Source: Balneolaceae bacterium (lineage in GTDB: Bacteria > Bacteroidota > Rhodothermia > Balneolales > Balneolaceae). Taken from it: a DNA stretch of 64,000 bases. The position numbers and the translations under genes are program-made. The stretch lies in NCBI GenBank assembly GCA_017795005.1, contig CP051242.1, positions 558,001-622,000 of the forward strand. Reading direction: 5' to 3'. Position 1 is the first letter of the stretch, and each line of letters opens with the position of its first letter. Of this stretch, positions 1-64,000 are shown one piece after another. Under the pieces are notes generated by a model that saw only the letters and a list, made by a program, of their open reading frames with translations, was not told where the DNA came from and did no database searches.

Positions 1-755
1 AATGCATTTCCTAACCTCAGATAAATACCTGCTGTAGTATCATTGTAAACGAGTTGCTTTTTGGCAACATCCGCAGCTTTATCAAATTCGCCTTCATTAA
101 AATGAAAGTTATACAACTGATAATAGGGTGCCATTAATGTTGGGTATTTTTCAATTGCCTCAGTGTAGTTGAATTTGGCGGCGTCTACCTCATCATAGTA
201 GGTGAAAATGCGTCCCCATGCGATATATCCCGCCTCTTTATCCAGTTCCATAATTGCCTGAGCCTGATTCTCTGCTTTGTCACGACCACCACCCATAAAA
301 CCGGGAGCTTGAAGATAAAACTCCATCACACTTTCACGGGCTTCTACATTAGTGGGGTCCAGTTCCACAGATTTTTCATAATTCTTTCTCGAGTCTCGCG
401 CATAAAAAGCCTGTTTTAGTTTTCCTGCATTTTGGGCACTTCTCCCATAAGAATGTCCCAGCCACATATGATATTTAGAAGTTCCGGGTTGATAATCCGC
501 AGCCTTTTCAAACCAGTCTACTGCTTTACCAAATTCATCTTTATCAAAATAAATTCTACCCATGTAGAAATTTGCTTCGGGGTGTTTTTTGTTTGATTTG
601 ATGAAATCTTCAAAGTAGGATTTTGCTGCATCGGCGTTTCCTTCTTCAAATAAAGTGATGCCTTCATCAATGGAAGATTGGGCGTAAACAATGGAGGAGA
701 ACAGAAGTCCTAAAGAAATGCCAAGTAATGGGAGATACGTTTTTTGCTGAAACAT
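1..755 (-). CDS. TPR-repeat periplasmic protein, truncated by the window edge
   Basis: The frame is open from an ATG at 755 to the left edge, so about 251 residues are visible and the C-terminus lies outside the window. The N-terminus is a signal peptide (hydrophobic run ending near VYAQSS), so the protein is probably periplasmic. The rest reads as tetratricopeptide repeats: E-G-N-A-D-A-A-K-S-Y-F, F-Y-M-G-R-I-Y-F, the helix pair around Y-E-K-S-V-E-L-D-P, and a last visible F-N-E-G-E-F-D-K-A. TPRs are protein-interaction scaffolds; no catalytic motif is visible and no specific job can be assigned. Confidence 0.8.
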   Translation of the reverse strand, partial: MFQQKTYLPLLGISLGLLFSSIVYAQSSIDEGITLFEEGNADAAKSYFEDFIKSNKKHPEANFYMGRIYFDKDEFGKAVDWFEKAADYQPGTSKYHMWLGHSYGRSAQNAGKLKQAFYARDSRKNYEKSVELDPTNVEARESVMEFYLQAPGFMGGGRDKAENQAQAIMELDKEAGYIAWGRIFTYYDEVDAAKFNYTEAIEKYPTLMAPYYQLYNFHFNEGEFDKAADVAKKQLVYNDTTAGIYLRLGNA

Positions 756-778
756 GATACCAGTGTTAAAGTTTGGGC

Positions 779-907
779 TCAGTTACGATCGTTCTGGTCT
801 TCGGTTTCATCCTCTTCATTTTTTAATAGAAACCTCCCAACAAGCCGAACTCCAAGTCGTGCAAACAGGATAATCGCAATTACGGTGATAATGTCGAAGG
901 TGTTCAT
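779..907 (-). CDS. small single-span membrane protein, 42 aa
   Basis: ATG at 907 to TGA at 779. It has a hydrophobic N-terminal segment (residues about 5-16, I-I-T-V-I-A-I-I-L-F), an arginine-rich stretch, then an acidic tail (EEDETEDQND). It sits 3 nt after the stop of the VOC-family gene and 23 nt before the start of the TPR gene, all on the minus strand, so it fits inside one transcription unit. I do not recognise the family; the support is position, the membrane-plus-charged-tail pattern and normal codon use. Confidence 0.5.
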   Translation of the reverse strand: MNTFDIITVIAIILFARLGVRLVGRFLLKNEEDETEDQNDRN

Positions 908-910
908 TAA

Positions 911-1297
911 TTAGTTATCCGAATGCAGTGCTACCCGGTTCCCTTCGGTGTCTTCAAACACCGCCATGAACCCTCTTCCGGGACCAATTCCTCGTTTGGA
1001 AATAGATACGCTGCCCCCAGCTTTTTCAATTCTATCCTCTATAATCTGCAGGTCTGGATTGGCATTAAAGTGGAGAAGAGGTCCGTGAGTACTACTTGGT
1101 TTATAATATTCTGCATTCCAGACTAAAGCTCCACCAACCACAGACTGTCCTCCGGGAAAAACAGCCATCTTAAAATTATCACCGAGTACCATTAGCTGGA
1201 GTTCAATATCAAAAATGCTCTCATAGAAAGTTTTGGCACGATCCATATCAGAAACGGGAAGTTCGAACCAGCTGATTACGTGTTTAGATTCACTCAT
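911..1297 (-). CDS. VOC (glyoxalase/bleomycin-resistance) superfamily protein
   Basis: 128 residues, the usual size of a single-chain vicinal-oxygen-chelate protein with two beta-alpha-beta-beta-beta modules. It opens with W-F-E-L-P-V-S-D-M-D-R-A-K-T-F-Y, the typical first module, and ends with M-A-V-F-E-D-T-E-G-N-R-V-A-L-H-S, the typical end of the second. Such proteins bind a metal and act on small molecules (lyases, dioxygenases, drug binding); the substrate cannot be read here. A GGAG-like sequence lies just upstream of the ATG at 1297. It is followed at once by a small membrane gene. The neighbouring hut genes are probably unrelated. Confidence 0.8.
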   Translation of the reverse strand: MSESKHVISWFELPVSDMDRAKTFYESIFDIELQLMVLGDNFKMAVFPGGQSVVGGALVWNAEYYKPSSTHGPLLHFNANPDLQIIEDRIEKAGGSVSISKRGIGPGRGFMAVFEDTEGNRVALHSDN

Positions 1298-1334
1298 AAA
1301 ACTCCTCCTTTATATTAATAGTAACTGAATGACA

Positions 1335-2216
1335 TCAGTTTAGCAAAGCCGTAATTCGATCAAGTACAGGATTCCGGTTATCCGTTTTCCAGACAGCAGA
1401 GAGGGTTGTCCGCTGAGGGATTTTGTTTAGGTCGATAAACTTTATATCCAGATTAAAGCCTCTTTTTAAAGAGCTGGGTACAATTCCTATTCCTAATTCA
1501 TTTTCAACTAACCGGAAGATAGTACTGGAATGAACAGACTCATGAGCAACTTTCGGAGTAAATCCATAATCTTCAAAAATACTCATGATTTTTTCGTAGT
1601 AACCATGACTGTACTGACTTGAAAATAAAATGAAGGATTCGTTTTCGAGATCTTTAACTGTTTTAAAGTTTTTCTGATCCAGTGGGTGATTTGACGGAAG
1701 GACCAAACAAAAGCTCTCTTCATATACATCTTTTTTATAGAGTCCTTCTGGAAGTCTCATCGTTCGGATAAAGCCGATATCCAGTTCATCTTTTTTAATC
1801 CGATCAATTTGATCCTGGTTAGGAAGCTCAGTTAATACGGTATGTATATCAGGAGACTGATCATGAATTTGGCGTAATAATCCTGGTATAATCGATTGCA
1901 TAGCTGACCCAACAAAGCCGATTCGAAGTTGTCCTTTATCTCCCGAAGAAAGATGTCGAATATTTTGCCTGACAAAATCAAGATGATTAAATATGAATTG
2001 AGCTTCATCTTTCAAGTACTCTCCTGTTCTCGTGAGCTTAACATTTCGTTTATCCCGGATTAAAAGTGGCGTTCCTAAATAATCTTCCAACTGTTTAATC
2101 TGCCTGCTTAAAGCCGGCTGGGTTATAAATAATTTTTCCGCAGACTTACTGAAGTGAAGCTCATCTGCAACTGTTAAGAAATACCGTAGATGTCGTAGCT
2201 CAATATTATTACTCAT
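1335..2216 (-). CDS. LysR-family transcriptional regulator, likely controlling the hut operon
   Basis: 293 residues, standard LysR length. The N-terminal winged helix-turn-helix (about residues 5-65) has the family pattern: L-R-Y-F-L-T-V-A, F-S-K-S-A-E-K-L, Q-P-A-L-S-R-Q-I-K-Q-L-E and L-I-R-D-K-R-N. The periplasmic-binding-protein-like effector domain fills residues about 90-293. It is divergent from hutH with only 69 nt between the genes, the classic arrangement for a LysR regulator that controls its neighbour. Inferred role: sensing urocanate or another histidine intermediate. Many other bacteria use a GntR-type HutC or the antiterminator HutP here, so a LysR regulator is a variation. Confidence 0.9.
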   Translation of the reverse strand: MSNNIELRHLRYFLTVADELHFSKSAEKLFITQPALSRQIKQLEDYLGTPLLIRDKRNVKLTRTGEYLKDEAQFIFNHLDFVRQNIRHLSSGDKGQLRIGFVGSAMQSIIPGLLRQIHDQSPDIHTVLTELPNQDQIDRIKKDELDIGFIRTMRLPEGLYKKDVYEESFCLVLPSNHPLDQKNFKTVKDLENESFILFSSQYSHGYYEKIMSIFEDYGFTPKVAHESVHSSTIFRLVENELGIGIVPSSLKRGFNLDIKFIDLNKIPQRTTLSAVWKTDNRNPVLDRITALLN

Positions 2217-2230
2217 GATTATTAATATAT

Positions 2231-2261
2231 ACTTATTAAGTATTTCAAAACATTAATAAGT
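2231..2261. promoter_or_regulatory. inverted repeat between LysR gene and hutH, candidate operator
   Basis: Two perfect 9-nt inverted arms, ACTTATTAA (2231-2239) and TTAATAAGT (2253-2261), are separated by 13 nt. They lie in the 69-nt divergent region, 14 nt from the LysR start and 24 nt from the hutH GTG. LysR proteins typically bind dyad sites (T-N11-A type) in such positions, so this is a plausible shared operator. It is AT-rich, so chance cannot be excluded. Confidence 0.45.
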
Positions 2262-2285
2262 GATACTACTTTCTCTTAAAAAAAG

Positions 2286-3857
2286 GTGAAAAAATCATTC
2301 GAATTCGGGACAGACACACTTACTATTCAAAGTCTGGTAGATATTTGTCATGGTACTCTAACTGTTTTATTTGATAAAGAAGCGAGAGAGAAAGTCAGAA
2401 AAAGTTCCGGCTACGTTGAAAAAATCATCGAAAGCGGGGATGTAGTTTACGGAGTAAACACCGGATTTGGCCCTCTGTGTAATACCATCATTTCAAAAGA
2501 AAACACAGCGAAGCTCCAGGATAATATTCTAAGAAGTCATAGCGTGGGAGTTGGAAAACCTATTGCTAAAGAAATTGCTAAAGCGATGATGGTTCTTAAA
2601 GTCCACAATTTAAGTATGGGGTTTTCAGGGATTCAGGAGTCAACTCTGGACAGGATTATCTTTTTCATTCAGAATGATATAATTCCCATAGTTCCTGAAC
2701 AGGGATCGGTTGGGGCATCGGGAGATTTAGCTCCTTTAGCACATCTTTTTATACCATTAATTGGGTTGGGAGAAGTTGAGTATAAAGGCAAGAGAAGAAA
2801 TACAGCTTCGGTGTATTCAGAACTTGGTTTAGAGCCTCTTCAATTGAAAGCCAAAGAAGGTTTAGCGCTGATTAATGGTACCCAATTTATTGCAGCGCAT
2901 GCAGCATGGGCAGTATATCGGTTACATCATGCATTAAACACAGCGGATATTATTGGGGCGATGAGTCTTGAAGGGGTACTTGGAAGTGTAAGTCCATTTG
3001 TGGAACCCCTGCATAATATTCGACCTTTTGAGGGATCAAAATACGTAGCTCACAGACTAAGAAAATTATTGAGCGATTCAGAAATGGTTCAGTCTCATGC
3101 AAATTGCGGAAGAGTTCAGGACCCTTATTCGATTCGGTGTATCCCTCAGGTTCATGGTTCGTCCAGAAATGCATGGTTGCACGTAAAGCAACTGGTGGAA
3201 GTAGAAATAAACTCGGTTACCGATAACCCAATTATTCTATCCGATAAAGAAACTATAAGTGGTGGAAATTTTCATGGTCAACCGCTGGCACTGGCCTGTG
3301 ATTATTTGACTTTAGCAGCTCACGAGATTGGAAATATATCTGACCGAAGAATTTATTTGCTACTTGAAGGAGGTCATGAAGGACTTCCGAAACTGCTAAT
3401 GGATGAAATAGGTCTTAATTCCGGATTTATGATTCCGCAATACACCTCAGCCGCACTGGTTAGTGAAAATAAAGCGTTGTGCTTCCCCGCTTCTGCTGAT
3501 AGTATTCCAACATCTTTGGGACAAGAAGATCATGTAAGTATGGGATCTATCAGTTCCAGAAAATTGAATCAGGTGATCGGTAATCTTGAACAAATTCTGG
3601 CTATTGAATTAGTAACTGCTGCGCAGGCATTTGATTTCCGAAGACCTATGAAATCCGGAATAATCCTGGAAGCCTGCCACGAGCTTATTCGAAAAAATAT
3701 CGATCATGCCGACAATGATCGTGTATTTGCGGAGGACATCGCAAAAGCTCATGATTTAATAAAAGATTATAAGCTCACTAAACTGGCAGCTGAAATAGCA
3801 AGTGAAAACGATATTGATTTAAACGGTACATATGATGAACTATTCAGACTTTCTTAA
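2286..3857 (+). CDS. hutH: histidine ammonia-lyase
   Basis: Deaminates L-histidine to urocanate, the first step of histidine degradation, in the cytoplasm. The 523 residues are slightly longer than the usual ~510. The Ala-Ser-Gly triplet that cyclises to the MIO cofactor is at residues 144-146 ([12 protein letters not shown]). The conserved Y-G-V-N-T-G-F-G (55-62) and S-V-T-D-N-P-I segments are present. The start is a GTG at 2286, forced because an in-frame stop lies at 2277-2279 and the next Met is at residue 101; no good Shine-Dalgarno is visible. Tyrosine or phenylalanine ammonia-lyases share the fold, but the hutU-hutI-hutG context settles the substrate. The last 26 nt overlap hutU. Confidence 0.97.
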
Positions 3858-5505
3858 AACCTACGCCTCACATCCCAATTACAAAGCCCCAACCGGTTCT
3901 GTGTTAAATACCAGGAACTGGCAAACAGAAGCACCTCTCAGAATGCTGCTGAATAATCTGGATCAGGATGTAGCGGAAAATCCGGATGAGTTTATTGTAT
4001 ATGGTGGTAATGGTCAGGCGGTTAGAAACAGGGAAGCACTAGAGAAGATCATTAAAACCTTGATGGACCTGGATGAAGATCACAGTATGTTAATTCAATC
4101 AGGAAAGCCCGTTGGAATTGTCCGAACACATCCCGAAGCTCCACGTGTGTTAATTGCGAATAGCAACCTTGTGCCTGAATGGGCTAACTGGCATCATTTT
4201 AACGACCTCAAAGAAAAAGGGTTGATGATGTATGGTCAGATGACTGCGGGATCATGGATATACATTGGAACTCAGGGAATTCTACAGGGAACATATGAGA
4301 CTTTTGTAGCATGTGGGGAAAAGCATTTTGGTGGTGACCTGAGAGGGAAGCTTTTGGTTACGGGTGGAATTGGAGGAATGGGCGGAGCTCAGCCACTTGC
4401 AGCAACTATGGCAGGGGCGACTTTTCTGGGAGTAGATGTTGATCCTGAACGCATCAAAAAAAGAATTAAAACCCGCTACATTGATAAAATGACTCATTCT
4501 TATGAAGAAGCCATTCAATGGGTGATGGAAGCAAAGGAGTGGAAAGAAAACCTTTCGGTTGGACTAGTAGGGGATGTTGGAGATGTATTAGAAAAACTGA
4601 TCGAAGATGGAATAACTCCGGATATATTGACTGATCAAACTTCTGCTCATGATCCATTAAACGGCTATGTTCCTCATGGAATAACCTTTAAAGAGGCACT
4701 TGAACTCAGGGAACTAAATCCAAAAGAGTATGAGAAAAGATCTATTCATAGTATGGCGCGGCATGTAAAGCATATGCTTACGCTTAAAGAGCGTGGGGCA
4801 GTTACCTTTGATTATGGAAATAATCTTCGGGCATATGCCCAGCAAGGTGGGGTTGAAAATGCCTTCGACTTTCCTGGTTTTGTTCCTGCATATATCCGGC
4901 CATTATTCTGTGAAGGAAAAGGTCCGTTTAGATGGGCTGCTTTATCCGGAGATCCCGAGGATATTTATACGACCGATCGGGCATTAATGGAAGCATTTCC
5001 TGAAAACAAACATATGATTAACTGGCTAAAGGAGGCGAAAGAAAAGGTAGCTTTTCAAGGGTTACCTTGTCGTATTTGTTGGTTAGGGATGGGAGAAAGG
5101 GAAAAAGCCGGGCTGATATTCAATGATTTGGTGAGGACCGGAAAAGTAAAGGCCCCAATTGTCATTGGAAGAGATCACCTTGATTGTGGTTCAGTGGCAT
5201 CTCCGAACAGAGAAACAGAAGGAATGAAAGACGGCACCGATGCTGTAAGTGACTGGCCGCTGCTGAACCTTGTTTCAAATACATCTGGCGGAGCAACCTG
5301 GGTGAGCTTCCATCACGGGGGCGGAGTAGGAATGGGATTCAGTCAGCACGCCGGTATGGTTGTACTCGCTGATGGAACTGATCGTGCAGAACGATGTCTG
5401 AAAAGAGTGCTTCACAATGATCCTGCAATGGGTATTTTCAGACATCATGATGCCGGGTATGATTTAGCAACAGAAGTAGGAAATGAACATCAATTGATAA
5501 TTTAG
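3832..5505 (+). CDS. hutU: urocanate hydratase (urocanase)
   Basis: Converts urocanate to 4-imidazolone-5-propionate using tightly bound NAD+. At 557 residues it is full length. The NAD-binding glycine-rich stretch [12 protein letters not shown] lies near residue 180, and [12 protein letters not shown] near 265. The catalytic cysteine lies in [14 protein letters not shown] near residue 412, followed by [10 protein letters not shown]. Two adjacent ATGs (3832 and 3835) could serve as start; both overlap the end of hutH, which implies translational coupling. A two-hairpin repeat separates it from hutI. Confidence 0.97.
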
Positions 5506-5613
5506 ACCTCCTCTGTCTCCTCCTTTAATAAGGAGGAGAACTTAGGATTTAGCTCGGATGCTGGTTTTGGAGTTTCCCTCTCCTTGAGAAGGAGAGGGAA
5601 CAAGGGAGAGGTC
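5505..5613. repeat. two-hairpin dispersed-repeat-like element inside the hut operon
   Basis: Between hutU and hutI lie two strong palindromes. The first has arms CTCCTCCTT/AAGGAGGAG with loop TAAT (5517-5538). The second has arms TTCCCTCTCCTT/AAGGAGAGGGAA with loop GAG (5574-5600). The outer ends are inverted too (GACCTC at 5505-5510, GAGGTC at 5608-5613), giving a MITE-like unit of about 109 nt. There is no T-run after either hairpin, so it is not a standard terminator. It may affect mRNA processing or stability between hutHU and hutIG. Being a dispersed family is inference; no second copy is in this window. Confidence 0.65.
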
Positions 5614-5639
5614 GGAAAGGGAATAGTTAACAGATAATC

Positions 5640-6878
5640 ATGAAAACCAAAACTCTATACGGCCCTTTTAAGGAACTCATCACCATGGAGGGACTTCCTT
5701 TACATGGTCCTCTAAAAGATGAGGATTTAACTGTTTTCAAAAACCAGGGAATTCTGGTTGAGGAAGGAAGAGTATCAGAAATTGATTCTTATAATCTGCT
5801 TTTACAAAATCATTCTAAAGCCGAATTGAGGCTTTCAGGGAATGAGGAATTAGTTGTTTTGCCTGCTTTTGTAGACTGTCACACGCATATTTGTTGGGGA
5901 GGAAAGCGTATCAATGATTATGCGCTTCGGGTTGCAGGAAAGACTTATCTGGAAATTGCAGCTTCAGGGGGAGGAATTTCAGATACAGTAAACCAAACAC
6001 GTTCAACTTCACAAAAAGAACTTGTCGAATTAATTCTGAAAAGAGTTAAGGCTCATATCAGAAGGGGAATTACCACCATCGAGATAAAATCCGGATATGG
6101 ATTGAATCTGGATGATGAGCTGAAAATGCTTAAGGCTATCAAAGATGCTAACGAGAAAACTTCTGCTACATTGATTCCCACTTTTTTAGGAGCTCATATT
6201 AAACCAAAAGATTTTGATGGAACCCATTCTGATTATCTGGATTTTTTGATTGAAAACGTGGTACCTGAGATTAAAAAACACGGACTTGCAAAACGTGCAG
6301 ATATTTTTGTGGAAGAAGGAGCATTCGGAATTGAAGAATCACGAGAGTACGTCGGGAAACTAAAACAGCTTGGTTTTGAAATCACCATGCATGTGGATCA
6401 GTTTCATTCCGGTGGATCAAAAGTGGCGATAGAGGAAGGATGTGTATCGGCTGACCATCTGGAATATACCGATGATGAATCCTGCACTTTATTCAATAAC
6501 TCTGATACCGTTGCGGTAGCACTGCCCGGAGCTTCTCTGGGCTTGGGTATGCAATATACACCAGCCCGAAAACTACTTGAGGCCGGAGCTTGTTTAGCTA
6601 TTGCCACGGATTGGAATCCGGGTTCGGCTCCAATGGGAGACTTAATAACTCAAGCATCGATTTTAGGAGCTTCAGAAAAACTTACCATTGTTGAGACCTT
6701 AGCTGCAATCACTTTTAGAGCTGCACATGCTTTAAGAGTAGATGCTGGAATATTAAAAATTGGAGATCAGGCAAAGTTCACAGTCTTTGAGACCAATGAC
6801 ATCAGAGATATCTTCTATCAACAAGGTCAGCTAAAACCATGCATGACAGTAATAGGAGAACAATGCTTTGAGTATTAA
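5640..6878 (+). CDS. hutI: imidazolonepropionase
   Basis: Hydrolyses 4-imidazolone-5-propionate to N-formimidoyl-L-glutamate, the third step of histidine degradation. 412 residues, family size, amidohydrolase TIM barrel. The metal-binding H-T-H motif is at residues 81-83 (D-C-H-T-H-I), followed by Y-L-E-I-A-A-S-G-G-G-I, K-S-G-Y-G-L, the metal or catalytic H-V-D-Q-F-H near 250, and T-D-W-N-P-G-S near 323 carrying the metal-ligand Asp. It overlaps the hutG start by 11 nt. Confidence 0.97.
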   Translation: MKTKTLYGPFKELITMEGLPLHGPLKDEDLTVFKNQGILVEEGRVSEIDSYNLLLQNHSKAELRLSGNEELVVLPAFVDCHTHICWGGKRINDYALRVAGKTYLEIAASGGGISDTVNQTRSTSQKELVELILKRVKAHIRRGITTIEIKSGYGLNLDDELKMLKAIKDANEKTSATLIPTFLGAHIKPKDFDGTHSDYLDFLIENVVPEIKKHGLAKRADIFVEEGAFGIEESREYVGKLKQLGFEITMHVDQFHSGGSKVAIEEGCVSADHLEYTDDESCTLFNNSDTVAVALPGASLGLGMQYTPARKLLEAGACLAIATDWNPGSAPMGDLITQASILGASEKLTIVETLAAITFRAAHALRVDAGILKIGDQAKFTVFETNDIRDIFYQQGQLKPCMTVIGEQCFEY

Positions 6879-7848
6879 TTCTGATAACTATATCGCTCCG
6901 GAAAAATCTTTATGGAAAGGAAGAGTCGATTCAGAAACGGATCGAAATCAGTTTCGATATCATCAGGTGGTAGAGTGTGTAGATCTGAACTCTGAAATCC
7001 CGAAAGATAAAATCACTTTGCTTGGTTTTGCTAGTGACGAAGGTGTAAAGCGAAACGGCGGAAGAACAGGTGCAGCCAAGGGGCCGGATTATCTCCGATC
7101 TTCTATGGGTTCTTTATGCTGGCATGGTGATGAAGGTTTTTGTGATGCTGGCAACATTGCTCCAACGGGGGATGATTTGGAAAGCTCACAGGATGAGTTA
7201 GGAAAAACAGTTCATGTTCTATTGAGTCAAGCTAACAAGCCTATCCTGATTGGGGGCGGACACGAAACCGCTTATGGTCACTATCTTGGGATTTCATCAT
7301 TTTTGAAAGAAACGAATCCAGATGCAAAGCTGGGTATTTTAAATATAGATGCACATTTCGATTTACGTCCGCATAATGGCAGTCCACATTCCGGATCTCC
7401 ATTTTTACAAGCACATGAGGATGCAGAAGAAATCGGTCTGGATTTAAAATACTTTGTGTATGGTATCAATCGGGATAACAACACGGTTTCGCTTTTTAGC
7501 AAAGCAAAAGAACTTGGTACAGAATTTTGCAAGAATATTGACATCATGAATTCTGAGAAGGATACTTTATCAAGAGTTGAACAATTCATTGATACAAGAA
7601 CTCATATTTATCTCACGATTTGTCTGGATGTGTTTAACGCATCAATTGCTCCCGGAGTAAGCGCCCTTGCCTGGAATGGGATTGACCTGAATCATGCACT
7701 AAACGTAATTGACCTAGTAAAGAAATCAGGGAAGATGGTATCTGTTGATATATGTGAATTGAACCCTGAGTTTGATCAATCTGAGCAAACGGCTAAAACG
7801 ACTGGCACCTTATTGAGTACATTGATTAGTACTTCACATTGCTTATAA
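6868..7848 (+). CDS. hutG: formimidoylglutamase (arginase/agmatinase family)
   Basis: Splits N-formimidoyl-L-glutamate into L-glutamate and formamide. 326 residues with the manganese-binding ureohydrolase motifs: G-G-G-H-E near residue 130, N-I-D-A-H-F-D near 160 and C-L-D-V-F-N near 252, the last leading into A-P-G-V-S-A. The start is a TTG at 6868 inside the end of hutI, preceded by AGGAG about nine bases upstream. The ATG at 6864 is out of frame and stops at once. HutG-type cleavage means formamide is released, rather than ammonia plus formylglutamate as in the HutF route. It ends 10 nt from the convergent DUF3738 gene with no terminator hairpin between. Confidence 0.95.
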   Translation: MSINSDNYIAPEKSLWKGRVDSETDRNQFRYHQVVECVDLNSEIPKDKITLLGFASDEGVKRNGGRTGAAKGPDYLRSSMGSLCWHGDEGFCDAGNIAPTGDDLESSQDELGKTVHVLLSQANKPILIGGGHETAYGHYLGISSFLKETNPDAKLGILNIDAHFDLRPHNGSPHSGSPFLQAHEDAEEIGLDLKYFVYGINRDNNTVSLFSKAKELGTEFCKNIDIMNSEKDTLSRVEQFIDTRTHIYLTICLDVFNASIAPGVSALAWNGIDLNHALNVIDLVKKSGKMVSVDICELNPEFDQSEQTAKTTGTLLSTLISTSHCL

Positions 7849-7857
7849 GCGGTTAAG

Positions 7858-8583
7858 TTAGTGTTTCGTTACTTCAACAACATTCACTTTTTTCTTTGTA
7901 GCGAATAGTTCAAGACCAAGCTGGTTTTTAAGTGAAGAATAAATAGACTCAGAGTTTTCAGAATCCCAGAAAAGTTGAAAATCGTACTGCCCTTCGAGGC
8001 CGGTCTCATCTATAATTACAATTCCTATCGCTTCTTGGAGTAATGTCAAAAAATTTCCATTCAGGCTCTGTTTAGCCCCAGCAATTATACCATCATCTGA
8101 GCTTAGTTTACTAAACTTCTCCACTGTAGGATATAGTTCTTTTGAAACACCATTTGGAGCTTTAAGTACTAAAACTTCGATTTCCTTTTCAATTAATTCA
8201 CCATAGATGCCATATTTTTCTTTGAAGGCAGATTGAAGCATAAGTTCTACAAGCTGTTCATTTCTTTTTGGCAATGTTGTTTCTACATCGTATCTCTTAT
8301 TTAACAATGAATCCGCTCCAAAAACTGCAAACGCACTTACATTATAGGCAATGGCAATTATTTGCTTCAGACTTACTCCAGCAGCATTAACCCCTCCGTT
8401 TATTTTAGACACCATCATAAAAGTGCCTTGAGCTTCAGAATCAGAAAGGTTTACTTTATAAAACGTATTGCTTTTAGTCTCGCTTTGATTGTGACTTGAT
8501 ATACCAATTTGTGCTTTTAAAGGTAGATTAATGCCTGAAATTGAAATAACTATTAACGCAATTAGGTGCTTTGTATTTATCAT
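7858..8583 (-). CDS. exported DUF3738 (TIGR03435-type) protein
   Basis: 241 residues with a signal peptide (hydrophobic core then L-P-L-K-A-Q-I). The pattern matches TIGR03435/DUF3738 proteins: an early I-A-I-A-Y-N-V-S segment, Y-D-V-E-T-T-L, L-M-L-Q-S-A-F-K-E-K-Y, and the diagnostic end I-D-E-T-G-L-E-G-Q-Y-D-F followed by S-S-L-K-N-Q-L-G-L-E-L. The molecular function of the domain is not established. It is the last gene of a tight minus-strand unit, 6 nt after the TlpA gene, which suggests a periplasmic redox connection (inference). Confidence 0.75.
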   Translation of the reverse strand: MINTKHLIALIVISISGINLPLKAQIGISSHNQSETKSNTFYKVNLSDSEAQGTFMMVSKINGGVNAAGVSLKQIIAIAYNVSAFAVFGADSLLNKRYDVETTLPKRNEQLVELMLQSAFKEKYGIYGELIEKEIEVLVLKAPNGVSKELYPTVEKFSKLSSDDGIIAGAKQSLNGNFLTLLQEAIGIVIIDETGLEGQYDFQLFWDSENSESIYSSLKNQLGLELFATKKKVNVVEVTKH

Positions 8584-8589
8584 TGGAAC

Positions 8590-9126
8590 TTATTTTGAGT
8601 TACTAATTTCTGAATCGAGATAAGTCTGAATTAAACCTGCAGTAAGTTCATTTGGCTTTAACTCCCTTAATATCTCTCCCTTTTTATTTATTATAATAGT
8701 TGTTGGATATTCATAAATAGAAAGCTGATCGATAAATGACTTATCCAAATCTAATCCAACCCAACCGTTTATAGGTTTACGTTTTAAAAAACGGTTTACT
8801 ATCACACTACCTTCGTAAGTGATTGATAAAAAGTTTACCCCCTTATCTTTGAACTTTACATACAGATCATTAAGGTGAGGTATATTTTTTATACATGGTG
8901 CACACCAAGTTGCCCAAAACTCGATAATGATAAGTTGACCAGTAAAATCATCCATAGACCGGATTGTATTCAGAGGTGCGTTTAACAATTCATCAATTAG
9001 AATTTGATCTATTATTTTACCTTCTAAACTTATGTTATCATTGGATGTTAAAGGCTGGCTGTATATTTCATTAGAAAAAAAAGATATAAACGGAAAAAAA
9101 GTGAAGACTAAGATTTTAAGATTCAT
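8590..9126 (-). CDS. TlpA-family thioredoxin-like protein, exported
   Basis: 178 residues with an N-terminal signal sequence, then one thioredoxin fold. The active site W-A-T-W-C-A-P-C has cysteines at residues 75 and 78. The cis-proline follows later in Y-E-Y-P-T-T. Such proteins reduce or exchange disulfides in the periplasm. Here it lies between a small membrane protein (8 nt upstream) and a DUF3738 protein (6 nt downstream), so all three are probably translated from one mRNA. The partner that supplies electrons is not in the window. Confidence 0.88.
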   Translation of the reverse strand: MNLKILVFTFFPFISFFSNEIYSQPLTSNDNISLEGKIIDQILIDELLNAPLNTIRSMDDFTGQLIIIEFWATWCAPCIKNIPHLNDLYVKFKDKGVNFLSITYEGSVIVNRFLKRKPINGWVGLDLDKSFIDQLSIYEYPTTIIINKKGEILRELKPNELTAGLIQTYLDSEISNSK

Positions 9127-9134
9127 AAGAATTT

Positions 9135-9335
9135 TCAGGCGCTGGTTTTTTTATCAATTGAACTTTGTACGATCAACGCTGAAATAACAATTGCTAAACC
9201 GAATCCTTTAAAAAAATCTTCGATATCGATCAGAGTTTCAAAAAAGTGGTTAGTAAGCAAAGTAAAGCTCATTAATAAAGTGCCTGTTAACAGTAGAAAA
9301 ATAGTTCGTTTATCAAGTCCATTTCTTTTTTTCAT
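9135..9335 (-). CDS. small membrane protein with two predicted spans, 66 aa
   Basis: Starts with a basic stretch (MKKRNGLDKR), then two hydrophobic helices (about residues 11-28 and 43-58) around an acidic loop (I-D-I-E-D-F-F), and a short basic tail. No family is recognised. It is the first gene of a close three-gene unit with a TlpA thioredoxin and a DUF3738 protein, so it may anchor or partner with them (inference). Confidence 0.6.
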   Translation of the reverse strand: MKKRNGLDKRTIFLLLTGTLLMSFTLLTNHFFETLIDIEDFFKGFGLAIVISALIVQSSIDKKTSA

Positions 9336-9372
9336 CTTTAATCATTTTAAGGTTTAATACCACCAGTCATAC

Positions 9373-10749
9373 TTATTTAAATGCAGGTATTAAGTAGTCA
9401 GAAATAAAGTCAAAGATTTCTGTTCCTGCAGTTCCGAATTTCCCACCGGTAGAAACCACTACAAGATCGAGTTCTTCATTATAAATGATTAGTTGCCCGC
9501 CATTTCCATTTGCATAGTTAATCTCATAGCTATTTCCTTCTGAAGAAATCAAAGTTTTCCACCATTGATACCCATACCAAAGGTTGAAACCAACATTAAA
9601 TCTTTTCTCAGTGCTTTTATCTATCCATTCTTTTGAAAGAACCTTGGTTTCTTTCCAATATCCATCATATAGAAAAACATACCCCAGTTTTGCCATATCA
9701 CGGGGTGTGGTTAGCGCATGAATAGGGCCGCCTACTCCGGGTAATTCGGCGCTTTCTACTTTACTTGCATAGTAGGTATCCAAAAATTCGTTAAATCCGG
9801 TATCGATAGAGTTTATTATAACCCGATTAAGCATAATAGAAGCTCCTGTGTTGTATTCGAAGGTGCTACCTGGCACAAATTGAATTGGTTTACTTATAAC
9901 AAACTGATGCCATTGGAGATAGGGCAGTCTATACATATTGTCTAAATCACCGCCGCTTTCATCCCATTGAAATCCTGAAGACATTGTGAGAACATTATCG
10001 AGTAGTATATTTGATTTGCCTTCTTCTTTAAGGGTTGGAAATTCCGGGAAAAAAGAGTGTAGTGAATCGTCATGAGCTTTGATATACCCCTGGTCGATAG
10101 CAATTCCTATTAGTGCAGAACGAAATGATTTACTGGCAGATTGAACCTCATGTTTTGTAAAGCGATCAAAATCGATGAAATTTCCTGATGAATTAGTTCC
10201 AGGGTAATAGGCTTCTGCTAACAGTTTTCGATCCTTGATAACTAATATGCTATGAATCTCACCGTATCCTCCTAAGCGTATTTTATCTATTCCGTCAATA
10301 AAGAGGTTCATATTATCTATGTACTCTTCAATATTCCCAATAATCCATCCATCGTTATCATCCTCTGGAACGGAGTATTTGTATTTAGCGATGGCAGTAA
10401 TATTTACAGAAATTGATCGGTCATCCTTTAATGAAATATTTAACATCTGATCGTAATCTTCCCCCAGAGTCCAGCTAATTGTAGCGATTCCATCAGAATT
10501 AGTAACAGGGTTGGTTTCTGAAACAGAGCCCGTTGTAACAGTATTAAGTAAGACGCCTTCCACTGGCTCGTTATCCTGATTTGTAACAAGAACTTCAATA
10601 GGCTGATTAACAAGTGTGTTTTGAGAACCATCTATTTCTGATTCGGAGATAAGAGTAAGGATTAACCCTTTTTCTTCCGATGAAAAGGAACATGAAAGAG
10701 TTAAACAAACAGTTAGAAATAAGAATGTATTTAGCTTAATTGAAAACAT
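9373..10749 (-). CDS. lipoprotein with bacterial Ig-like domain and beta-lactamase-class serine hydrolase domain
   Basis: 458 residues. The lipobox L-T-L-S-C near residue 20 makes this a lipoprotein. Residues about 30-125 form an Ig-like (Big_1) domain (Q-P-I-E-V-L-V-T-N-Q-D-N-E-P-V-E-G, then T-N-S-D-G-I-A). The rest is a class C beta-lactamase/penicillin-binding-like hydrolase with S-A-S-K (SxxK nucleophile), Y-N-T-G (YxN-type) and G-N-G-G-Q in the place of the third motif. True beta-lactamase action is unlikely; an esterase or peptidase on the cell surface is more likely. The next gene upstream encodes a paralogue without the Ig domain. Confidence 0.85.
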   Translation of the reverse strand: MFSIKLNTFLFLTVCLTLSCSFSSEEKGLILTLISESEIDGSQNTLVNQPIEVLVTNQDNEPVEGVLLNTVTTGSVSETNPVTNSDGIATISWTLGEDYDQMLNISLKDDRSISVNITAIAKYKYSVPEDDNDGWIIGNIEEYIDNMNLFIDGIDKIRLGGYGEIHSILVIKDRKLLAEAYYPGTNSSGNFIDFDRFTKHEVQSASKSFRSALIGIAIDQGYIKAHDDSLHSFFPEFPTLKEEGKSNILLDNVLTMSSGFQWDESGGDLDNMYRLPYLQWHQFVISKPIQFVPGSTFEYNTGASIMLNRVIINSIDTGFNEFLDTYYASKVESAELPGVGGPIHALTTPRDMAKLGYVFLYDGYWKETKVLSKEWIDKSTEKRFNVGFNLWYGYQWWKTLISSEGNSYEINYANGNGGQLIIYNEELDLVVVSTGGKFGTAGTEIFDFISDYLIPAFK

Positions 10750-10766
10750 GTTTGTTAAATACTTTA

Positions 10767-11909
10767 TTAATCAAGCAAGCTAGGTAAGATATAATCCTCG
10801 ACCATAACCTGATTTTGATACATTAAATAATCATCATAATTACCCCCAGTCATTACAATTACAAGATTAAGATTTTTGTAGGGGTAAATAACCTGACCTC
10901 CATTACCTTCAGCGTAGGGTAGTTTATGAAGTGTTTCGTTAACTCTGAAGTCTTTTACCCACCAATGGTGAGCATAATACCTGCCATCACCAATTTTGTA
11001 TACCGGATCTGTTGAAAATTCAAGCCATTCTTTTGGAACTAATTGGACCCCATTCCACTCGCCATTTTGTAAATATAATTGACCAAATTTTGCCATATCT
11101 CTGGGTTGCATAAAAATTCCAGTACTTAAATTTGGTTTGCCGCTATGCTCATGATGAATGTATTTCGGTCTATCAACTCCCATGGGTTCTAACAAGTATC
11201 TGAATAAAAACTCTTCGAATCCTAACCCTGATTTAAGTCCAATTATATCCCCAATAACATTAGTGTTTCCGCTGCAATATTGGAAACCAGTCCCTGGTTC
11301 ATAATCCATTGGTCTATCAAGGATATACTTAATCATGTCTTGTTGTATTGACCACATTGTCTCTCCATCGCCATCACGACATTTATAACCAGCTCTCATC
11401 GTTAACAAATCGTCAAAAGTGATTGTCGCTTTTTTTTCGTTCCAGTTTTCAAACGAATCATAGTATTCAGAGAAATGTTCATACAACAAGTCGTCTTTAC
11501 TTTCGAATAAGCCTTGTTCAATGGCAATTCCCAGCGCGACAGCAACAATGCTTTTAGTAGCTGATGCCAAATAGTGTGAACCATCTTCTTGTGTCAACCA
11601 AGCTACACCAGGCCGGATTACATTTTTTTCCGAAAACTCATAATCCAAAACCAATTTGTTATTTCTTACAATAATAAGGTCATGTATCCGGATAAATTTT
11701 TGCGAGTATATATCCCGTACTAACTGTTTGATTGGTTCGGGATTAAAACCTTCTTCTTCTAATGTTGATAATTCCCAACCATACCCCTCATTTTCTGGAG
11801 TTTTTAATTCAAAAGGGGGGGATTCAGTGTTATTAGGATTTGTTTTCTGGTCTTTACAATTTATTAATGTAATTAAAAATAGGAATGAGATTAATCTATA
11901 AGGTATCAT
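10767..11909 (-). CDS. beta-lactamase-class serine hydrolase lipoprotein
   Basis: 380 residues with lipobox L-I-N-C near residue 18. Hydrolase motifs: S-A-T-K (SxxK), Y-C-S-G-N (second motif) and E-G-N-G-G-Q (third). The R-D-M-A-K-F-G segment is shared in form with the neighbour (R-D-M-A-K-L-G), so the two are tandem paralogues. It probably acts on an ester or peptide at the cell envelope; the substrate is unknown. It lies 17 nt from both flanking minus-strand genes, consistent with one operon. Confidence 0.85.
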   Translation of the reverse strand: MIPYRLISFLFLITLINCKDQKTNPNNTESPPFELKTPENEGYGWELSTLEEEGFNPEPIKQLVRDIYSQKFIRIHDLIIVRNNKLVLDYEFSEKNVIRPGVAWLTQEDGSHYLASATKSIVAVALGIAIEQGLFESKDDLLYEHFSEYYDSFENWNEKKATITFDDLLTMRAGYKCRDGDGETMWSIQQDMIKYILDRPMDYEPGTGFQYCSGNTNVIGDIIGLKSGLGFEEFLFRYLLEPMGVDRPKYIHHEHSGKPNLSTGIFMQPRDMAKFGQLYLQNGEWNGVQLVPKEWLEFSTDPVYKIGDGRYYAHHWWVKDFRVNETLHKLPYAEGNGGQVIYPYKNLNLVIVMTGGNYDDYLMYQNQVMVEDYILPSLLD

Positions 11910-11926
11910 AACAAATAATTATTTAT

Positions 11927-13219
11927 TTATTCTACTATTTCAACTACCCTGATATTACAAGGAGCAATATTGCCCCCACTTAGCGGAACTACATCATTTA
12001 CATAGAGCTTGCTACCATCTTCGTTGAAAATAAGATCGTTTGGTAATGAGAAAGTAGCTCCTAGCGCCGCTCCATCTTTTTTACCTCTCATACCCGATCC
12101 GGCAAATAATTCAGCTTCACCATCTAAGCTTACTTTATAGATTTGATTAGCTGTTCTGGCTATTACATAGAGGAAACCGTTATGAAAAGTCAGGTGGCCA
12201 TTGTTATTACCGGGAAGATTGACCAGAACACTTACCTGTTTATTGGGCGTTATTTTTAAAACATTACCATCATAGAAATTTGAAATATAAATATTCCCAT
12301 TCTCATCACCTGTAATACCATTCGGGCAGTTTAGAAGAGAGTTGTTTGTGAAAACTTCTGCATCTCCATTTTTGTCAATTTTCAAAACCTGAAAACCTTC
12401 ACAATCCGCTACAAAGAGCTCATCATCCTCATCGATAAGAATTCCAACCGGGTTTACTATTGGGGCGCCACTTGAAAATTGAGATACCGAGCCATCAGGG
12501 GCAATTTTACTTATATATGAACCCCGAATACTTGATTGAAATAAATTGCCTTGAGAGTCAAAACTATTACCCGACGCTCCAATAAATCCTCTTGCAAATA
12601 TTGAAACTTCTCCTTCTTGTGTTATTCTAAAAACTTTATCTCCACCACCGCCCCCACCTAAAGTTTGACCGAAATCACCCATATAAATATTACCATCTGT
12701 ATCTAAAGCAACACCTCCACTTCCACCATCTATATTTTCAGCCAGAGTTTTCACCAGATTTTCCTGTTTAAGAGTAACTTCATTAGAAGGTTTTGAAAGC
12801 TGATTCTCAGTATTAAAGCCAACACTTAAAACAAATAAAACGTAAGGTACATTTTCTTTAATAAGTTCATCATCTGAGTCATTAAGTGATTCTGAAAGTA
12901 CTATATCAACCCCATTCGAATTCTTATCAACTTCAAAGTATTGCCCTATAGCAAGTACATCTGCCTTTTGAAGATTGAAAGAATCAGCGGAGTCACTTTT
13001 AACAACTAAAACTCTGTAGCTTTCAATAATAGAATTGCTTTGAGGAACAGTGAATGAAACTCTAATGTCCCCGGAATGGGCACTATTTCCATAGTCCATT
13101 GCAAAAACATTAAAAACAGAAATATTTATATCAGAGTCATTTCCACCGTTAGCATCACAATTTATTATTACGACACACAGGCAAATAAAAATGCATATTA
13201 GTTTTTTCCTGATCGACAT
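11927..13219 (-). CDS. NHL/SMP-30-like beta-propeller lipoprotein
   Basis: 430 residues, lipobox V-I-I-N-C near residue 21. Residues about 35-150 look like a fibronectin-III-type domain. Residues about 155-430 contain NHL-type repeats (D-G-N-I-Y-M-G-D-F, D-G-S-V-S-Q-F, D-D-E-L-F-V-A-D, N-G-N-I-Y-I-S-N-F-Y), which form a beta-propeller for binding proteins or sugars. It is the first gene of the minus-strand envelope cluster and faces the propeller histidine kinase across a 115-nt divergent promoter region. Confidence 0.82.
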   Translation of the reverse strand: MSIRKKLICIFICLCVVIINCDANGGNDSDINISVFNVFAMDYGNSAHSGDIRVSFTVPQSNSIIESYRVLVVKSDSADSFNLQKADVLAIGQYFEVDKNSNGVDIVLSESLNDSDDELIKENVPYVLFVLSVGFNTENQLSKPSNEVTLKQENLVKTLAENIDGGSGGVALDTDGNIYMGDFGQTLGGGGGGDKVFRITQEGEVSIFARGFIGASGNSFDSQGNLFQSSIRGSYISKIAPDGSVSQFSSGAPIVNPVGILIDEDDELFVADCEGFQVLKIDKNGDAEVFTNNSLLNCPNGITGDENGNIYISNFYDGNVLKITPNKQVSVLVNLPGNNNGHLTFHNGFLYVIARTANQIYKVSLDGEAELFAGSGMRGKKDGAALGATFSLPNDLIFNEDGSKLYVNDVVPLSGGNIAPCNIRVVEIVE

Positions 13220-13334
13220 AAGTTTACTTACGAGTTACTACTTCTATTTTTGATATAATATAGGCGTCATCTATTCACAGCGAATCCCCATTTTTTGGTG
13301 ATATATAAATTCTCGCAATAGTGTACTTTATGGC

Positions 13335-16190
13335 ATGTTTTTTCGCCATACTTTAATACTCATAGTTTTTCTTTTCTATTCGGGATTATTAAAAAGTCAA
13401 TCTACAGACATTCAACAGTTTACTATTTCTGATGATCTGGCTTATTCAGAAGTGAGTGCTATTGTCGAAGATAACCTCGGCAGAATCTGGATTGCTACCA
13501 TGGGAGGGGGTATTAATGCGTATGACGGAGAGTCATTTAAGTCTTACAATAAAAGCGACGGTTTACCTTCAAACCTGGTGTATTCTATCGAAATTGATTC
13601 GGAAAATCTAGTATGGGTAATGACACAGAATGGTGTTGCTACAATTCAGAATGATAAAATAACCCAGATACCTCTGGATAAAAGTAACGACCTAAGACTA
13701 ACTTCACTTGCAATTAAAGATTTTAAGGATGAAGTGTACATTGCTTCAAATGAAAATGGGCTTTGGAGTTATAAAAAAGAGTCTAAAGAGTTTCATTTTA
13801 TTCCATCCGATACAGAAGTTTTTGGAATAAATAAGATGGTGGAAGGGCATGATGGTCTGCTCTATTTGATGAAGTATAGAGATCAGATCTATACTATAAA
13901 AGGAGGTTCAATAAAAGAGGTTTTTCCAAGGGATTTTCTTGCGAATAAAGCTCTGTTTGACCTCGGTTTTGATTTAGAGAATAATGCCTGGATAGCTACT
14001 AATGAAGGAATAATTATTACAAATAAGCCTGGTCTTCAAAAAAAAATTAATAGTTTTTTGGATGATAATGAGTTGGTAAGAGGAGTTTATTCTGTTCTTA
14101 TAAAACAAGACTTCACCTTACTGGGGATATCAAACGGACTGTTAAAAATTAAAAATGGGAATATTGAGTGGATTAATACCCAGGGGTTGAATTCTTTACC
14201 ACCCATATTTGATATTACGGAAGATTTCCAGGGAAATTTTTGGTTAGCTAGTCAGGGCCAGGGTATTTTTAAACTTAAATTCGATCAACTAAGTTACTTT
14301 GATCTTCCTTACCAAAAAGAAGAGTTGGTTTTCTCGGTCTTACCCTTAGGATCCGAAAGGTATCTGGCAGGAACTTCAAGAGGGTATATTTATGAATTAA
14401 GTTCTAGAGGTTTTTCAACTTTTTTTCATGAGTCGAAATCAAGAGAGATAACTAGTCTGCTTGAAGCAGAGGATGGTAATATATGGGCTGGAATCTGGCG
14501 GGGCGGTTTATTAAGAATAAATAGAAACGGGCAATTAGTAGATGACCTTAGTTTAGAGTTGCCGATTTCGGTAAGAACTTTATATCAAGAGGATGGGTTG
14601 CTTTGGATAGGAGGGAGCGGACACTTTTCATCACTTGGTGGAAAAGAAATTCAACATTTCTATACAGAAGCCGGTAGACCTGTAAGAGGATTTCAAAAAA
14701 CCAAAAATGGGAATTTACTCGTCGCATCAGAAGATGGACTCTATGAACTTGACAATTACTCCAACCTTAAAAAAGTAGAAGAGGTTAAAAGCGAAGTTAC
14801 CGGTATTGTTGCTTTAGGTGATTCTGTATGGCTAAGTACATTTGAAGATGGAATTCTGGTAAAGAAAGAAAGTGCGTTTGAAAAATTTAAGCTTGAAAAG
14901 TATAGCCCGATATACGGCATAACTACTGATAATAACAATTGTATGGTGACTATTACTGGGAAAGGCATATTTTGGGTTCCCTTAGATAAATCGAACATAC
15001 GATATACCCCATTTCGTAAGGGCTACTTCCCAATCAAAAGTTCAGTATTCAAAGATAAAGAGGGAAATATTTTAATAGGAACAAACAAAGGTATTATCAA
15101 GATTCCGTATAGCTATAAGCCAGTTGATACCGTAAAACCCCGATTCTTTATTCAATCTGTTAAAGTAAATGAACAGGTTCTGAATAGTACCTCTTATAAT
15201 CGTTTTAAGTACAATCAAAATAGCCTCACATTTCTTTTCCAGTCTGTTAATTACAATCAAGATCTTCCCGAAAGAAGATTTAGGTATAAACTGGACGGCA
15301 TAGATAATGACCAGTCAGAGTTGGTGGAGACTAAAGAGGTGAGTTATAAAAACCTCCCACCCGGGGAATATTCTTTCTTTGTTACAGAATATAATTTCAG
15401 ACAGGAACCTATTAATACTGCAGGATTCTCATTCGAAATAGCAAAACCCTTTTGGACAACCTTATGGTTTTATTTCTTTATCTTTGTGATAATCATTTCA
15501 ATAACTGTATTTCTATATCGTATCAGAATCAGGACAATTTTAGCAAAAGAAAAAGAACTCGAAGGGATTAGGAATGAAGAGCGTTTGAAAATTCAAAGTA
15601 GTATGGCAGATGATTTTCATGACGAGCTGGGAAATAAACTGGCAAATATAATTGCCTACTCAAGCTACCTTGAAATGAACCTTACGGATGTAGATGGTCA
15701 GATTAAGTCAGCAATCAAAAAAATCACAAGTAATTCGCAGCATCTTTTTCAAGGAACAAAAGATTTCATTTGGACCCTGCATTCAACTTCAAGCAATATC
15801 CAAGGGGTTATTCAATATCTTATAACTTTTGGTCATAACTTCTTCAAAGATACAGGCATTGTTTTTAAGACAGAGATAAATTCAGCAGATAACCCAGAAA
15901 TCCCATCGGGATATAACCGGCAAATCATTCTAATTTGTAAAGAAGTAATGACAAACTGCTTTAAACATTCAAAAGCCAAAAATTTACTTTTTTCAGTTAC
16001 AATTTCAGAAAAAATAGAAATCAGTATTAAGGATGATGGAACAGGATTAAAAGAAAAGAATAGGAATGGAATTGGTTTACAGAGCATCAAAAAAAGAGCG
16101 GAGAAAATTGGCTCAGAACTTTTTATCAACTCATCAGAAAAAGGAACAAAAGTAGAATTGAAAATCCCGATTTCACAAAAAAAGAACTAA
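13335..16190 (+). CDS. two-component propeller sensor histidine kinase (NarL class)
   Basis: 951 residues. A signal peptide leads into an extracytoplasmic propeller of Reg_prop repeats (D-N-L-G-R-I-W-I-A-T, D-G-L-P-S-N-L-V), then a Y_Y_Y-type domain (R-F-R-Y-K-L-D-G-I-D, L-P-P-G-E-Y-S-F) ending near residue 700. One transmembrane helix lies at about 708-731. The cytoplasmic part has a HisKA_3-like phospho-acceptor in F-H-D-E-L-G (His near 760) and an ATP-binding domain with K-E-V-M-T-N-C-F-K-H-S and D-D-G-T-G-L. There is no receiver or AraC domain, unlike hybrid systems; the partner regulator follows 13 nt later. The ligand is unknown. Confidence 0.92.
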   Translation: MFFRHTLILIVFLFYSGLLKSQSTDIQQFTISDDLAYSEVSAIVEDNLGRIWIATMGGGINAYDGESFKSYNKSDGLPSNLVYSIEIDSENLVWVMTQNGVATIQNDKITQIPLDKSNDLRLTSLAIKDFKDEVYIASNENGLWSYKKESKEFHFIPSDTEVFGINKMVEGHDGLLYLMKYRDQIYTIKGGSIKEVFPRDFLANKALFDLGFDLENNAWIATNEGIIITNKPGLQKKINSFLDDNELVRGVYSVLIKQDFTLLGISNGLLKIKNGNIEWINTQGLNSLPPIFDITEDFQGNFWLASQGQGIFKLKFDQLSYFDLPYQKEELVFSVLPLGSERYLAGTSRGYIYELSSRGFSTFFHESKSREITSLLEAEDGNIWAGIWRGGLLRINRNGQLVDDLSLELPISVRTLYQEDGLLWIGGSGHFSSLGGKEIQHFYTEAGRPVRGFQKTKNGNLLVASEDGLYELDNYSNLKKVEEVKSEVTGIVALGDSVWLSTFEDGILVKKESAFEKFKLEKYSPIYGITTDNNNCMVTITGKGIFWVPLDKSNIRYTPFRKGYFPIKSSVFKDKEGNILIGTNKGIIKIPYSYKPVDTVKPRFFIQSVKVNEQVLNSTSYNRFKYNQNSLTFLFQSVNYNQDLPERRFRYKLDGIDNDQSELVETKEVSYKNLPPGEYSFFVTEYNFRQEPINTAGFSFEIAKPFWTTLWFYFFIFVIIISITVFLYRIRIRTILAKEKELEGIRNEERLKIQSSMADDFHDELGNKLANIIAYSSYLEMNLTDVDGQIKSAIKKITSNSQHLFQGTKDFIWTLHSTSSNIQGVIQYLITFGHNFFKDTGIVFKTEINSADNPEIPSGYNRQIILICKEVMTNCFKHSKAKNLLFSVTISEKIEISIKDDGTGLKEKNRNGIGLQSIKKRAEKIGSELFINSSEKGTKVELKIPISQKKN

Positions 16191-16203
16191 TAGTCGAATC
16201 AAG

Positions 16204-16824
16204 TTGATATCAAAAATCTTAATCATAGAAGACAATAAAGATCTTAACAATGCTTACCAGCTTATATTAAATAAAGTTGACAGATATAAGGTAGTTGGGA
16301 CTTTTTTTACTTGCGAGGATGCTTTTAAGAATCTGGCTAAACTTTCCCCTGATTTAGTTCTTATGGACTTGGAATTACCAGGCATAAATGGGATTGAAGG
16401 AATCAAGCAAATCCGAAAAACTAATTCGAACATTAAAACTATTGTTCTTACAGTTCATGATGACGATAAGAGGGTACTTGATGCTCTATCAGCCGGGGCA
16501 ATTGGATACATCACCAAGAAATCCAATCATCACGAACTCATAAAAGCTATAGATACTGCCTTAAGTGGAGGCTCTCCTTTAAGTGATGAAATAACCAGCC
16601 TGATTGTTAAATCTTTTCATACAAATCCTGATTCGCCTCTAACTTCCAGAGAAACAGAAGTTCTTAAAAAACTGGCCCAAGGAAAGACTTATAATTACAT
16701 CTCAGATGAACTTTCAATCACCTATGAGACTGTAAAAACTCATATCAAGCATATTTATTGGAAATTGGGAGTAGATAATAAGTCAGACGCAGTAATAAGG
16801 GCGAGAGACAAGAAGTATATTTGA
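16204..16824 (+). CDS. NarL/LuxR-type response regulator
   Basis: 206 residues. The N-terminal receiver domain has the acidic pocket (E9-D10) and phospho-acceptor D55 in L-V-L-M-D-L-E-L-P-G, with the conserved Thr and Lys in T-V-H-D and I-T-K-K-S. The C-terminal LuxR helix-turn-helix (about 140-200) carries L-T-S-R-E-T-E-V-L and Y-E-T-V-K-T-H-I-K. The start is a TTG at 16204, the first possible codon giving a complete receiver. It forms a pair with the upstream propeller kinase. A strong hairpin terminator follows. Confidence 0.93.
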   Translation: MISKILIIEDNKDLNNAYQLILNKVDRYKVVGTFFTCEDAFKNLAKLSPDLVLMDLELPGINGIEGIKQIRKTNSNIKTIVLTVHDDDKRVLDALSAGAIGYITKKSNHHELIKAIDTALSGGSPLSDEITSLIVKSFHTNPDSPLTSRETEVLKKLAQGKTYNYISDELSITYETVKTHIKHIYWKLGVDNKSDAVIRARDKKYI

Positions 16825-16836
16825 AACAAACAAGAT

Positions 16837-16876
16837 AAAAAAACTTACTTAGCAAGCTGATCAGGTAAGTTTTTTT
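16837..16876. terminator. bidirectional terminator hairpin
   Basis: Arms AAAAAAACTTAC (16837-16848) and GTAAGTTTTTTT (16865-16876) form a perfect 12-bp stem with A- and T-runs at its foot. It ends the kinase-regulator operon on the plus strand and could also end the convergent EamA gene. Confidence 0.85.
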
Positions 16877-16925
16877 CCAGTGTTTCAACCGGTGCTTTCA
16901 TCTCAGTGTTCTTCGGGAATAGAGT

Positions 16926-17804
16926 TTAGGTTTTTTTGGATGATCTCAATGCCACCACATTTCCGACAAGAATTAATCCTGCTCCGGATAAACTATTCGC
17001 CGACCATTGGTAATCCTCGAAAACCGTTGAAATGACCAATGCAATAACCGGCGCAACTACCGCTACATAAGCGGCCTTTCCGGCGCCGATATTTCCAATC
17101 AAAGTTAAGTAGGCTCCAAATGCGATTACCGAGCCAAATATTGCCAGATAGATAAGCGATGATGCATAGGAAATATTAGTCTCGAAACTCATCTCTTTTC
17201 CACTTATTAAAGCGATTAGAAACATAGCTAATGCCCCATAAGTCATTCCAAAAGCATTGGACGAAATAACCGGAATTCCTGCTTTCTGATTTCGGGCAGA
17301 AGTAATATTACCAAAAGATGCGATTATAGTACCAGCTATAGCCAGTAAGAGTCCCCATATCTTAGTATCTGAAAGAGAAAACTGCGCAAGATCCTGTTGA
17401 AAAATTAAAGCTGTTCCAATTAACCCGAAAAGACCGCCAAGGATAACTTTCATTTCAATCGAAGTTTTCAGAAAAATCCGGGCATTCAGGAGGTTCATAA
17501 AAACAAGTAAAGAAAAAAGCAATCCCACTAAGCCACTGGTGATATATAATTCTGCAGAATACATGCACCAGTAATTGAAGCCAAACAGCAGCAAGCCCTG
17601 AAGCAGTATATATCCGTGTTCTTTACGGGTAAAATTTAGTTTAAGTCCCCAGATTTTCGAAACACCCAGCATTAGTAATCCGGCAATTGCAAAGCGATAA
17701 GCAACCGAATACATTGGGTCAACATCACCAATCTGAAATGTAATTACATACCATGTTGAGCCCCAGATGAGCGTAGGAGTAATAAAGAGTAAGACATTTT
17801 TCAT
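16926..17804 (-). CDS. EamA/DMT-family transporter
   Basis: 292 residues with about ten hydrophobic helices in two EamA repeats, typical of drug/metabolite transporters. The N-terminal P-T-L-I-W-G-S-T-W-Y is the classic first-helix motif, and the second repeat ends with A-G-L-I-L-V-G-N. Such inner-membrane proteins move amino acids, metabolites or drugs; the substrate cannot be told. It stands alone, convergent with the response regulator. Confidence 0.9.
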   Translation of the reverse strand: MKNVLLFITPTLIWGSTWYVITFQIGDVDPMYSVAYRFAIAGLLMLGVSKIWGLKLNFTRKEHGYILLQGLLLFGFNYWCMYSAELYITSGLVGLLFSLLVFMNLLNARIFLKTSIEMKVILGGLFGLIGTALIFQQDLAQFSLSDTKIWGLLLAIAGTIIASFGNITSARNQKAGIPVISSNAFGMTYGALAMFLIALISGKEMSFETNISYASSLIYLAIFGSVIAFGAYLTLIGNIGAGKAAYVAVVAPVIALVISTVFEDYQWSANSLSGAGLILVGNVVALRSSKKT

Positions 17805-17889
17805 TTAGGGATATAAGAAGACAGGTGAGTTGTACTAACTGGCATCAATGTAGATAGAAAAATCAAAAAGTCTTTCCGAAAAAAGAATA

Positions 17890-18624
17890 TTATTTATTCA
17901 AAGTTGAGAGTGCAGCGCCTATTATACCAGCGTGATTACGGCTTGCAGCGGGTACGACTTTAGCTTCTAACTCTAAGTACTCTTTAAACTCGTCAAAGTT
18001 TTTACTAACTCCTCCTCCGATAATAATCAGGTCTGGATAAAATAATTCTTCAATTCTTTGCAGGTATTCATTTACCCGCTTTCCCCAGACTTCCCAACTA
18101 AGATTTTCCCGTTCTCTTGCCGAGTTTGCAGCATAACTTTCTGCATTTACTTCATTCAATATAATATGACCGAGTTCCGTATTCGGAATTAGCTGTCCGT
18201 TTCGGAAAATGGCAGTTCCGATCCCGGTACCAAAAGCAGCCATGAAGACTGTCCCGTTAACACCAGAACCGGCGCCGAAATTTAGTTCTGCAAAAGCAGC
18301 TGCATCCACATCATTAACAAGGTGAGTGGGGCAGCCCGTTGCTTCTTCGATTTGTGCAGAAGCATTAACTCCAATCCAGGTGTTGTCAATATTAGATGCA
18401 GTTTTAACTACTTCATCTACTACCGCAGCAGGAAACCCACATCCAATTGGACCATGCCAGTCAAAATGTTTTACGATTTGAACAATAACGTCGATTACCG
18501 CTTCTGGGGTAGCTGGTTGAGGCGTCACAATTCGATGACGCTCTGTTATAAGTTCCCCTTTTTGAGTATCTACAATTGCTCCTTTTATCCCGGAGCCTCC
18601 AACATCTATTCCTAAAATCTCCAT
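17890..18624 (-). CDS. ppgK: polyphosphate glucokinase (ROK family)
   Basis: 244 residues, a normal size for polyphosphate-dependent glucokinases. It opens with the phosphate-1 motif [11 protein letters not shown], followed by the PpgK-like [23 protein letters not shown] and F-G-T-G-I-G-T-A, then P-N-T-E-L-G-H. Known family members phosphorylate glucose with polyphosphate and sometimes ATP; donor preference cannot be read. It lacks the N-terminal DNA-binding domain of ROK repressors. Confidence 0.88.
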
Positions 18625-18660
18625 AACTCAATAGTAGAAAAGAATTAACTCAATAAAAAG

Positions 18661-19638
18661 TTATTGCTCACTGGTAATGATATCTACCATAAGTGGTAAA
18701 TGATCGGCTATAAAATCCATAGAATCCGGACTAAATGGGGTAAAGACTTCAACTGAATTCGGGACTATTTCTGGTAACATAAACTCGTTTGGGACGATAT
18801 GATCAATTCTCCAGAATACAGAATCAGCAGGATGGGAAAAGATACCTGTTCCTGCTAATGGGTCAATAAATTTCAGGTAGGTACTATCGCCAAGAAAAGC
18901 CTGGAATTCCGGACTATCAGGTGTAGCATTAAAATCTCCCACAACAAGTAAATTCTGATCATTATCCAAAGAAAGAAATTTAGAGTATTGATTTCTCAAA
19001 AGATTCATCATTCCTGTTCTCCACATTTCATTTCTTTCTCCGCGACCGGCTTTTAAATGTACGCCTGTTAAATTAAAATCGTAATAATCATTAACTAGTA
19101 CATCAACCGACCACATTCGGTTGTTAATAAATGTTTGTGAAGAGGTGTTCCCATTATCATCAGTAAATCCGATGATTGGAGAATTTGAGGTGGCGTAGCT
19201 GTAAAATGTACCAAGTGGAATTCGACTCATTATAACCACATTCATATACCAGTCGTCACTTTCGAGACCTCCAAAAACCTGGTACCCCATCTCGGGAAAA
19301 TATTCTTCAGCAAGAATTTGAGCATAGGAACTGCTTTCAAATTCCTGAAGTACTATGATATCAGCGTTTGCCAATTTAAGAACCTCTGCAAATCGAGTCC
19401 GTCGTTCGGGCATGTTATCAGGAGGTTCATTCTCCCTTCGATTATCGATATAAGGATTATCAAAATCGTCTACAAAATGTTCAACATTCCAACTTAACAC
19501 TCTGATAGTATCTTTTGGGGTGTACCAGTTTGGCCACGAAAGTTCGCTTACGGTAGTGTTATTATCAGGATTCTGATTTGTAGGCAAACAGGACATAAAA
19601 GCGAAACTAATAAGTAAGAGAGATAGAGTACCGCGCAT
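18661..19638 (-). CDS. endonuclease/exonuclease/phosphatase-family lipoprotein
   Basis: 325 residues with a lipobox (A-F-M-S-C near residue 17), so anchored to the envelope. EEP-fold motifs: S-W-N-V-E-H (metal-binding Asn), V-L-Q-E-F (catalytic Glu), G-V-H-L-K-A, V-V-G-D-F-N-A-T-P and the final D-H-L-P-L. It probably hydrolyses phosphodiesters or phosphomonoesters outside the cytoplasm; nucleic acid or a lipid or sugar phosphate are all possible. Confidence 0.88.
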   Translation of the reverse strand: MRGTLSLLLISFAFMSCLPTNQNPDNNTTVSELSWPNWYTPKDTIRVLSWNVEHFVDDFDNPYIDNRRENEPPDNMPERRTRFAEVLKLANADIIVLQEFESSSYAQILAEEYFPEMGYQVFGGLESDDWYMNVVIMSRIPLGTFYSYATSNSPIIGFTDDNGNTSSQTFINNRMWSVDVLVNDYYDFNLTGVHLKAGRGERNEMWRTGMMNLLRNQYSKFLSLDNDQNLLVVGDFNATPDSPEFQAFLGDSTYLKFIDPLAGTGIFSHPADSVFWRIDHIVPNEFMLPEIVPNSVEVFTPFSPDSMDFIADHLPLMVDIITSEQ

Positions 19639-19682
19639 AATTTTTGATTAAAGATAAAGTCTGAGTATTAAGTAGGTATTAA

Positions 19683-20015
19683 TTATCCAACACAAGCTAC
19701 ACAACGGGTTGCCTGTGGCATAAATTCCAATCGTCCAAACGGAATTTCATTACCACATTTCCGACATAATCCAAAGTCCTTACTATCAGAGTTCTCCAGA
19801 ATACGCTCCAGTCTGTTAAGCACTTTCTTTTTGTTGCGTAAAGCGGCTTCATTAATCGTTTTATTGTTGATGGCATCCATCCGGGATATTCTTCCAATCG
19901 AAGCATCTAATGGAATAGGTTTTGTTAATTCTTCAAGATCAAAAATTTCATTTCTTAGATCATTGATTTTATTGATAATAATCTCTTTTAAAGCAGCTTT
20001 TTCTGAAGATGTCAT
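19683..20015 (-). CDS. DksA/TraR-type zinc-finger protein
   Basis: 110 residues. An N-terminal helical region (I-N-D-L-R-N-E-I-F-D-L-E-E-L) precedes a C4 zinc finger near residues 84-108 (C-R-K-C ... C-V-A-C) with the conserved G-N-E-I-P-F-G-R-L. Relatives bind RNA polymerase through the secondary channel and modulate transcription, DksA together with ppGpp. It is shorter than E. coli DksA, in the range of many short Bacteroidota homologues. Confidence 0.87.
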   Translation of the reverse strand: MTSSEKAALKEIIINKINDLRNEIFDLEELTKPIPLDASIGRISRMDAINNKTINEAALRNKKKVLNRLERILENSDSKDFGLCRKCGNEIPFGRLEFMPQATRCVACVG

Positions 20016-20170
20016 GACGCCGGGAATTTATACCAAAATAAGGTAAGTCTTTATTACCAGATGATATAATAAATCAGCATATATACATGCTATTTAAGTT
20101 TTTAGGATTGTAGAGGAAATCCGCCTTTTTTTTCTTTTATTAAGCTGATCTAATCATCGGGTAAGTGACT

Positions 20171-22426
20171 ATGGATTTACAGAGGCTTTTTGGGGAGCTA
20201 AAACGAAGAAACGTATTCAAAGTCGCTACGGCATACGCCATTGCCGGGTGGTTGATTATCCAGGTATCGGATACGGTGTTTCCAAGATTAGGTCTTCCAG
20301 AGTGGACTGTAACGTTCATAATAATTTTGGTTTTAATAGGATTTCCAATCGCCATAATACTGGCATGGGCATTCGAGCTTACCCCGGATGGAATTGAAAA
20401 ATCAGAAGAAGTCGATATTAACGAATCCGTTACCGCACAAACCGGGAAGAAACTCAACAAAGTGATTATCACCATACTTTCGGTGTTGGTGGTGTTTCTG
20501 TTGACCGAACGGATCTTTTTCGCCGAGTCTACCATTTTAGAGCGGGACAATTTGGACGTGCTGGATGCTTCGATTGCCGTGCTTCCTTTTGCGGATTTAT
20601 CACCGGGAGGGGATCAGGAATATTTCTCGGATGGGTTATCGGAAGAACTCCTAAACGTACTCGCAAAAGTGCCGGACATGAAAGTGGCGGGGCGGACTTC
20701 CTCCTTCAAATTTAAAGGACAGAATGAAAATGTGTCACTTATTGGAGAGGAGTTAAAAGTACGTCATGTTCTTGAGGGTTCAGTGCGTAAAGCAGGAAAT
20801 ACGCTTCGAATAACAGCGCAACTTACCGATGTAAGTAATGGCTATAGTTTATGGTCAGAAACTTACGACCGGGAATATACTGCGGAAAATATTTTCCAGA
20901 TTCAGGATGAAATATCGCAAATGGTATTAAATGAATTAAAGGTTCAACTGCTAAGTGAACAAGATGACATTTTGGTTGAAAAGGAGGAGCTTCCAACTCA
21001 AGATATTGAAGCCTATGAATCCTATCTAAAAGGCATTCAATTATTAAGAAATAGAGATCCTGAAGAAATTGAATTAGCCATCGCGGAATTTGAACATGCT
21101 ATCCAATTAGATCCTACCTATGCAGAAGCGTATGCCCGTCTCGCAATATCCTATGCAAGATTATATGAGTATGGTAGTATCGAAATAGAAAAAGTAAGAA
21201 ATCTAATTCGGATCAACGCTGATCAAGCATTGTTTTTGGATAATTCCTTGGGTGAGGCGTATGCAGGACTCGGGGAGTACTATAAAATTACATATGGCTA
21301 CGAAAAAAGTAGAGACGCGTTTAAAAGGGCGTATGAATTAAGCCCGAATAATCCTGAAATATTAATATGGTTATCAACGGCAGCAGTTAATGATGAGGGA
21401 GAAAACAGTTCATATAGCCGAGAACTAATTATGAAGGCATACGAAATTGATCCACTTTCTCCAATTGTCATTGATTTTGTAGCAGGACAATATGTATCAG
21501 AAGGAGAGTATGAAAAAGCACTGGAATACTTCAATAAAAACATTGAATTAAACCCAGGTTATACTAGAGCAAGAGCAGGAAAAATTGATCTATTAGCGGG
21601 AGAAGGTTTTGGAAAAATTGATGAAGCTACAATCGAACATCATAAACTTTTAAAAGAATACCCCAATACCCTCGAGTATTTGAGTTCGATATTCTTATAT
21701 ACAGGTTTTTTAGGACTGAACTCAATAAGTGATCACTATTTTGAGATTGCAAAAGACTTATATCCAGAAAATGGGTTTATCTCTTCTATAGAGAGATCAA
21801 GGAATATTTCTGAAGGTAATATGGAGGTTCTTCGTCAATCAATAGATGATACAATATTATCTGAGGGAGAAATATCAGAGTTAGAGTTGTCTATAGAATT
21901 TCGAACACTGGTATATAACGAAAGCTATCAAGAAGCCTTACAGCTTATGGAAAAATGGAAGCCGAAATATTTCACGGATACTCTTTCTACTGTAAAAAAT
22001 GCGAATGAATTCTTAACAACGAGATTGTTATTTGAGCAAGTTGGTAATACAGAAAGGGCAGAGTATTTGGCTTCTATACCTTGCTCGAACAGTTCTTCTT
22101 CTCTAGAATATGAGGGTGATACAGGTATAGAACGATCATTAAAGATAGTGAATAATCTGGATTGCTGGTTCTTAAATAGGGAGTATGATACCTTTTTTTC
22201 TGGGATAGAAGAGCTTTACTTCAATAGAAAGTCAAAGATTTTGTGGTTTATTTATTATTGGAATATATCAGAGGATGATCCATTATTCAGAAAAACCGTC
22301 GAGACTATTGAACATCCATTAAATGTGTTAGAGCGAATTGAGCAAGATAAAGCTAAAATGGCAGCTAATGTTTTAGCTTATTTCAAAACTACCGATGACT
22401 GGCAGGAAGAATGGGAAGACAATTAA
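20171..22426 (+). CDS. membrane-anchored TolB-N/TPR protein
   Basis: 751 residues from the ATG at 20171; a GTG six bases upstream is also open but is the weaker choice. Residues about 5-70 carry the L-K-R-R-N-V-F-K-V-A motif and two hydrophobic helices, with another helix near 95-115. Residues about 130-265 match the FlgO/TolB-like N-terminal domain (S-I-A-V-L-P-F-A-D-L-S, Y-F-S-D-G-L-S-E-E, L-E-G-S-V-R-K-A-G). At least five TPR units follow (A-I-Q-L-D-P-T-Y-A-E-A, A-Y-E-L-S-P-N-N-P). This architecture is common, often with a DNA-binding or cyclase domain in front, which is absent here. Function unknown. Confidence 0.85.
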   Translation: MDLQRLFGELKRRNVFKVATAYAIAGWLIIQVSDTVFPRLGLPEWTVTFIIILVLIGFPIAIILAWAFELTPDGIEKSEEVDINESVTAQTGKKLNKVIITILSVLVVFLLTERIFFAESTILERDNLDVLDASIAVLPFADLSPGGDQEYFSDGLSEELLNVLAKVPDMKVAGRTSSFKFKGQNENVSLIGEELKVRHVLEGSVRKAGNTLRITAQLTDVSNGYSLWSETYDREYTAENIFQIQDEISQMVLNELKVQLLSEQDDILVEKEELPTQDIEAYESYLKGIQLLRNRDPEEIELAIAEFEHAIQLDPTYAEAYARLAISYARLYEYGSIEIEKVRNLIRINADQALFLDNSLGEAYAGLGEYYKITYGYEKSRDAFKRAYELSPNNPEILIWLSTAAVNDEGENSSYSRELIMKAYEIDPLSPIVIDFVAGQYVSEGEYEKALEYFNKNIELNPGYTRARAGKIDLLAGEGFGKIDEATIEHHKLLKEYPNTLEYLSSIFLYTGFLGLNSISDHYFEIAKDLYPENGFISSIERSRNISEGNMEVLRQSIDDTILSEGEISELELSIEFRTLVYNESYQEALQLMEKWKPKYFTDTLSTVKNANEFLTTRLLFEQVGNTERAEYLASIPCSNSSSSLEYEGDTGIERSLKIVNNLDCWFLNREYDTFFSGIEELYFNRKSKILWFIYYWNISEDDPLFRKTVETIEHPLNVLERIEQDKAKMAANVLAYFKTTDDWQEEWEDN

Positions 22427-22497
22427 AAATTATGAATTCAAAATTAAGAATTAGCGGTGAGCATACATCCTTAATTCTTCATTTTGAATTTTTAATT
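22421..22497. repeat. imperfect AT-rich inverted repeat
   Basis: Left arm 22440-22453 (AAAATTAAGAATTA) pairs 13 of 14 with 22472-22485, and the outer flanks AATTAAAAATT / TTTTTAATT continue the symmetry. It starts inside the TolB/TPR stop codon. It resembles the AT-rich repeat at 62048-62174. It could fold as an RNA hairpin but lacks GC content for a strong terminator. Confidence 0.5.
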
Positions 22498-22511
22498 CGC
22501 AAAGCGTAAAA

Positions 22512-22826
22512 ATGTACACTTTAAAACGAATACGGAGAATTTACCTGGCTAAAGTGGCAGTCATTTTTACCATTGCTACTTTTTTAGGGAATCAGGCTAT
22601 TGAGGCAATGGTTGTGGCTGAGTTCATACTGGTCTGGTCATTAAAGGTATCTTTGATTCTTACAGCGTTATCATTTCCTTTGGTAAAGTATGTGGCATAC
22701 GTGATTATCTACAAGAATGAAAGTCAGGACGAAACCTATGAGTCCAGAGTCTTAAACACCTGGCTTCTCATATTTTCGATATTGGTTTTGGGATACGCCA
22801 TTTTTGACCGGTTTTATTTACACTAA
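22512..22826 (+). CDS. small membrane protein with three predicted spans, 104 aa
   Basis: A basic N-terminus (MYTLKRIRRIY) leads into three hydrophobic segments at about 12-30, 36-65 and 83-100, with a hydrophilic loop (K-N-E-S-Q-D-E-T-Y-E-S-R). No family is recognised. The downstream coiled-coil gene begins 23 nt after its stop, so the two probably form one unit with the lipoprotein gene that follows. Confidence 0.6.
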   Translation: MYTLKRIRRIYLAKVAVIFTIATFLGNQAIEAMVVAEFILVWSLKVSLILTALSFPLVKYVAYVIIYKNESQDETYESRVLNTWLLIFSILVLGYAIFDRFYLH

Positions 22827-22848
22827 CAAAAAAAATTGGGAGCAGCAC

Positions 22849-23040
22849 ATGGGCATCTTCTGGGATTTATATCAACAAAGTCAGCTTGAGGAGCAACGGG
22901 GAAAATCGGAATCACTTGAAGACAGAGTGGAGTTACTGGAAGAAGAACTAACAAAGACCCGGGAACTACTTTACAAAACCCTGCATGTATTGGAAGAACA
23001 TGTAAACATTGATATCGATGGAGATGGAGAGAAGGGATAA
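22849..23040 (+). CDS. short coiled-coil protein, 63 aa
   Basis: The ATG at 22849 is preceded by GGGAG six bases upstream, which supports this start over an earlier in-frame Met inside the previous gene. After M-G-I-F-W-D-L-Y the protein is a charged coiled coil (S-L-E-D-R-V-E-L-L-E-E-E-L) and ends with an acidic D-I-D-G-D-G-E stretch reminiscent of a calcium-binding loop, although too short to call an EF-hand. Function unknown. The next gene starts 3 nt after its stop. Confidence 0.6.
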   Translation: MGIFWDLYQQSQLEEQRGKSESLEDRVELLEEELTKTRELLYKTLHVLEEHVNIDIDGDGEKG

Positions 23041-23043
23041 AAT

Positions 23044-23835
23044 ATGGTTTCTATTTTTTCTAAAACCTTAATTCCGATTTCTTTTTTTCTGCTATTTATT
23101 TCATGCAGTAATTCTCCAAACTCAGAAGATACTCTTGGAGATGCCGGAATAGGGATTCGGTCTGATTTTACCACCGAATTTGATTTAGAAGCAGATGAAT
23201 ATCTGAGTTTAAAAATCCATGGTTTCCACGTGTTGTTAGAAGAAAAAGCCATCAACGAATCAACAGAAGAAACGAATGAGGCATTGGATATATTAAGAAT
23301 CTCCCTTTCTGAAATACTTGAATTAAACATCAGATCCTACATCAAAGACTCTCTTATAAAAGTTCCCATCTTTGTGGATTTAAATACAAAAGAAGACAAA
23401 GCGGCTGTTTATCATCCAAACCGGGAATGGTTGCAGGAAAATGGGTATCCGGTAGAAAAAGAAAGAGCGGTAGAGATTACCAATATCACCAATTTCATTA
23501 GTTGGACTGAGCAAAACCAGCCCTTCATGGTATTTCATGAACTAGCACATGCCTATCACCACCGGATATTTAATTTTGATAATGAAGATATCACCAATGC
23601 ATATCAGAATGCACTACAGGAAGGCTTGTACTTAAATGTGGGATATCACGAAGGCGGTGGAAACTATACAACCCGGGCAAGAGCATACGGATTGGCGAAC
23701 GAAATTGAATTTTTTGCGGAAGCAACAGAAGCTTATTTCGGGATGAATGATTTCTACCCTTATGAAAGAACAGACCTGCTTAGTTACGATTCGGTGAGCT
23801 ATGCGATGATCGAAAAAGTGTGGGGAGTGCAGTAA
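23044..23835 (+). CDS. putative zinc metallopeptidase lipoprotein (HExxH)
   Basis: 263 residues with a lipobox (F-I-S-C near residue 20). The zinc-binding motif H-E-L-A-H lies near residue 164 (F-H-E-L-A-H-A-Y-H-H). Downstream, E-F-F-A-E-A-T-E-A-Y-F near 223 supplies a likely third ligand or catalytic-fold glutamate, as in gluzincins such as anthrax-lethal-factor-like peptidases. The mid-region N-T-K-E-D-K-A-A-V-Y-H resembles this lineage. Both features point to a cell-surface peptidase, but the substrate and family placement are inference. Confidence 0.75.
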   Translation: MVSIFSKTLIPISFFLLFISCSNSPNSEDTLGDAGIGIRSDFTTEFDLEADEYLSLKIHGFHVLLEEKAINESTEETNEALDILRISLSEILELNIRSYIKDSLIKVPIFVDLNTKEDKAAVYHPNREWLQENGYPVEKERAVEITNITNFISWTEQNQPFMVFHELAHAYHHRIFNFDNEDITNAYQNALQEGLYLNVGYHEGGGNYTTRARAYGLANEIEFFAEATEAYFGMNDFYPYERTDLLSYDSVSYAMIEKVWGVQ

Positions 23836-23873
23836 TGTGTCGATTTTTTGGGATGTCTTTCGTTTTTTTTCAA

Positions 23874-24000
23874 AGTCTTTGCGAGGTACTCAGCGAAGCA
23901 ATTACCGAAGCAATCTCATAATGATGGGCAAGTTACTGGAGATTGCTTCGTCGTTGAGGGTCGGTTTATTACACAGGATTCTATGCTCCTCGCAAAGACT
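23874..24000. repeat. nested inverted-repeat element (MITE-like), 127 bp
   Basis: Perfect 13-bp terminal inverted repeats AGTCTTTGCGAGG (23874-23886) and CCTCGCAAAGACT (23988-24000) enclose a second perfect 12-bp inverted repeat, CGAAGCAATCTC (23906-23917) and GAGATTGCTTCG (23939-23950). It has no coding capacity. The GCGAGG...GAAGCAATCTC wording resembles dispersed repeats I know from other bacterial genomes, but the copy number here is unknown. Confidence 0.8.
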
Positions 24001-24014
24001 AGCTTTTACTTTAT

Positions 24015-24063
24015 ATCCAGATCCCCTGCATTCGCGTGGGGATGACTCAAGCCGGGAAAAGAT
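24015..24063 (+). repeat. half repeat plus duplicated leader upstream of first DUF6090 gene
   Basis: A hairpin ATCCCC...GGGGAT followed by GACTCAAGCCGGGAAAAGAT runs straight into the DUF6090 ATG. The same arrangement recurs at 25664-25710 (ATCCCCGGCATTC...GACTCAATTCAGGAAAAGAA) immediately before another start with the same first residues, so repeat, leader and gene start were duplicated together. Confidence 0.7.
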
Positions 24064-24822
24064 ATGCTAAGATTCTTCCGAAATATCCGGCAAAAGCTCG
24101 TCGAACAGGACAATATTCGAAAGTATATCTGGTATGCTCTCGGTGAGATCGCGCTGGTTGTTATTGGGATTTTAATCGCCTTTCAAATTAATAACTGGAA
24201 CGAGGAACGTATTCAGAGAAATCAGGAGCTTAAAATATTAACCCAGATTCATTCAGACTTACAGTCAAACGGGGAAGAAATTGATCTGCTGCTGAAAAAA
24301 CTCGAAATCTCTACCAGTTCTGCAGACTCTCTGATCAAAAGTTTTAAGAAAGGGGAAATTTTGGGTGGATTTTCTTATCAAGTATCGATCATTCACCGGC
24401 GCTTTTTCTTTACGGCTTCTACATCAGGATATGAACAACTTAAAGGGTCTCTGGGAACGGTTATCAGAAATGATGACCTGCGAAATCGTTTAGTTCAATT
24501 ATATGAGGGGGATTTTCAACAGATTGCAAAAATAGAAGCTATGATTACGAGCCACCTGGATCAGACGTTGAACCCTTTATCTAACAAGCTATTTGAAATT
24601 CAGATTGGAGTAGAATTCAAAATAAATCAATTTGATGATAATCCTCTCGACTTTTATGATCCTATTAATCCCGGGGAGCTGGTTCAAAATGTAGAGTACG
24701 CGAATACCATACTCGTACAGAAAAGATTATTTGAGATTCAGAGTAATCAATTGCTCAAAACGAAAGAAAGTCTGGGAAAAATTATTCCTTCGTTGGAAAA
24801 AAATATTGAGGAGTTGAAGTGA
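24064..24822 (+). CDS. DUF6090-family membrane protein, copy 1
   Basis: 252 residues. The N-terminus has the hallmark of the family: M-L-R-F-F-R-N-I-R-Q, then Y-A-L-G-E-I-A-L-V-V-I-G-I-L-I-A-F as a single membrane helix and N-N-W-N-E just after it. The rest is hydrophilic and helical, presumably in the periplasm or cytoplasm. No biochemical function is known to me for DUF6090. It overlaps the next paralogue by one base (TGATG), so the pair is co-translated. Confidence 0.85.
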   Translation: MLRFFRNIRQKLVEQDNIRKYIWYALGEIALVVIGILIAFQINNWNEERIQRNQELKILTQIHSDLQSNGEEIDLLLKKLEISTSSADSLIKSFKKGEILGGFSYQVSIIHRRFFFTASTSGYEQLKGSLGTVIRNDDLRNRLVQLYEGDFQQIAKIEAMITSHLDQTLNPLSNKLFEIQIGVEFKINQFDDNPLDFYDPINPGELVQNVEYANTILVQKRLFEIQSNQLLKTKESLGKIIPSLEKNIEELK

Positions 24823-25574
24823 TGCTAAGATTCTTCCGTCAAATCCGCCAAAAGCTCATTGAACAGGAACAAGTTCGAAAATATATCTGGTATGCTTTAG
24901 GAGAAATCCTGTTGGTAATGATTGGGATTCTTCTTGCTTTGCAGGTGAATAACTGGAATCAGAAACGTATTCTTACAGAATCTGCTGAAGAACACCTGTT
25001 GTTGTTGAAAAGTGATTTACAGGAAGACCACCGCAAGCTATTGGTATTGAGAGACGAGATTAATAGTTCTTTGAACAGTTCCAAGAATTTAATGGAGAGA
25101 TATAAGCTGAATTTAGAAGCCAATGTTGATTCTATGATGTATGAATTAACACAGCTTATTTTTGAATTTAATTTTTCTTCTGATAAAAGTGCCCTCGACA
25201 TTTTATTGAGTTCGGGAGATCTGGGGGTTATTCAAGATGATATAAGAGACTTAATAAGTCAGTATTACAATAGTGTAGAATACATCGAGGAGAGAGATGA
25301 AATTGCAAATACCTTTATTAAGAATCAGTTTGAGGTTGTGATGTTGAACGATTACCCCTGGTTATGGGTCGGAGGGAATAGTCATCCGGCGCTCTCAATC
25401 TATAACGATGACAAACGACCAGCTAAGCAAATTGATCCCCAACTCATTTTAGATGACAAAAGAATGGAGGTGATGGTCTTTGCGAGAAACTTCCAGTTAG
25501 ATTTGCAATTGAAAGCGTATCATGAGGGCATCTTAATTCTTGATGATCTCTTACTAACACTGGAAAACCGATAA
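24822..25574 (+). CDS. DUF6090-family membrane protein, copy 2
   Basis: 250 residues from the ATG at 24822, whose first base is the last base of the previous stop; a GTG three bases earlier is also open. The N-terminal 40 residues closely match copy 1 (M-L-R-F-F-R-Q-I-R-Q, Y-A-L-G-E-I-L-L-V-M-I-G-I-L-L-A-L, N-N-W-N-Q) while the rest has diverged strongly. That pattern fits tandem duplication with the N-terminus kept. Two further broken starts follow. Confidence 0.85.
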   Translation: MLRFFRQIRQKLIEQEQVRKYIWYALGEILLVMIGILLALQVNNWNQKRILTESAEEHLLLLKSDLQEDHRKLLVLRDEINSSLNSSKNLMERYKLNLEANVDSMMYELTQLIFEFNFSSDKSALDILLSSGDLGVIQDDIRDLISQYYNSVEYIEERDEIANTFIKNQFEVVMLNDYPWLWVGGNSHPALSIYNDDKRPAKQIDPQLILDDKRMEVMVFARNFQLDLQLKAYHEGILILDDLLLTLENR

Positions 25575-25576
25575 TT

Positions 25577-25600
25577 ATGCTCCGCTTCTTCCGAAATATC
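25577..25600 (+). pseudogene. DUF6090 start fragment cut off by a repeat
   Basis: Three bases after the copy 2 stop, an ATG begins M-L-R-F-F-R-N-I, identical in residues to the start of copy 1. The next bases belong to the 25609-25693 repeat. Reading on gives only a 46-residue frame, ending at 25717, of repeat-derived sequence. Confidence 0.7.
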
Positions 25601-25608
25601 ACATTTCA

Positions 25609-25693
25609 GTCATTCCTGCGAAAGCAGGAATCTAGAGCTATATTTCGAGCTTTTGAATTAACTCCAGATCCCCGGCATTCACACGGGGGTGAC
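25609..25693. repeat. dispersed inverted-repeat element, 85 bp
   Basis: Begins GTCATTCCTGCGAAAGCAGG and ends with a GGGGGTGAC, the two ends forming imperfect inverted copies (GTCATTCCTG / GTCACCCCCG in reverse). Each end is itself a hairpin: CCTGCGAAAGCAGG, and CCCCGGCATTCACACGGGG. It matches the general form of very common bacterial intergenic repeats and separates two abortive DUF6090 starts. Confidence 0.75.
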
Positions 25694-25710
25694 TCAATTC
25701 AGGAAAAGAA

Positions 25711-25755
25711 ATGCTGAGATTTTTCCGAAATATTCGCCAAAACCCCATTGAATAA
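25711..25755 (+). pseudogene. second DUF6090 start fragment, stopped after 14 codons
   Basis: Reads M-L-R-F-F-R-N-I-R-Q-N-P-I-E then TAA. The intact paralogues continue R-Q-K-L-[VI]-E-Q, so this is the front end of a fourth copy, broken just after it begins. No further matching sequence is seen before the S9 peptidase gene. Confidence 0.7.
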
Positions 25756-25811
25756 ATCCTGAACTAAGGTTTTCTTTCTATATTAGTTTTTGAACAACCA
25801 AAAAGTCTATT

Positions 25812-27857
25812 ATGAGATCTATTGTACCTGCTTCGATTTTTTTATTAATCCTCACTTTTCTGATCAACCCACAAGTTCAGGCTCAGGATGCCCCGGAGTT
25901 CAGCGCCTTGGATGTGTTTGAATTACAATGGGCTCATAACCCTCAGATTTCACCGGATGGAGAGAGAGTAGTGTATAACCGTCGGGGTTTCAATAAAATG
26001 ACGGACCGCCGGACTTCTTCACTTTGGATCATCAACAGTGATGGTACAGGGCACCAAAAATTAACAAGCCGAACTGCCGGGGAAGGAAATGCAATTTGGT
26101 CACCGGACGGAAGCAGAATTGCATTCACAAGTTCAGAAGAAGGGCATGGTGGAGAAATCTTTATCTATTGGGTTGAAAGTGGAGTAACAGCAAGAATAAC
26201 ACAGTTGGATAGCAGTCCGGGTGGGATATCATGGTCGCCGGATGGACAATGGTTGGCATTTACGATGAAAATTGAGGAAAGTAATCCGGTACTTGTTAGG
26301 TCTCCAAAAAAACCAAAAGGAGCAAACTGGGCCCCAGCTCCACGAGTTACTACACGACTTAATTATGAGCAGGACGGAGCTGGATATATCTCTCCAGGTT
26401 TTAGACATATTTTTGTAACTCCGGCAGATGGAGGAACAGCCCTACAAATTACACACGGTGATTTCGATCATGGAAGCCCTGTTTGGTCCCCGGATGGAAA
26501 TACCATCTACTTTTCTGCAAACAGAAATGAAAATCATGATAAAGTAGAAGGCTTTAGAAATTCTGAAATCTATTCAGTAGATGTAACTGATAGAACTATT
26601 ACAGCACTTACCGATCGATTTGGACCGGATGGTGGTCCTGCTGTTTCTCCGGATGGTAAAACTATTGCTTATTTGGGATATGATGACAAAATCCAGACGT
26701 ACCAAATCCGACACATTTATTTAATGAATGCAGACGGTTCAAACAAAAGAATGATTGAAACTGGTTTGGATCGAAGTCCTTCTTCTCTGCACTGGAAATC
26801 AAACAGTCGTGGATTATACTTTCTGTATGATGATGAAGGAATCACCAAGCTGGCTGAAACGGACATGAGAGGAAATATGACTGTACATGCTGAACATATT
26901 GGAGGAACTTCTATTGGTCGTCCTTATGGAGGCGGATCTTATTCGGTTTCAAATAATGGTGTATTAGTAATGAATATAACTTCTCCGGAGCATCCGGCTG
27001 AACTTGCGGTTAAGAGAAATAATCGTGAGCCACAAATGATTACCTCATTAAATAGTGCGCTGTTAGGAAATCGAACGTTGGGAAAAGTAGAAGATTACCG
27101 ATATACCTCAACATTGGATGGAATTGATTTACAAGGATGGTTAATCTACCCACCGAATTACGATGCTGACCAAAGTTATCCACTACTGGTAGAAATCCAC
27201 GGCGGTCCGATTTCAAATTATGGTCCAAGGTTCACACCCGAACTTCAGCTTTTCGCAGCCGCAGGGTATGTGGTTTTTTATCCGAATATGAGAGGAAGTA
27301 CCAGTTATGGTGAAGAATTTGGAAACTTATTATATCATGATTATCCCGGTGGTGATTATCAGGATATTATGGATGGGGTAGATGGTTTAATTGAAAAAGG
27401 CATCACTTCAGAAAATAGTTTATATGTAACCGGAGGTAGTGCCGGAGGAATTATGACGGCTTGGATTATCGGTAAAAACAATCGTTTCGAATCTGCTGCA
27501 GTTATAAAACCGGTAATGAACTGGATCAGTAAAACTCTGGTAGCAGATAATTATTATGGATATGCGGAATATCGACTTCCGGGTCAACCCTGGGAAGAAT
27601 TTGAAACCTACTGGAAATACTCCCCGGTTTCATTAGTTGGAAATATTGAAACACCTACATTAGTTATGGTCGGAACAGAAGATTTAAGAACCCCACTTTC
27701 TGAAGCCAAACAACTATATGGGGCATTAAAAATCAGAGAAATCGAAACCGCATTAGTAGAGATACCAGGATCAAGCCATAATATTGCAAACCGACCCAGC
27801 CAGTTAATTACAAAAGTAGATCATATTCTGGCGTGGTTCGAAAAATCCCGAAACTAA
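25812..27857 (+). CDS. S9-family (prolyl oligopeptidase-like) serine peptidase, exported
   Basis: 681 residues with a signal peptide (cut near V-Q-A-Q-D). Residues about 35-400 are TolB/PD40-type propeller repeats (S-P-D-G-E-R-V, S-P-D-G-S-R-I, S-P-D-G-Q-W-L, S-P-D-G-K-T-I). The C-terminal alpha/beta hydrolase has the nucleophile in G-G-S-A-G-G near 543, an Asp in G-T-E-D-L-R-T-P near 624 and the His in S-S-H-N near 656. It probably cleaves short peptides in the periplasm, acting as dipeptidyl- or acylaminoacyl-peptidase. The Dabb lipoprotein follows 13 nt later. Confidence 0.92.
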   Translation: MRSIVPASIFLLILTFLINPQVQAQDAPEFSALDVFELQWAHNPQISPDGERVVYNRRGFNKMTDRRTSSLWIINSDGTGHQKLTSRTAGEGNAIWSPDGSRIAFTSSEEGHGGEIFIYWVESGVTARITQLDSSPGGISWSPDGQWLAFTMKIEESNPVLVRSPKKPKGANWAPAPRVTTRLNYEQDGAGYISPGFRHIFVTPADGGTALQITHGDFDHGSPVWSPDGNTIYFSANRNENHDKVEGFRNSEIYSVDVTDRTITALTDRFGPDGGPAVSPDGKTIAYLGYDDKIQTYQIRHIYLMNADGSNKRMIETGLDRSPSSLHWKSNSRGLYFLYDDEGITKLAETDMRGNMTVHAEHIGGTSIGRPYGGGSYSVSNNGVLVMNITSPEHPAELAVKRNNREPQMITSLNSALLGNRTLGKVEDYRYTSTLDGIDLQGWLIYPPNYDADQSYPLLVEIHGGPISNYGPRFTPELQLFAAAGYVVFYPNMRGSTSYGEEFGNLLYHDYPGGDYQDIMDGVDGLIEKGITSENSLYVTGGSAGGIMTAWIIGKNNRFESAAVIKPVMNWISKTLVADNYYGYAEYRLPGQPWEEFETYWKYSPVSLVGNIETPTLVMVGTEDLRTPLSEAKQLYGALKIREIETALVEIPGSSHNIANRPSQLITKVDHILAWFEKSRN

Positions 27858-27870
27858 AAAGGTGCTCAAA

Positions 27871-28284
27871 ATGAAGCTTAAATTATTATCCATACTTTCC
27901 ATTATCATTTTTTTTGCAGCATGTCAGAATGCTCCTCAGGAAACAAAAGAACCTGTTGCCATGGAAAACAGATCAGGTCAAATTGTGCATCATGTATTTT
28001 TTTGGTTGAACAACCCGGATTCAGAATCAGATAAACAAGAATTGATCGAAGGATTAAATTCTCTAAGAGAAATTGAGGAAGTAAAAAAGCTGTGGATTGG
28101 AACACCTGCATCAACCCTCGAGCGGGAAGTGGTGGATAATAGTTTTCAGGTGTCGGAACTAATGATTTTCGAAAATGTGGAAGCTCAGGATGCTTATCAG
28201 GCTCACCCAGTCCATGAAGCCTTCGTAGAAAATTATAGCCATTTGTGGGAGAGAGTGGTCGTCTACGATATGATTGTAGATTGA
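27871..28284 (+). CDS. Dabb (stress-responsive A/B barrel) lipoprotein
   Basis: 137 residues from the ATG at 27871, preceded by AAAAAGGTG; a GTG at 27862 is open but lies on this ribosome-binding stretch. The lipobox is F-A-A-C near residue 18. The domain begins with I-V-H-H-V-F-F-W-L and has L-R-E-I-E-E-V and a late V-H-E-A-F-V-E, typical of Dabb ferredoxin-like barrels. These are mostly cytoplasmic in other bacteria; here the protein is secreted and anchored. Function unknown. Confidence 0.82.
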   Translation: MKLKLLSILSIIIFFAACQNAPQETKEPVAMENRSGQIVHHVFFWLNNPDSESDKQELIEGLNSLREIEEVKKLWIGTPASTLEREVVDNSFQVSELMIFENVEAQDAYQAHPVHEAFVENYSHLWERVVVYDMIVD

Positions 28285-28413
28285 AGAGTGAGAATTTATC
28301 GATTGTACGAGCGCTACTTTTTAAACTACAAACAGGCGCTTTATTCTTTGATTCAGAAATAATAAACTAGGCATAGGTTCATTATTCAGTTATCCGTTCT
28401 AAAAAATTGATAT

Positions 28414-31074
28414 ATGAAAAGTTCTATCTGGAAGATATCAGGTGTTGTGGTGCTTTTATTACTAGGCGGGATCTATTTCTCAGCTGATATATCTGAAAAT
28501 AAAAGTCAAACAACACTGAGCCGGGATGCTATTCAGGATGGATTATATACCGGCGCTAAAAACTCGTTAAGTTATATAAGTCGGGCGAGAGCATATCCTG
28601 ATAATGAAATACCAGCAGAAGGTATTGCAACTGGTTTCGAAGAAATGAAAGCCGATCAGTTTTTCCAGAAACAAAAAGGGAATGCTACTCCCGTTTGGGA
28701 TACGATGGGTCCGATTAACATTGGGGGCAGAACACTTGCTTTAGCCATTCATCCCGATAACCCGGATACCATGTTTGCAGGCTCTGCAAGTGGTGGATTA
28801 TGGAAAACTACAAGTGCCGGCGTTGGATTGAATGCATGGGAATATGTGAGGACAGGGTTTCCGGTATTGGGTGTAGCTGCAATAGTAATGAATCCGAACA
28901 ATCCGGATGAAATGTATATTGGTACTGGAGAGTCTTATGGTTCATCTACATTAATGCCAGGAGTTGGCCCCATACGTACTACCAGAGGGAGTTATGGAAT
29001 CGGAATTCTGAAAACAGATGACGGCGGTACTACCTGGGAAAAAAGCCTGGATTGGACTACCGATCAAAGGAGAGCTGTTCAAAAGCTGGCTATAAATCCC
29101 CAAAATCCAAATACTATCTGGGCAGCGACAACCGAAGGTACTTATCGCACTTATGATTCAGGAGATTCATGGGAATTAGTCCACGATGTAAAAATGGCGA
29201 CAGATATTGCCATCAATCCTACCGATACAAACAAAGTTGTTATTACTAATGGTGGAATGGGAAGTTTGGGGCATGGTGTATATATCACAGAAAATGGTGG
29301 ATCGAATTTTGAAAAAGTAAATCTTACGGCTGCTGGTGGTCCTTCTCAGTTTTTTGGTAAGCCAGTCTTGGATATTTCTGAAAGTAATCCCGACATCATT
29401 ATGGTTAGCATCGGGAATTCGGATGGGACGATTGGAGCTAACAGTGAATTCAACAGAACATGGTTAATGCGAACTGAAGATGGCGGCGAAACCTGGAATA
29501 CAGAATATTCAGGAACCAGTTTTTATGCAGTATTTCAAGGCTGGTATTCTCATGCAGTAGCTATTCACCCCGAAAATCCTGATTTGGTATGGGCTACAGG
29601 TCAGCCTATGATTATTTATAAATCTACAAATGGTGGAAGTAATTTGGATACTCTTGAAACTAGTCCTGCGGTTCCACCCGGACCAGGTGATCCGGATGAT
29701 ATATATCCATTTTTGAGTAACTGGGCTGATCATCATGATATTATTTTTCATCCGAAAGACAGAAACATCATGTATTTCATAAATGATGGAGGAATTTTCA
29801 GAAGTACAGATGGTGGCTTGACACTCGAAAATTGTAATTCGGGATATCAAACCGTTCAGTTCTATAATGGTGTTTCTAATTCAGATTCGAATGGGTCCTT
29901 ATTTCTTGGAGGACTTCAGGATAATAACAGTATCATTTACGAAGGAAGTTTAAACTGGAGACGCGGCTGGGCAGGTGATGGTGCATGGACTGCGCTTAAT
30001 CAGGAGAATAATAACATCGCATATATGTCTGCTCAATTTGCACAGGCAGTGAAGAGTAACAGTCTTTTTACAAACCCACCTTTGGGAGATACCTGGGCCC
30101 GACCTAATTTTGATGACTTTCCTACGAATACAGCAAATTTCATTGCTCCCTTTGTACTTAGCCCGGTTGACAATGCAACGATGTATATAGGTGGTGAAAA
30201 AATATTTAAATCTTTGGATGGTGGTGACAGCTGGTCTTTCACAAATTCAGGGTTAATGCTGGATGGAAATGCGATGTCTGTGTTGGCGGCGTCTCATCAA
30301 AGTGTGGATGTGGTATATGCTGCTTCGAGTCCTAAAGTTACCAGATCAAATATATACCGAACCATAAATGGAGGAGATACCTGGATTAATATTACCGAAA
30401 CACTTCCTGATCGTTTTCCAACCGATATTTCTGTTGATCCAAACAACGATGAAATTGTCTACATAACTTTTGCAGGCTTTGGTGAGTCACAGGTTTTTAA
30501 GTCTATTGATGGAGGGCTTAACTGGCAGGATATAAGTTCCGGGTTACCGGATATTCCAACATGGTCAGTTGCAATTGATCCCGAATTTCCGAATCATATT
30601 TTCGTAGGCAATGAACTTGGAGTGTATCAATCTTTGGACGGAGGAAGCACCTGGGAGAATATTAATGGCAATTTACCTGATGCAGTTTTTGCAATGGATT
30701 TAATCGTTTCCCGTTCAAACCGAAAGCTTCGGGTGGCCACTCATGGAAATGGAGCTTATGAAATGGATTTACCTCAGGGTTCGAATAACGAGCCAGGTGA
30801 CGGTATTCCAAAAATCATAAACCTGGGTAATAATTATCCAAATCCATTTAACCCATCTACAATTATTCCTTATGAGCTTTCTCAACAGTCTTTAGTAACT
30901 CTTGAAGTATATGACATCAATGGCAGATTAATACAAACGCTGGTAAACCGGGTTCAGGGAGTTGGAAAGTTCTATGTTCCTTTTGAAGCAGAAGGACTGC
31001 CAAGTGGAACGTACTTTTATCAGTTGAAAGTTGGGGATGAAGTATCTGTAAAGAAAATGTTGTTGATTAAGTAG
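28414..31074 (+). CDS. secreted BNR/sortilin-like beta-propeller protein with sorting domain
   Basis: 886 residues. An N-terminal hydrophobic segment (about 7-22) directs export. The body carries repeated Asp-box motifs (D-D-G-G-T-T-W, E-D-G-G-E-T-W, L-D-G-G-D-S-W, N-G-G-D-T-W, D-G-G-S-T-W), as in sortilin/VPS10-type and BNR hydrolase-like propellers. Residues about 805-886 are a type IX-secretion-like C-terminal domain (N-Y-P-N-P-F-N-P-S-T, then V-Y-D-I-N-G-R-L, P-S-G-T-Y-F-Y). It is likely surface-displayed or released. No catalytic residues can be assigned. Confidence 0.88.
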   Translation: MKSSIWKISGVVVLLLLGGIYFSADISENKSQTTLSRDAIQDGLYTGAKNSLSYISRARAYPDNEIPAEGIATGFEEMKADQFFQKQKGNATPVWDTMGPINIGGRTLALAIHPDNPDTMFAGSASGGLWKTTSAGVGLNAWEYVRTGFPVLGVAAIVMNPNNPDEMYIGTGESYGSSTLMPGVGPIRTTRGSYGIGILKTDDGGTTWEKSLDWTTDQRRAVQKLAINPQNPNTIWAATTEGTYRTYDSGDSWELVHDVKMATDIAINPTDTNKVVITNGGMGSLGHGVYITENGGSNFEKVNLTAAGGPSQFFGKPVLDISESNPDIIMVSIGNSDGTIGANSEFNRTWLMRTEDGGETWNTEYSGTSFYAVFQGWYSHAVAIHPENPDLVWATGQPMIIYKSTNGGSNLDTLETSPAVPPGPGDPDDIYPFLSNWADHHDIIFHPKDRNIMYFINDGGIFRSTDGGLTLENCNSGYQTVQFYNGVSNSDSNGSLFLGGLQDNNSIIYEGSLNWRRGWAGDGAWTALNQENNNIAYMSAQFAQAVKSNSLFTNPPLGDTWARPNFDDFPTNTANFIAPFVLSPVDNATMYIGGEKIFKSLDGGDSWSFTNSGLMLDGNAMSVLAASHQSVDVVYAASSPKVTRSNIYRTINGGDTWINITETLPDRFPTDISVDPNNDEIVYITFAGFGESQVFKSIDGGLNWQDISSGLPDIPTWSVAIDPEFPNHIFVGNELGVYQSLDGGSTWENINGNLPDAVFAMDLIVSRSNRKLRVATHGNGAYEMDLPQGSNNEPGDGIPKIINLGNNYPNPFNPSTIIPYELSQQSLVTLEVYDINGRLIQTLVNRVQGVGKFYVPFEAEGLPSGTYFYQLKVGDEVSVKKMLLIK

Positions 31075-31125
31075 TTCTCTACTTGGGAAGATTTATTTAA
31101 TGTTCACTATTAAAACCCAATGAAT

Positions 31126-33765
31126 TTAATCATTAGAGAGGGTGTCTGCAGGATTTGTAAATCCAGCTTTTATAGTTTGAAAACTGATAGTAGTAAGTGA
31201 TATAAACAGTACAATAAGTGTAGCTAGAATGAAATGAATCGGACCAATTGAAATATGATAGGCAAAATTCGCTAACCATTCACTCATTGCATACCAGGCT
31301 ATCGGGGAAGCAATAAGTACTCCAATCGTAACTAACTTCACAAAGTCTTTGGCGAATAAACCAGATATCTGGATAACGGAGGCTCCCAATACTTTTCTTA
31401 TTCCAACCTCTTTCATTCTACTTGAAACAGTAAGCGTTACTAGCCCGAATAGCCCAAGGCAAGCTATGAAAACGGCAAATAGCGAAGAGTAATTAACAAT
31501 GGTTGCCCAACGCTCATCATTAGCATATTCCTGGTACATATCTTCATCTAAAAAGCGATAATTCAGAGGGATTTCAGGCACAAATGTGTTCCAAGTATTT
31601 TTAACCATCGCGATGGTTTCCTGTATGTTTTCGGGGCGAATTCTGATTAATAAATTGCCGTGACCCCATGCAGGATTCATTGTTAGAAATGCCGGATCCA
31701 TTTCATCATAAAGGGCTTGAAAGTAGTGGTCTTTCACTACTCCTATTATAATTGCTCCACCATGAGCATCTTCACCGGGAGTGAGAGCGGGGACTTGTTC
31801 ACCAATAGGATTGATCAATCCAAATGCCCTAGCAAAAGTCTCGGTAATTATAACCGATTCTGTAGTGTCTGTCGCTAAATCAGTGTTGAAATTCCGACCT
31901 GCCACCAACTCCATTTCCATAAAGTCGATGTAGTTACTTTCTACCGTAAATACATTGATACTTATAGTCTCTCCTTCATGCTCAACACCATATCCGTATG
32001 ATCCCGTAAAACCAACGGCCACCCCTGTTGCTGTGATATCAACGATGTCGGCATGTTCTCCAATTGCAGTTCGAAAATCGTCAGCAATTTCCAATCCATT
32101 CAATCTGTTTAGAGGGATGTAGATTACATGTTCTGTATTGTACCCGAGATCCTGAGAGTGAATAAATTGTAATTGATTTTTCATCACTAGGGTACTGATG
32201 ATCAACATTACAGACAGCGCGAACTGTAATGCCACCAGCGACTTGGTGAAGAAATTTGATCCACTCAACTTTAAAGTTCCTTTTAAAGTAGTAACAGGCT
32301 TAAAACCGGAAAGAATAACGGCGGGATAACTTCCCGCAACAAAACCGGTAAGTACGACAAACGCAAACAAAGCACCCAAGGTTGTCCCGTTTTCCAGATA
32401 ATTGAATGTTAAAGACTTTCCACTTAGGGTATTAAAAATCGGAAGAAAAGCCTCAGCCATTAGAATTCCCAAAATCAAGGAGATTCCACAAATTAAAAAG
32501 GCCTCTCCCCAGAATTGAAACATTAACTGATGACGGAAAGCACCCACCACTTTTCTCATCCCAACTTCTTTTGAACGTCTGGATGATCGACCAATGGAAA
32601 GAGTCATAAAGTTGATACAGGCAATTAACAGAATAGCAATCGCAATACCTGAAAGGATGTAAGAGTACTTCGGATCACTTACTGAATTCAGATGAATATC
32701 CGGAAGCGGGTTAAGGTGATAGGTACTGGCTAACTGTCCCTTAGGAATTTGATATCGTTCCCGTAATGTCACATTATAACCACCTACATATTTCTCTCTT
32801 AAATTGGCCAAAGGCTGTTTAAGCTGAGTGGCATCAACTTGGTCGTCAAGCATGATAAATGTTCTGTACAAATTCATATTCCACCGGTCTAGGTAAGGCG
32901 GTTGATACCTGGCATCACCTTGTACTGGAATCAGGATTTTGAATTTTACTGTAGAATTATCAGGAATTTTTCCTATCACACCCGTAACCAGATAATCCTC
33001 AAAATCTTCTTCCTTTCTAATCTTTAGCGTCTCACCAATCGCATTTGTTTTCCCAAAATATTTAAGGGCAATTTCCTCTGTAATTACAACAGAATTGATA
33101 TTGATTAAGGCGCTTTCGGGATCACCATATATAATAGGAAAGCTGAACATTTTGAGAATACCTGCGTCGGCATAATGCACGAGTTCTCGAATGGGCTCAT
33201 TATCAACCTTTAAATAATGGGTACGCTGAAATATCCGAGTGTATGCTTCTACTCCGGGTATTTCTTGTTTAAGAGTAGGTGCCAAAGGTATAGGGCCGTT
33301 TGCACCGTCATACCTTACTGAACCATCCGTATCGAAATACCGCTGTTCAACCCTAAATATTCGATCACTATTTTCATGGAAACGATCATAAGTAAGTTCA
33401 TCCTGCACATATAAAAATATAAGAGCACAGAAGGCAAGACCAATTGCCAGTCCAAATACATTTATAAAGGAATATATCTTTTGCTTTTTAAGTGACCGAA
33501 GCGTCACTTTCATATAATTTTTAAACATGGAATAGGTATTTAGGTTTGTGAATTCGAATTCTTGGAACCAGCTTCTGCGACTCCAGATGCTAAGCACATC
33601 TTTCCAATATTGTCGACGTGCATAGCTAATACCGTGATTTGCGTGTCGGATTTGAAAAAGCTCATTAAGGTCACTTTCGACTTCTTCTTTAAATTTCCAG
33701 GCTACACTTACAGAGAGCAACCACTTAGCCAGTTTAGGAGGAGTAGGATTATTTTGATCAGCCAT
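31126..33765 (-). CDS. FtsX/MacB-type ABC transporter permease with N-terminal prefix domain
   Basis: 879 residues. Residues about 1-75 form a soluble prefix (P-P-K-L-A-K-W-L-L-S, W-K-D-V-L-S) found on permeases paired with PadR regulators. A helix follows (I-N-V-F-G-L-A-I-G-L-A-F-C), then a periplasmic MacB_PCD domain, a three-helix FtsX block (about 380-500), a second extracytoplasmic domain and a second FtsX block (about 760-870) with S-S-R-M-K-E-V-G-I-R-K-V-L-G-A. It is probably an export or mechanotransmission permease. No ATPase gene is near. It starts 3 nt after the PadR gene. Confidence 0.9.
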   Translation of the reverse strand: MADQNNPTPPKLAKWLLSVSVAWKFKEEVESDLNELFQIRHANHGISYARRQYWKDVLSIWSRRSWFQEFEFTNLNTYSMFKNYMKVTLRSLKKQKIYSFINVFGLAIGLAFCALIFLYVQDELTYDRFHENSDRIFRVEQRYFDTDGSVRYDGANGPIPLAPTLKQEIPGVEAYTRIFQRTHYLKVDNEPIRELVHYADAGILKMFSFPIIYGDPESALININSVVITEEIALKYFGKTNAIGETLKIRKEEDFEDYLVTGVIGKIPDNSTVKFKILIPVQGDARYQPPYLDRWNMNLYRTFIMLDDQVDATQLKQPLANLREKYVGGYNVTLRERYQIPKGQLASTYHLNPLPDIHLNSVSDPKYSYILSGIAIAILLIACINFMTLSIGRSSRRSKEVGMRKVVGAFRHQLMFQFWGEAFLICGISLILGILMAEAFLPIFNTLSGKSLTFNYLENGTTLGALFAFVVLTGFVAGSYPAVILSGFKPVTTLKGTLKLSGSNFFTKSLVALQFALSVMLIISTLVMKNQLQFIHSQDLGYNTEHVIYIPLNRLNGLEIADDFRTAIGEHADIVDITATGVAVGFTGSYGYGVEHEGETISINVFTVESNYIDFMEMELVAGRNFNTDLATDTTESVIITETFARAFGLINPIGEQVPALTPGEDAHGGAIIIGVVKDHYFQALYDEMDPAFLTMNPAWGHGNLLIRIRPENIQETIAMVKNTWNTFVPEIPLNYRFLDEDMYQEYANDERWATIVNYSSLFAVFIACLGLFGLVTLTVSSRMKEVGIRKVLGASVIQISGLFAKDFVKLVTIGVLIASPIAWYAMSEWLANFAYHISIGPIHFILATLIVLFISLTTISFQTIKAGFTNPADTLSND

Positions 33766-33768
33766 AAT

Positions 33769-34098
33769 TTAACCCCATGCCGGGCTCCAATTGAATAACT
33801 TCCAAAGCTGTTCACGGACAGATTTGACTTCTCTTAAAGCAGTTTCTCCTTCATAGGTAACCTGATAGATGCGCTTACTTTTACCACCTCGTTCGGTGGT
33901 TGGCTCACTCATTGATGATGATAAGAATCCTTTTTTAGTGAGCCTTTCAAGAGAGGTGTACAATGCACCCATGCTTATTGATCTGTTTGTATGACTTTCA
34001 AGTAATTGTTGAATTGAAACTGTATACGCTTCTTCATCCAGCCCACCGATTGCCAGTAGCACAAGTTCTTCAAATTCGCCTAGTTTGTGTTTTGTCAT
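33769..34098 (-). CDS. PadR-family transcriptional regulator
   Basis: 109 residues, the size of a short PadR winged-helix protein. The fold is visible in G-E-F-E-E-L-V-L-L-A-I, S-M-G-A-L-Y-T-S-L-E-R-L and R-I-Y-Q-V-T-Y-E-G. PadR proteins usually repress neighbouring efflux genes and respond to small ligands. The permease follows immediately in the same operon, so this is very likely its regulator (inference). Confidence 0.9.
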   Translation of the reverse strand: MTKHKLGEFEELVLLAIGGLDEEAYTVSIQQLLESHTNRSISMGALYTSLERLTKKGFLSSSMSEPTTERGGKSKRIYQVTYEGETALREVKSVREQLWKLFNWSPAWG

Positions 34099-34182
34099 GT
34101 CAAAGGAATTTCAATTTCTTTCTAATTGTAGGTAAAATAGACGTACAGTTAAGAAAAATAGTTTCAGGTAACGGAATATTTT

Positions 34183-34683
34183 CTAAAAAGCAGCTTTAAA
34201 AAACGAAAAGGCGATCATAGCTGCGATAGTAACTTTAATCATTGTACCGGTTAGAAATCCTATAAAAGAACCCCATGCTGATTTAAGTGCTGTGTTTACA
34301 TCTTGTTTGTAAATTAATTCTCCGATAAAAGCACCGATTAATGTGCCCAGGAAAAAACCGAGAGGTGGAAAGAAAAGCATCCCCAGTATCATACCAATGG
34401 TACTACCGGTAACCCCGTAAACAGAGCCCCCATATTTTTTTGTGGTATAAGCCGGAATTAAGTTTTCCAACAATAGAACTAAGACAATTACAATTCCCCA
34501 GGTAACCAGAAAGAAGGTGGAGAACTGAGCAACGCCACTAAGTTGAAGAATCCAAAGAGCGGCATAACTGAATGGAAGTCCGGGAATAATAGGAAGAAAA
34601 GCTCCCGCCAATCCAACCAGAATACAAACAACGCCAAGTGCAATCCAAAGTAGTTCCATAAAAATAGTGATTAAAGTACTCAT
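34183..34683 (-). CDS. DUF456 membrane protein
   Basis: 166 residues, strongly hydrophobic with about five helices. The signature of DUF456 is clear: G-L-A-G-A-F-L-P-I-I-P-G-L-P near the N-terminus, and glycine-rich G-S-T-I-G-M-I-L-G and P-L-G-F-F-L-G-T-L-I-G-A-F-I-G-E. The function of the family is unknown. It is divergent from the peptide transporter gene. Confidence 0.88.
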   Translation of the reverse strand: MSTLITIFMELLWIALGVVCILVGLAGAFLPIIPGLPFSYAALWILQLSGVAQFSTFFLVTWGIVIVLVLLLENLIPAYTTKKYGGSVYGVTGSTIGMILGMLFFPPLGFFLGTLIGAFIGELIYKQDVNTALKSAWGSFIGFLTGTMIKVTIAAMIAFSFFKAAF

Positions 34684-34732
34684 GGTCTCACGTATTGATA
34701 GAGCTGATGTTACATGAAAACTTGATTAGTTT

Positions 34733-34746
34733 AAAAAGCGCTTTTT
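34733..34746. promoter_or_regulatory. 14-bp perfect palindrome, candidate operator
   Basis: AAAAAGCGCTTTTT is centred on GCGC, in the divergent space between DUF456 and the POT transporter. The core AAAGCGCTTT is the form favoured by LacI-family regulators. No such regulator is in the window, so this is a candidate only. Confidence 0.35.
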
Positions 34747-34831
34747 TGTAAACAAGCTTGCGGTCGGTTTAGGGTTTAGGTATCATCAACGCACTTTTTA
34801 TAATTTTCTAATCCAAACAAAATTAGTATTT

Positions 34832-36361
34832 ATGACAACCCAGGTTAATACTAGCCAGCAGGAAATGCTGGGGCATCCTAAAGGACTCTTCTATCTGTTT
34901 TTTGCTGAACTGTGGGAGCGATTTAGCTTTTACGGAATGCGAGCTTTGCTGACGCTTTACATGGTAAATGAAGTTTTTGAAGCTTTAGCAACCCGAGATA
35001 TCGCAGCGGCAGCAGTTTATGCTTCTTATGGTTCCTTGGTATATGCATCTACCGTTATTGGCGGAAGAATATCCGACACAATACTTGGAATGCGTCAGTC
35101 AATATTTCTGGGTGGAATTTTAATGGCTATTGGTCATTTTGTACTCGCTATTCCGGGTAACATCACCTTCTTTCTTGCGCTGGCTTTTATAGTAGTTGGA
35201 AATGGATTTTTCAAACCAAACATATCCACGTTTGTAGGTTCGCTATATAAAGATGGAGACACTCGCAAAGATTCAGGGTTTACCATTTTCTATATGGGGA
35301 TCAATATTGGGGGATTTGTTGCACCATTATTATGTGGTTGGTTAGGCAGGGAATATGGCTGGCATTATGGCTTTGGTTTGGCGGGTGTAGGAATGTTAAC
35401 AGGACTTGTTTTTTTCTGGAGCGGGATTAAGAAAAATGTATTTGGGGATAATGGGTTACCACCTGATAACGGAGCATATGAAAAGAAAGTAATGGGACTA
35501 CCACAAAAGATTCTGGTACCGTTATTAGCCTTTTTATCAGCTCCGGTAATCGCATATTTACTTTCTTCGTATCAGGATATTGGAGGTGGAAATACCTTTT
35601 TAGGAGAACAGAACATTGTAAATCTGATTTTCAAAATTATTGGTGTTGTTATTCTTTTGTATCTGGGTTATATCATGTCGAAGTGTACTCCAGATGAAAG
35701 AAAAAAACTGATTGTAGCCGTATTCATTACACTTTTTATGACCATTTTCTGGGGATTTCATGAACTTTCAGGAAGTGTGATTACCCTTTTTGCTGCGCGA
35801 AATGTAAACCTCGTCTGGATTGACGCTGCGCAAACAAATGCGTTAAACTCAATGTGGATTATCATTTTATCGATTCCGATATCTTTGCTATGGGGATATT
35901 TGAGTAGGAAAAACCTTAACCCAAGAACTCCTTATAAATTTGCTACAGGATTGGCCTTAGCAGGGATTAGTTTTTATGTATTGGCAATTAGCGGGAACAG
36001 CGCGGATGAGAATGGCATGGTTCCTTTTTCTTACCTAATGATCATGTATTTCCTGCTTTCTGTTGGTGAATTGTTTATGTCTCCGGTTGGACTTTCAAAA
36101 ATCACTGATTTATCACCAAAGAGAATTGTGGCTTTTATGATGGGGATTTGGTTTTTGTCATCAGCATACGCATTCCAGGTAGTGGGCTTCATTGGAAAAC
36201 AACTAGCCATAGAAAGTACAGATACAAATGTAAGTGGTCTGGCAACTCTGGATACATATATAGGTGGCTTTGACCTGATTGCAAAATATGCACTGGGAGC
36301 ATCAGTAATTGTATTTATACTTTCCCCAATTCTTAAGAGGATGATGGGCAATGTGCATTAA
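34832..36361 (+). CDS. POT-family proton-coupled peptide transporter
   Basis: 509 residues with about 14 membrane helices. POT signatures: E-L-W-E-R-F-S-F-Y-G-M-R-A-L-L near residue 30 (the ExxERFxYY-like proton-coupling motif) and F-T-I-F-Y-M-G-I-N-I-G-G near 150. Later W-G-F-H-E-L-S-G-S (about 306) is the site of the conserved Glu on helix 7. It imports di- and tripeptides with protons across the inner membrane. It stands alone, and a strong terminator follows. Confidence 0.94.
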   Translation: MTTQVNTSQQEMLGHPKGLFYLFFAELWERFSFYGMRALLTLYMVNEVFEALATRDIAAAAVYASYGSLVYASTVIGGRISDTILGMRQSIFLGGILMAIGHFVLAIPGNITFFLALAFIVVGNGFFKPNISTFVGSLYKDGDTRKDSGFTIFYMGINIGGFVAPLLCGWLGREYGWHYGFGLAGVGMLTGLVFFWSGIKKNVFGDNGLPPDNGAYEKKVMGLPQKILVPLLAFLSAPVIAYLLSSYQDIGGGNTFLGEQNIVNLIFKIIGVVILLYLGYIMSKCTPDERKKLIVAVFITLFMTIFWGFHELSGSVITLFAARNVNLVWIDAAQTNALNSMWIIILSIPISLLWGYLSRKNLNPRTPYKFATGLALAGISFYVLAISGNSADENGMVPFSYLMIMYFLLSVGELFMSPVGLSKITDLSPKRIVAFMMGIWFLSSAYAFQVVGFIGKQLAIESTDTNVSGLATLDTYIGGFDLIAKYALGASVIVFILSPILKRMMGNVH

Positions 36362-36382
36362 TCTTTTGATAACTAAATCAAT

Positions 36383-36415
36383 AAAAAGGCTTCTCAATTA
36401 CGGGAAGCCTTTTTT
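36383..36415 (+). terminator. intrinsic terminator after the POT gene
   Basis: Stem AAAAAGGCTTC (36383-36393) / GAAGCCTTTTT (36404-36414), followed by a T-run. It lies 22 nt after the stop codon. Confidence 0.9.
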
Positions 36416-36448
36416 GTTGGTCAATGGTCGTAAACCGTTCGTCTTTGT

Positions 36449-36565
36449 CTACTGCTCAAAATCCAAAAGTGAAGGGCTCGGAGGGACAATAACTTCGTAT
36501 TCATAATCACCAACTCGCTCTTTATGCTTTTCCCTGAAAAGCGGGACTAAAAGCTCATCATTACA
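36449..36565 (-). pseudogene. C-terminal remnant of an unidentified gene
   Basis: A 38-codon frame ends with TAG at 36449-36451 and is closed upstream by TGA at 36566-36568. It has no ATG. The peptide has clean protein-like composition (L-F-R-E-K-H-K-E-R-V-G-D-Y-E-Y-E-V-I-V-P-P) and lies directly past the ankyrin gene terminator, so it looks like the tail of a gene whose front was deleted. I do not recognise the family. Confidence 0.4.
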
Positions 36566-36574
36566 TCAATATAT

Positions 36575-36606
36575 AAAAAAGCCCCTTCGGCTATAAAGGA
36601 GCTTTT
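36575..36606 (-). terminator. intrinsic terminator of the ankyrin gene
   Basis: On the minus strand, AAAGCTCCTT pairs with AAGGGGCTTT (one mismatch) around a TATAGCCG-type loop and is followed by a T-run. Two further arms, GGACTAAAAGCTC (36544-36556) and GAGCTTTTAGTCC (36599-36611), form a larger perfect 13-bp inverted repeat overlapping it. Confidence 0.75.
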
Positions 36607-36627
36607 AGTCCAGAGATGAGTGTTTTA

Positions 36628-37278
36628 TTAGAAAGAAACAGATTTCGATTCAATCAATTGTGCTATTTCAGTTTGTCCGGAAGATTTAGCCCAACTCAAT
36701 GCATTTTCTCCATGTTTATTGATTGAATCAATAACATTGGCGTTTAGCAGAGCTTCAACTACATCAATATGTCCACGTGAAGTAGCCAACATCAATGGGC
36801 TAATTCCACTTGAATTAGAAAGGTTTACATCGGCGTTATATTTAATCAATACATTCAAAGAATTGATGTTTCCTTTCAAAGCGGCTACATGAAGAGCTGT
36901 TAATCCATCTTTTCTTTGTAAATCAGGATCGGCTCCTGCTACTAATAATGCTTCGACAGCCTCATGATGATCAAAATTTGTTCCAAGCATTAGTGGTGAG
37001 TTTTCATTTTTATTCAGAATATTAGTTAGTGCACCCCATGAAGCCAGTGTTTGAATAGCTTCAGGATTGTTCTTCATCGCAGCAAAAAATATAGGAGTGT
37101 TTCCGTTTTGATCAATCAGATCAGGATGTACCCCGTCTCTTATTAGAGAGGAGATATTTTCCGTGTCGTTGTTATTTGCAGATTTAAAAAGTTCGAACTC
37201 AGGATCTGCGGTTTGGCTTAATCCTGATCCCGACATGACCAGTAATAAAACTAGAGAAAGTAATGTATTTGTTTTCAT
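36628..37278 (-). CDS. exported ankyrin-repeat protein
   Basis: 216 residues with a signal peptide (cut near G-L-S-Q-T). Five or so ankyrin repeats follow: D-Q-N-G-N-T-P-I-F-F-A-A, N-E-N-S-P-L-M-L-G-T, K-D-G-L-T-A-L-H-V-A-A-L-K-G, S-S-G-I-S-P-L-M-L-A-T-S-R-G-H and H-G-E-N-A-L-S-W-A. Ankyrin stacks bind proteins; periplasmic ones in other bacteria are linked to protecting cells from oxidative damage or to toxin immunity, but nothing here decides. Confidence 0.88.
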   Translation of the reverse strand: MKTNTLLSLVLLLVMSGSGLSQTADPEFELFKSANNNDTENISSLIRDGVHPDLIDQNGNTPIFFAAMKNNPEAIQTLASWGALTNILNKNENSPLMLGTNFDHHEAVEALLVAGADPDLQRKDGLTALHVAALKGNINSLNVLIKYNADVNLSNSSGISPLMLATSRGHIDVVEALLNANVIDSINKHGENALSWAKSSGQTEIAQLIESKSVSF

Positions 37279-37457
37279 GATTATATCCGTTCATTAAATG
37301 TTGGTATGTACATCTTGACCAGAGATATGTAGCTGAAGGTATTACGATTGGATTTTTAAGAGGTTTATCGGGGCATCACAAAATGAAGCGACTCATCACA
37401 AAAAACAGACGAATTGTGTAAAGCGAAGTAAAAGCCAGATCTTTGTATCTTAAAACC

Positions 37458-38834
37458 ATGCATACCGAAATAAATCAACAAGCACCCATTGCAGCCATTG
37501 CCACTCCGGTAGGAGAAGGGGGGATTGCAGTAATCCGGGTTTCAGGAAAAGGGGCAATATCAAAGATACAGCAGTGTTGGCAAGGTAAAGACCTGACAGC
37601 TCAGCAATCTCATACTGTACACTTCGGTAAAATAATTGATAAAAATAGACTACCTTTTGACGAAGTATTAGTCACACTTTTTCACTCTCCAAAATCATAT
37701 ACTGGGGAAGAGACGGTTGAAATTTCCTGTCATGGCGGAGTTTTGGTTACTCAAAAAGTATTGGAGACCATCTTATCTCTTGGAATTAAACCCGCTGTAG
37801 CAGGGGAGTTTACACAAAGAGCTTTTCTTAATGGTAAACTAGATCTGGATCAGGCAGAAGCAGTCGCTGATTTAATTCATGCTAAAAGTCTGAAAGCAGT
37901 AGATGCAGCTCACCAACAGCTGGAAGGGAGACTTGGAGATCATGTAAAGAAATTCCGCCAGCAAATTATTGATGCTACCGCAATGGTAGAACTCGAGCTC
38001 GATTTTATAGAAGAAGATGTCGAGTTTGCTAACAAAGAACAGCTTCAAAAACTATTGGAAGAAGTAGATGGCGAAATATCAAAGCTTCTTGAAACCTACG
38101 AAACAGGAAGACTTGTAAAAGATGGAGTTAGAACGGTATTGATTGGAAGACCTAATGCCGGTAAGTCAACTTTATTGAATACATTGGTTGGAAACGATCG
38201 GGCAATAGTTACCGATATAGCAGGTACTACACGCGATACGATTGATGTTGATTGGAATTATGAAGGGCTGCTTTTTAAGTTGATCGATACTGCCGGACTC
38301 AGGGATACGGAGGATGTTGTGGAAGCGGAAGGAGTGAAGCGCTCTCAAAAGGCTTTTGAGCAATCAGATCTGGTAATTTATTTAAAAGATCTATCGCATT
38401 CCTTTAGTAACGAAGAGCGGAATGAAATTGGAGATTTTCAAAAAAAGGCGGGAGAAACTCCGTTTATTTTAATTGGTACAAAAGCAGATATCGAACTCAA
38501 TGAGGAATGGAGAACAGAGTTTGATCTGAAGATTTCGGCAGCAGTTGGAAACAATGTAGAAGCATTAAAAAGGCTATTGAAAGATAGAGCGCTCGAAAAT
38601 AAACACTATGATGCTTCAAGTTTACTGGTTACATCCACACGGCATAGAGATGCCCTTACAAAAGCTCAGGAGCAAGTTAGAGCTGCTCTTCAAAGTTTGG
38701 CTCAGGGAATGACGGGTGATTTTTTATCTATTGATTTAAGAGCAGCGTTAAACGAACTTGGAGCAATAACTGGAGAAATCACCAACGAACATATACTAGA
38801 CTCCATCTTTTCCCGATTTTGTATTGGTAAATAA
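37458..38834 (+). CDS. mnmE: tRNA modification GTPase MnmE
   Basis: 458 residues from the ATG at 37458; a TTG 15 bases upstream is open but adds residues outside the family start. It has the N-terminal tetrahydrofolate-binding domain (I-A-A-I-A-T-P-V-G-E-G-G-I-A-V-I-R) and helical domain. The GTPase has P-loop G-R-P-N-A-G-K-S-T near residue 231, T-T-R-D-T and D-T-A-G-L. The C-terminal C-I-G-K is the conserved end. With MnmG it makes the cmnm5 modification of tRNA wobble uridines. It is convergent with the SusD pair, 9 nt apart. Confidence 0.97.
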   Translation: MHTEINQQAPIAAIATPVGEGGIAVIRVSGKGAISKIQQCWQGKDLTAQQSHTVHFGKIIDKNRLPFDEVLVTLFHSPKSYTGEETVEISCHGGVLVTQKVLETILSLGIKPAVAGEFTQRAFLNGKLDLDQAEAVADLIHAKSLKAVDAAHQQLEGRLGDHVKKFRQQIIDATAMVELELDFIEEDVEFANKEQLQKLLEEVDGEISKLLETYETGRLVKDGVRTVLIGRPNAGKSTLLNTLVGNDRAIVTDIAGTTRDTIDVDWNYEGLLFKLIDTAGLRDTEDVVEAEGVKRSQKAFEQSDLVIYLKDLSHSFSNEERNEIGDFQKKAGETPFILIGTKADIELNEEWRTEFDLKISAAVGNNVEALKRLLKDRALENKHYDASSLLVTSTRHRDALTKAQEQVRAALQSLAQGMTGDFLSIDLRAALNELGAITGEITNEHILDSIFSRFCIGK

Positions 38835-38843
38835 GATATTGAG

Positions 38844-40451
38844 CTACTGCCCTTGAGCAATCTTAGCTCTTAAGTTTTTCCAGGAATTTGCTCCTGATGC
38901 AGTTCCGGGTTGACCCGCATTTTCTACTCCACCAAAGGTATAGTTTGCCAAACCTAATGCAGATAGTTCGAAGTCAGGAATTGGATACATGGTTGGGGTT
39001 CCTTCCTGAAGCAGATCATGCCTTCGCATAAAGAACCACTGAAGCCCAACTCCACCCAAGCCTTCTAATTCTACAGAGTATTCCCTGAGTAAAGCCAGTT
39101 GCATTTCCGCAAGCGATTCTGATCCATCGAAATAATGATTACCTGAAACTCCATTTTGAGTGATAATCCCCCCACGAAGTGCAGGTAATTCAAAATCAAA
39201 TTGAGTAACTCCAGTACCGGCCGGACTTTCATTCAAAATTTGGGCAGCCTGTGGATAATTACCAAGCATAATATGTGCTTCCGCTTTTAGGTATTGTATC
39301 TCTGTTTCTGTAAACAGTATGATTTTATTACTTGCCTGCCACCAATTATTACCAGAGTACATTCTTTTATTTAAATAATTAGAAAAAAGAGCCCTATTTC
39401 TATTTTCATTTAAAAACCCTTTGTTTTGAGTGTAATTGTAATATTCGTTTAATCTTTGATCAGAGGATTTTGCTTCAGGGTATGTTAATATCCCATCTTT
39501 TACTGAATCGGGCGGGTACTCAGTTGGATATGTTTCATCCAGTAAATGAAGGATTTTAATATCAACGGGTAAAAAACCAGCACCCGTATAAATATCTCCA
39601 CTTACAATACGACTAGAAAAATCTATAAGATAGTTGGCTTGTTCGCCTTGTGAACCAATATTTGATAAAGCAAAAGTATCACTTCCATTTCGTTGCTCTA
39701 ATCCATTCTCGGCATAATGAAGAACTTTTTCCCAATCAGTCTGGAGAGCTTTTTCATAAGTTCGCGCTTTTCCAGCAAGGATCCTGGCAGCGAAAGAATT
39801 TGCTAGTTTACGGAGATAAATTTCCGACCAATTTGGGTTATAACCAAGAAATCCGTCGAAATCGAATTGAACTGGTCTTGTTTGATTTATTTTTTTTGAG
39901 CTATGATCAATTGCTTTATCTAAATCAGATAAGGCAGAGTCAATTAGTGTGCTATAATCATATATTTGAAATTCCTCTGATGAAACATCCCAATAAGGTG
40001 CTTGATCGAATAAAAGCCCCATATATCCTTTTGCTAGACCATTAATAAAGTAATAGTGAGCTAAAAATTTAGTATCAAATTTGTGTTGGGAACCAGATGA
40101 CGCAGAATAATTAAAAATACGATGGAATATGCGGTAATAAATATCAATATTTTCACGATTTGGAAACTCGCTATCGTTTGGTAATGGTAGTCTTGGTTCT
40201 TGGGCAGTATTATAATAATCTCGATCAAGATTGGTCGAAGTAAGCTGGTCAGAAAATAACTGAATTGAAACCCCTCTACTGGATACTAGTCCTTGAATAG
40301 ACTCATTGTACCAGCTATCAATTAAATCAGCGCAATTACATTCAAATGTTTCATTGATAACAGGATCTTCAGTTTTTGTAGGGGTGTCACAGGCAGTACC
40401 TGAGAAGACTAAAAAAAACAACAATAAAATATGCAGGTAACGTAATTTCAT
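38844..40451 (-). CDS. SusD/RagB-like outer-membrane lipoprotein, copy 2
   Basis: 535 residues from the ATG at 40451; the frame is open further upstream but that part overlaps the previous gene and lacks a signal peptide. Signal peptide and lipobox: F-S-G-T-A-C near residue 20. SusD features: Y-L-K-A-E-A-H-I-M-L, A-A-Q-I-L-N-E-S-P-A-G-T-G, S-L-A-E-M-Q-L-A-L-L-R-E-Y and W-F-F-M-R-R-H-D-L-L. SusD lipoproteins cap TonB-dependent SusC channels and bind glycans or other nutrients. No SusC partner is adjacent. Confidence 0.85.
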   Translation of the reverse strand: MKLRYLHILLLFFLVFSGTACDTPTKTEDPVINETFECNCADLIDSWYNESIQGLVSSRGVSIQLFSDQLTSTNLDRDYYNTAQEPRLPLPNDSEFPNRENIDIYYRIFHRIFNYSASSGSQHKFDTKFLAHYYFINGLAKGYMGLLFDQAPYWDVSSEEFQIYDYSTLIDSALSDLDKAIDHSSKKINQTRPVQFDFDGFLGYNPNWSEIYLRKLANSFAARILAGKARTYEKALQTDWEKVLHYAENGLEQRNGSDTFALSNIGSQGEQANYLIDFSSRIVSGDIYTGAGFLPVDIKILHLLDETYPTEYPPDSVKDGILTYPEAKSSDQRLNEYYNYTQNKGFLNENRNRALFSNYLNKRMYSGNNWWQASNKIILFTETEIQYLKAEAHIMLGNYPQAAQILNESPAGTGVTQFDFELPALRGGIITQNGVSGNHYFDGSESLAEMQLALLREYSVELEGLGGVGLQWFFMRRHDLLQEGTPTMYPIPDFELSALGLANYTFGGVENAGQPGTASGANSWKNLRAKIAQGQ

Positions 40452-40488
40452 ACGTTTAACATATTTAATAAGGGAAAGAAGCTCAAGT

Positions 40489-42114
40489 TTAATTAGAGAT
40501 CCTGTCTCGTAGTGTTTTCCAGGAATTTGCTCCTGATGCAGTTCCGGGTTGGCCGATTCTTTGCTCACCACCAAATGAATAATTTGAAAGCTCTAGTAGT
40601 TCAAGCTCAATTCCCGGAATAGGATACATGGTAGGGGTACCCTCCTGAAGCAGATCATGCCTTCTCATAAAGAACCAGGGTAGACCAATTCCTCCTAAAA
40701 AATCGAGTTCTATGGAATATTCTCTTAGCAAAGTCAGTTGCATTTCAGCTAGTGATTCATCCCCGGTAAACTCATACCCTCCTGCAAAACTATTTTGACT
40801 GATATATTCTTTTCGAACAGCAGGAAGTGAAAAACCAAGAAACGTTGTACCTGTTCCCGCCGGGCTTTCGTTTAAAATTAATACCGCTTCATTAGTACGA
40901 TTCAGCATTATTAAAGCTTCTGCTTTCAGATATTTGCTTTCAGAATTTGTAAAGAAAATGATGTCGTTTCCTGCTTGATCCCATTGATTATCAGCGTGCA
41001 TTCTTTTATTTACATAGTTTGAGAAAAGTGCATTATTTCTCTCGAATCTGAAGTACCCAACATTTTGAGTGTTATTATAATATGACTCCAACCGTGGATC
41101 GTCAGACATTCCTGGCTCTAAAACCAATCCACCACTGGAAATACCTTCCTCGGGATATTCGGTTGGGTAATCTTCATCAAGAAGGTGAATTATTTTTAAA
41201 TCCGGAGGGAGATACCCTGCTCCGGTTTCGAGATTTCCTTCCACAATCTGGTTAAGCCAGTCGGCAAGCTGATTCGAGAAAAAACCATTTGAGCTGATTG
41301 TGGAAAGTGAAAAAACATCAAGATTTGCACCATCCTGACCAATCCCATTATTTATGTACTCCAGTACTCTTTCCCAATCAGTCTGAGTTGCTTCATCAAA
41401 AGTTCGGGCTTTACCGGCTAAAATTCTTGCTGCAAATGAGCTGGTTATTTCTATTAAGTCACCTTCATCGAATTGAGATGAACCTCCCGGAAGTCCATCA
41501 AACGAAAAACCGGAAGCAGTGCTGCTGGCTATCAGAAGTACTTTATCCAAATCGGCAAGAGAAGAATCAATCATAGCAGAGTAACTGACCAAGGTATAGT
41601 TTTCACCTTCATCTGTGTAATAGGGAGTTTTATCATAAATCAAGCCAAGATATCCTCTTGAAATACCTCTGAGGAAATACGCCTTAGCTCTTATTCCGGT
41701 TAATTCGGTTTCATTAAAAAAAGCAAGGTTATCTAGTACTTCATTTGCAATGGCTGTTGTTTGTTGAAAATTATTAAAAAAAAGTTCGTAGTTAGTGGCT
41801 TCTCTTCCATTAAAGCTATTATTATTAATTTGTTCTCGTGGCTCCTGAGCTGCAGTATAAAAACCACGAACATTGTTGGTACTTGTTACCTGATCTGAGA
41901 GTAAATGCATATTTACCCCATAACTTGAAACAATTGTTTGGAATAAGGTCAGGTACCCGGCCTCAAGAAAATCGATACAATTAGTTTTTGTATCACACTG
42001 AGTAACTCCATCTGGTTCGAAAAGTACTGATTCAGTAGGTCCAACACCACAGGAATAAATGCTAATAATTAAAAAGAAAAATAAAAAAGGGGATACTAGT
42101 CTCTTTGTACTCAT
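40489..42114 (-). CDS. SusD/RagB-like outer-membrane lipoprotein, copy 1
   Basis: 541 residues with lipobox I-Y-S-C near residue 22. It shares almost identical C-terminal blocks with the next gene (Y-L-K-A-E-A-L-I-M-L, I-L-N-E-S-P-A-G-T-G, W-F-F-M-R-R-H-D-L-L-Q, the G-T-A-S-G-A-N-S-W tail), so the two arose by tandem duplication and then diverged in the middle. It is 37 nt upstream of its paralogue and probably co-transcribed with it. Its upstream neighbour is an M16 peptidase with its own terminator, not a TonB receptor. Confidence 0.85.
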   Translation of the reverse strand: MSTKRLVSPFLFFFLIISIYSCGVGPTESVLFEPDGVTQCDTKTNCIDFLEAGYLTLFQTIVSSYGVNMHLLSDQVTSTNNVRGFYTAAQEPREQINNNSFNGREATNYELFFNNFQQTTAIANEVLDNLAFFNETELTGIRAKAYFLRGISRGYLGLIYDKTPYYTDEGENYTLVSYSAMIDSSLADLDKVLLIASSTASGFSFDGLPGGSSQFDEGDLIEITSSFAARILAGKARTFDEATQTDWERVLEYINNGIGQDGANLDVFSLSTISSNGFFSNQLADWLNQIVEGNLETGAGYLPPDLKIIHLLDEDYPTEYPEEGISSGGLVLEPGMSDDPRLESYYNNTQNVGYFRFERNNALFSNYVNKRMHADNQWDQAGNDIIFFTNSESKYLKAEALIMLNRTNEAVLILNESPAGTGTTFLGFSLPAVRKEYISQNSFAGGYEFTGDESLAEMQLTLLREYSIELDFLGGIGLPWFFMRRHDLLQEGTPTMYPIPGIELELLELSNYSFGGEQRIGQPGTASGANSWKTLRDRISN

Positions 42115-42186
42115 TTGCTAAAAAATTTTATTGTAAAATAAAAAAATAGAGACCAGTGGCAATACTTCAGATAGAAATTTCGTCAC

Positions 42187-42219
42187 AAAAAAAGCCTGCA
42201 ATAATTATTATTGCAGGCT
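42187..42219 (-). terminator. intrinsic terminator of the M16 peptidase gene
   Basis: Perfect 12-bp stem AGCCTGCAATAA (42193-42204) / TTATTGCAGGCT (42208-42219) with loop TTA. On the minus strand it is followed by a run of seven T. It separates the peptidase from the SusD pair. Confidence 0.92.
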
Positions 42220-42242
42220 ATTAAAACTAAGAATTAGGATAA

Positions 42243-45125
42243 TTATTTCTTCTCGCCTCCATCACCTTCAGTAACATCTTTAACAATAATGTCACCTTTT
42301 TCAGTTACATCTACTACTTCGTAGCCAAGTGCTTTTAGCTTTTCACGATGTGCAGATCCATCACCTACTACTAAAATGTGCATGTTTTCAATATCCAGAT
42401 GCTTTCTGGCAAGGGCATCAATTTCTTCTTTGGTAATTGTTCGGATAATTTCCGCCTGGTCTTCTACATAAGAGCGATCTAAATCATAACGAACGATATT
42501 TCTTAAGAAGCCCGCTTTCTGGAATGGAGTCTCATATCTTCTTGCATCACGTTGACCGATTGAGTTACGCATGAATGAAAGTTCATCTTGTGAAATTCCA
42601 TCTTCTCTGAACATAGATAGTTCTTTCATGAACTCGTAAACTGCACTATCTGTGGCAACTGATTTTATACCAGCTGATGCTGTAAATGCACCCGGGTCTT
42701 CACTGGCACCGAAGAAAGAACTAGCACCGTATGTCCAGCCTTTATCTTCCCGAAGATTCAGATTTATTCTACTGTTGAATGCTCCACCAAGAGTATAGTT
42801 CATAAGAGTAGTTTTGTAATACTCTCCGGTAGCATCATAAGTTAAATCAGTCATATAGCCAATCCTGATCTGAGATTGTGGAGCACCTACTTTATCAACA
42901 AGATAAACTTTAGTGTAATCAATAGGTCCTGGCTCTGGAAGTTCAGGGAGTTCAGCACCCGTAGTTTCCCAGCTGGAAAGGAAGTCTAATTTTGGAAGGA
43001 TTTCATCCTCAGAAACTTGACCTACGATCACGATTTCAGTGAGTTCAGGTGCATAAAATTCTTCATAAAATGCTTTTACATCTTCCAGAGTAATGCGCTC
43101 AACAGTTTCTTCGATACCGCTAACTGGTACAGAGTAAATATGTTCGTCACCATATAGAAGACGGTTGTAAACCTGACCCGCTATACTAGCAGGATCCTGA
43201 TAGGAAGATCTGATACCTTCAATTTGCTGCTGTTTAAGTCGGTCAAAATCTTCTTGTGTAAATGCAGGACTGAATAGAATTTCTTCTGCTAGTTCAAGTG
43301 TTCTGTCAATATTTTTAGTGAGTGAATTAATACTCATAGTAGTAGTATTATTTCCCGCAAAAATATTGATGCTACTTGCAATCAATCTTAATTCTTCCTG
43401 GATTTCTTCTGAAGTATAATTCTCAGTAGCTTCATTCATCATTGCTGCGGTAAGAGAAGCCAATCCTGCTTTTTGAGAATGATAAGCGTCCATTTTATGT
43501 CCACCTTTGATCGTCATCTGTATAGTAACTGAAGGAACTTCGTTCGATTCAGTACCAATAATTTTGATGCCATTATCAAGGTTTGTTCTCCAGAAATCGG
43601 GAACTGGAACCAGTGGAGCAGCTCCGGGAGTTGGTTTTACACTTCGGTCAAAAGTGTCACCGGTTGGTCTGCTGTATGCTAATCCTGAATAATCGGTAGT
43701 TGGGAAGGGATTTTCACCTTCAGTAACTGGTTCAAAGTTATCAGGTTTAGCAGGAGCAGTAGCTCCGTTATCATTTGGAAGTACGCTTTGAATTACCGCA
43801 GGTTTCCCATAGATATACTTTTCAAAAACCCTCATGATATCTTCTTTGGTAACACTGTTATACCGGTCGATATCTTTCTTGATGTAATTTGGATCGTTTG
43901 CAAATGTCTCATAGGATGCAAGTTGAGAAACTTTACCACTGACACTTGTTAACCCATTAATAAACCCGGATTCAAAGGAAGCTTTAATCTTTGTCATATC
44001 GGCATCAGAAACACCATCATTTTTGAAATCCTCAAGAATCTGTCGCATTTCCATTTCAAAATCAGAAAGAGTTTGTCCGGGGAATGGGAGTACAAACATG
44101 GTAAATTCAGCTGCAAGCTCACTTGCAGGATGGAAGGTAGATGCCTGGATAGCTTTCTGAGTGAGTACAAATTTCTTGTAGAAGTAAGAGCTTCTACCCG
44201 TACCAAGAATCTGAGCTAAGTAATCAAGTGGCGCCTCATCTTCATGGAAACGAGGAACCGTTGGGAAAGTGGTAAGAAGGGCAGGAAAACGGATATTATT
44301 ATCAACGTAAGAAACATATCTGTCTTCATCTAAAATTATAGGATCTAATTTAAGGTCTTCCACTTCCGGACCTGGTGGAATAACCCCAAAATATTTCTCA
44401 ACCATAGCTACAACCTCCGCTGGATTTACATCACCACCTACAGTAAGAACAGCGTTATTTGGTCCGTACCATCTTAAGAAGAATTTTTTAAGATCATCAA
44501 CATTAACCCGGTCTAAGTCTTCCAGTTTACCAATGGTTAACCAAGAATAAGGATGTCCAAATGGATATAGTGCTGCAGAAGTAATCTCATTCCATTGACC
44601 GTATGCACGGTTATCGTAATTCTGTTGTTTCTCATTTTTCACCGTTTCTCGTTGTACTTCAAACTTTTCCTGAGTAACAGCGTCCAGAAAGAAGCCCATA
44701 CGATCAGCCTCAAGCCACAGCATTACTTCAAGTTGGTTACTTGGAACCGTTTCAAAATAATTGGTACGATCACGATTTGTAGTACCATTTAAAGTGCCAC
44801 CAGCATCAGTAATAATTTTGAAATGCTCTTCATCAGCAACATTTTCAGATCCCTGAAACATCATGTGTTCAAAGAAATGAGCAAACCCTGATTTATAAAG
44901 TTCTTCTCTTGCAGATCCGACATGATAAGTCACGTCAACATGAACCAATGGATCAGAATGATCTTCATGAATTATAAGCGTTAAACCGTTATCCAGAATA
45001 TACTTTTGATAAGGGATAACAACTTCATCACCTTGCTTGGTAACTTCTTCAACAAGTTTTGTTTGCGCATTCACATTTGTAAATGTGAGGAGTAAAAAAA
45101 ACAGGGGAGTAATTAAATATTTCAT
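42243..45125 (-). CDS. M16-family zinc metallopeptidase with two M16 units, exported
   Basis: 960 residues, signal peptide ending near V-N-A-Q-T. The first unit has the inverted zinc motif H-F-F-E-H (residues 83-87) and a downstream Glu in R-E-T-V-K-N-E. The second unit (from about 510) begins L-D-N-G-I-K-I-I-G but has no HxxEH; such second halves are normally inactive and help form the clamshell. The C-terminus is acidic and lysine-rich. It probably degrades peptides in the periplasm. The gene stands alone. Confidence 0.92.
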   Translation of the reverse strand: MKYLITPLFFLLLTFTNVNAQTKLVEEVTKQGDEVVIPYQKYILDNGLTLIIHEDHSDPLVHVDVTYHVGSAREELYKSGFAHFFEHMMFQGSENVADEEHFKIITDAGGTLNGTTNRDRTNYFETVPSNQLEVMLWLEADRMGFFLDAVTQEKFEVQRETVKNEKQQNYDNRAYGQWNEITSAALYPFGHPYSWLTIGKLEDLDRVNVDDLKKFFLRWYGPNNAVLTVGGDVNPAEVVAMVEKYFGVIPPGPEVEDLKLDPIILDEDRYVSYVDNNIRFPALLTTFPTVPRFHEDEAPLDYLAQILGTGRSSYFYKKFVLTQKAIQASTFHPASELAAEFTMFVLPFPGQTLSDFEMEMRQILEDFKNDGVSDADMTKIKASFESGFINGLTSVSGKVSQLASYETFANDPNYIKKDIDRYNSVTKEDIMRVFEKYIYGKPAVIQSVLPNDNGATAPAKPDNFEPVTEGENPFPTTDYSGLAYSRPTGDTFDRSVKPTPGAAPLVPVPDFWRTNLDNGIKIIGTESNEVPSVTIQMTIKGGHKMDAYHSQKAGLASLTAAMMNEATENYTSEEIQEELRLIASSINIFAGNNTTTMSINSLTKNIDRTLELAEEILFSPAFTQEDFDRLKQQQIEGIRSSYQDPASIAGQVYNRLLYGDEHIYSVPVSGIEETVERITLEDVKAFYEEFYAPELTEIVIVGQVSEDEILPKLDFLSSWETTGAELPELPEPGPIDYTKVYLVDKVGAPQSQIRIGYMTDLTYDATGEYYKTTLMNYTLGGAFNSRINLNLREDKGWTYGASSFFGASEDPGAFTASAGIKSVATDSAVYEFMKELSMFREDGISQDELSFMRNSIGQRDARRYETPFQKAGFLRNIVRYDLDRSYVEDQAEIIRTITKEEIDALARKHLDIENMHILVVGDGSAHREKLKALGYEVVDVTEKGDIIVKDVTEGDGGEKK

Positions 45126-45273
45126 ATGCTTTTGATTTTATTGATACTGGAATAAAGGAAAATTAAATTTTTAATCCCAAATAAGACGCACAACTTCGAT
45201 AAAAAGTTATGTAGTTAAATGTAAAAAACTACTCGTTTTTAAATTGGTGTACAGAACTTCAGAATTATTACAT

Positions 45274-45309
45274 AAAAAAAGCCCCGCTTAAATAAACGAG
45301 GCTTAAAAA
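45274..45309 (-). terminator. intrinsic terminator after secG
   Basis: Stem AAGCC-CG / CG-GGCTT (one central mismatch) around a TTAAATAAA-type loop, followed on the minus strand by a T-run. It starts 15 nt after the secG stop. Confidence 0.75.
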
Positions 45310-45323
45310 TTTGTTGGCAAAAA

Positions 45324-45719
45324 TTAGTTGCCCGAATCGTCTGAGTCAGTTCCACCATCATTATTAACAGGCGGTGGAGGAGTTTGCACAGGAACAGCAG
45401 ACTGAGTTTGAGAAGGAGCTGCCAGATCATTTACCGGAGCACCTTGTTCAAGAACGCTATTTGTAGGAGTGGTCTGGCGATCTATAGCGAAGTTCGCCAA
45501 CACGCAAAGTGCTAAAAAGGCACCTCCTAATACAGAAGTAGCTTTGGAAAGTAAATCAGCAGTACGTCGGGCGCCAAGACCAGCATTTCCTCCTAGACCG
45601 GCTCCTCCGCCTCCTCCGATACCTGATAAACCTTGTCCCTGACCATTTTGTAAAAGGACTACAAGCGTTAATAACGCGCAAATAAGAGTGATAACTGCAA
45701 TAAGTATATTGTAAAGCAT
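45324..45719 (-). CDS. secG: preprotein translocase subunit SecG
   Basis: 131 residues. Two membrane helices (about 2-22 and 62-82) flank the conserved V-V-L-L-Q-N-G-Q-G-Q-G-L and a glycine-rich loop followed by L-L-S-K-A-T. It forms the SecYEG channel. The C-terminal ~45 residues are an acidic, proline-rich extension (P-P-P-P-V-N-N-D-G-G-T-D-S), longer than in E. coli but usual for the wider Bacteroidota group. Confidence 0.93.
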   Translation of the reverse strand: MLYNILIAVITLICALLTLVVLLQNGQGQGLSGIGGGGGAGLGGNAGLGARRTADLLSKATSVLGGAFLALCVLANFAIDRQTTPTNSVLEQGAPVNDLAAPSQTQSAVPVQTPPPPVNNDGGTDSDDSGN

Positions 45720-45816
45720 TATGTAAATAACTTAACTTTTGGAAAAGGTTCTAAAGATATCCAAATTTGCACTACTATCCCAACAAAAAGGAGTGTAAAC
45801 AGTTTAAAAAACCGAT

Positions 45817-46740
45817 ATGGAAGAATTTACAAATGGATTGATGGAATACATTGAGAATTCGCCAGATGTAACAGCGAGTATAATTGAGACTCTGGTTGTA
45901 ATTCTTGTTCTTTGGCTGGTTAGGTTAATTGTTTTTCGCATCATAGTTAAACGTACTGATAGCAAGCGCACTCAATACAAATGGAGAAAAAATCTAACGT
46001 ACATTAGTGTGTTTGTTGCGATTTTATTAATTGGTAGAATTTGGTTTGTTGGGATTGGGTCACTGGCTACATTTTTGGGGCTACTATCTGCAGGTTTGGC
46101 AATTGCATTAAAAGATCCCGTTACAGATTTAGCCGCATGGTTATTCATTATGTGGAGAAAACCTTTTGATGTTGGAGACAGAATAGAATTATTAGGTGCG
46201 CGTGGGGATGTAATTGATGTAAGACCGTTCAAATTTACTATTCTGGAAATTGGGAACTGGGTGGATGCAGATCAAAGTACTGGTCGTGTAATTCATATTC
46301 CTAATCATCAGGTATTTACCGGGCAATTGGCTAATTATACCAGCGACTTCAAGTTTATCTGGAATGAAATTCAAGTACTTGTAACCTTCGAAAGCGACTG
46401 GAAAAAAGCTAAAGGAATACTTCAAACTATCATAAGAGCAACTTCAAAAGAGTTTACTGAAGAAGCAAAAAAACAGATAGCAAAGGCTTCAAAGTCCTAT
46501 TTGATTGAATATCGGTATTTGACGCCAATCGTTTATACAGATGTAAAGGATAGTGGGATCAATTTAACGGTTCGATATTTAACTGATCCGCGGCGGAGGC
46601 GAGGAACATCACAAAAAATATGGGAAGAAATTTTAGAGGAATTCTATAAACATGATGATATCGATTTCGCATATCCAACCATTCGGTATTATGATAACCC
46701 AAAAGAGGGAAAACCGGGTACTATTCCCAATAAACAATAA
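45817..46740 (+). CDS. MscS-family mechanosensitive channel
   Basis: 307 residues. N-terminal helices include L-V-V-I-L-V-L-W-L-V-R-L. The pore-lining helix reads A-T-F-L-G-L-L-S-A-G-L-A-I-A-L-K-D-P-V, and the beta domain has W-R-K-P-F-D-V-G-D-R-I and I-P-N-H-Q-V. It releases solutes on osmotic downshock. The C-terminal part is longer than the MscS core and charged. It is convergent with the SRAP-like gene. Confidence 0.92.
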   Translation: MEEFTNGLMEYIENSPDVTASIIETLVVILVLWLVRLIVFRIIVKRTDSKRTQYKWRKNLTYISVFVAILLIGRIWFVGIGSLATFLGLLSAGLAIALKDPVTDLAAWLFIMWRKPFDVGDRIELLGARGDVIDVRPFKFTILEIGNWVDADQSTGRVIHIPNHQVFTGQLANYTSDFKFIWNEIQVLVTFESDWKKAKGILQTIIRATSKEFTEEAKKQIAKASKSYLIEYRYLTPIVYTDVKDSGINLTVRYLTDPRRRRGTSQKIWEEILEEFYKHDDIDFAYPTIRYYDNPKEGKPGTIPNKQ

Positions 46741-46776
46741 TTAATATTCAACACTCAATGAATATTGAACATTCCT

Positions 46777-47427
46777 CTAGTCTTCTTCTCTTAACTTTGG
46801 AATAGGCTGTATTAATTCCGGCGAGTTGTTAGAAACATCATTTACAAGATCAGGTACCCGAACCACGGTCATTTCTGGAAGTAAAGCAAAATCATCAAAC
46901 CCTTTTTTCAGTATTGCTTCGGCTTCTCCATTAAGCCATGCATCAAATTTTTCGGGATTCAGAATACAAGGCATGGTGTCATCAATAGGCTGAATTAGCA
47001 CATTTGCCTTTTTTGAAATTATACAAAAAGAATTACGGGTATCATTATTCTCAATATAAAAGCCTGTTATTCCAAGTAAATCTCTTGTGTGAATCCGGGT
47101 ATAGAAAGGTAAAGGATCATCAACCGACTTCTTCCATTTGTAAAAACCACTCATTGGAACAATGCACGCGTTCGTTTCCAATGATTTCCGGTAAGTATCA
47201 TTTTCAAGTATATCATTAATATCAATGGAGGAAATGCTTATACCTCCAGCTCTGATTCCCCAAATCGCTGATTCAAGAATCCTGCGATTATTTTTGCTGC
47301 AAATAATTGGAAGTGAATGACCAGATGCTGCATTATAATTTGGTTCAAGAATGGAAGAGGAAGTTGGGCTTACTCCAAAAACTTCATTCATTGTTTCCTG
47401 ATCTGTGTTAACTACGTATCGCTCCAT
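46777..47427 (-). CDS. SRAP (YedK/HMCES)-family protein lacking the catalytic residues
   Basis: 216 residues. The family scaffold is clear: M-[..]-R-Y-V at the start, P-N-Y-N, W-G-I, C-I-V-P-M-S-G-F-Y-K-W, T-M-P-C-I-L and F-D-A-W-L. Normal SRAP proteins begin M-C-G-R and use Cys2 to trap abasic DNA, helped by an Asn, the Glu of GFYEW and a His before xRMP. Here residue 2 is Glu (M-E-R-Y), the INARxE segment is replaced by I-D-I-N-D, GFYEW is GFYKW, and HDRMP is DDTMP. It is complete in frame, with AAAGGG upstream of the ATG. It is therefore a likely non-catalytic homologue, possibly still DNA-binding. Confidence 0.82.
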   Translation of the reverse strand: MERYVVNTDQETMNEVFGVSPTSSSILEPNYNAASGHSLPIICSKNNRRILESAIWGIRAGGISISSIDINDILENDTYRKSLETNACIVPMSGFYKWKKSVDDPLPFYTRIHTRDLLGITGFYIENNDTRNSFCIISKKANVLIQPIDDTMPCILNPEKFDAWLNGEAEAILKKGFDDFALLPEMTVVRVPDLVNDVSNNSPELIQPIPKLREED

Positions 47428-47500
47428 AAATCTTTATCCCTTTTACTTGGTATGTTTGTATCATCTATGCTATACAAACTCATAAAGTTCCGAATTTAGT

Positions 47501-48445
47501 ATGAACCCATTTTTTAATAAGGATGAACAACGACCAAGGGCTCTATTACGGGTGATTGTATTCCTGTTCATTTCCATTGTGATTATGGGGTTAAGTACCT
47601 CTGTATTTCTTTATGGATTTGAATTCCTGATTGCAGGAGTTTTCATTTTCAGCTTTTTCTGGATCATGTTTAGGTTTTCTGATCGGCGGGTAAATATTTC
47701 AGAGGCTGGAATTACACTTTCAAAAAAATGGATAAAGGAGTTCGGAATAGGATCATTAGCAGCCGGATTAGTAATGTCATTTATTTTTTTGGTGCAATGG
47801 ACTTCAGGGGATATTGTGGTAGAAGGCTTTATTTGGGAAAGAACGAGATCAATTTCAATGTTCTGGCTTATTCCCGTAATTGGCTATTTAATTAAAATGT
47901 TGTGTGTGGGTTTTTATGAGGAACTGATGTTTCGGTCTTACCTGATTCCAAATATTAAAGAAGGTCTCACGTTTTCATCTTTCAGTCCGGCCAAAGCTAC
48001 AATCACTGCGTTGATTTTAAATTCTGTCCTATTTGGATTTGCTCATTTAATGAATCAAAACATATCTCCGTTTGGTCTAATAAACATCATACTGGCAGGC
48101 ATAATGCTTACAATTCCGTATTTCTTTACCGGAAGACTTTCTTATTCAGTGGGTATTCACTTCGCATGGAATTTTTTTCAGGGCGGAGTGTTTGGGTTTC
48201 GGGTCAGTGGCATAGAACCAATGTATCCAATTATTAATATTAAACAATTTGGTGATCCCGTCTGGACTGGAGGTTCATTCGGTCCTGAAGGGGGATTACT
48301 TGGATTACTTGGAATTATCGTAATCACATTTTTGATACTTAGATACATCCAACATAAAGAGGGAAAACTAGCTCTTCATCCCATTTTTAAGCATACTTTT
48401 AGCGAAAATCAGGAAAGATTGAGAAAAGCAGATGAGCTTGCCTGA
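47501..48445 (+). CDS. CPBP-family intramembrane metalloprotease
   Basis: 314 residues with about eight membrane helices. CPBP/CAAX-like motifs: E-E-L-M-F-R near residue 140 (EExxxR), F-G-F-A-H (FxxxH) near 184 and a third-motif H-F-A-W-N-F near 222. Relatives process prenylated proteins in eukaryotes and act on peptides or in immunity functions in bacteria; the substrate here is unknown. The gene stands alone after a short spacer. Confidence 0.9.
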   Translation: MNPFFNKDEQRPRALLRVIVFLFISIVIMGLSTSVFLYGFEFLIAGVFIFSFFWIMFRFSDRRVNISEAGITLSKKWIKEFGIGSLAAGLVMSFIFLVQWTSGDIVVEGFIWERTRSISMFWLIPVIGYLIKMLCVGFYEELMFRSYLIPNIKEGLTFSSFSPAKATITALILNSVLFGFAHLMNQNISPFGLINIILAGIMLTIPYFFTGRLSYSVGIHFAWNFFQGGVFGFRVSGIEPMYPIINIKQFGDPVWTGGSFGPEGGLLGLLGIIVITFLILRYIQHKEGKLALHPIFKHTFSENQERLRKADELA

Positions 48446-48538
48446 CAAGTTTTGTATATTATTTAAGCTTTTGTATTACAAAGGCATGATCTTTGAAAAT
48501 TGAACGATAAAGCCAAAAACTTAAAAGAGGTGTAAACA

Positions 48539-50305
48539 TTGTCTTTTGAAGAATATGGTCTGAGTCCGGAACTATTAAACGGGCTGACCGATGTACGAAT
48601 TGAAAAGCCAACACCTCTCCAGCAAGAAGTTTTACCAGCAGCATTACAAGGCAAACATTTACTTGTAAAAACTGAAGCCGATGATGAAGGAATTTTTTTG
48701 ATTCCGGCGCTGCAAAAAATAGCTGAAAACGGAGAGGCAAATGGCACACAAGTTTTAATCTTAACACCATCTATAGAGCGGGCTACTAAAATTGATGAAA
48801 TGATTTGGGCGATGGGATATCATGCTCAAATAGGTAGTGCGTTGCTTGCAATGAAAGGAAATAAAAGCGAGCAGGAACAAGCTCTGATGGATGGAGCTCC
48901 GGTGATTGTTGCAAATCCCGGTCGTCTTATTGAAATACTGGAAAAGAATAATTTCCATCTTCGTGATCTCAAACTTATGGTGATCGACGAAGCCCACAAC
49001 ATGGAAAACTTTAACCTGGTGAACCGGGTCAAGGATATACTCCGGTTTGTGGAAGGGGATTATCAAACCCTTATTCTTTCCAGTAAAAAGAATAAAGCTA
49101 CTGAACAGCTGGTTAAAGCTGCACTTAAAAATCCTGAGTTAATTGGATTTGAGTCCGTTAATGGATTAGATGAATCAAAAAATGAATCATCATCTAAGGC
49201 TTTAGATATTGACTTAGATGCTGTAGAAAAGAAGCTGAAAGAAGCCAGTGTAAAAGTGGTTCTGAATTCGGAAGAAAAAAAGAATGATGATACAAAAGAA
49301 TCATCAGATGTAGTAAGTGAAGAAGTAGAAATTGATCTGCAAGCCGCAGAAAAGAAACTGGAAGAGGCGGAAGTAGAAGTAGTTCTTAATCCTGAAGAAC
49401 AAAAGGAAGGATCAGAAAAAAAAGCCTCTCATGATCCGGGTGAAGCTGAGCAAAAGCTAAAAAAGGCCAGTATAAAAGTAGTACTCAAAAAAGATATTGA
49501 GGAAAAACAGGAAGAAGTAGAACCAGTTCTTGCGAATCCGATTCTTCAGGCAGATGCTACAGCAGATCCGGTACCTAAAGATTTAGAGCAAGGGTTCATT
49601 AATGTTCCTCCAAGGATGAAAATTTCTACATTAATGGCACATTTGCAGCAATCTGCATCAAAAAAAGTAATGGTTTTTACCGCTTCTAAAAGAACAACGG
49701 ATCGTCTTTTCCATATCATAAGAAAGAAAAGCTGGGGCGTTGTTAGTGTAAGCGCTGATTTGGATGAAGAAACATATAATGAACGCTTTTCTCGCTTTAC
49801 TACCGGCGAGATGCGCATTTGTTTAGTTGGCGGTATAGCTGCAGATCAGGTTGAAATCGAAGCTGTTGAGGAAGTAATCAACTATGATGTGCCTAATGAG
49901 GTAGAAGAATACCGGTATCGCGCTGAGCTTGTAGGAAATGGAAAAGCCTCAAGAATTATTTCGTTGGTTTCTAAAATGGATAGGGAAGATATCGATCGTA
50001 TTTCGGAAGAAGTTGGATATCCTCCGGTTGAACTTGAGTTACCTGAAGAAGTAGCTGACAAAAAGAAGAAGACATCTTCCAAAAAAAGAGGGAAGTCTTC
50101 TAATAAGAATGTTAAGCAAAGTAATGATAAAGGCTCAAGATCAAATAAAAGAAGCAATCAACGCGGAAATAAGAAAAGGCCTCCAAGAAAGAAAAAGAAG
50201 GAAATGGCTTTACCACGACCTTCTTATGAAGGGCTTTCAGGAGGGCGCGAAGGCAAGAAAGAATCCGGCGGAGTATTCGGCTGGGTTAAAAAGCTATTTG
50301 ACTAA
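48539..50305 (+). CDS. DEAD-box-like protein with degraded ATPase motifs and repeat insert
   Basis: 588 residues; TTG start at 48539 with AGAGG eight bases upstream. Residues 1-205 resemble RecA domain 1 of DEAD-box helicases: the Q-motif region P-T-P-L-Q-Q, N-P-G-R-L (motif Ib) and I-D-E-A-H (150-153, motif II). The P-loop is replaced by K-T-E-A-D-D-E-G (44-51) and SAT by S-S-K. Residues 228-320 hold three copies of an A-E-K-K-L-[KE]-E-A-x-V-x-V-V-L-N unit. Domain 2 (355-480) has V-F-T-A-S-K-R, but motif VI is E-Y-R-Y-R-A-E-L-V-G-N-G-K-A. A basic tail (500-565) may bind RNA. Probably not an active helicase. Confidence 0.78.
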   Translation: MSFEEYGLSPELLNGLTDVRIEKPTPLQQEVLPAALQGKHLLVKTEADDEGIFLIPALQKIAENGEANGTQVLILTPSIERATKIDEMIWAMGYHAQIGSALLAMKGNKSEQEQALMDGAPVIVANPGRLIEILEKNNFHLRDLKLMVIDEAHNMENFNLVNRVKDILRFVEGDYQTLILSSKKNKATEQLVKAALKNPELIGFESVNGLDESKNESSSKALDIDLDAVEKKLKEASVKVVLNSEEKKNDDTKESSDVVSEEVEIDLQAAEKKLEEAEVEVVLNPEEQKEGSEKKASHDPGEAEQKLKKASIKVVLKKDIEEKQEEVEPVLANPILQADATADPVPKDLEQGFINVPPRMKISTLMAHLQQSASKKVMVFTASKRTTDRLFHIIRKKSWGVVSVSADLDEETYNERFSRFTTGEMRICLVGGIAADQVEIEAVEEVINYDVPNEVEEYRYRAELVGNGKASRIISLVSKMDREDIDRISEEVGYPPVELELPEEVADKKKKTSSKKRGKSSNKNVKQSNDKGSRSNKRSNQRGNKKRPPRKKKKEMALPRPSYEGLSGGREGKKESGGVFGWVKKLFD

Positions 50306-50323
50306 GCCAGTTTCTATTTTACT

Positions 50324-50356
50324 AAGGCACTTCCCAAAAGAAGTGCCTTTCTTATT
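50324..50356 (+). terminator. intrinsic terminator
   Basis: Stem AAGGCACTTC (50324-50333) / GAAGTGCCTT (50340-50349), loop CCAAAA, followed by T-rich sequence. It lies 18 nt after the DEAD-like gene. Confidence 0.88.
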
Positions 50357-50433
50357 TCTATCTCTGTTCTTGAATTGGCAAAGATGCTCTAAGTTTATTT
50401 TATTAATGCTTTAATAAATTACATATAGAAAAT

Positions 50434-50559
50434 ATGGCTAATCAAATATAGCTTTGGGTAGTTAAATCTGCTAAAATATTTGGGTGGGTAGCTTCTGGAA
50501 TACCTTTGTTACTCTTGCTTGCTGTGGCAAAAAGCGGCAGCAGAGTTTCTAAATGGTAA
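50434..50559 (+). pseudogene. possible small membrane peptide gene with in-frame amber codon
   Basis: ATG at 50434 reads M-A-N-Q-I, then TAG (50449-50451), then 35 open codons to TAA at 50557. The open part reads L-W-V-V-K-S-A-K-I-F-G-W-V and P-L-L-L-L-L-A-V-A-K-S-G, one clear membrane helix with a basic end. It may be a small membrane protein gene inactivated by a nonsense change, or chance. The surrounding 50357-50605 interval holds nothing else I can support. Confidence 0.25.
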
Positions 50560-50605
50560 AGTGAAAGTAACAGGAATGGAAAACATTCAGTAAATATTGG
50601 GAAAC

Positions 50606-51025
50606 ATGGAAAAAAAAATAGTTTTGAGTATAAAAAAACCGCTAAAAATTATGAGCTATTTGGGAAGCTTAATTTTAGCATTTTTTCTTTTTTTGGCTTT
50701 GGTAGAAGCGTTAGAATCTGGCGGTAACCCGATCTTACTTTGGGGCAACGTATTAATTCTGTTTTCTGTTGGGCTGGTTCTCCCACTTATTATTCATCAT
50801 CAAAAAATCATAATTACAGAATCTGAGGTTCAGTCCAAAATTTTGTTTACCACCAAAAAAGTTTCTCTGGATGAATTGGTGGAAGTAAATTTTATGGGGA
50901 TGTTTTCTGTTCCTAAAATTGGGGATAATATTCTCAATATTGATACCAGATATGATAATCGTAAACAAGCGTTAGACTTTTTTGAAGGCAAGGTAGATAT
51001 TTCAGGAGCTGAGAAAGTGAAATAA
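50606..51025 (+). CDS. small two-span membrane protein with PH-like C-terminus
   Basis: 139 residues from the ATG at 50606; a TTG nine bases upstream is open but unsupported. Two hydrophobic helices (about 15-36 and 42-65) precede a soluble part (I-I-I-T-E-S-E-V-Q-S-K-I-L-F ... I-L-N-I-D-T-R-Y-D-N) that resembles bacterial PH-like domains. No specific function. The YciO gene follows 13 nt later. Confidence 0.6.
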   Translation: MEKKIVLSIKKPLKIMSYLGSLILAFFLFLALVEALESGGNPILLWGNVLILFSVGLVLPLIIHHQKIIITESEVQSKILFTTKKVSLDELVEVNFMGMFSVPKIGDNILNIDTRYDNRKQALDFFEGKVDISGAEKVK

Positions 51026-51038
51026 ACATTCTCAAGAA

Positions 51039-51656
51039 ATGGCAGAGTTTATTAAGCTATATCAAGACCCGATAGATCGGAAAGCTTTACAGCGTGTTGT
51101 ACATATTTTAAGAAATGGCGGGCTAATCATTTACCCTACTGATACCGTTTATGGTCTTGGTTGCGATATTCACAATAAGAAGGCATTGGAAAAAGTCGCC
51201 CGAATTAAAGGCATGAAACTTGAAAAGGCGAACCTTTCATTTATTTGTTCTGATTTAAAAAATCTTTCAGACCATGTGAGTCAGATTGAAACCAAGACAT
51301 TTAAAATCCTGAAACGTTCTTTACCGGGACCATATACCTTTATATTGCCCGGAAGTAACGACTTGCCTACTGCTTTTAAAAAGAAGAAAACTGTTGGTAT
51401 TCGTGTACCAGATCATCCTATCGCACTTGCATTGGTCGAGGAATTAGGGAATCCTATTGTTTCCACATCCATTAAAGATGAGGATGAAGTACTTGAATAC
51501 ACGACAGATCCGGAACTTATTTTTGAAAAATGGCAACACCAGGTTGATGTTGTAATTGATGGTGGTTTTGGGGGCAATGAACCTTCTACCGTGATTGATT
51601 TAACCGGATATGAGCCTGTTTTAATACGGGAAGGAAAAGGCGAACCGATACTATAA
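51039..51656 (+). CDS. YrdC/Sua5-family protein, YciO-like
   Basis: 205 residues, one YrdC fold without the C-terminal Sua5 domain. Motifs: I-I-Y-P-T-D-T-V-Y-G-L-G near residue 30, R-I-K-G-M-K near 57, L-P-G-P-Y-T-F-I-L near 99 and V-S-T-S near 142. Family members make threonylcarbamoyl-AMP for tRNA t6A. The K-G-M-K (rather than KGRP) and L-S-F-I-C segments look more like the YciO branch, whose role is less certain. A real TsaC/Sua5 may be elsewhere in the genome. Confidence 0.85.
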   Translation: MAEFIKLYQDPIDRKALQRVVHILRNGGLIIYPTDTVYGLGCDIHNKKALEKVARIKGMKLEKANLSFICSDLKNLSDHVSQIETKTFKILKRSLPGPYTFILPGSNDLPTAFKKKKTVGIRVPDHPIALALVEELGNPIVSTSIKDEDEVLEYTTDPELIFEKWQHQVDVVIDGGFGGNEPSTVIDLTGYEPVLIREGKGEPIL

Positions 51657-51664
51657 ATGATGAG

Positions 51665-52501
51665 ATGAAGAAGATTTATATGGCCATACTGATGCTTTTA
51701 GGAATTAGCTCGTTACTTATTGGGCAGGAGTATTCGGCTATGACTTATAATATCAGATATAATACCCCTAATGATGGCGAAAACTGGTGGGAGCTGAGAA
51801 AGGATTGGGTTGCAGACGTAATCAATTTTTATAGTCCGGTTGTGCTGGGTATACAAGAAGGTTTAGAAGAGCAGGTTAGTTATTTAGATAGTGTACTTAT
51901 TGGCTACAACTATATAGGTGTTGGAAGAGATGACGGAAAAACTTCAGGTGAATATGCCGCAATATTTTATGACACTGAAAAGGTGGTCGTAATCTCCAGC
52001 GGTACCTTCTGGCTTTCTGAAACGCCGGATGTTCCTTCATTTGGATGGGGAGCTAATTTCAGACGGATTTCTACATGGGCAAAATTTAAATCAAAAACTT
52101 CTGAACATGAATTTTGGGTGTTCAACGCTCATTATGATCACGAGACTCCATTAGCAAGATTAAACGGGACACAACTTATACTCGATAATATTAAGGAGTG
52201 GAACACACAAGATTTACCAGTAATTGTGTTGGGAGATTTAAACGCAACTCCTGAAGCTCCACCAATTACATTATTAAGCTCTGAGTTGAAAGATTCAAAA
52301 CTGGTATCTGAATTCAATCCAATAGGACCAGAAGGAACATACAATGGTTTTGATGTTTCACATCCGCTGGATGACCGGATAGATTATATTTTTGTTGATG
52401 AGCAAATCACCGTAAAGAAGTATGCTGTTATTTCAGAAACCAGAGATAATCGAACACCTTCAGATCACCTTCCGGTTTATATAGAGTTTATTATCCATTA
52501 A
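51665..52501 (+). CDS. exported endonuclease/exonuclease/phosphatase-family hydrolase
   Basis: 278 residues with a signal peptide (cut near L-I-G-Q-E). EEP motifs: M-T-Y-N-I-R-Y, I-Q-E-G (catalytic Glu), N-A-H-Y-D-H, V-L-G-D-L-N-A-T-P and S-D-H-L-P-V. W-W-E-L-R-K close to the start resembles the subgroup often seen in carbohydrate-utilisation loci. It likely acts on a phosphodiester or sugar phosphate in the periplasm. It starts 9 nt after the YciO gene, so they may share an mRNA. Confidence 0.88.
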   Translation: MKKIYMAILMLLGISSLLIGQEYSAMTYNIRYNTPNDGENWWELRKDWVADVINFYSPVVLGIQEGLEEQVSYLDSVLIGYNYIGVGRDDGKTSGEYAAIFYDTEKVVVISSGTFWLSETPDVPSFGWGANFRRISTWAKFKSKTSEHEFWVFNAHYDHETPLARLNGTQLILDNIKEWNTQDLPVIVLGDLNATPEAPPITLLSSELKDSKLVSEFNPIGPEGTYNGFDVSHPLDDRIDYIFVDEQITVKKYAVISETRDNRTPSDHLPVYIEFIIH

Positions 52502-52580
52502 AGAATACCTATTTCGGGCGATCGAATCTCAAATTACATCCTGATAAGTTTTAAATAATCGAAAACGAATATCAGGAGTT

Positions 52581-53459
52581 ATGAAAAAGTTTCTATTTGT
52601 ATTAGCAGGTTTTTTGTTGATAAGCTCATCATTTACTTATGCCCAAAAAACCTATCAATCTATCCTTTCGGATCCATCAAAAGTAAATGACGGATATATC
52701 GGACTCACTTATTTTGGTGTTGATGCTGGTTTTGGCAACACGTCAGGTGCATCCGTTTTAAGCGTGGGTGCCGATGTCCTTTACCCGATAAATGATAAGA
52801 TAAAAATTGACGGTATTGCCTGGTATTCATTGTTTTCACTTGCAAAAGAAGGTCCGGCATTCTTATTGAACCCGGGTGTGGAATTTACTTTCAAAAGTAA
52901 TTCAAAACGTCAGGACGTTCCGGTACTGTTAAGTTTTACAACAGAAACAGATTGGTTTAAAGGGGAACAAATTTCGGCTTGGAGCTCGGTAACCTTACCG
53001 GGAAATATGCAAACTGACTACGCAGCGCGGGGTGGATTATACCTGAGAAATAGCGCTTTGGAATATGAAGAAGGTACGACATATTACGATATCACTAACT
53101 TATTTCATGCTGGAGTTTATGCCGGGATTGGGAGAAGCCAGAAGTTCTATTTGCATGTTCAGGACAGCGATGGAAATATATTTGCAGCAGGAAGGTTTTT
53201 ACGTACCTATGCTGATGTCTTGATCTTACCCACAACCGTCGACTTGGAGTTGAGTGGTACACCAACCAAAGAAGTATCTGGAACATTAGGCTGGAGATTA
53301 GGAGCGGTACTTCAGCTAGTTCCGTTTTCAAAAGAAAATAACTTTGACCGAAAAATAGGGTTCTTAGGGAATATGATCTGGAGACTTGAATTTGGTCAGC
53401 GTCCTCTTGACGGATTCTTTGTTACGACTGGACTTAGCTGGGGGCTAAAAAAACTTTAG
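52581..53459 (+). CDS. probable outer-membrane or periplasmic beta-barrel-like protein
   Basis: 292 residues with a clear signal peptide (cut near T-Y-A-Q-K). The body alternates hydrophobic and polar residues in short strands with glycines and aromatic ends (G-Y-I-G-L-T-Y-F-G-V-D-A-G-F-G, L-G-W-R-L-G-A-V-L-Q-L), and the last strand ends in G-L-S-W-G-L-K-K-L. This is consistent with a small barrel. I do not recognise the family. Confidence 0.65.
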   Translation: MKKFLFVLAGFLLISSSFTYAQKTYQSILSDPSKVNDGYIGLTYFGVDAGFGNTSGASVLSVGADVLYPINDKIKIDGIAWYSLFSLAKEGPAFLLNPGVEFTFKSNSKRQDVPVLLSFTTETDWFKGEQISAWSSVTLPGNMQTDYAARGGLYLRNSALEYEEGTTYYDITNLFHAGVYAGIGRSQKFYLHVQDSDGNIFAAGRFLRTYADVLILPTTVDLELSGTPTKEVSGTLGWRLGAVLQLVPFSKENNFDRKIGFLGNMIWRLEFGQRPLDGFFVTTGLSWGLKKL

Positions 53460-53486
53460 AGCGGGCGATTTGAATATTCCAATAAA

Positions 53487-53527
53487 TAAAAAACCCTTCC
53501 CAAAAATACTTTGGGAAGGGTTTTAAG
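53487..53527. terminator. bidirectional terminator hairpin
   Basis: Perfect 15-bp stem AAAACCCTTCCCAAA (53490-53504) / TTTGGGAAGGGTTTT (53510-53524), loop AATAC, with A/T runs on both sides. It serves the two convergent genes. Confidence 0.93.
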
Positions 53528-53556
53528 CATAGATGACCACTTTGCTTTATTTATTA

Positions 53557-54783
53557 TCAGGCTGTCAACTTATTAGCTGCAGACATGACAAAGTCTTTAA
53601 TCGCTTCAAATGCGTTTAATGTTTTCTCAATATGAGCATCATTATGAGCTGCTGTAGGAATCAAACGAATTAACACAATTCCTTTTGGTACTACAGGGTA
53701 AGAAACTCCACTCACAAAAACACCATGTTCTTCACGAAGCTTTCTCATAATATCCATACATAAGTCGGTACTTCCCTGAGTTAAAACGGGAGTAACAGGA
53801 CTTTCAGATGGTAACACATTATATCCTATTTTCTGAAGACCTTCACGAAGCTTGAGCGTATTCTCCCAAAGCTTTTCTCTCCATTCAGGATGGTCCTTAA
53901 TTAACTGAAGTCTTTTTCTTGCAGTAGCAACAATTGGCAGTGGAAGAGATTTGGCAAAAATCTGACTTCTTACATTAGCACGTAAAAAGGTAATTACTCT
54001 TGGTTCAGAAGCAACAAACGCACCAATAAGGGCTCCGGCTTTTGCAAAAGTACCAAAATAAATATCGATTCCGTCCTGGCAACCCAACTGAGTTCCTGTA
54101 CCAGATCCGTCTTCACCAAGAGTACCGAAACCATGAGCATCATCAACTAAAAGTCGGAATGGAACTTCTTTTTTAAGTTCAATGATTTCTTTCAGGATTC
54201 CGAGGTCTCCTGTCATTCCAAAAACACCCTCAGTGATTACAAGAATGGAAGAATTATCTTTCTTTTTTTCAGCTGCTCTGTAAAGTTGCTTTTTGAAACT
54301 CTCAATGTCGTTATGCTTGAATACTGATTTATCACACATAGCTAATTGCTTTCCGTCAACAATACATGCATGACTTAGCTCATCGTAAATCAGGAAATCG
54401 TTTCTGTCTACTAAAGAGTGTATCACACTCATTATTCCCTGGTATCCAAAGTTGAGTAATAAAGCTTCGGGCTTATGAATGAATTCAGCGAGTTCTTTCT
54501 CAAGTGCTTCATGTTCATCAGAGTTACCGGTCATAAGACGGGCACCCATAGGAGCGCTTAACGAGTATTTAGCGGTTGCTTCGGCATCAACCTTTTTAAC
54601 TTCTTCATTACTCCCAATACCGAGATAATCGTTTATGCTCCAAACGACCATATCTTTACCGTTAAATTTCATCTCGGGTCCGAGAGGTCCTTCCAGTTTT
54701 GGGAAAGTATAATATCCGTATCCATCAGAAGTAAATGCGCCTAATGGTCCGGGTCTTTTTTCAAGTTTGTCAAATAAATCCAT
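53557..54783 (-). CDS. PLP-dependent alpha-oxoamine synthase-like enzyme (SPT/KBL family)
   Basis: 408 residues, fold-type I PLP enzyme. N-D-Y-L-G-I (51-56), the S-H-A-C-I-V-D-G region (137-144), V-D-D-A-H-G-F-G (213-220) with the cofactor-pairing Asp, and F-G-T-F-A-K with Lys248 as the aldimine lysine are all present. Relatives condense an amino acid with an acyl-CoA (serine palmitoyltransferase, KBL, BioF). The G-P-L-G and F-P-K-L-E-G-P front end is the form common in Bacteroidota proteins often named serine palmitoyltransferase. The lysine motif is T-F-A-K rather than T-L-S-K. A sphingolipid role is plausible but not shown. Confidence 0.82.
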   Translation of the reverse strand: MDLFDKLEKRPGPLGAFTSDGYGYYTFPKLEGPLGPEMKFNGKDMVVWSINDYLGIGSNEEVKKVDAEATAKYSLSAPMGARLMTGNSDEHEALEKELAEFIHKPEALLLNFGYQGIMSVIHSLVDRNDFLIYDELSHACIVDGKQLAMCDKSVFKHNDIESFKKQLYRAAEKKKDNSSILVITEGVFGMTGDLGILKEIIELKKEVPFRLLVDDAHGFGTLGEDGSGTGTQLGCQDGIDIYFGTFAKAGALIGAFVASEPRVITFLRANVRSQIFAKSLPLPIVATARKRLQLIKDHPEWREKLWENTLKLREGLQKIGYNVLPSESPVTPVLTQGSTDLCMDIMRKLREEHGVFVSGVSYPVVPKGIVLIRLIPTAAHNDAHIEKTLNAFEAIKDFVMSAANKLTA

Positions 54784-54872
54784 GCAAAGAGACTTCAGTA
54801 ATCAAATTTAGTTACAAAGACTTTGTGTCTTAAGAGGTAAAAATAAGGAAATATCAACCCAAGTAAAAAAGT

Positions 54873-56231
54873 TTAAAAATCAGGTTTTAGGATGAAAAGT
54901 CCATCTTCAATATCACTCGCAATTATAATTCCGCTTTCAAAAAAAGGATAATTACTCCAGTTTCCTTGATAGGTAAGATTATTATTACTTGGCAAAGTAG
55001 GTTGAGTATCAAAAAAACCCTCAGGGATTAGTTCAGCATTAGAAAGGTTGCCAAGTTTTAGTGCTCTTAATCCTGATGTATAATTAGATTGATAAACAAT
55101 ATTATCTTTTACGTATAGATTGTGATCTATTGAAGAAGTACTGTGTGTATAATAATCGATAAAAACAGGATCATCCAGATCGCTTACATCCCAGATATAC
55201 GTTCTGGTTTCTCTTCCGAGGTTGCGTTCGTCTAATTCATCATTCATCAAAAAATAAGTCTGGTCTTCAGTAAGCCATCCCTGATGCGAATACTGCATCT
55301 GGGAAACACCACTAAACCCAATGGTAGAAGGAGCTGTCTTATCAGAAACATCGGTTATTACCACAGCACCTTCCGCGGAACTGAAACATACTTCCTTACC
55401 AACATGTTCAGAATCCGGACCATCATAAGTAATACACTGGGTATCATGGATATATCCTATGCCTGCATTGACAGACGAAGGCAAATCAGTATCAGGATCA
55501 AAAAAGCATCCGGCAAAGGTCGGCTCTAATGGAGTATTAATATCGATAATATGAAGCCCGGTCTCTTGTCTTGAACCACAAACTTCGGCGGATGTAACTC
55601 CGGCTGCATAGGCAAAGCCACTTTCTTCATTGATCACAATGTTATGAGCATTTGCTAAACGTTCATATAAAGTATCATGTGCGAATGTGAGAAATTCCCC
55701 TGCATAAGAACGGAGTTTTGTTAGATCAAATACCTGCATACCATGTGCTTGACCGTCACTTACAACAAACATATGGTTGTCAAATACTTTCATATCCCGC
55801 CAAACTGATCCTTGAGTAAGTGACTGAGCAGCTTCCGTTTCTCCAATACCAATGATGCATGCGGGATAAGCCTGATCAAAATCTGCAATTTTATATTTAG
55901 CATTCAATCTTGATTCGGGAAGTTTTCCAATTACTACAGGATTATTTGGATCTGAAACATCTACAAAGCTAACTCCATCAGTGAGACCAACTAATGCATA
56001 TTCTTTATTTGTCTGAGGGTCGGTCCACCCCCAAATATCATTTAATCGTGTGCCACCAAGATCCTGAGTTGGAACGTGAGCATATAAATCAAAATTTTCG
56101 CATGGGTAAGTATCTAAAGCGAGCCCATCAATACATTTAAAACTAGCCTCAGAAGGAGAATTCTTTTCTTTACAGCTTAAAAAGAGAAGAAAAAGAAATA
56201 AACAAAAAAGTTGATGTATGGAAAATCTCAT
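54873..56231 (-). CDS. LVIVD-repeat (choice-of-anchor B) lipoprotein
   Basis: 452 residues; lipobox L-F-L-S-C near residue 20. Propeller-like repeats with the choice-of-anchor B pattern: N-D-I-W-G-W-T-D, Y-A-L-V-G-L-T-D-G-V-S-F-V-D-V-S-D-P, L-H-I-I-D-I-N-T-P-L-E-P, V-V-I-T-D-V-S-D-K and Y-I-W-D-V-S-D-L-D-D-P. It is probably surface-bound; in relatives the domain accompanies various C-terminal anchors, none of which is seen here. Function unknown. Confidence 0.88.
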   Translation of the reverse strand: MRFSIHQLFCLFLFLLFLSCKEKNSPSEASFKCIDGLALDTYPCENFDLYAHVPTQDLGGTRLNDIWGWTDPQTNKEYALVGLTDGVSFVDVSDPNNPVVIGKLPESRLNAKYKIADFDQAYPACIIGIGETEAAQSLTQGSVWRDMKVFDNHMFVVSDGQAHGMQVFDLTKLRSYAGEFLTFAHDTLYERLANAHNIVINEESGFAYAAGVTSAEVCGSRQETGLHIIDINTPLEPTFAGCFFDPDTDLPSSVNAGIGYIHDTQCITYDGPDSEHVGKEVCFSSAEGAVVITDVSDKTAPSTIGFSGVSQMQYSHQGWLTEDQTYFLMNDELDERNLGRETRTYIWDVSDLDDPVFIDYYTHSTSSIDHNLYVKDNIVYQSNYTSGLRALKLGNLSNAELIPEGFFDTQPTLPSNNNLTYQGNWSNYPFFESGIIIASDIEDGLFILKPDF

Positions 56232-56340
56232 ACAAACACCCGGGTATTAAAATTATTACTGGAACAGAACAAATATTAATGTGTGAATTATAAACGTACT
56301 GAATACATTATAGTATGTAATCATATAAACAGAGTAAAGT

Positions 56341-56865
56341 ATGTTTCTAATTCTGAAATACATTTCAAAGCTATTAAAAGCATTGGCCTCGGAAGCTTCT
56401 CCGGGACAAATAGCAGGAGGGTTTATTCTAGGGATGATTATTGGGTTAACCCCTTTGATGTCTCTTCATAATCTTGTAATTGTTATACTTATTATCATTT
56501 TAAAAGTAAATTTTGGGATGGCAATTCTGAGTTTCCTGATTTTCAGCGGGATAGCATATCTGGCGGATCCTGTATTTCACAATTTTGGAATATGGTTATT
56601 GGAAAAAGAAAGTTTGCAGGCAATCTGGACGAGCATGTATGACAATGAATTCTGGGCGATCACAAAATTTTATAATACAGTAGTTCTGGGAAGCTTTCTA
56701 ATCGCTCTGATTTTATGTATTCCCATGTTTCCACTTACCAGAGTTGGTGTAGTTCAATATCGGAAACATATTCATGAGCGTGTGATGAAAACGAAAGCGA
56801 TGAAGTGGTTGAAGGGAACAAAGTTGTACACTGTCTATAATACATACCAAAAGGTGAGAGGCTGA
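56341..56865 (+). CDS. TIGR03546-family (DUF2062-like) membrane protein
   Basis: 174 residues. About four membrane helices, with the sequence Q-I-A-G-G-F-I-L-G-M-I-I-G-L-T-P and a C-terminal cytoplasmic helix (H-E-R-V-M-K-T-K-A-M-K-W). The match to the TIGR03546 type rests on this front part and on the partner that follows one base after its stop. No biochemical function is established for the pair. Confidence 0.8.
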   Translation: MFLILKYISKLLKALASEASPGQIAGGFILGMIIGLTPLMSLHNLVIVILIIILKVNFGMAILSFLIFSGIAYLADPVFHNFGIWLLEKESLQAIWTSMYDNEFWAITKFYNTVVLGSFLIALILCIPMFPLTRVGVVQYRKHIHERVMKTKAMKWLKGTKLYTVYNTYQKVRG

Positions 56866-56866
56866 T

Positions 56867-58714
56867 ATGAGAATCAAAGGACTTATTTTTGTAGCGGTAA
56901 TAATAGGATTGGTATTTCTGGCCAGTTGGATTAGCGTAGATTCTTATCTGGAATCAGAAATTGAATATCAGGCGAGTTTGGCAAATGGAGCATTAGTAGA
57001 AATTGATGGATTAGAATTAAGCCTGGTTGATTTAAAAGTCAGATGGGACAGGTTACAGATAACAAATCCTGAAAATACATGGGAAAATTCGTTTGAAACC
57101 GGTGAAGCTGAACTGGACTTCCTGTTTTGGCCGGCACTTTGGGAACGGGTAATAATTGAAGATATAATATTTAAGGATTTCCGGTTTGATTCTGAACGTG
57201 AAACCGATGGTTATTTCGAAATACCCGTTAATGAAGATGGAGAGCAAGCAGAACCCGGATTTCTAACTACAATAATCAGTGATATCACATCCGAAGTTTC
57301 TGCAAATGCGGAAACGAAATTTCTGGATATTAAAGCAGATGTAAATGTCGATAGCTTACTAGCGATATTAAATCTTCAGGCTCCCAATAAAATTGATTCT
57401 TTAAAAAATGGATTAGAACAAAAGTACTCAAAGTGGGATAGTACGTTTACCAATACAGATATAAATCAGGAGATAGCGGGTATTAAAAAAACGATTGATG
57501 CTATCAATATCAAAAATATAAAAGCCGTAGATAAAGTAGTTGCTTCAATTAAAAACGTTGAAAAGCTTACAAAGCAGGTTGATTCCTTAAGAACAAAAGC
57601 TCAAACTATCAGAAATGACTTTCAGGAAGATTTTGGAGATGCCAGATTCAGCGTTGGTAGAATCGATAACTGGATAAGAAATGATTATGATCGGGCTCTT
57701 AAGCTTGCAAAGCTTCCTACTATTGATGCTCAAAACATTGCTCAAACACTATTTGGTCAGGAGCTATTCTCCGATTATGCAGGATATCTGGAATATGCTG
57801 CAATTGCACGAGAATATAGTAGCAGGCTCACAGGCGGGGAAGATGAAGAAAAGATTGCCCGTTATGAAGGAAAAGATTACAAATTCAGCGATAAATATGA
57901 CTGGCCACGACTGTGGATTCAAAACATTGATATCTCCGGAGAAACGAAGACGGCTATTCAATTAGCAGGTAAAATTACGAATATCAGTAGTAATCAAAGT
58001 AAAACAAAAGAGCCAATTAAGTTTGATCTGGGTGGGGCAGATGATGGAAATAGAAGCGTAAAGGTAACAGGTGAGTTTAATTATCTGGGTGAAGATCCAA
58101 AGGAGAATATTCGGTTTGAATATGCCGGTTTTAATCTGGCAGGCACAAAACTTTCTCCTTCAGAATTACTACCCTATGAATTAGTTGAAGGAACAGGACA
58201 AATTGCGGCTGAAGTAAACATAATAGATCGCAGAATCGACAGCCGTATCGACTATAAAAACCAGGGATTGCAATTCGATTTTGGAGAAAACCCTTCCCAG
58301 GGACGGGTTCAACGATTGATAAGAGATGCTGTATCCAGCGCTGATCAAATCAATGTTACAGCATTAGTTGATAATGTAGACGGACCTCTAAAGATTCGAA
58401 TTCGCTCAAATATTGATGACCTGTTTGTAAATGCATTAAAAAGTACGGTGAGCAAAGAAGTAGATCAGGCTCGGGCAAGAATTGAGAATGAAGTTCAGCA
58501 AAGAATAGGAGACAGAAAAGAAGAATTACTTGCTTTTAAAGATGAGAAAGAAGCAGAAATTCGCCAGGAATACGATAAACTGGAAGCCAAAGTAAATGAA
58601 CAGCTTAAATTGGTAGAGCAGAAAAAAGAAGAACTAGAAAAGCGCAAAAAAGAGATTGAAGAAGAATTGAAAAAGAAAGCGGCAGATGCTCTTAAAAAGC
58701 GAATCGGTTTTTAA
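56867..58714 (+). CDS. TIGR03545-family AsmA-like envelope protein
   Basis: 615 residues. An N-terminal anchor helix (about 4-24) precedes an AsmA-like region (V-E-I-D-G-L-E-L-S-L, L-D-F-L-F-W-P-A-L-W-E-R-V-I-I-E-D-I). A helical part (about 160-300) and a second beta-rich part (I-A-A-E-V-N-I-I-D-R-R) follow. The last ~90 residues are a Lys/Glu-rich coiled coil (K-D-E-K-E-A-E-I-R, K-K-E-E-L-E-K-R). AsmA-like proteins in other bacteria carry lipids between membranes, so lipid handling is a reasonable guess. Translation is coupled to TIGR03546. Confidence 0.82.
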   Translation: MRIKGLIFVAVIIGLVFLASWISVDSYLESEIEYQASLANGALVEIDGLELSLVDLKVRWDRLQITNPENTWENSFETGEAELDFLFWPALWERVIIEDIIFKDFRFDSERETDGYFEIPVNEDGEQAEPGFLTTIISDITSEVSANAETKFLDIKADVNVDSLLAILNLQAPNKIDSLKNGLEQKYSKWDSTFTNTDINQEIAGIKKTIDAINIKNIKAVDKVVASIKNVEKLTKQVDSLRTKAQTIRNDFQEDFGDARFSVGRIDNWIRNDYDRALKLAKLPTIDAQNIAQTLFGQELFSDYAGYLEYAAIAREYSSRLTGGEDEEKIARYEGKDYKFSDKYDWPRLWIQNIDISGETKTAIQLAGKITNISSNQSKTKEPIKFDLGGADDGNRSVKVTGEFNYLGEDPKENIRFEYAGFNLAGTKLSPSELLPYELVEGTGQIAAEVNIIDRRIDSRIDYKNQGLQFDFGENPSQGRVQRLIRDAVSSADQINVTALVDNVDGPLKIRIRSNIDDLFVNALKSTVSKEVDQARARIENEVQQRIGDRKEELLAFKDEKEAEIRQEYDKLEAKVNEQLKLVEQKKEELEKRKKEIEEELKKKAADALKKRIGF

Positions 58715-58763
58715 TTGATATTCTTGTGATACTTTTGAGTAGTTAGAGAGCTATTATTTCTTC

Positions 58764-59360
58764 ATGAAAGTATTTAAAAAATGGTGGCTTTACCCCTTGC
58801 TGGTATTAGTTACTTATTTAGTCGCATTTCCATTTTACTTCAGGAATCCGGAAGCACCTCTATTTTTTGAGGTATATTCCCGATTCAATGGCACGCTCGA
58901 GCACATGGCTATTGATAAAAATAAAGAGCGGTTGGTAGCTAATAATGATTCGATTATTGTCGGACGAGCTGCTCCCGATTTTACCTTGAATTCATTAGAA
59001 GGTGAAGAAATTACTTTATCCGAATTCAGAGGGAAAAAGGTGCTACTTACTTTCTGGGCCTCCTGGTGCCCTACCTGTAGAGCCGAGAACAGACATCTTG
59101 CTGAAATCTATTCCGAATACAAAGAAGAGGGATTTGAAATTCTGGGAGTCTCATTAGATCGAAGCAGAACAAATTGGTTTAAGGCAGTCGAAAAAGATGG
59201 AATAACCTGGCCTCAGGTTTCAGATTTAGAGGGAGTCGATTCTGAGGCTGCTATACTATATGGTGTTTACTCAACCCCAACTACTTTTTTGATTGATAGT
59301 AGTAGAGTGGTGATTGGGAAGGATATTTTTGCGGATGAACTGAAGAACTATCTACGGTAG
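58764..59360 (+). CDS. membrane-anchored TlpA/ResA-type thioredoxin
   Basis: 198 residues. One N-terminal membrane helix (about 6-26) and a periplasmic thioredoxin domain with active site W-A-S-W-C-P-T-C near residue 96 and cis-proline in Y-S-T-P-T-T. P-D-F-T-L-N-S-L-E-G-E-E is the usual TlpA beginning. It could keep periplasmic proteins or cytochrome c thiols reduced. Its end overlaps the convergent transposase gene by 13 nt. Confidence 0.9.
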   Translation: MKVFKKWWLYPLLVLVTYLVAFPFYFRNPEAPLFFEVYSRFNGTLEHMAIDKNKERLVANNDSIIVGRAAPDFTLNSLEGEEITLSEFRGKKVLLTFWASWCPTCRAENRHLAEIYSEYKEEGFEILGVSLDRSRTNWFKAVEKDGITWPQVSDLEGVDSEAAILYGVYSTPTTFLIDSSRVVIGKDIFADELKNYLR

Positions 59361-59938
59361 AATTTGTCCTCCATCCAATTTTCGGGATTAGTTTTGATGT
59401 ATTCAGAAATGCGCTGAAAGGATTCCTCATCACGAATGATATGATCGTGGTATCTGGGTTGCCATTTGAAATCAGCTCGAATTCTACGGGCATCTTTCGT
59501 TACCCCACTTTTAAATCCCCGAATAATCGATGCCAGGTTATTGGATTGTGGACCGAATTGATTTAATGAAGACTGTTTTGATGTTCGTGGAGGCGCAATA
59601 CTTTGCGCCTCATGGCTTGGTGTTTTTTCATTTTGAGACGCAAGGTGTTGCGTCTCCACGGGTTTATCGATTATGATAATCCCATGGATATGATTGGGCA
59701 TAACCACAAACTCTCCTAATTTTACATATGGGTGATAATTTGGAATATCATTCCAGCATTGATGTGCAATTCTACCCAACTCAGATAAATTCAGTGCTGC
59801 ATCTGATATCTCTCCAAAGAAATGCTCTCTATTTTGGGTGCAGATTGTTACAAAATATGCCCCATTCCAACCGTAATTCCAGGATTTCAACCGTGTCGTT
59901 TCAGTTCGGTATTTATTCCGGAATTTTGAATTCTTCAC
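59348..59938 (-). CDS. REP-associated tyrosine transposase (RayT, Y1 family)
   Basis: 196 residues. The HUH metal motif is in M-P-N-H-I-H-G-I-I-I (H-x-H) near residues 80-90, and the catalytic Tyr near residue 181 (R-I-S-E-Y-I-K-T-N-P). The N-terminal W-N-Y-G-W-N-G-A-Y-F-V-T-I-C-T is standard for RayT proteins, which nick and join DNA at REP hairpins. There is no flanking IS end; it is a domesticated-type single gene. Two REP-like palindromes lie inside its reading frame. The upstream membrane gene overlaps its start by four bases (ATGA). Confidence 0.92.
   Translation of the reverse strand: MKNSKFRNKYRTETTRLKSWNYGWNGAYFVTICTQNREHFFGEISDAALNLSELGRIAHQCWNDIPNYHPYVKLGEFVVMPNHIHGIIIIDKPVETQHLASQNEKTPSHEAQSIAPPRTSKQSSLNQFGPQSNNLASIIRGFKSGVTKDARRIRADFKWQPRYHDHIIRDEESFQRISEYIKTNPENWMEDKFYRR
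59587..59659. repeat. REP-like palindrome doublet inside the rayT reading frame
   Basis: Two palindromes of the same design: GAGGCGCAA-TACT-TTGCGCCTC (59590-59611) and GAGACGCAA-GGTG-TTGCGTCTC (59635-59656). Both have 9-bp stems and 4-base loops, and they differ only by one base-pair swap in the stem. The outer flanks GTG (59587-59589) and CAC (59657-59659) extend the symmetry, making a BIME-like pair. It stays in frame and codes for a hydrophilic loop (about residues 94-117) between the HUH motif and the rest of the transposase. Confidence 0.85.
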
Positions 59939-60351
59939 ATTTCGAAGATGTCAGGATTCAATTTAGATTTTAGTCCATACAAATCCTTTCTCATCGTAAT
60001 TATTAAGGCATTAAATGAAGATTGGTTTTTAGATTTTAATAATTCTTTCATTTTTTTAATTACTTCGTCTGAAGCATACAAAGACATGTTAACCCATTCA
60101 GCCTCTAATTCATTATAAAGTGCTTCTTTAGAAGTAATATTAGGTCTGTTAATAATTAACCTTGTATGTTCTTTTTCATAATTAATAAAAGCGTAGCATA
60201 ATAATAAAATAGATTTATACCTTTTTTCTTTGAGCTCCTGTTTAGCATCTGTTTTCTTCTTTCTAGAACTTATAAAGTAAGCTACTATCGCAGGGATTAT
60301 CCCACTAATTCCAATCGCGCCAAGAATCGCTAAAATTTGTTCAATGTTCAT
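59935..60351 (-). CDS. single-span membrane protein of unknown function, 138 aa
   Basis: One N-terminal membrane helix (about 7-27), then a basic K-K-K-T-D-A-K-Q-E-L-K-E-K-R stretch and a helical soluble region (Y-A-F-I-N-Y-E-K-E-H, E-A-E-W-V-N-M-S-L-Y-A-S). No family recognised. It starts 4 nt after the receiver-oxidoreductase stop and overlaps rayT by ATGA, so it is tied to both by translation. Similar single-span helical proteins occur near mobile DNA, but the link is a guess. Confidence 0.65.
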   Translation of the reverse strand: MNIEQILAILGAIGISGIIPAIVAYFISSRKKKTDAKQELKEKRYKSILLLCYAFINYEKEHTRLIINRPNITSKEALYNELEAEWVNMSLYASDEVIKKMKELLKSKNQSSFNALIITMRKDLYGLKSKLNPDIFEM

Positions 60352-60355
60352 ATCT

Positions 60356-62023
60356 CTAGAGGTTTGAATCCGCCAAATACTCGTGGACGTATTTAATACT
60401 CATTGCTCCTTCGCCTACTGCTGAGGCAACCCGATTCATAGCTCCTGCACGAACATCTCCAGCTGCAAAAATTCCGGGAGAACATGTTTCTAATAAGAAT
60501 GGTTGTCGTTCCAGTTGCCAGACTTTCTTATATTCGTCATAGCGCATTAACTCTTTTCCGGTCTCCAGATAACCCCGTTCATTTTTTATGATATCAGATT
60601 CAATCCATTCGGTATAGGGTTTAGCGCCAATAAAAATGAATAATCCATCAGCTTCAACATCTCTGAAGGAATCATCTTTGGAATCTTTGAGAACTAGCTT
60701 TTGAAGCTTTCCGTCTCCACATGCTTCTTCGACTTCTGTAAAGGGTAGTAAATCAATATTCTCAGTTTTGTCAATTTGATCAATTAGATAAGATGACATC
60801 GTTGCTACAAGTGATTCCCTTCTAACTGCGATATAAACATTTTTAGCAAAGGAGGATAGGTACATCGCTGCTTGTCCGGCTGAATTACCTCCTCCAACGA
60901 TATACACCTGCTTATCTTTGAATGCGTGTGCTTCGGTCATTGCAGCACCATAGTAAATCCCGGCACCAGTAAAATCTGAAACACCTTTACTTTCCAGTTT
61001 TCGATAATTGACCCCAGTTGTAACTACAACAGCTTTAGCGTTTACAGAACTTCCATCTGATAATGAAAGCGTTTTGTATTGATCCTTAACTTCGATACTT
61101 ACCACTTCTTGTGGTGATAAAAACTCAACACCAAATCGGGTTGCCTGGGTAATTGCTCTTCTAGCAAGATCAGAACCACTCAATCCATTAGGGAAACCAA
61201 GATAGTTTTCGATTCTGGAACTCGTTCCTGCTTGGCCTCCCGGGGCTCTTTTCTCGATGAGTAGTGTTTTTAATCCTTCGGAACCTCCATATACAGCAGC
61301 AGCAAGTCCGGCTGGTCCGGCACCAATAATCACTACGTCATAAATATTCTCTGAAGCTGAAGGATTCCTTCCAAGCTTGTTAGCAATTTCAAGTGGGGTT
61401 GGCTCGGTTATATGACTTCCATCCTCAAAGAAAATCGCCGGCAGACTTGAGCCATCCAGATTATGCTCTCCTATAAGTTCATTCGCCTTTTCACTTCCTT
61501 CAACATCGAGCCATCGGTAGGGGATAAGATTTCCAGACAGATAATCTTTGATTGTGTGGGATTTTGGAGAATATTGATATCCCACCAGTTTTATTCCGTG
61601 GAATTCAGGTTTGAAATTCGCCTGCCATTCATCGAGTAAGTCGTCTAGTACCGGGAATAATTTCTCTTCCGGTGGATCCCAGGGTTTTAACAAATAGTAA
61701 TCCAGCTGCACATCATTGATTGCTTTGATGGCTGCATCAGTATCGGAATAGGCAGTAAGAAGCACACGTTTTGCTTCCGGAAAAATCTTTTTTGCTTTCT
61801 CAAGGAATTCCACCCCAATCATCTCCGGCATTCTTTGGTCAGAAAGGAAAAGAGCAACTGTTTCGCCTTGTTTTTTTAGCTCAGGTAAAGTTTCGAGCGC
61901 TTCTTTAGGGGAGTTGGTACTCAATATCCGGAAGTCTGCTCGATATTTTCCTCTAAGGTCTCTTTGAATCGCCCGAAGAACCTGCGGATCGTCATCAATA
62001 GCAAATAATATTGGTTTGTTCAT
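60356..62023 (-). CDS. receiver / glutaredoxin-like / thioredoxin reductase-like fusion lacking dithiol motifs
   Basis: 555 residues in three parts. The receiver domain (1-130) has D10-D11-D12, phospho-acceptor D62 and K113. A glutaredoxin/thioredoxin-like domain (about 143-218) has S-P-K-S at 152-155 where redox-active members have CxxC, then I-P-Y-R-W-L-D-V-E and L-P-A-I-F-F-E-D-G. A thioredoxin-reductase-like FAD/NAD(P)H domain (225-550) has G-A-G-P-A-G (234-239), G-G-G-N-S-A-G and the A-G-D-V-R FAD motif. The CAxCDG active site is replaced around 359-365 (Y-G-A-A-M-T-E). Only two cysteines remain in the whole protein. It may be a phosphorylation-controlled flavin enzyme or a redox sensor (inference). 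Confidence 0.9.
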   Translation of the reverse strand: MNKPILFAIDDDPQVLRAIQRDLRGKYRADFRILSTNSPKEALETLPELKKQGETVALFLSDQRMPEMIGVEFLEKAKKIFPEAKRVLLTAYSDTDAAIKAINDVQLDYYLLKPWDPPEEKLFPVLDDLLDEWQANFKPEFHGIKLVGYQYSPKSHTIKDYLSGNLIPYRWLDVEGSEKANELIGEHNLDGSSLPAIFFEDGSHITEPTPLEIANKLGRNPSASENIYDVVIIGAGPAGLAAAVYGGSEGLKTLLIEKRAPGGQAGTSSRIENYLGFPNGLSGSDLARRAITQATRFGVEFLSPQEVVSIEVKDQYKTLSLSDGSSVNAKAVVVTTGVNYRKLESKGVSDFTGAGIYYGAAMTEAHAFKDKQVYIVGGGNSAGQAAMYLSSFAKNVYIAVRRESLVATMSSYLIDQIDKTENIDLLPFTEVEEACGDGKLQKLVLKDSKDDSFRDVEADGLFIFIGAKPYTEWIESDIIKNERGYLETGKELMRYDEYKKVWQLERQPFLLETCSPGIFAAGDVRAGAMNRVASAVGEGAMSIKYVHEYLADSNL

Positions 62024-62047
62024 CCCTTTGGGAATTTTGAATGCTGA

Positions 62048-62174
62048 ATTATGGATTTTGAATTCTTTTTGTCACTTCGAATGAATATGAGAAGTCTAAA
62101 AAATAAACTTTGTTTACTTGCTCTTTAGATATCTCGCTTCGCTCGATATGACAAAGTAATTCAAAATCCATAAT
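62048..62174. repeat. AT-rich inverted-repeat element between regulator and kinase genes
   Basis: Perfect 17-bp inverted arms ATTATGGATTTTGAATT (62048-62064) and AATTCAAAATCCATAAT (62158-62174), extended imperfectly by TTTTTGTCA / TGACAAAG. Inside is a TATCGAGCGAAGCGAGATATC palindrome in reverse, a motif I know as a common dispersed repeat. It lies in the gap between the kinase and the receiver fusion, with no reading frame. Confidence 0.7.
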
Positions 62175-62189
62175 CCAAAATTTAGAATT

Positions 62190-63578
62190 TTAAGAAAGTG
62201 GAAAAGTCAGTTCAAAGGTAGTATCTCCTGGTTTAGATTCAACCTCTATTCTCCCGCCATGTTTTTCGATAATTTTATGAACTACATCGAGTCCCAGTCC
62301 AGTTCCTTGTCCTACATCTTTGGTTGTAAAAAAAGGCTCAAAAATTCTATTCTGAATATCTTCAGGAATCCCGAATCCGTTATCTCTGAAGTACATGACT
62401 AAATTGCCGTTTTTAGATTCAACCTCAACCGATACTTTTCCTCCTTCATTTACGGCATCAATGGCATTATCTAATAAATTAGTCCAGACCTGATTTAATT
62501 CACTTACATAACCACAAAATTCAGGAAGATCTTTAGGTACATCAAATTCAATGTTAACCTGCTTTTGCTTCGACTTATGGTTTAACATGGTAATAGTACT
62601 TTTCAGCACTTTAGGTAGATCGATCGCTTCTTTGTCTGAACCCCGATCCATATGAGAATAGGTTTTTACTGAAGAAACTAAATCTGAAATTCTGGTTGCC
62701 GAATCTTCAATTTCCTCAACCATTTTTTCAGTAGTCAAAACATCTTCAACCCAACCTAATACAGCCGGAAGAAACTCTTCAGTTACATGTGAATTCACAA
62801 ATTCCAGATCATCCACATTAAAGCAATACTCTGCGAAGGTTTCTGCATATTCAAAGCCCTGATCTACTCCATGGTCTTCCATCCAGTCTGTGAGCTCATC
62901 TTCCAGATTCGTGCGGTCCATCAAACTTTGTTGATTAGTACTTCCCTTCTCTGCTTTACGAAACACGAGTTCGTTCACTGCATCAACTTGTTCTTCAGTT
63001 AATCGGATACTCATCACTGCTTTGAATTTATCGGGAGTAGACCGAAGTCTTTTTCTCAATTCTGTTGCTCCACGAACCATAGCCGATGCTGGATTATTTA
63101 ATTCATGAGCGAGACCGGCGGAAAGTTTTCCCAGTGCCATCAACTTTTCATTCTGCTGCTGAACCGTAGTGAATCGACGGATTCTGTCAGACATGGAGTG
63201 TACGAATACTTCGATGAGTTCATACCTTTTTGAAATTTCCGGAAATACATTTTCTTCAGTTCTGAGAATAGCAGTTTTTTCGACAGCGGTTAGATATGCC
63301 AGCGTCGATTGCATTCTTGAAAATGGCAGTTTTCCCGAGATATCTCCCTTTTCAAAATTACCGATGTTCTGGAATTGATTCCCTCTTTTCAATCTAATAC
63401 TGATCACTCCATCCAGAATAATCAACATTCTAGTCATATCATCTCCTGGTTGAACAACATTCTCACCAGGTTCATATTCAAGGTAGGTTGAATTCTCAAC
63501 TAACCAGCTTAAATGCTCTTCAGGGACTTCTAAAAAAGGGTCAAGTTGTTTTAATTGAGAAACAATTTTTTCCGTCAT
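62190..63578 (-). CDS. histidine kinase with N-terminal cyclic-nucleotide-binding domain
   Basis: 462 residues, no membrane helix, so cytoplasmic. Residues about 12-125 match the CNB/CRP fold (Y-E-P-G-E-N-V-V-Q-P-G-D-D, L-I-I-L-D-G-V-I-S). The phospho-acceptor is H158 in A-G-L-A-H-E-L-N-N-P. The ATPase domain has W-T-N-L-L-D-N-A-I-D-A-V, D-N-G-F-G-I-P and G-T-G-L-G-L-D. A long insert (about 180-290) separates the H-box from the rest. Its start overlaps the zinc-finger gene by ATGA. The receiver fusion downstream is the probable partner. Confidence 0.93.
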   Translation of the reverse strand: MTEKIVSQLKQLDPFLEVPEEHLSWLVENSTYLEYEPGENVVQPGDDMTRMLIILDGVISIRLKRGNQFQNIGNFEKGDISGKLPFSRMQSTLAYLTAVEKTAILRTEENVFPEISKRYELIEVFVHSMSDRIRRFTTVQQQNEKLMALGKLSAGLAHELNNPASAMVRGATELRKRLRSTPDKFKAVMSIRLTEEQVDAVNELVFRKAEKGSTNQQSLMDRTNLEDELTDWMEDHGVDQGFEYAETFAEYCFNVDDLEFVNSHVTEEFLPAVLGWVEDVLTTEKMVEEIEDSATRISDLVSSVKTYSHMDRGSDKEAIDLPKVLKSTITMLNHKSKQKQVNIEFDVPKDLPEFCGYVSELNQVWTNLLDNAIDAVNEGGKVSVEVESKNGNLVMYFRDNGFGIPEDIQNRIFEPFFTTKDVGQGTGLGLDVVHKIIEKHGGRIEVESKPGDTTFELTFPLS

Positions 63579-63832
63579 GATTCTAGCATTTCATTATGAA
63601 CGTAACAATAACGCCAGCTTTCGCCTGGTTCTACAGATCTTATGATTGGATGATCATTTCTCATGTAATGTTTTCGGGCATGTTTATTCTTTGAAGAATC
63701 ACAACAACCGACATAGCCACAACTCATACACATTCGGAGATGCACCCATGTATCGCCCTGTTGGACACAAGTTTCACATTCGTTACCAGAAGGCTCTGTA
63801 ATTTCAATCATTGATTGGTGACTGCAAGCCAT
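63575..63832 (-). CDS. UBP-type zinc-finger protein
   Basis: 85 residues, almost all one ZnF_UBP domain. Ligands: C3, H5, C19, C22, C35, C38, C43 or C44, H51, H55 and H61, in the order C-S-H ... E-C-E-T-C ... C-M-S-C-G-Y-V-G-C-C ... H-A-R-K-H ... N-D-H-P. In eukaryotes this domain binds the free C-terminus of ubiquitin. Bacteria without ubiquitin carry it near antiporters and redox proteins, with an unknown ligand. GGAG lies 6-7 bases before the ATG, and the kinase start overlaps its stop by 4 nt. Confidence 0.9.
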   Translation of the reverse strand: MACSHQSMIEITEPSGNECETCVQQGDTWVHLRMCMSCGYVGCCDSSKNKHARKHYMRNDHPIIRSVEPGESWRYCYVHNEMLES

Positions 63833-63841
63833 ATTAATCTC

Positions 63842-64000
63842 CTAATTAACATTTTGAACTACTTTGTGCATATCAAGATCCAGTGACATTGATCCATCTA
63901 TATCATCACTAATACTAATTTCAGCTAGTTTTCTACCTGCCTGAATCAAAGGTAAACAAACAGCATTAGCACCTGCTTCTTTTAACGCCTGGTGTTCTTC
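63842..64000 (-). CDS. C-terminal end of a probable Kef/TrkA-type transport protein, cut by the window edge
   Basis: 52 residues to TAG at 63842, open at the right edge. The visible E-E-H-Q-A-L-K-E-A-G-A-N-A-V-C-L-P-L, then A-G-R-K-L-A-E-I, resembles the end of a TrkA-N/RCK NAD-binding domain as in Kef-type cation antiporters. It stops 9 nt before the zinc-finger ATG, so it is the upstream gene of that operon. The family call rests on a short stretch. Confidence 0.5.
   Translation of the reverse strand, partial: EEHQALKEAGANAVCLPLIQAGRKLAEISISDDIDGSMSLDLDMHKVVQNVN

Follow-up and report, generated by a model that had tools for sequence, protein, structure and literature searches.

A Balneolaceae operon uniting a ubiquitin-type zinc finger, a receiver-fused flavoprotein and a K+/H+ antiporter: a possible electrophile-stress module

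Bacterial ZF-UBP domains were reportedly placed in 2011, in a bioinformatic proposal by Burroughs, Iyer and Aravind, in a cyclic nucleotide-dependent, ubiquitin-independent redox signaling system, where the ZF-UBP is said to lie beside a TrxR-like protein and a CNB domain. A preliminary description of the DNA studied here did not mention this proposal. Literature searches returned no experiments on the bacterial zf-UBP system. Among USP proteins, the R221K substitution in USP5 makes ubiquitin binding ~40-fold weaker (PMC3247260), and the zf-UBP domains of USP20 and USP33 are non-ubiquitin-binding and bind [KR]xxL[NED] peptides (PMC13376213). K+-selective electroneutral CPA2 antiporters carry an SST-QD-K307 signature; KefF, the activator of Kef, is a flavin quinone reductase, and the RosB/YbaL-like antiporters form a group without a demonstrated electrophile response (PMC10224563). 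In S. aureus, mhqRED is a quinone-induced operon that includes mhqE and mhqD (PMC6798810). We propose, with a probability of roughly 0.45, that the operon described here is an electrophile/quinone-stress module in which signalling from kinase to receiver regulates a flavoprotein that acts together with a K+/H+ antiporter, the zf-UBP serving as an adaptor. The gene set, which recurs across several phyla, probably defends cells against reactive electrophiles.

Layout of the operon

The window, a 64,000-nucleotide stretch of Balneolaceae bacterium DNA (GCA_017795005.1, contig CP051242.1, 558,001-622,000 of the forward strand), was analysed at positions 60,356-64,000. The operon consists of six genes, encoding an MhqO-type ring-cleaving dioxygenase, an MhqD-type esterase, a CPA2 K+/H+ antiporter, a zf-UBP, a CNB-histidine kinase and a REC-Grx-TrxR flavoprotein, the last four all lying on the (-) strand:

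L002 13073-12096 (extended coordinates, outside the window): MhqO-like gene, first of the operon
L002 12094-11447 (extended coordinates, outside the window): MhqD-like gene, second of the operon
63842-65428 (L002 9843-11429), (-) strand: whole antiporter gene, 528 aa, running past the window end
63842..64000, (-) strand: 3′ end of the CPA2 K+/H+ antiporter, Kef/YbaL-type, Na_H_Exchanger + TrkA_N
63575..63832, (-) strand: stand-alone zf-UBP, 85 aa, PDB relative 2ida (4e-25), GCCD replacing GCGR
62190..63578, (-) strand: soluble CNB-HisKA-HATPase histidine kinase, 462 aa, H158, degenerate cyclic-nucleotide pocket
62127..62151, (-) strand: REP-like palindrome TCATATCGAGCGAAGCGAGATATCT, inside the kinase-flavoprotein spacer
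60356..62023, (-) strand: REC-Grx-TrxR flavoprotein, 555 aa

The gene annotation matches the preliminary description of four same-strand genes almost exactly, and the coordinates bear out both the 9-nt gap between antiporter and zf-UBP and the ATGA overlap between zf-UBP and kinase. The MhqO- and MhqD-like genes sit upstream, beyond the window, and so were absent from that description. They lie 1 nt apart, with 17 nt between MhqD and the antiporter, of which only the last ~53 codons fall inside the window; the kinase and REC-TrxR genes are 166 nt apart. A promoter and terminator scan of the locus gave a signal no better than shuffles.

Domains and diagnostic residues

The first gene has as its top PDB match 'ring-cleaving dioxygenase mhqO' (1.6e-70) and the second encodes an MhqD-like phospholipase/carboxylesterase, so that an MhqO/E dioxygenase and an MhqD esterase adjoin each other as in mhqRED; no MarR repressor MhqR was recognised by eye among ORFs of at least 90 aa across L002 6357-18792. 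The antiporter matches Na_H_Exchanger (1e-35) and TrkA_N (4e-20), combines a CPA2 fold with a KTN domain, and keeps SST, QD and K307 when aligned with KefC. It is short and RosB/YbaL-like, stopping after the KTN domain, ~35 aa beyond TrkA_N, and the C-terminal extension that completes the Kef glutathione site is absent; the operon contains no gene for an NQO-type (KefF/KefG) subunit. BshC is found in the genome at 462 bits, above cut-off, and GshB scores below cut-off; without a clear GshB, gating by glutathione is unlikely.

The flavoprotein comprises a receiver (residues 1-130; Response_reg 6e-14), a cysteine-free glutaredoxin-like domain (137-220) and a TrxR-like FAD/NADPH region without CxxC (225-555; Pyr_redox_2 3e-38). 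Its FAD and NAD(P)H motifs (G234/G236/G239 and G377/N380-G383) are invariant among 31 diverse sequences, and its best full-length Foldseek match is 4xvg. None of 70 homologues has a CxxC in the NADPH or Grx-like domain, for which reason we rejected its identity as a thioredoxin reductase; by contrast, CATC is seen in L068, a true TrxR from the survey, and the TrxR equivalog TIGR01292 gives 245 bits, below its cut-off of 343. The names 'flavin reductase' and 'TrxR' in the preliminary description are imprecise for a protein with no redox cysteine pair. The family's annotation as a fused response regulator/thioredoxin reductase is probably wrong.

The kinase matches HATPase_c (1e-27) and cNMP_binding (3e-8). 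As had been described, H158 is the H-box histidine, found in 48 of 48 aligned kinases, and D62 is the receiver aspartate; with receiver D10-12, D62, T90 and K113 invariant, the two-component residue set (HisKA histidine, HATPase, receiver acidic pocket, Asp, Thr and Lys) is complete. A CNB-kinase adjoins REC-TrxR in 30/36 loci and TrxR homologues with an N-terminal CNB in place of REC in 0/22, these counts not being 58 independent observations, as the CNB-TrxR/REC-TrxR split is one deep tree event. Given the complete H-box and receiver and the frequent adjacency, the kinase most plausibly signals, as first suggested, to the flavoprotein and not to a DNA-binding regulator, by a predicted phosphotransfer. 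The CNB domain of the kinase, judged by its residues, lacks the Gly-Glu and Arg of one able to bind a cyclic nucleotide: GE is replaced by GK/GV/GM/GR, and the PKA phosphate-cassette Arg is Leu in the window kinase. In CNB-TrxR homologues, GE is mostly kept.

The zf-UBP scores 48.9 bits against a Pfam cut-off of 22.7 (8e-13). Its GCCD aligns to GCGR of USP16, placing Asp where ubiquitin-binding fingers carry Arg, at the position (USP5 R221, HDAC6 R1155) that contacts the ubiquitin tail. Asp stands here in 115/116 bacterial fingers. This count includes a biased subset, since GCCD was among the two patterns used to find 80 loci; fingers identified by profile or via TrxR loci also carry GCCD. The earlier suggestion that the finger binds a protein C-terminus in the manner of ubiquitin recognition is not supported, given this replacement, and ubiquitin-tail binding is rejected as the default. 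The Pfam ubiquitin profile found no match, and none in control genomes either, making it uninformative on the absence of ubiquitin.

Conservation and rival explanations

Of 196 Rhodothermia genomes, 33 have zf-UBP and 33 have REC-TrxR; 27 have both, and in about 22 the two lie within 5 kb. Most relatives that have UBP show the same gene order, as do other phyla, and the association is therefore more than chance. ZF-UBP, a TrxR-like protein and a CNB domain share one neighbourhood, and a co-occurrence survey set beforehand found the genes together beyond close relatives; this, with the conserved order and fusions, sustains the preliminary idea of one system. In another Rhodothermia family the same six functions occur, zf-UBP and antiporter being fused into one protein (L166); L160 and L173 have no kinase nearby. 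Such C-terminal fusions (antiporter-TrkA_N-(TrkA_C)-UBP) are found in many genomes of several phyla, a stronger link to the antiporter than had been guessed when it was named as a possible input or output. AlphaFold modelling of one fused Kef-UBP protein gives the UBP part a pLDDT below ~55, too low to read how it packs against the antiporter. Many phyla have zf-UBP without antiporter or kinase; at 53/80 loci none of the partners searched for was present, 23/80 loci being short. Genomic zf-UBP loci number more than 593 in all.

We hypothesize that MhqO and MhqD would break down hydroquinone-type compounds, while the antiporter would exchange K+ for H+ and acidify the cytosol, as Kef does. A cytosolic signal sensed by the soluble CNB-kinase would lead to phosphorylation of D62, switching the activity or docking of the NAD(P)H flavoprotein, which is most likely a quinone reductase and/or an antiporter-activating subunit, KefF-like in role but not in fold. 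The zf-UBP may be a protein adaptor tying the flavoprotein/kinase side to the cytosolic domain of the antiporter, which would explain its fusion to the C-terminus of that domain in other families. Weighing against this reading are the RosB/YbaL-like shape of the antiporter, the many zf-UBP loci without antiporter or kinase, the frequency of MhqO homologues in the class, and their linkage to the cluster, which within the sampled class is mainly limited to Balneolaceae and one other family. A more specific version is speculative and we consider it unlikely: a thiol-free flavoprotein would be the response regulator and would gate the antiporter directly, by way of a ubiquitin-type zinc finger put to new use, so that bacteria lacking glutathione would have an electrophile response resembling that of Kef.

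A competing explanation, doubtful though the strongest of the rivals, is general redox or oxidative-stress signalling, with the flavoprotein reporting the NAD(P)H state or oxidising NAD(P)H with O2, the antiporter setting ion and pH homeostasis, and MhqO/MhqD incidental passengers in Balneolaceae. Most REC-TrxR/CNB-HK/UBP loci outside Rhodothermia indeed have neither MhqO/MhqD nor antiporter, MhqO is common anyway (141/196 genomes of the class), and redox signalling agrees with what the 2011 proposal reportedly held. However, the MhqO/MhqD linkage repeats in families f1 and f16 and in Chloroflexota, where a Ktedonobacter locus (L038) has contiguous UBP-DsbA-like-MhqO-MhqD, and the UBP-antiporter fusion repeats in several phyla.

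Thiol chemistry could enter in two further ways, both improbable. The flavoprotein might reduce a thiol partner controlling the antiporter, in a thioredoxin-type disulfide relay: many Balneolaceae have a DsbA-like gene between the antiporter and UBP or kinase, some antiporters end in a glutaredoxin domain, and the flavoprotein fold matches AhpF/TrxR. Yet the missing CxxC and the low equivalog score speak against it, as do the partners' motifs (CPYS/CPYT in the DsbA-like protein, C-x-L-T in the glutaredoxin domain). Alternatively, the zf-UBP could itself be the sensor, electrophiles alkylating its Cys/His-rich zinc sites and releasing zinc to gate antiporter and kinase. The zinc-ligand Cys/His are invariant among bacterial fingers, including an extra adjacent pair (C43-C44), the UBP is fused where KefC has its glutathione-binding extension, and glutathione gating is unlikely here, but any zf-UBP should have cysteines at its zinc sites, and several loci (L167-L171) have antiporters or kinase/flavoprotein genes without any UBP.

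Comparison with known systems

If the proposed electrophile/quinone-stress module is correct, it would explain a role for bacterial zf-UBP domains without ubiquitin, give the widespread REC-TrxR family a physiological setting of electrophile/quinone stress and K+/H+ exchange, and offer bacillithiol organisms a Kef-like protection route; because antiporter and UBP occur naturally fused, their physical association is open to direct test. As in KefC-KefF, a CPA2 antiporter with a KTN domain and SST-QD-K signature adjoins an NAD(P)H flavoprotein, whereas the glutathione-binding extension is missing, the flavoprotein is a TrxR fold with a receiver and not an NQO fold, and zf-UBP and kinase have no counterpart in Kef. 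The MhqO/MhqE-type dioxygenase beside an MhqD-type esterase resembles the mhqRED/mhqED operons of Firmicutes, although here the pair is accompanied by an antiporter and a flavoprotein of two-component type. Similarly to USP20/USP33, the finger has acidic pocket residues and departs from the customary use of the pocket for the ubiquitin tail, but it forms a separate subfamily. Thioredoxin reductase and AhpF share the FAD and NAD(P)H domains, and AhpF the order of Trx-fold then TrxR; the flavoprotein differs in having CxxC in neither place and an N-terminal receiver. With the system reportedly proposed in 2011 the operon shares the pairing of ZF-UBP with a TrxR-like partner and a CNB, a wiring whose outline was predicted years earlier. 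Here, the CNB belongs to a histidine kinase whose nucleotide pocket is degenerate, the TrxR-like protein carries REC but lacks redox cysteines, and an antiporter and MhqO/MhqD are part of the operon.

Gene content and recurrence of the cluster

All four genes of the preliminary description (a K+/H+-type antiporter, a zf-UBP zinc finger, a CNB-histidine kinase and a receiver-flavoprotein fusion) were found as described, and extension of the window revealed two further genes upstream, on the same strand and near-abutting (L002 is this locus in extended coordinates):

L002 13073-12096, strand shared with the four genes: MhqO-like dioxygenase gene
L002 12094-11447, strand shared with the four genes: MhqD-kind phospholipase/carboxylesterase gene

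The closest solved structure to the dioxygenase product is named ring-cleaving dioxygenase mhqO (1.6e-70), with an alignment spanning the whole length. The quinone-induced mhqRED operon of S. aureus pairs mhqE, a dioxygenase gene, with mhqD, a phospholipase/carboxylesterase gene (PMC6798810). The Balneolaceae source genome, one contig of 3.75 Mb, has BshC above its curated cut-off (462 versus 265.8 bits) and a best glutathione synthetase match below its own (76 versus 299 bits), so the host is probably a bacillithiol rather than a glutathione organism.

A neighbourhood survey of ZnF_UBP, CNB-HATPase and REC-TrxR genes, the check proposed with the preliminary description, found that their joint occurrence and order recur, also beyond the phylum. 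The zf-UBP gene is carried by 8 of 59 relatives; among the seven other genomes with it, six keep the order antiporter-UBP-HK-REC-TrxR and five have MhqO/MhqD directly upstream. Across 196 Rhodothermia genomes, UBP and REC-TrxR each occur in 33 and together in 27, where about 5.6 would be expected if they were independent, and in about 22 genomes, of 3-6 Mb, they lie no more than 5 kb apart (counted by hand from listed coordinates). MhqO is widespread in the class (141/196) and, by listed coordinates, adjoins the cluster in about 17 of the 33 REC-TrxR genomes, mostly Balneolaceae and family f16; at one locus (L166) all functions are grouped again, including MhqD and MhqO. Outside the phylum, Acidobacteria, Betaproteobacteria, Devosia, Ktedonobacter and Streptomyces have REC-TrxR, CNB-HK and UBP side by side. 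At 53 of the 80 UBP loci in the multi-phylum scan, of which 23 are short, no partner that was looked for turned up. In Balneolaceae bacterium ECT2AJA-110-D (L017), the finger lies at 707522-707770 of its contig.

A second, unexplained zf-UBP association is with a DUF5996 gene, which adjoins it in about 20 of the 80 loci, largely in Acidobacteria (including L022, L024, L025, L029, L036, L039, L044, L047, L050, L053, L088 and L092). Just downstream of the Balneolaceae cluster, window 59348-59938 may encode a transposase of the REP-associated tyrosine type (its match to Y1_Tnp is weak, at 19.8 bits against a cut-off of 23). Between it and the flavoprotein gene lies a 138-aa ORF (59935-60351) that belongs to no known family.

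The flavoprotein and its kinase

In the predicted structure of the flavoprotein (model m6ee296e2b3af, mean pLDDT 84.8), the receiver is followed at 144-216 by a domain with the order beta-alpha-beta-alpha-beta-beta-alpha, and then by a TrxR fold. Its top Foldseek match is AhpF, whose fold it resembles over the full length, and TrxRs match the C-terminal part (TM 0.9). Both dinucleotide motifs are invariant. In contrast to an ordinary TrxR (L068), which has CATC in the NADPH domain, the window protein has YYGAAMTEA there and SPKS in the glutaredoxin-like domain. As CxxC is absent from both domains in all 70 homologues, the sequence rules out the usual disulfide chemistry; the protein could still pass hydride to a small acceptor, for instance a quinone, or act in a role that needs no catalysis. 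The neighbouring genes and comparison with KefF (PMC10224563) suggest a putative quinone reductase.

No transmembrane part was seen in the kinase on inspection by eye, and the H-box is intact in every aligned kinase. Its CNB domain aligns with that of PKA RII, but in the kinases Gly-Glu is replaced by GK, GV, GM or GR, the following PRAA is STLA, and a conserved LPFSRM stands instead; given the changes in Gly-Glu and PRAA, a cyclic nucleotide is not the obvious ligand of the kinase form. Most CNB-TrxR proteins keep Gly-Glu. Some 100 residues separate a short HisKA match (149-179) from the stretch matched by other kinase families (from about 283), and window 62700-63060 (residues ~180-283) is a possible insertion in the dimerisation domain. 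Since the kinase and flavoprotein genes overlap or near-abut in some relatives, the spacer between them looks inserted. Within this spacer lies a REP-like palindrome (62127-62151); the pattern has six exact copies genome-wide and its reversed control has none.

Among loci that extend 3 kb or more on each side, the kinase is nearby in 30 of 36 REC-Grx-TrxR loci and in 0 of 22 loci of Grx-TrxR proteins in which an N-terminal CNB-like region replaces REC, with zf-UBP adjoining 14 of these 22. Such a split is expected if the route from CNB through kinase and REC to flavoprotein were the long form of CNB to flavoprotein. The CNB-type proteins form one clade, so the swap is one evolutionary event, and its Fisher value of 7e-11 is not readable as independent evidence.

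The antiporter, the zinc finger and known systems

The antiporter aligns with KefC and shares with it SST, QD and the K307-equivalent lysine, the signature of K+-selective electroneutral exchange (PMC10224563). Because it terminates shortly past the KTN domain, its architecture is RosB/YbaL-like. In other families of the class, UBP is fused to the antiporter C-terminus (antiporter-TrkA_N-(TrkA_C)-UBP) and the fusions adjoin CNB-HK and REC-TrxR; Actinobacteria, Chloroflexota and Phycisphaerae have antiporter-UBP fusions as well. This arrangement points to the antiporter as a likely partner of the finger. A structure model of Kef-UBP did not resolve the finger part. In two Kef-type antiporters without a fused finger (L164 6216-8594, L171 9241-11607), the last domain is a Pfam glutaredoxin domain that has one cysteine (CPLT and CALT, respectively); L169 is a third, whose comparable stretch at the C-terminus has no Pfam match. 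DsbA-like proteins with CPYS for CPYC are encoded between antiporter and UBP/kinase genes at L017 9471-10025, L010 8445-8969, L012 8636-9160, L167 11254-11778 and L168 6478-7050, and one with CPYT adjoins UBP in Ktedonobacter (L038 10264-10893).

The finger matches PDB 2ida at 4e-25 and USP16 at 3e-4. In USP5 and HDAC6, ubiquitin binding needs an Arg (R221 and R1155, respectively; PMC3247260, PMC13292185), and at this position the finger has an Asp, conserved in 115 of 116 fingers, a set in which 80 loci were fetched with patterns including GCCD and the others otherwise. The USP20 and USP33 fingers, whose binding to the ubiquitin C-terminus was not measurable, instead bind short internal motifs starting with K/R via acidic residues (PMC13376213). 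They offer a precedent for zf-UBP as a candidate peptide adaptor.

The general idea is already published: in their abstract, Burroughs, Iyer and Aravind (2011) reportedly assigned bacterial ZF-UBP domains to a new redox signalling system that depends on cyclic nucleotides. To this, although part may already stand in the 2011 paper, we add the electrophile-type operon of six genes, the class's fusions of antiporter and UBP, a flavoprotein family without redox cysteines, the Arg-to-Asp change in the finger, the degenerate CNB domain of the kinase and the counts for the REC/CNB swap.
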